Positions 1 through 8,055 of a DNA stretch of 8,055 nt are shown in pieces. The position numbers and the translations under genes are program-made. The notes under the pieces were generated by a model. The model worked only from the letters and a program-made list of their open reading frames with translations. It searched no databases and was not told the DNA's origin. The DNA is taken from the NCBI GenBank assembly GCA_017646885.1, contig JAGCLR010000019.1, positions 1 through 8,055 on the forward strand, read 5' to 3'. The first letter of the stretch is position 1. Each line of letters starts with the position of its first letter. This DNA is from Methanobrevibacter sp. Its GTDB lineage: Archaea; Methanobacteriota; Methanobacteria; Methanobacteriales; Methanobacteriaceae.

Positions 1-7
1 TAAGTAA

Positions 8-2632
8 ATGAATAAACAAATTAAAAATATAATAAATATGAGCAACGTATTATCATATGCACAATTAATGAGTGGACAAAACTCATTAGAGGCAATTAAA
101 GAGGGTGCAAGACTTATTTGTGATCGTCGTGGTCGTTATGCGGACACAATCTCAAATGATGTTGAAAGAATTAAAGGTGAGATTTCTGTGATTAAAGGTC
201 TCATCAAATCTATTGAAGACAATAGTTCTGTGCTCGATGATAAACACAAGTCGGATTTACTTGAACTTTGTGAAAAGTTGAAGCTTAGCCTTAAAGGATA
301 TTTACGAAAGTCGGAAAATCTACGCGATAGGTTTAAGAACAAAAAAATCAAGGTTTTAGCGTTCGGTCTAAAATCTGAAGGCAAGAGTACATTCACTCGT
401 CGTTATACAGGTCTACCAGAAAGTGTAGTTGCTGTGAAGGGAGCTGGTGTTGATCAAGACAAAACAGGTGCATTAAGTGTTATATATCATGATAAAAATT
501 ACACAAAAGAAAATCCGAAGATTATAGTTCATTTTAAAACACAAGAAGAGATTTTGGCAGTAGTGAACTTCTGTGTTAGAAAATTGCGCGTATTACCGAA
601 TTTTAAGTTACCTAATTGTACAGATTCAGGTTATTCAACATGGAATGATCTTGCGTTAGTTCTAGATAACATTACAAAAAAAAGGGAAGCATATCAAACC
701 TTGTCTTTACTAACTGACGGAAATAAAGTTGTCGATTTTGCCGCGCTCAAGTCATTTCTTAAAAGTGTATTTGAAAAAGAATCAAACTTTAATGATGTGA
801 GAAAAGACTCTCATTCCTTACCTGTAAAGATATCTGAATTGCCATTGTATAATGATATGACAAATGACGTGGAAAGAAGGTATCTTTCTGTGGATCGTAT
901 TGAGATATATGCCAATTTGGGATATGAAGGGATATTTGAAAACTTTGAAATATGTGACACTAAAGGAATAAGTGCCAAGGCTGGTGGTGCTATGATTGTT
1001 GAGCAAGGTTTATATAATGATATCAACAATAGTGATGCTGTTTTTTCAATAAAAAGAGTTGGTCAGGGTGCACAATCAAAAGAATTTTATAGCAATTTAA
1101 GTAATAATATAATAAATTGTGATGAAGGTGTCAAGCCCGAGAGACTGGACAATAAACACTTTGCTATATTCAATTTGTTGGAACTTGCAGATAAAGATAC
1201 CATTGATGATACCATTAACACTATTGATGAACTTAATCTGGCAAAATGTATTTATATTGGCTCATTGGGAGACAATATATCATACGAAGACATAATTATT
1301 GATGCTGATATATTCGCAAGGGCGGTTATTGTTGATATGCTAAGCAAGATTGTCGACTCAACAAAAGAGAGTGACGATTTGTTAATTGCTGATTGCAATA
1401 AACTTATTAAAGAAATAAGTGAAAATCAGCACTTGCTAAATGACTACTTGGTGCAGATTCAGAGTAATGTTAGTGACTTTAATGAAGAGGCAATTATACT
1501 TGAGAAGATAGCAGAACTTCGTAACGCGGCAATTCTTAAATTAGAGCAAGAGGCTAAGGTACATGATATTCCATTACAATGTGTTGTTTGTGGAATAGAT
1601 GATGATGTCGTCATGAATAATAGCGGTGACTCCAAAGATGATTATTTTGATGATGAAGATGATGACTTAATTGATACTGGCAGTTCATCTAAATCAGATG
1701 GACCTGCATATCAGGAGCATTTGACCAGAAAATTGGTCATGGATGACCCAAAACGTGATATCCGAACCTTTGAGATGATAACTGCTGAGTCAGATGAAAC
1801 TGTAATAGTCGACGTGTTGAGGAACCGCAAGAAATCTGACTCCGTGAGTGATTTGGCATTAGAGTATCTCCTGGATAAAGAGATTAAGGCTATAGCTGGT
1901 TCAAATGTGTACATGAATTCAGTAAAAGTTGACGGCTCGGTTAACTCATTGGGAGGATACATTGATAGCGTAAGCGCCCTGTTGTTTCGCAAAATAGAGG
2001 ATAATATCAATACAACACACTCTCTACCTTGTAATATAGATAGCATAGTGGAATTAAGGACTAAGGTATATCGAGTGGTATGGGATGCACTGAAACTGAC
2101 AGGTTTACTCGGTGAGTTGTCTGAAGAGGTGTTGGAGAGACATAAATATAACTATGTTATGGATAAGTGGTACCGATGGTATACATCGTCCATTAAGGAT
2201 CAGTATAGCTCTATTATTGTTCCACAGCAGTCATATAATATTTTGATTGCATATTTCAATGGATTAAAGCATGACCCGGATTCTAATCTGAAGAGTGGCT
2301 CTGTCGTAGATTGGAATCGTCTAAAGCGTGCCGTGCAATATGCGTATAAGATATATGACTTTGAGGGTCGAATATTGGAAAAGATTGCAAATGAAGAATT
2401 GCTCCGCCATAACATTTTTAGAGCTCTGCATACTTCATTGAAAAACCCTGCTTTCGATATTGATATGAAAGGTATTTACCTGGGAAGAAGTGCAGACGAA
2501 CTCTATAAGATCGGCATTATAGGTAAAGCAGAGCACGACAGGATCACAAATCAGTATAAATGGGATATTCTTCGTAATGCAAGAGAGCAGTTGAAGACCA
2601 AGAGTGTAACATCCTTACAAAATATTCAATAG
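8..2632 (+). CDS. Dynamin-like large GTPase (P-loop NTPase), first gene of the operon
   Basis: Predicted cytoplasmic 874-aa P-loop GTPase of dynamin-like type. Residues about 20-112 are charged and helical, with coiled-coil character. The G domain follows: Walker A/G1 GLKSEGKS at 120-127, a candidate switch I Thr in DKTG (151-154), and switch II/G3 DTKG at 317-320 after a hydrophobic strand (FEIC). The G4 position looks degenerate, with FNLLE (388-392) where (N/T)KxD is expected. YIGSL (416-420) could be the G5 strand. About 160 residues separate G2 from G3, far more than in a minimal GTPase. Residues 440-515 are helical; an Asp/Glu tract lies at 544-553; the rest is mostly helical with no obvious transmembrane segment. 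A stop (TAA 5-7) lies directly upstream in frame, so ATG 8 is the first possible start; Met11 (ATG 38) is a plausible alternative. The stop is 5 nt before the next gene. The pairing with an Hsp70-like gene recalls SrfC/SrfB, but family membership is inferred. NTPase call firm; dynamin-type moderately sure. Confidence 0.82.
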   Translation: MNKQIKNIINMSNVLSYAQLMSGQNSLEAIKEGARLICDRRGRYADTISNDVERIKGEISVIKGLIKSIEDNSSVLDDKHKSDLLELCEKLKLSLKGYLRKSENLRDRFKNKKIKVLAFGLKSEGKSTFTRRYTGLPESVVAVKGAGVDQDKTGALSVIYHDKNYTKENPKIIVHFKTQEEILAVVNFCVRKLRVLPNFKLPNCTDSGYSTWNDLALVLDNITKKREAYQTLSLLTDGNKVVDFAALKSFLKSVFEKESNFNDVRKDSHSLPVKISELPLYNDMTNDVERRYLSVDRIEIYANLGYEGIFENFEICDTKGISAKAGGAMIVEQGLYNDINNSDAVFSIKRVGQGAQSKEFYSNLSNNIINCDEGVKPERLDNKHFAIFNLLELADKDTIDDTINTIDELNLAKCIYIGSLGDNISYEDIIIDADIFARAVIVDMLSKIVDSTKESDDLLIADCNKLIKEISENQHLLNDYLVQIQSNVSDFNEEAIILEKIAELRNAAILKLEQEAKVHDIPLQCVVCGIDDDVVMNNSGDSKDDYFDDEDDDLIDTGSSSKSDGPAYQEHLTRKLVMDDPKRDIRTFEMITAESDETVIVDVLRNRKKSDSVSDLALEYLLDKEIKAIAGSNVYMNSVKVDGSVNSLGGYIDSVSALLFRKIEDNINTTHSLPCNIDSIVELRTKVYRVVWDALKLTGLLGELSEEVLERHKYNYVMDKWYRWYTSSIKDQYSSIIVPQQSYNILIAYFNGLKHDPDSNLKSGSVVDWNRLKRAVQYAYKIYDFEGRILEKIANEELLRHNIFRALHTSLKNPAFDIDMKGIYLGRSADELYKIGIIGKAEHDRITNQYKWDILRNAREQLKTKSVTSLQNIQ

Positions 2633-2637
2633 CTTAT

Positions 2638-4260
2638 ATGAATACATTTGAACTTCAATATGGACAGGTTAATAATGTATTGATGTCTTTCAATACATCA
2701 AACTTACCTGTCGGTCTTTTTAGCAGTTTTAAACGTGAAAAGTTAGAAGTTTATTCATCTAACAGGTTCATTAATAACGCCCTTGATGTCAATCTTCACG
2801 AAAAAACAATAATCGTGAAGATTGATTGGGGGAAATATATAATGAAACAAGAACGTGAGGTTTTTATATTGAATGTAAAATATAATAACAGGGCTGTTGA
2901 CTCGCTAGCTTTTAAGTTTCAAGTTAACTTTAAGAAGAAAAATGCTTCTACCAAACTTTCTATTTCGCAGACACAAGTCTTGTGGAATAAAGATATGTAT
3001 GTTGACTTGATTATTGAACCGACACATTCACAATCTGAAAAGTGGAAATTCTTATCGGGTACTAAAGTCGTAAAATTTCCATTAGGTTCAAAATTCAAGC
3101 CAGTTGATGGTGAAAATGAAGTGCACTTCAATGTATTAGAAAAACAGAAAATCACATTGAAATATGAGCACTCTCTGCCAATCATGCCTCCTATTACGAA
3201 GGATCTGAGTGAGAAAATTATTGTTATGATTGGCTCAGAGTCATCTTCTTTTGATGTCACATTAGTGCCGAATAATAGTCCAAGTTATAGAATTAATGTA
3301 ATCAGACTTACTCCATCCTACACAATTGGATGTAATGAACTTGATTTATGGAAATTACAAATTATAGATGAAAATCCATACGCATTTCTGTCTATTAATG
3401 ATGTCATTACAGATTCTGACAAGTTAAAGATAAAAGCCCTGAATGAGCACGAATGGTTGATTTCACTTAAGTCTGTAAAAATGTTCAAAAAATTACCCTC
3501 ATCAAGCATACTTGCTAATGTTGAGGTACAAGCATCTAGAACATCAAGTAAAAAAATAGGACTTATATTATCAACTATTCCTAACGATGATGTCCATTAC
3601 ATAAACATTAAGGAGGAAAATTGCTTACAATTTAACGTTCAAAACGAAGCAAGGTCCCCCTTTGTTGTTTATCGAGATAATTCATCCCAACAGATTCTAC
3701 TTAATCTAAAGAATTTATCTCATACAGTAGTTGAGGATATTATTATATCATCAAGTAATGATAATGTTCAGATTGCAGAAAGTAGCAGACACATTAAAAC
3801 TCTTAAGCCAAATCATAGTATTCCTGTTTCTGTAAAATTAAACTCAAATCTTTCAGTTGGTTTAGTACGTGCTACCATACAGGCTGTTGGCGATTATACT
3901 AAAAAGTGTTCATATGATTTGCATTATGAAATAAAAGAGAAGAAACACTGCACTCTAAATGTTGAGATAGTTAAAAATTCTTTTGTTGAAACCTTTGCTG
4001 GAGAAGAGTATACAAATCACAAAGTTTGCGAAATAATGTTGACTGCGTGTATGGATGAGAATTATGGAACTGTAGGTTCACTTCCAATAGTAGTAAGCGA
4101 CATTAAAGCTTCGCAGTTATTCAGCATTAGAACGAATATAGCACAAATCGAGCCTGGTAAGACTCTAAAATGTGATTTGGTACTAAATGGTACTATTGGC
4201 CACGGTGAAGAGGTAAACGATTTCAATAAACTTATTGCTTTTAAATATGAACACAAGTAA
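2638..4260 (+). CDS. Multi-module beta-sandwich (Ig-like) protein, putative adaptor of the GTPase/Hsp70-like pair
   Basis: A 540-aa protein that I do not recognise as a named family. Its sequence alternates hydrophobic and polar residues throughout and reads as about four to five consecutive Ig-like beta modules (roughly residues 1-100, 100-215, 215-315, 325-440 and 440-540). The fourth resembles CARDB/NEW-type domains (ILLNLKNLS followed by LKPNHSIPVSVKLNS), a common layout in cell-surface proteins. There is, however, no signal peptide, lipobox or membrane segment at the N-terminus, so a cytoplasmic location is expected. Residues 62-67 read IDWGKY, matching IDWGKW in the N-terminal half of the downstream Hsp70-like protein, with similar flanking strand patterns. 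The ATG sits 5 nt after the GTPase stop, and the 3' end overlaps the next gene by 14 nt, implying co-translation. It carries no catalytic motif. A scaffold or adaptor role is inferred from fold and position; the gene itself is secure. Confidence 0.75.
   Translation: MNTFELQYGQVNNVLMSFNTSNLPVGLFSSFKREKLEVYSSNRFINNALDVNLHEKTIIVKIDWGKYIMKQEREVFILNVKYNNRAVDSLAFKFQVNFKKKNASTKLSISQTQVLWNKDMYVDLIIEPTHSQSEKWKFLSGTKVVKFPLGSKFKPVDGENEVHFNVLEKQKITLKYEHSLPIMPPITKDLSEKIIVMIGSESSSFDVTLVPNNSPSYRINVIRLTPSYTIGCNELDLWKLQIIDENPYAFLSINDVITDSDKLKIKALNEHEWLISLKSVKMFKKLPSSSILANVEVQASRTSSKKIGLILSTIPNDDVHYINIKEENCLQFNVQNEARSPFVVYRDNSSQQILLNLKNLSHTVVEDIIISSSNDNVQIAESSRHIKTLKPNHSIPVSVKLNSNLSVGLVRATIQAVGDYTKKCSYDLHYEIKEKKHCTLNVEIVKNSFVETFAGEEYTNHKVCEIMLTACMDENYGTVGSLPIVVSDIKASQLFSIRTNIAQIEPGKTLKCDLVLNGTIGHGEEVNDFNKLIAFKYEHK
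4247..4260 (+). promoter_or_regulatory. 14-nt gene overlap, probable translational coupling
   Basis: The Hsp70-like gene's ATG (4247-4249) lies inside the 3' end of the beta-sandwich gene, whose TAA is at 4258-4260, in a different frame. No purine-rich ribosome-binding site is visible in the 20 nt upstream, so re-initiation by ribosomes finishing the upstream gene is the simplest explanation. This would keep the two products in a fixed ratio, in keeping with a complex. The overlap is read directly; the coupling is inferred. Confidence 0.5.
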
Positions 4261-6982
4261 GAATAAAATAGAAATTCCAATTACAGTAAAAAAACATGAA
4301 GGATATACTGTAAAATACCGTGCAAGGTTAGCTGATAAAATTACTTTTCCGATCTCGAATTCAGATGAGAGTCGTTTTGTGAGTATAGGAGGTTTAGAAA
4401 TCTATGATTATGACCATTCAGCAAGGTTTATAAAAGAAGGACAGCGAATTAAGATTGAAGCGCCCTTTTGTTTTAATGCTCAGTTAGACAATACTGAAAT
4501 AGAATTGAATTCTGATTCCTTCAATGCATTGGAAGATTCTCCAAAAACATCCAATGCAAAAATAATTTTAGTGTACCTATGCGTAGATAGTATAGATGAA
4601 TTGAAGGATAAACTAAATTTGGAAGAGGAGTATAGATTTACATTTAAATGGGAAGAAAATTCTACATCTCCAAATTCTAATGAACAACGAGAAGCAAAAG
4701 AGCAAACAATTAAACCTTATATTGCTCGTGCTTTACCCAAGATTGCGTTTCAGCCATTAGAGAATTGTTTTGCAATTGAAGGAATAAATTCTTATAACGT
4801 TATTTATTCACCAGAAGATACTGATGGATATAGATTCTGTTTGGGAAATATTGTTGTGAGAAATTTGCAAAAGATTCCGTACAAACACACTGATGGACAA
4901 TGGGAGCGGGTTGCATACCCCAAATTAAAGGTATTTCTCACTTACAAATCAGAAAACGGCGACCCTAGCTATGCAGGATATATTTATGTTAATGACTCAT
5001 TCGCTAAGAAAGTGTCAGTTGAGATTCCCAATGGAGAAGATGATATTTCTTTCAAATTGTATATAGATTGGGGTAAATGGAGAGATGGTGGTAAACCGAC
5101 ATCGCTACTTTTAAGAATATCTACTGATAAATGGGAAGAACCTTTATACGAGTGTAGTTTTAAGATGACGCCTACGTTCTATGACGACGTATATGCACTT
5201 GATTTAGGTACTACGGGTATTGTTGTTGCTAAAGAAAAAGAAGGAAAACAAGAGATAATAATTCTTGAAGATGTCAAGACAAATCAAATTGAACAAGAAC
5301 CAGAGATTATATCATCTCTCACAATGTTAACCGTAGAAAATGGTGATGGAAATAGTAAAATGGTATTATCTCCATCAGCAAATGAATATTATGGTACAAT
5401 CAATAACAAAAAAAGATTCCGTTTAGTCCCATCCAAATTCATCATTGGACAAGAACGTATTCCATATTTAAAAGAATTTTATTTAAGTAATGAGATCAAC
5501 AAAAAAGTAGATTTATTTGACTTAGACAACTCTGAAATTGATTTAGTTGATACAAATACTGAAGATGAAAATCTAAAGACAATATCTACTATTGTTGGAG
5601 CATTATATAAAAGTATTTTTAAGCGTTTTTCAAAAGAAACAAAGCAAATAAAGAAACTTGTTATTACATATCCAAATACATATACTATTGAAAATTTAGA
5701 TAGTATTAAGTCTGTTTTACAAGACGAACTAAATCTAAATTTAAATGGTCAAGTTGCTTTTGTTCCAGAATCAGATGCTGTTGCAGCTTACTATTTTAAT
5801 CAAAAGATTATGAATGATGGAGGTTTTTTTGATGAAAATGGTAACATAAAGAAGGTATCAAATGTAGTGATATATGATATGGGGGCAGGTACTTTAGATC
5901 TAAGTCTTATAGAATTCAAACAATCTGCAGATAACTCTATAACTGCCTCTATCGTTAATAAAATAGGTATACCTTTAGCAGGTAATTATCTTGACTATAT
6001 TATATACAATACGTTGCAATTAAAGAATAAAACAAAAAATCTAGAAGGAAAGGATAACACAATAAAAGATATTACTAAAGGAATTAAGTGTAGTTATAAA
6101 GATTCAACGGAACCTATTAAAACATCTCAACCCACTTGGTACGTAGAGAATCAGGGAAATCTTGAATTAGAAGACAACGAATCTTACCAAACTTTATTTA
6201 AAGACTCACTTAATGATTTTCTTGAATGTTGTAGTAAAACAGTTCTTGAACTACTAATACCAGAAAATACAAAAGTTGATACCATTGTATTTTCTGGTCG
6301 AGCGAGTAAGTTCTCTGTACTACGCGACAAGGTTAAGGAATCTTTAAGGATTAATAACTCAATGGTTAAAGAAGAGGATTTACTTCCTGTTGCAAATTGT
6401 GGAGATCATTTGAAGACTTGTGTTGCTATTGGTGCATTAAAATACCAAAGTTTTTTTAACAATAACGATTTGTTTAAAATAGAAAATAAAAATCTATATT
6501 CGAAAATTGCTGTTGTATATTGGGGAAGAAAAGATGGTAAATGGTGCACTTGCGTAGAATTTCTAATTGATCCTCATAGTGAAAATGAAAGAAGCAAAAA
6601 AGGTGAGTTTATTAATGGTACTTGGTGTAAAGAATATTCTAACAATATTGAAATAAAGAACTTCTTACCCAACAAACATTTATATTATATCCAAACAAAT
6701 TTGGATCAAAAACGCATTGAGGAATTATTTACAAAGGTTTATCAAGATGATTGTTTAAATGAAGATGACTTAAATTGGGCATTTGTTAACGTGTTGTTCA
6801 AGTATCGAATCACGGAGAATAAACCTTTTATGGTTAGTTTAAGAATATCAAAAGACAATAAAATAATAGACAGAAGAATAGGAAATAAATGGCTTTTAAA
6901 TACAAAACTAATGGAAAATATAGAAGACAATATACTATACAGAAGAAGTATGTGGCCATTTATTACAAAATTAAAAGATTAA
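4247..6982 (+). CDS. Hsp70/actin-fold ATPase with large N-terminal beta-rich region
   Basis: A 911-aa protein counted from ATG 4247. Residues 1-135 and 155-316 are beta-rich, separated by a polar Ser/Asn/Glu linker (about 136-155); the second part carries IDWGKW (273-278), shared with the preceding gene. The Hsp70-type nucleotide-binding core starts at phosphate-1 motif LDLGTTG (318-324), where Hsp70s have DLGTT. It continues with PESDAVAAYY (507-516), equivalent to the Hsp70 EPxAAA segment, phosphate-2 DMGAGTLDLS (544-553), and an adenosine-binding strand FSGRASKFSVL (682-692), where Hsp70s usually have GG. CVAIGALKYQ follows and closes the core. The last ~180 residues do not look like the canonical substrate-binding domain or lid, so this is not DnaK. 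ATP binding and hydrolysis are expected. SrfB-type Hsp70-like proteins are the nearest analogy I know. A TTG at 4235 would add four residues, but ATG 4247 is preferred. The stop lies 4 nt before the next ATG. Confidence 0.86.
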   Translation: MNTSKNKIEIPITVKKHEGYTVKYRARLADKITFPISNSDESRFVSIGGLEIYDYDHSARFIKEGQRIKIEAPFCFNAQLDNTEIELNSDSFNALEDSPKTSNAKIILVYLCVDSIDELKDKLNLEEEYRFTFKWEENSTSPNSNEQREAKEQTIKPYIARALPKIAFQPLENCFAIEGINSYNVIYSPEDTDGYRFCLGNIVVRNLQKIPYKHTDGQWERVAYPKLKVFLTYKSENGDPSYAGYIYVNDSFAKKVSVEIPNGEDDISFKLYIDWGKWRDGGKPTSLLLRISTDKWEEPLYECSFKMTPTFYDDVYALDLGTTGIVVAKEKEGKQEIIILEDVKTNQIEQEPEIISSLTMLTVENGDGNSKMVLSPSANEYYGTINNKKRFRLVPSKFIIGQERIPYLKEFYLSNEINKKVDLFDLDNSEIDLVDTNTEDENLKTISTIVGALYKSIFKRFSKETKQIKKLVITYPNTYTIENLDSIKSVLQDELNLNLNGQVAFVPESDAVAAYYFNQKIMNDGGFFDENGNIKKVSNVVIYDMGAGTLDLSLIEFKQSADNSITASIVNKIGIPLAGNYLDYIIYNTLQLKNKTKNLEGKDNTIKDITKGIKCSYKDSTEPIKTSQPTWYVENQGNLELEDNESYQTLFKDSLNDFLECCSKTVLELLIPENTKVDTIVFSGRASKFSVLRDKVKESLRINNSMVKEEDLLPVANCGDHLKTCVAIGALKYQSFFNNNDLFKIENKNLYSKIAVVYWGRKDGKWCTCVEFLIDPHSENERSKKGEFINGTWCKEYSNNIEIKNFLPNKHLYYIQTNLDQKRIEELFTKVYQDDCLNEDDLNWAFVNVLFKYRITENKPFMVSLRISKDNKIIDRRIGNKWLLNTKLMENIEDNILYRRSMWPFITKLKD

Positions 6983-6986
6983 TCAT

Positions 6987-7868
6987 ATGAATATTAATAT
7001 TAATATTTCAGATTCATCAGAATCTCAGACAATACATTTGTTAACTCAAGTCATTGAGTGCTTACAAATTGAAAAGACAAATGTTGTAAAGGAATATGAA
7101 GGTTTGAAGGACGAAAAAGCGAAGTCAGATGTCAAGCTTGAAGAACTGAACAAAGAATATGAAGGTTTGAAGGACGAAAAGGCGAAGTCAGATGTCAAGC
7201 TTGAAGAACTGAACAAGGAATATGAAGGTTTGAAGGACGAAAAGGCGAAGTCAGATGTCAAGCTTGAAGAATTGAACAAGGAATATGAAGGTTTGAAGGA
7301 CGAAAAAGCGAAGTCAGATGTCAAGCTTGAAGAATTGGAAGAGCTATATAAACAAGAAAAAACAAATGTTTTTATAGAGTCTATTAAACAGGTCTCTTTA
7401 GTATTGAGGTTTTCATTACAAACAAATCTTGATACAAAATGGCATGATTATATCAAACATTTAGCTGATGATATAGACAATTTTATACAAGAAGTTAAAA
7501 CGTTTGAAGACATTAAATTAAAAATTGTATCTAAAAATGGTTGGCTTTCAAAAGTAGTTTCCATCAAATGGTGGAGTGTGGCTAGCAGTGTAAAAGACCT
7601 ATTACCGATAATGTTTCAAAACGATTCTGTTTTTGATCGCTCATTTTATAATTTGCAAAATATAATGAAAGAGTTGGGTTTGGATATTAAAATTCCAACT
7701 TGTGATTTCTCTGATAAAATAGAAAATTACACTGCAGATTATGATGGAGATACGATAGTAAAGACATTGTTCCCTCAATACTCTACAGAACAATTTGTAT
7801 TATGTGAAATCAATTTTATTTCCTATAATGGTCATACTGGTAAATGCATTGGATATACTGTAAATTGA
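6987..7868 (+). CDS. Coiled-coil protein with 21-residue repeats and C-terminal beta domain, possible GrpE-like partner
   Basis: A 293-aa protein, not recognised as a named family. After a short polar N-terminus (MNININIS), residues 35-118 form four 21-residue repeats with hydrophobic or core positions spaced 3-4-3-4 (repeat positions 3, 6, 10, 13, 17, 20). Each repeat is thus exactly three heptads of coiled coil. Residues 119-228 are mainly helical and include a Trp-rich stretch GWLSKVVSIKWWS (185-197) that is amphipathic rather than membrane-spanning. The last 64 residues (about 230-293) look like a small beta domain, with strands around LGLDIKIP, FVLCEINFIS and GKCIGYTVN. The order coiled coil, helices, terminal beta domain is that of GrpE, the exchange factor of Hsp70, and the gene starts 4 nt after an Hsp70-like gene. 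The GrpE analogy is an inference from architecture and context; no diagnostic motif proves it. Alternatively it may be an oligomerising tether or sensor. Confidence 0.72.
   Translation: MNININISDSSESQTIHLLTQVIECLQIEKTNVVKEYEGLKDEKAKSDVKLEELNKEYEGLKDEKAKSDVKLEELNKEYEGLKDEKAKSDVKLEELNKEYEGLKDEKAKSDVKLEELEELYKQEKTNVFIESIKQVSLVLRFSLQTNLDTKWHDYIKHLADDIDNFIQEVKTFEDIKLKIVSKNGWLSKVVSIKWWSVASSVKDLLPIMFQNDSVFDRSFYNLQNIMKELGLDIKIPTCDFSDKIENYTADYDGDTIVKTLFPQYSTEQFVLCEINFISYNGHTGKCIGYTVN
7089..7340 (+). repeat. Four tandem 63-bp coding repeats
   Basis: Copies lie at 7089-7151, 7152-7214, 7215-7277 and 7278-7340. They differ only at synonymous AAA/AAG or CTG/TTG positions, plus the final codon of copy 4 (GAA for AAC). 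Each encodes 21 residues beginning (K)EYEGLKDEKAKSD and ending VKLEEL(N). Because 63 bp is 21 codons or three heptads, gaining or losing copies lengthens or shortens the coiled coil without changing frame or helical register. The near identity points to recent duplication by slippage or recombination, or to gene conversion. Confidence 0.97.
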
Positions 7869-7879
7869 GTGAGCCAATG

Positions 7880-7911
7880 TTGACTGTTTATCAAAATATT
7901 TAATATAAACA
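7880..7911 (+). promoter_or_regulatory. Possible promoter overlapping a 7-bp inverted repeat in the 47-nt intergenic gap
   Basis: This is the only real spacer in the window (7869-7915). It contains TTGACT (7880-7885) and TATAAA (7904-7909) with an 18-nt spacer, a sigma70-like pair. A perfect 7-bp inverted repeat, TGTTTAT (7885-7891) and ATAAACA (7905-7911), spans a 13-nt AT-rich loop. It could be an operator or a weak hairpin; with no GC-rich stem or T-run it is not a convincing terminator. If the host is a Bacteroidota member, its promoter consensus (TTTG near -33 and TAnnTTTG near -7) differs and is not clearly present, so the call is weak. Confidence 0.25.
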
Positions 7912-7915
7912 TATT

Positions 7916-8055
7916 ATGGCTTGGAATGATTTAACAGATAGGCAAAAGCAGCTTGATAGATTGATTGATAATTGTGGTGTTCAGCTTGATGCTACTAATG
8001 GTTGTGTAGAGAAAGTTGCTCGTGCAATTGGGGCAACAAGTCGTGAACTTGGCTA
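7916..8055 (+). CDS. 5' part of an unrecognised gene, cut by the window end
   Basis: An open frame from ATG 7916 runs 46 codons to the window edge without a stop, beginning MAWNDLTDRQKQLDRLIDN. The codons are gene-like, and the start is preceded by an A/T-rich stretch like the other starts here. The N-terminal segment looks helical and charged; the segment CVEKVARAIGATSRELG (residues 30-46) could be part of a helix-turn-helix or another small helical domain. No function can be assigned from this fragment. It lies 47 nt after the coiled-coil gene on the same strand, so it may be a distal operon member or the start of a new transcription unit. Confidence 0.6.
   Translation, partial: MAWNDLTDRQKQLDRLIDNCGVQLDATNGCVEKVARAIGATSRELG

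Follow-up and report, generated by a model that had tools for sequence, protein, structure and literature searches.

What does a cell gain from placing a GTPase and an Hsp70-like ATPase in one operon? The window, an 8,055-nucleotide stretch of DNA from Methanobrevibacter sp. (contig JAGCLR010000019.1), carries such a pair within four plus-strand open reading frames of 874, 540, 915 (from a TTG) or 911 (from an ATG) and 293 amino acids. The genes are spaced by 5, -14 and 4 nt, just as the first-pass annotation had read them, with the overlap reckoned from the ATG start of gene 3; this ATG at 4247 is a likelier start than the TTG at 4235. Because the protein set that we searched contains relatives of genes 1, 3 and 4, and gene 2 matches relatives of gene 3, we take all four to be real genes and not chance frames. 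Within the window, 7 nt precede gene 1 and 187 nt follow gene 4, so the operon may hold further members. By hydropathy, none of the four proteins has a conspicuous transmembrane-like stretch (highest 19-residue mean 1.34), and the products therefore look cytoplasmic. Overall, the operon brings together a dynamin-fold GTPase and an Hsp70-type ATPase with stacked beta modules (Table 1).

Table 1. Features of the four-gene operon, in window coordinates
Feature	Residues	Position	Strand	Basis
Gene 1, dynamin-fold GTPase, 874 aa		8..2632	+	ORF listing
Gene 1 head	about 10-432
Gene 1 helical stalk and neck	433-874
P-loop GLKSEGKS, gene 1	120-127	365..388	+	invariant positions in alignment
G3 motif DTKG, gene 1	317-320	956..967	+	invariant in 36/36 rows
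Gene 2, multi-module protein, 540 aa		2638..4260	+	BLASTP to N-terminal part of gene 3 relatives
Gene 3, Hsp70-type ATPase with N-terminal beta modules, 911 aa		4247..6982	+	model, Hsp110/DnaK match
N-terminal beta modules, gene 3	about 1-312	4247..5182	+	strands in model; 91% identity to P0039
Hsp70-type nucleotide-binding domain, gene 3	313-738	5183..6460	+
C-terminal beta region, gene 3	about 743-896	6473..6934	+	structural alignments
SMWPFI motif, conserved, C-terminal, gene 3		6947..6964	+	WP within last 25 residues of 48/58 relatives
Gene 4, coiled-coil protein, 293 aa		6987..7868	+	relatives on C-terminal part, L001 counterpart
Tandem repeat, 63-bp unit (21 aa, three heptads), 3.9 copies, gene 4		7089..7334	+	Tandem Repeats Finder, 97% matches
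Conserved C-terminal domain, gene 4	about 125-293

The proteins of the operon

Gene 1 contains the G1, G2 and G3 nucleotide motifs. Across an alignment of 36 rows, two of them the window's own protein, G1 always takes the form GxxxxGKS (G120, G125, K126 and S127 are invariant); the G3 motif DTKG and T153, which we assign as the putative G2, likewise remain unchanged throughout. At the G4 position inferred from the alignment, the invariant N389 is followed by L, I or V; this is not NKxD, and GTP specificity is thus putative. In the structural model, neck helices from both the N- and the C-terminal side flank a GTPase head, and the stalk is helical, a fold that is dynamin-like. The best structural matches are bacterial dynamin-like proteins; Foldseek TM-scores are low (0.12-0.26 by query in the 33 hits at E <= 0.001). 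Since the protein has no match to Pfam Dynamin_N (PF00350) at E <= 1, we call it dynamin-fold only and do not file it in that family. On the strength of the model, gene 1 encodes a dynamin-fold GTPase that lacks a transmembrane-like stretch, in keeping with the P-loop GTPase first proposed.

Gene 3 was predicted to be an ATPase with an Hsp70 core, and its model (911 aa; pLDDT 87.4, pTM 0.75) confirms this with a structural match to Hsp110/DnaK. Beta modules are followed by a two-lobed nucleotide-binding domain, in which the catalytic D, K, E, D and T positions, presumably equivalent to those of DnaK, are kept in 57/57 rows (the window plus 56/58 relatives). The beta region beyond it is placed like the substrate-binding beta domain of Hsp70. 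Alignments to DnaK, Sse1 and BiP chains extend to residues 884-896 (VIA, rmsd 5.7-9.1), and no helical lid follows the beta region in the model. The Pfam HSP70 profile (PF00012) scores 16.2 bits, below its curated cut-off of 20.6, and is matched at E <= 0.1 by 22/24 members of the Hsp70 family, the best at 1.7e-9. We conclude that gene 3 encodes an Hsp70-type ATPase whose catalytic residues are all intact, with stacked modules before them and a region like a substrate domain after them.

Gene 2 had been described as a separate multi-module beta accessory. The modules themselves are found before the Hsp70 core in the gene 3 model, and the separate accessory did not stand: BLASTP aligns gene 2 to the N-terminal part of 27/58 gene 3 relatives (19-27% identity, E 9e-32 to 3e-4, with some matches covering only part). 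Neither Pfam nor the PDB sequences gave gene 2 a match at E <= 1. Judging by sequence, genes 2 and 3 are the halves of a protein that is continuous in at least 27 of these relatives, and we reject gene 2 as an independent component in favor of a split-off N-terminal part. The stacked modules preceding the Hsp70 core thus comprise gene 2 and the ~310 N-terminal residues of gene 3. The proposal of a distinct two-NTPase machine accordingly keeps its GTPase/Hsp70-type pairing in one operon and loses its beta accessory; in that proposal the GTPase would remodel or scaffold a membrane or polymer, with assembly under the control of the Hsp70-like protein.

For gene 4, seven proteins matched, all on the C-terminal part, and the protein is 34% identical to the counterpart that holds the same operon position in L001, a second contig. 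Close relatives have 251 and 272 aa against 293 aa in the window, which amounts to steps of 21 aa. Gene 4 encodes a coiled-coil protein of variable length, and the repeat that had been noted there is confirmed.

Recurrence and domain exchange

The gene order recurs in one other contig, L001, which reads GTPase, fused beta/Hsp70 protein and coiled coil; its GTPase consists of the C-terminal 203 residues because the contig ends there. Contigs of exactly equal size bear members of two families in five cases for GTPase-Hsp70, one for GTPase-coiled coil and one for Hsp70-coiled coil, compared to 0.06, 0 and 0.01 expected. This is circumstantial evidence that the three families co-occur. Presence is sporadic in the groups sampled (1/238 and 1/167 genomes, both of them the search centers), a statement that applies to those groups only since the likely home phylum lies outside them. 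The L002 genome encodes a fused but distant relative of the Hsp70-type protein, along with a repeat coiled coil. A GTPase match was present in one of the five genomes searched and absent anywhere in the L002, L003 and L004 genomes. Viral contigs, phages and plasmids yielded no confirmed relative. The GTPase has a remote cousin (E 3.7e-16, 58.6 bits) whose gene is followed by DO-GTPase2, vWA (below cut-off) and subtilase genes.

Trees of these proteins conflict. The head of the GTPase P0005 is 92% like P0021 and its stalk 95% like the window GTPase, and P0007 has the reverse mix. Similarly, residues 1-315 of gene 3 are 91% identical to P0039, whose core is only 41% identical to that of the window and 97% to that of P0040; the window core is 67% like the fused protein P0046. 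These comparisons show that domains were swapped between lineages, at head and stalk in gene 1 and at N-terminal modules and core in gene 3, and that the N-terminal modules are both the most divergent and an exchanged part of the Hsp70-like protein. The first-pass annotation overlooked this shuffling, from which the strongest hint of a conflict role comes; the pattern points, short of proof, to an unrecognized immune-type machine.

Such mosaics could be assembly chimeras within an ordinary conserved operon, an explanation that we consider very improbable. The sources of the relatives are large public collections (lgn, ena, jgi, ncbi) taken to be mostly metagenome assemblies, and one or two contigs underlie each of P0005, P0007 and P0039. 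However, chimeric pieces would be near 100% identical to their sources, whereas these differ by 8% to over 30% from their nearest relatives; the P0005 stalk and the P0039 core are closer and so less telling. Moreover, the exchanges go both ways, and the gene 3 type of the window recurs as P0037 (92% identity, 24 member sequences).

A possible conflict role and its rivals

Kaur et al. 2020 (PMC7159879) present DO-GTPase systems, a number of which include HSP70, as predicted conflict systems in which the GTPase and chaperone are predicted to set a threshold and the variable parts reflect an arms race. The present operon likewise combines a GTPase, an HSP70 (gene 3) and a candidate diversifying component, which in those systems is a rapidly evolving beta-repeat (FNIII); unlike theirs, its GTPase has a dynamin fold. 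The N-terminal modules diverge as a rapidly evolving component would, but lack an FNIII match, and no DO-GTPase, GAP1, FNIII, GrpE or DnaJ profile was listed by Pfam at E <= 1 in the four genes. A dynamin from Bacillus subtilis, DynA, shields the population from phage (PMC8844932).

Because of the co-occurrence, the fusion of genes 2 and 3, the folds, the catalytic residues, the mosaicism, the sporadic presence, the DO-GTPase2 neighborhood of the cousin and the DynA precedent, we tentatively propose, at a little under an even chance, that the operon encodes one cytoplasmic two-NTPase machine, an Hsp70-gated dynamin acting as a defense-type conflict system. In this proposal, the N-terminal modules would bind an invader-derived or damage ligand, and ATP-driven cycling of the Hsp70 would keep the dynamin from assembling below a certain threshold, while the coiled coil would serve as a bridge or spacer. 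The released GTPase would oligomerize, probably on the inner membrane, and the assembly would stall infection or else kill or protect the cell. A bolder version, possible but doubtful, is a shufflable innate-immune receptor made of a chaperone and a GTPase that remodels membranes: an Hsp70 with interchangeable beta sensor modules would license dynamin assembly, and recombination near the head/stalk and sensor/core boundaries, along with changes in coiled-coil repeat number, would make new allele combinations. If so, two ancient NTPase folds would be joined in one small diversifying system whose modular route to new specificities is the swapping of whole domains. Animals have antiviral proteins of the dynamin superfamily, Mx and GBP, to which the system would then be a parallel.

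Profile searches recognized no nuclease, pore or other effector in the four proteins. In PADLOC, gene 3 has only a partial match, to PDC-M61B (E 4e-8, over positions 342-525 of 588), which we read as generic to Hsp70 because the same profile matches in 5/14 control genomes; no other PDC-M61 match occurs in the window. Gene 4 gives coiled-coil matches to 18 families, the best being JetC2 (E 5.8e-5). Counted against a conflict role are this lack of an effector profile, the generic PADLOC matches, the missing GTPase in L002-L004, the lack of confirmed viral, phage or plasmid relatives, the lack of defense genes in view next to close relatives (on contigs that are short or out of view), the odd G4 and the low TM-scores.

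Mosaicism arises also in surface, secretion or competition loci. In a system of inter-bacterial antagonism or surface variation, the variable parts might be shuffled for competition between strains of one community, as the mosaic alleles, the repeat-number variation and the RUG names of L001 and L002, which we take to denote rumen genomes, would allow. This seems improbable for proteins that look cytoplasmic by hydropathy, with no secretion gene in the window. A kinship with srfABC, acting in secretion, motility or toxicity, is still less probable. Its SrfB and SrfC, as the first-pass annotation also held, are presumably Hsp70-like and GTPase-like NTPases, a like pairing. However, neither profile matches the four window proteins at E <= 1, and neither is among the families listed at E <= 0.1 for 22 members of the GTPase family (25 of 30 families) and 24 of the Hsp70 family. 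The profile comparison with srfABC (PMC6950479) therefore agrees with the earlier view that this operon stands apart.

CoCoNuT type IV restriction systems (PMC11090510) share Hsp70-like NBD/SBD regions, Ig-like sandwiches, coiled coils and a linked GTPase with this operon. They use an McrB-like GTPase, and the Walker A-like motifs of their Hsp70 regions are degenerate, in contrast to the dynamin-fold GTPase and intact Hsp70 site of the present operon. Given this fold and the lack of any McrB or McrC hit at E <= 1 in either Pfam or PADLOC, we do not assign the operon to CoCoNuT.

Relation to bacterial dynamins and Hsp70 chaperones

The locus might instead be a housekeeping-type or niche-specific machine that remodels membrane or cytoskeleton (for division, vesicles or organelle-like structures), with the Hsp70-type protein building up or taking apart dynamin polymers and no conflict role. 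We regard this as unlikely, if a serious contender: domain exchange between lineages would be unusual for core cell-biological machinery, as would the sporadic presence seen in the sampled groups. Even without a defense role, a dedicated Hsp70-type partner would make the regulation of a bacterial dynamin testable in four genes.

Like SynDLP, DynA and BDLP, the GTPase has a head, a neck and a helical stalk; unlike these bacterial dynamin-like proteins, it lacks a Dynamin_N match and has an odd G4 and an Hsp70-type operon partner. Gene 3 resembles Hsp70/Hsp110 chaperones in its NBD with all five catalytic positions and its subsequent beta region, and differs in its long N-terminal beta modules, its own SMWPF motif and the missing lid. 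According to PMC6104087, bacterial dynamin genes mostly occur as operon pairs. SynDLP is a soluble protein (PMC10104851), and the GTPase of this operon is likewise free of transmembrane-like stretches.

Operon organisation and co-occurrence

The plus strand of the 8055-base window carries four ORFs of 874, 540, 911 and 293 aa spanning positions 8-7868, and the ORF list gives intergenic gaps of 5, -14 and 4 nt, exactly the spacing that the first-pass annotation had claimed for four same-strand genes. They encode a dynamin-fold GTPase (gene 1), a multi-module protein (gene 2), an Hsp70-type ATPase (gene 3) and a coiled-coil protein (gene 4), at 28-36% G+C per kilobase. No Shine-Dalgarno-like sequence was found upstream of genes 2, 3 or 4, which would be compatible with Bacteroidota; for gene 1, the window holds only 7 upstream bases. 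Unlike genes 2-4, the gene 4 relative in L001, a locus from a MAG, is preceded by AGGAG. The sequence after this relative also looks unlike the window ORF that follows gene 4.

L001 contains relatives of gene 1 (C-terminal 203 residues), of genes 2 and 3 fused into one protein (1482 aa) and of gene 4, in the same order as in the window. Together, the operon, the gene 2/3 fusion and this repeated order indicate that the four-gene machine is one unit. A second locus, L002, encodes a distant gene 3 relative in fused form and, downstream of it, a repeat coiled coil; no gene 1 match was found in its genome, a MAG that may be incomplete. Matching contigs on size alone provides circumstantial support for co-occurrence: with expectations derived from near misses, longest contigs of exactly equal size were shared by five GTPase-Hsp70 cluster pairs (36 x 58 compared; 0.06 expected), one GTPase-coiled coil pair (36 x 7; 0 expected) and one Hsp70-coiled coil pair (58 x 7; 0.01 expected).

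Variation and mosaicism of the encoded proteins

Gene 4 consists of a short N-terminus, a tandem repeat and a conserved C-terminal domain, for which 7 of 92 candidates matched. One relative, P0095, is 100% identical across the searched C-terminal region yet one 21-aa unit shorter (272 versus 293 aa), and therefore suggests rapid length variation of the repeat tract. Another, P0096, has 251 aa, 42 fewer than the window protein. The L001 coiled coil has a different repeat unit and a homologous C-terminal domain; in L002 the C-terminal part is cut off, and homology to gene 4 is only putative.

Trees of separate protein parts conflict. The GTPase relative P0005 shares 65% identity with gene 1 over the head, residues 10-432, and 95% over the stalk, residues 433-874. 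Its head is 92% alike to that of P0021, whose stalk is only 43% identical to the window stalk. For P0007, identity to gene 1 is 85% over the head and drops to 43% over the stalk, a part in which it is 85% identical to P0008 and 88% to P0012. The identity gap between the head and residues 521-874 exceeds 25 points in 86 of 276 GTPase pairs, but the window protein is counted twice and a rate difference may account for some of the gap, so the mosaic claim is carried by tree tests. These used quick trees and groups picked from the other part's tree, with both trees already seen; forcing such groups together was rejected for the GTPase head (p 0.0003 and 4e-78) and stalk (p 5e-7 and 0.029), and for the Hsp70 N-part (p 4e-35) and core (p 0.0007).

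Gene 3 is 91% identical to P0039 over residues 1-315 and 41-43% beyond. P0040-P0042 are 83-90% identical to residue 195, 51-52% in 196-315 and 41-43% thereafter; the steps differ, so the exchange points are not the same. The fused P0046 matches gene 3 at 67% in the core and 19% in the N-part. Several of the exchanged pieces still differ appreciably from their closest relatives, an argument against assembly chimaeras as the source of the mosaics. The C-terminal ending RHSMWPNVK is common to split forms of 895-912 aa (P0039-P0045, P0047, P0048, P0053 and P0060), whereas the window protein and many fused forms have an ending of the SMWPFITKL type.

Distribution in the sampled genomes and distant cousins

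In genome samples drawn from outside Bacteroidota, the likely home of the system, the Hsp70 alignment found only the search centre itself among 238 genomes of L001's order, and again only the centre among 167 genomes of L003's phylum. It matched 51 of 392 genomes from L002's order (a strong full match only in L002's own) and 2 of 201 around L004. The GTPase alignment matched 1 of 5, 2 of 391 (L001's genome and one distant genome) and 1 of 397 genomes, the last judged not a family member. Phage, plasmid and viral-contig collections yielded no confirmed relative. The L001 and L002 bins are labelled Bacillota and Lachnospiraceae, respectively. Sampled kin of these genomes contained no strong match, and recent transfer or mis-binning is possible.

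Distant Hsp70 cousins cluster with coiled-coil proteins in L003 (Fibrobacter) and L004 (Chthonomonas); gene 1 has no match in either genome. No L003 cluster protein reached the Pfam cut-off; the kinase-like ORFs of L004 share a stretch that is 84% identical. In L032, a distant GTPase (760 aa, E 3.7e-16 with the GTPase alignment) matches Dynamin_N just under cut-off. Downstream of it lie a DO-GTPase2 match above cut-off, two proteins with no Pfam match, a vWA match just below cut-off and a subtilase. L032 is possibly an undescribed dynamin-containing variant of DO-GTPase systems. Kaur 2020 (PMC7159879) predicts a conflict role for DO-GTPase systems, some of which include HSP70, vWA and fast-evolving FNIII proteins.

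Features of the window and of loci with distant relatives
Locus	Feature	Positions	Details
Window	Near-identical 63-bp tandem repeat, gene 4	7089-7334	3.9 copies
Window	Further, different ORF (start MAWNDLTDRQKQLDRLIDNCG...)	7916-8055	47 nt past gene 4; open at window end
L003	Hsp70 cousin cluster	5264-19998	Membrane protein (by eye), beta-module Hsp70-like protein, coiled-coil protein, second Hsp70-like protein and large multi-pass membrane protein (both by eye)
L004	Hsp70 cousin cluster	1655-21146	Weak vWA match, two overlapping weakly kinase-like ORFs, Hsp70-like protein with vWA-like N-terminus, coiled coil, second Hsp70-like protein, large membrane protein
L032	Distant GTPase cluster	9558-17658	Dynamin-like GTPase, DO-GTPase2, two unknowns, membrane vWA protein, Sel1-subtilase protein

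A possible conflict system

The tests made rejected membership in the DO-GTPase/GAP1, CoCoNuT and SrfB/SrfC groups; for SrfB/SrfC this agrees with the earlier proposal of a distinct machine. From the shuffling, the sporadic presence and the distant cousins' neighbours, we tentatively infer that the operon could well be a conflict system. If so, it would resemble GTPase-HSP70 conflict systems in its working, with the dynamin standing in for their GTPase. The parts suggest a scheme in which the N-terminal modules would act as sensor, the Hsp70 ATPase as gate, the coiled coil as spacer and the dynamin GTPase as executor.
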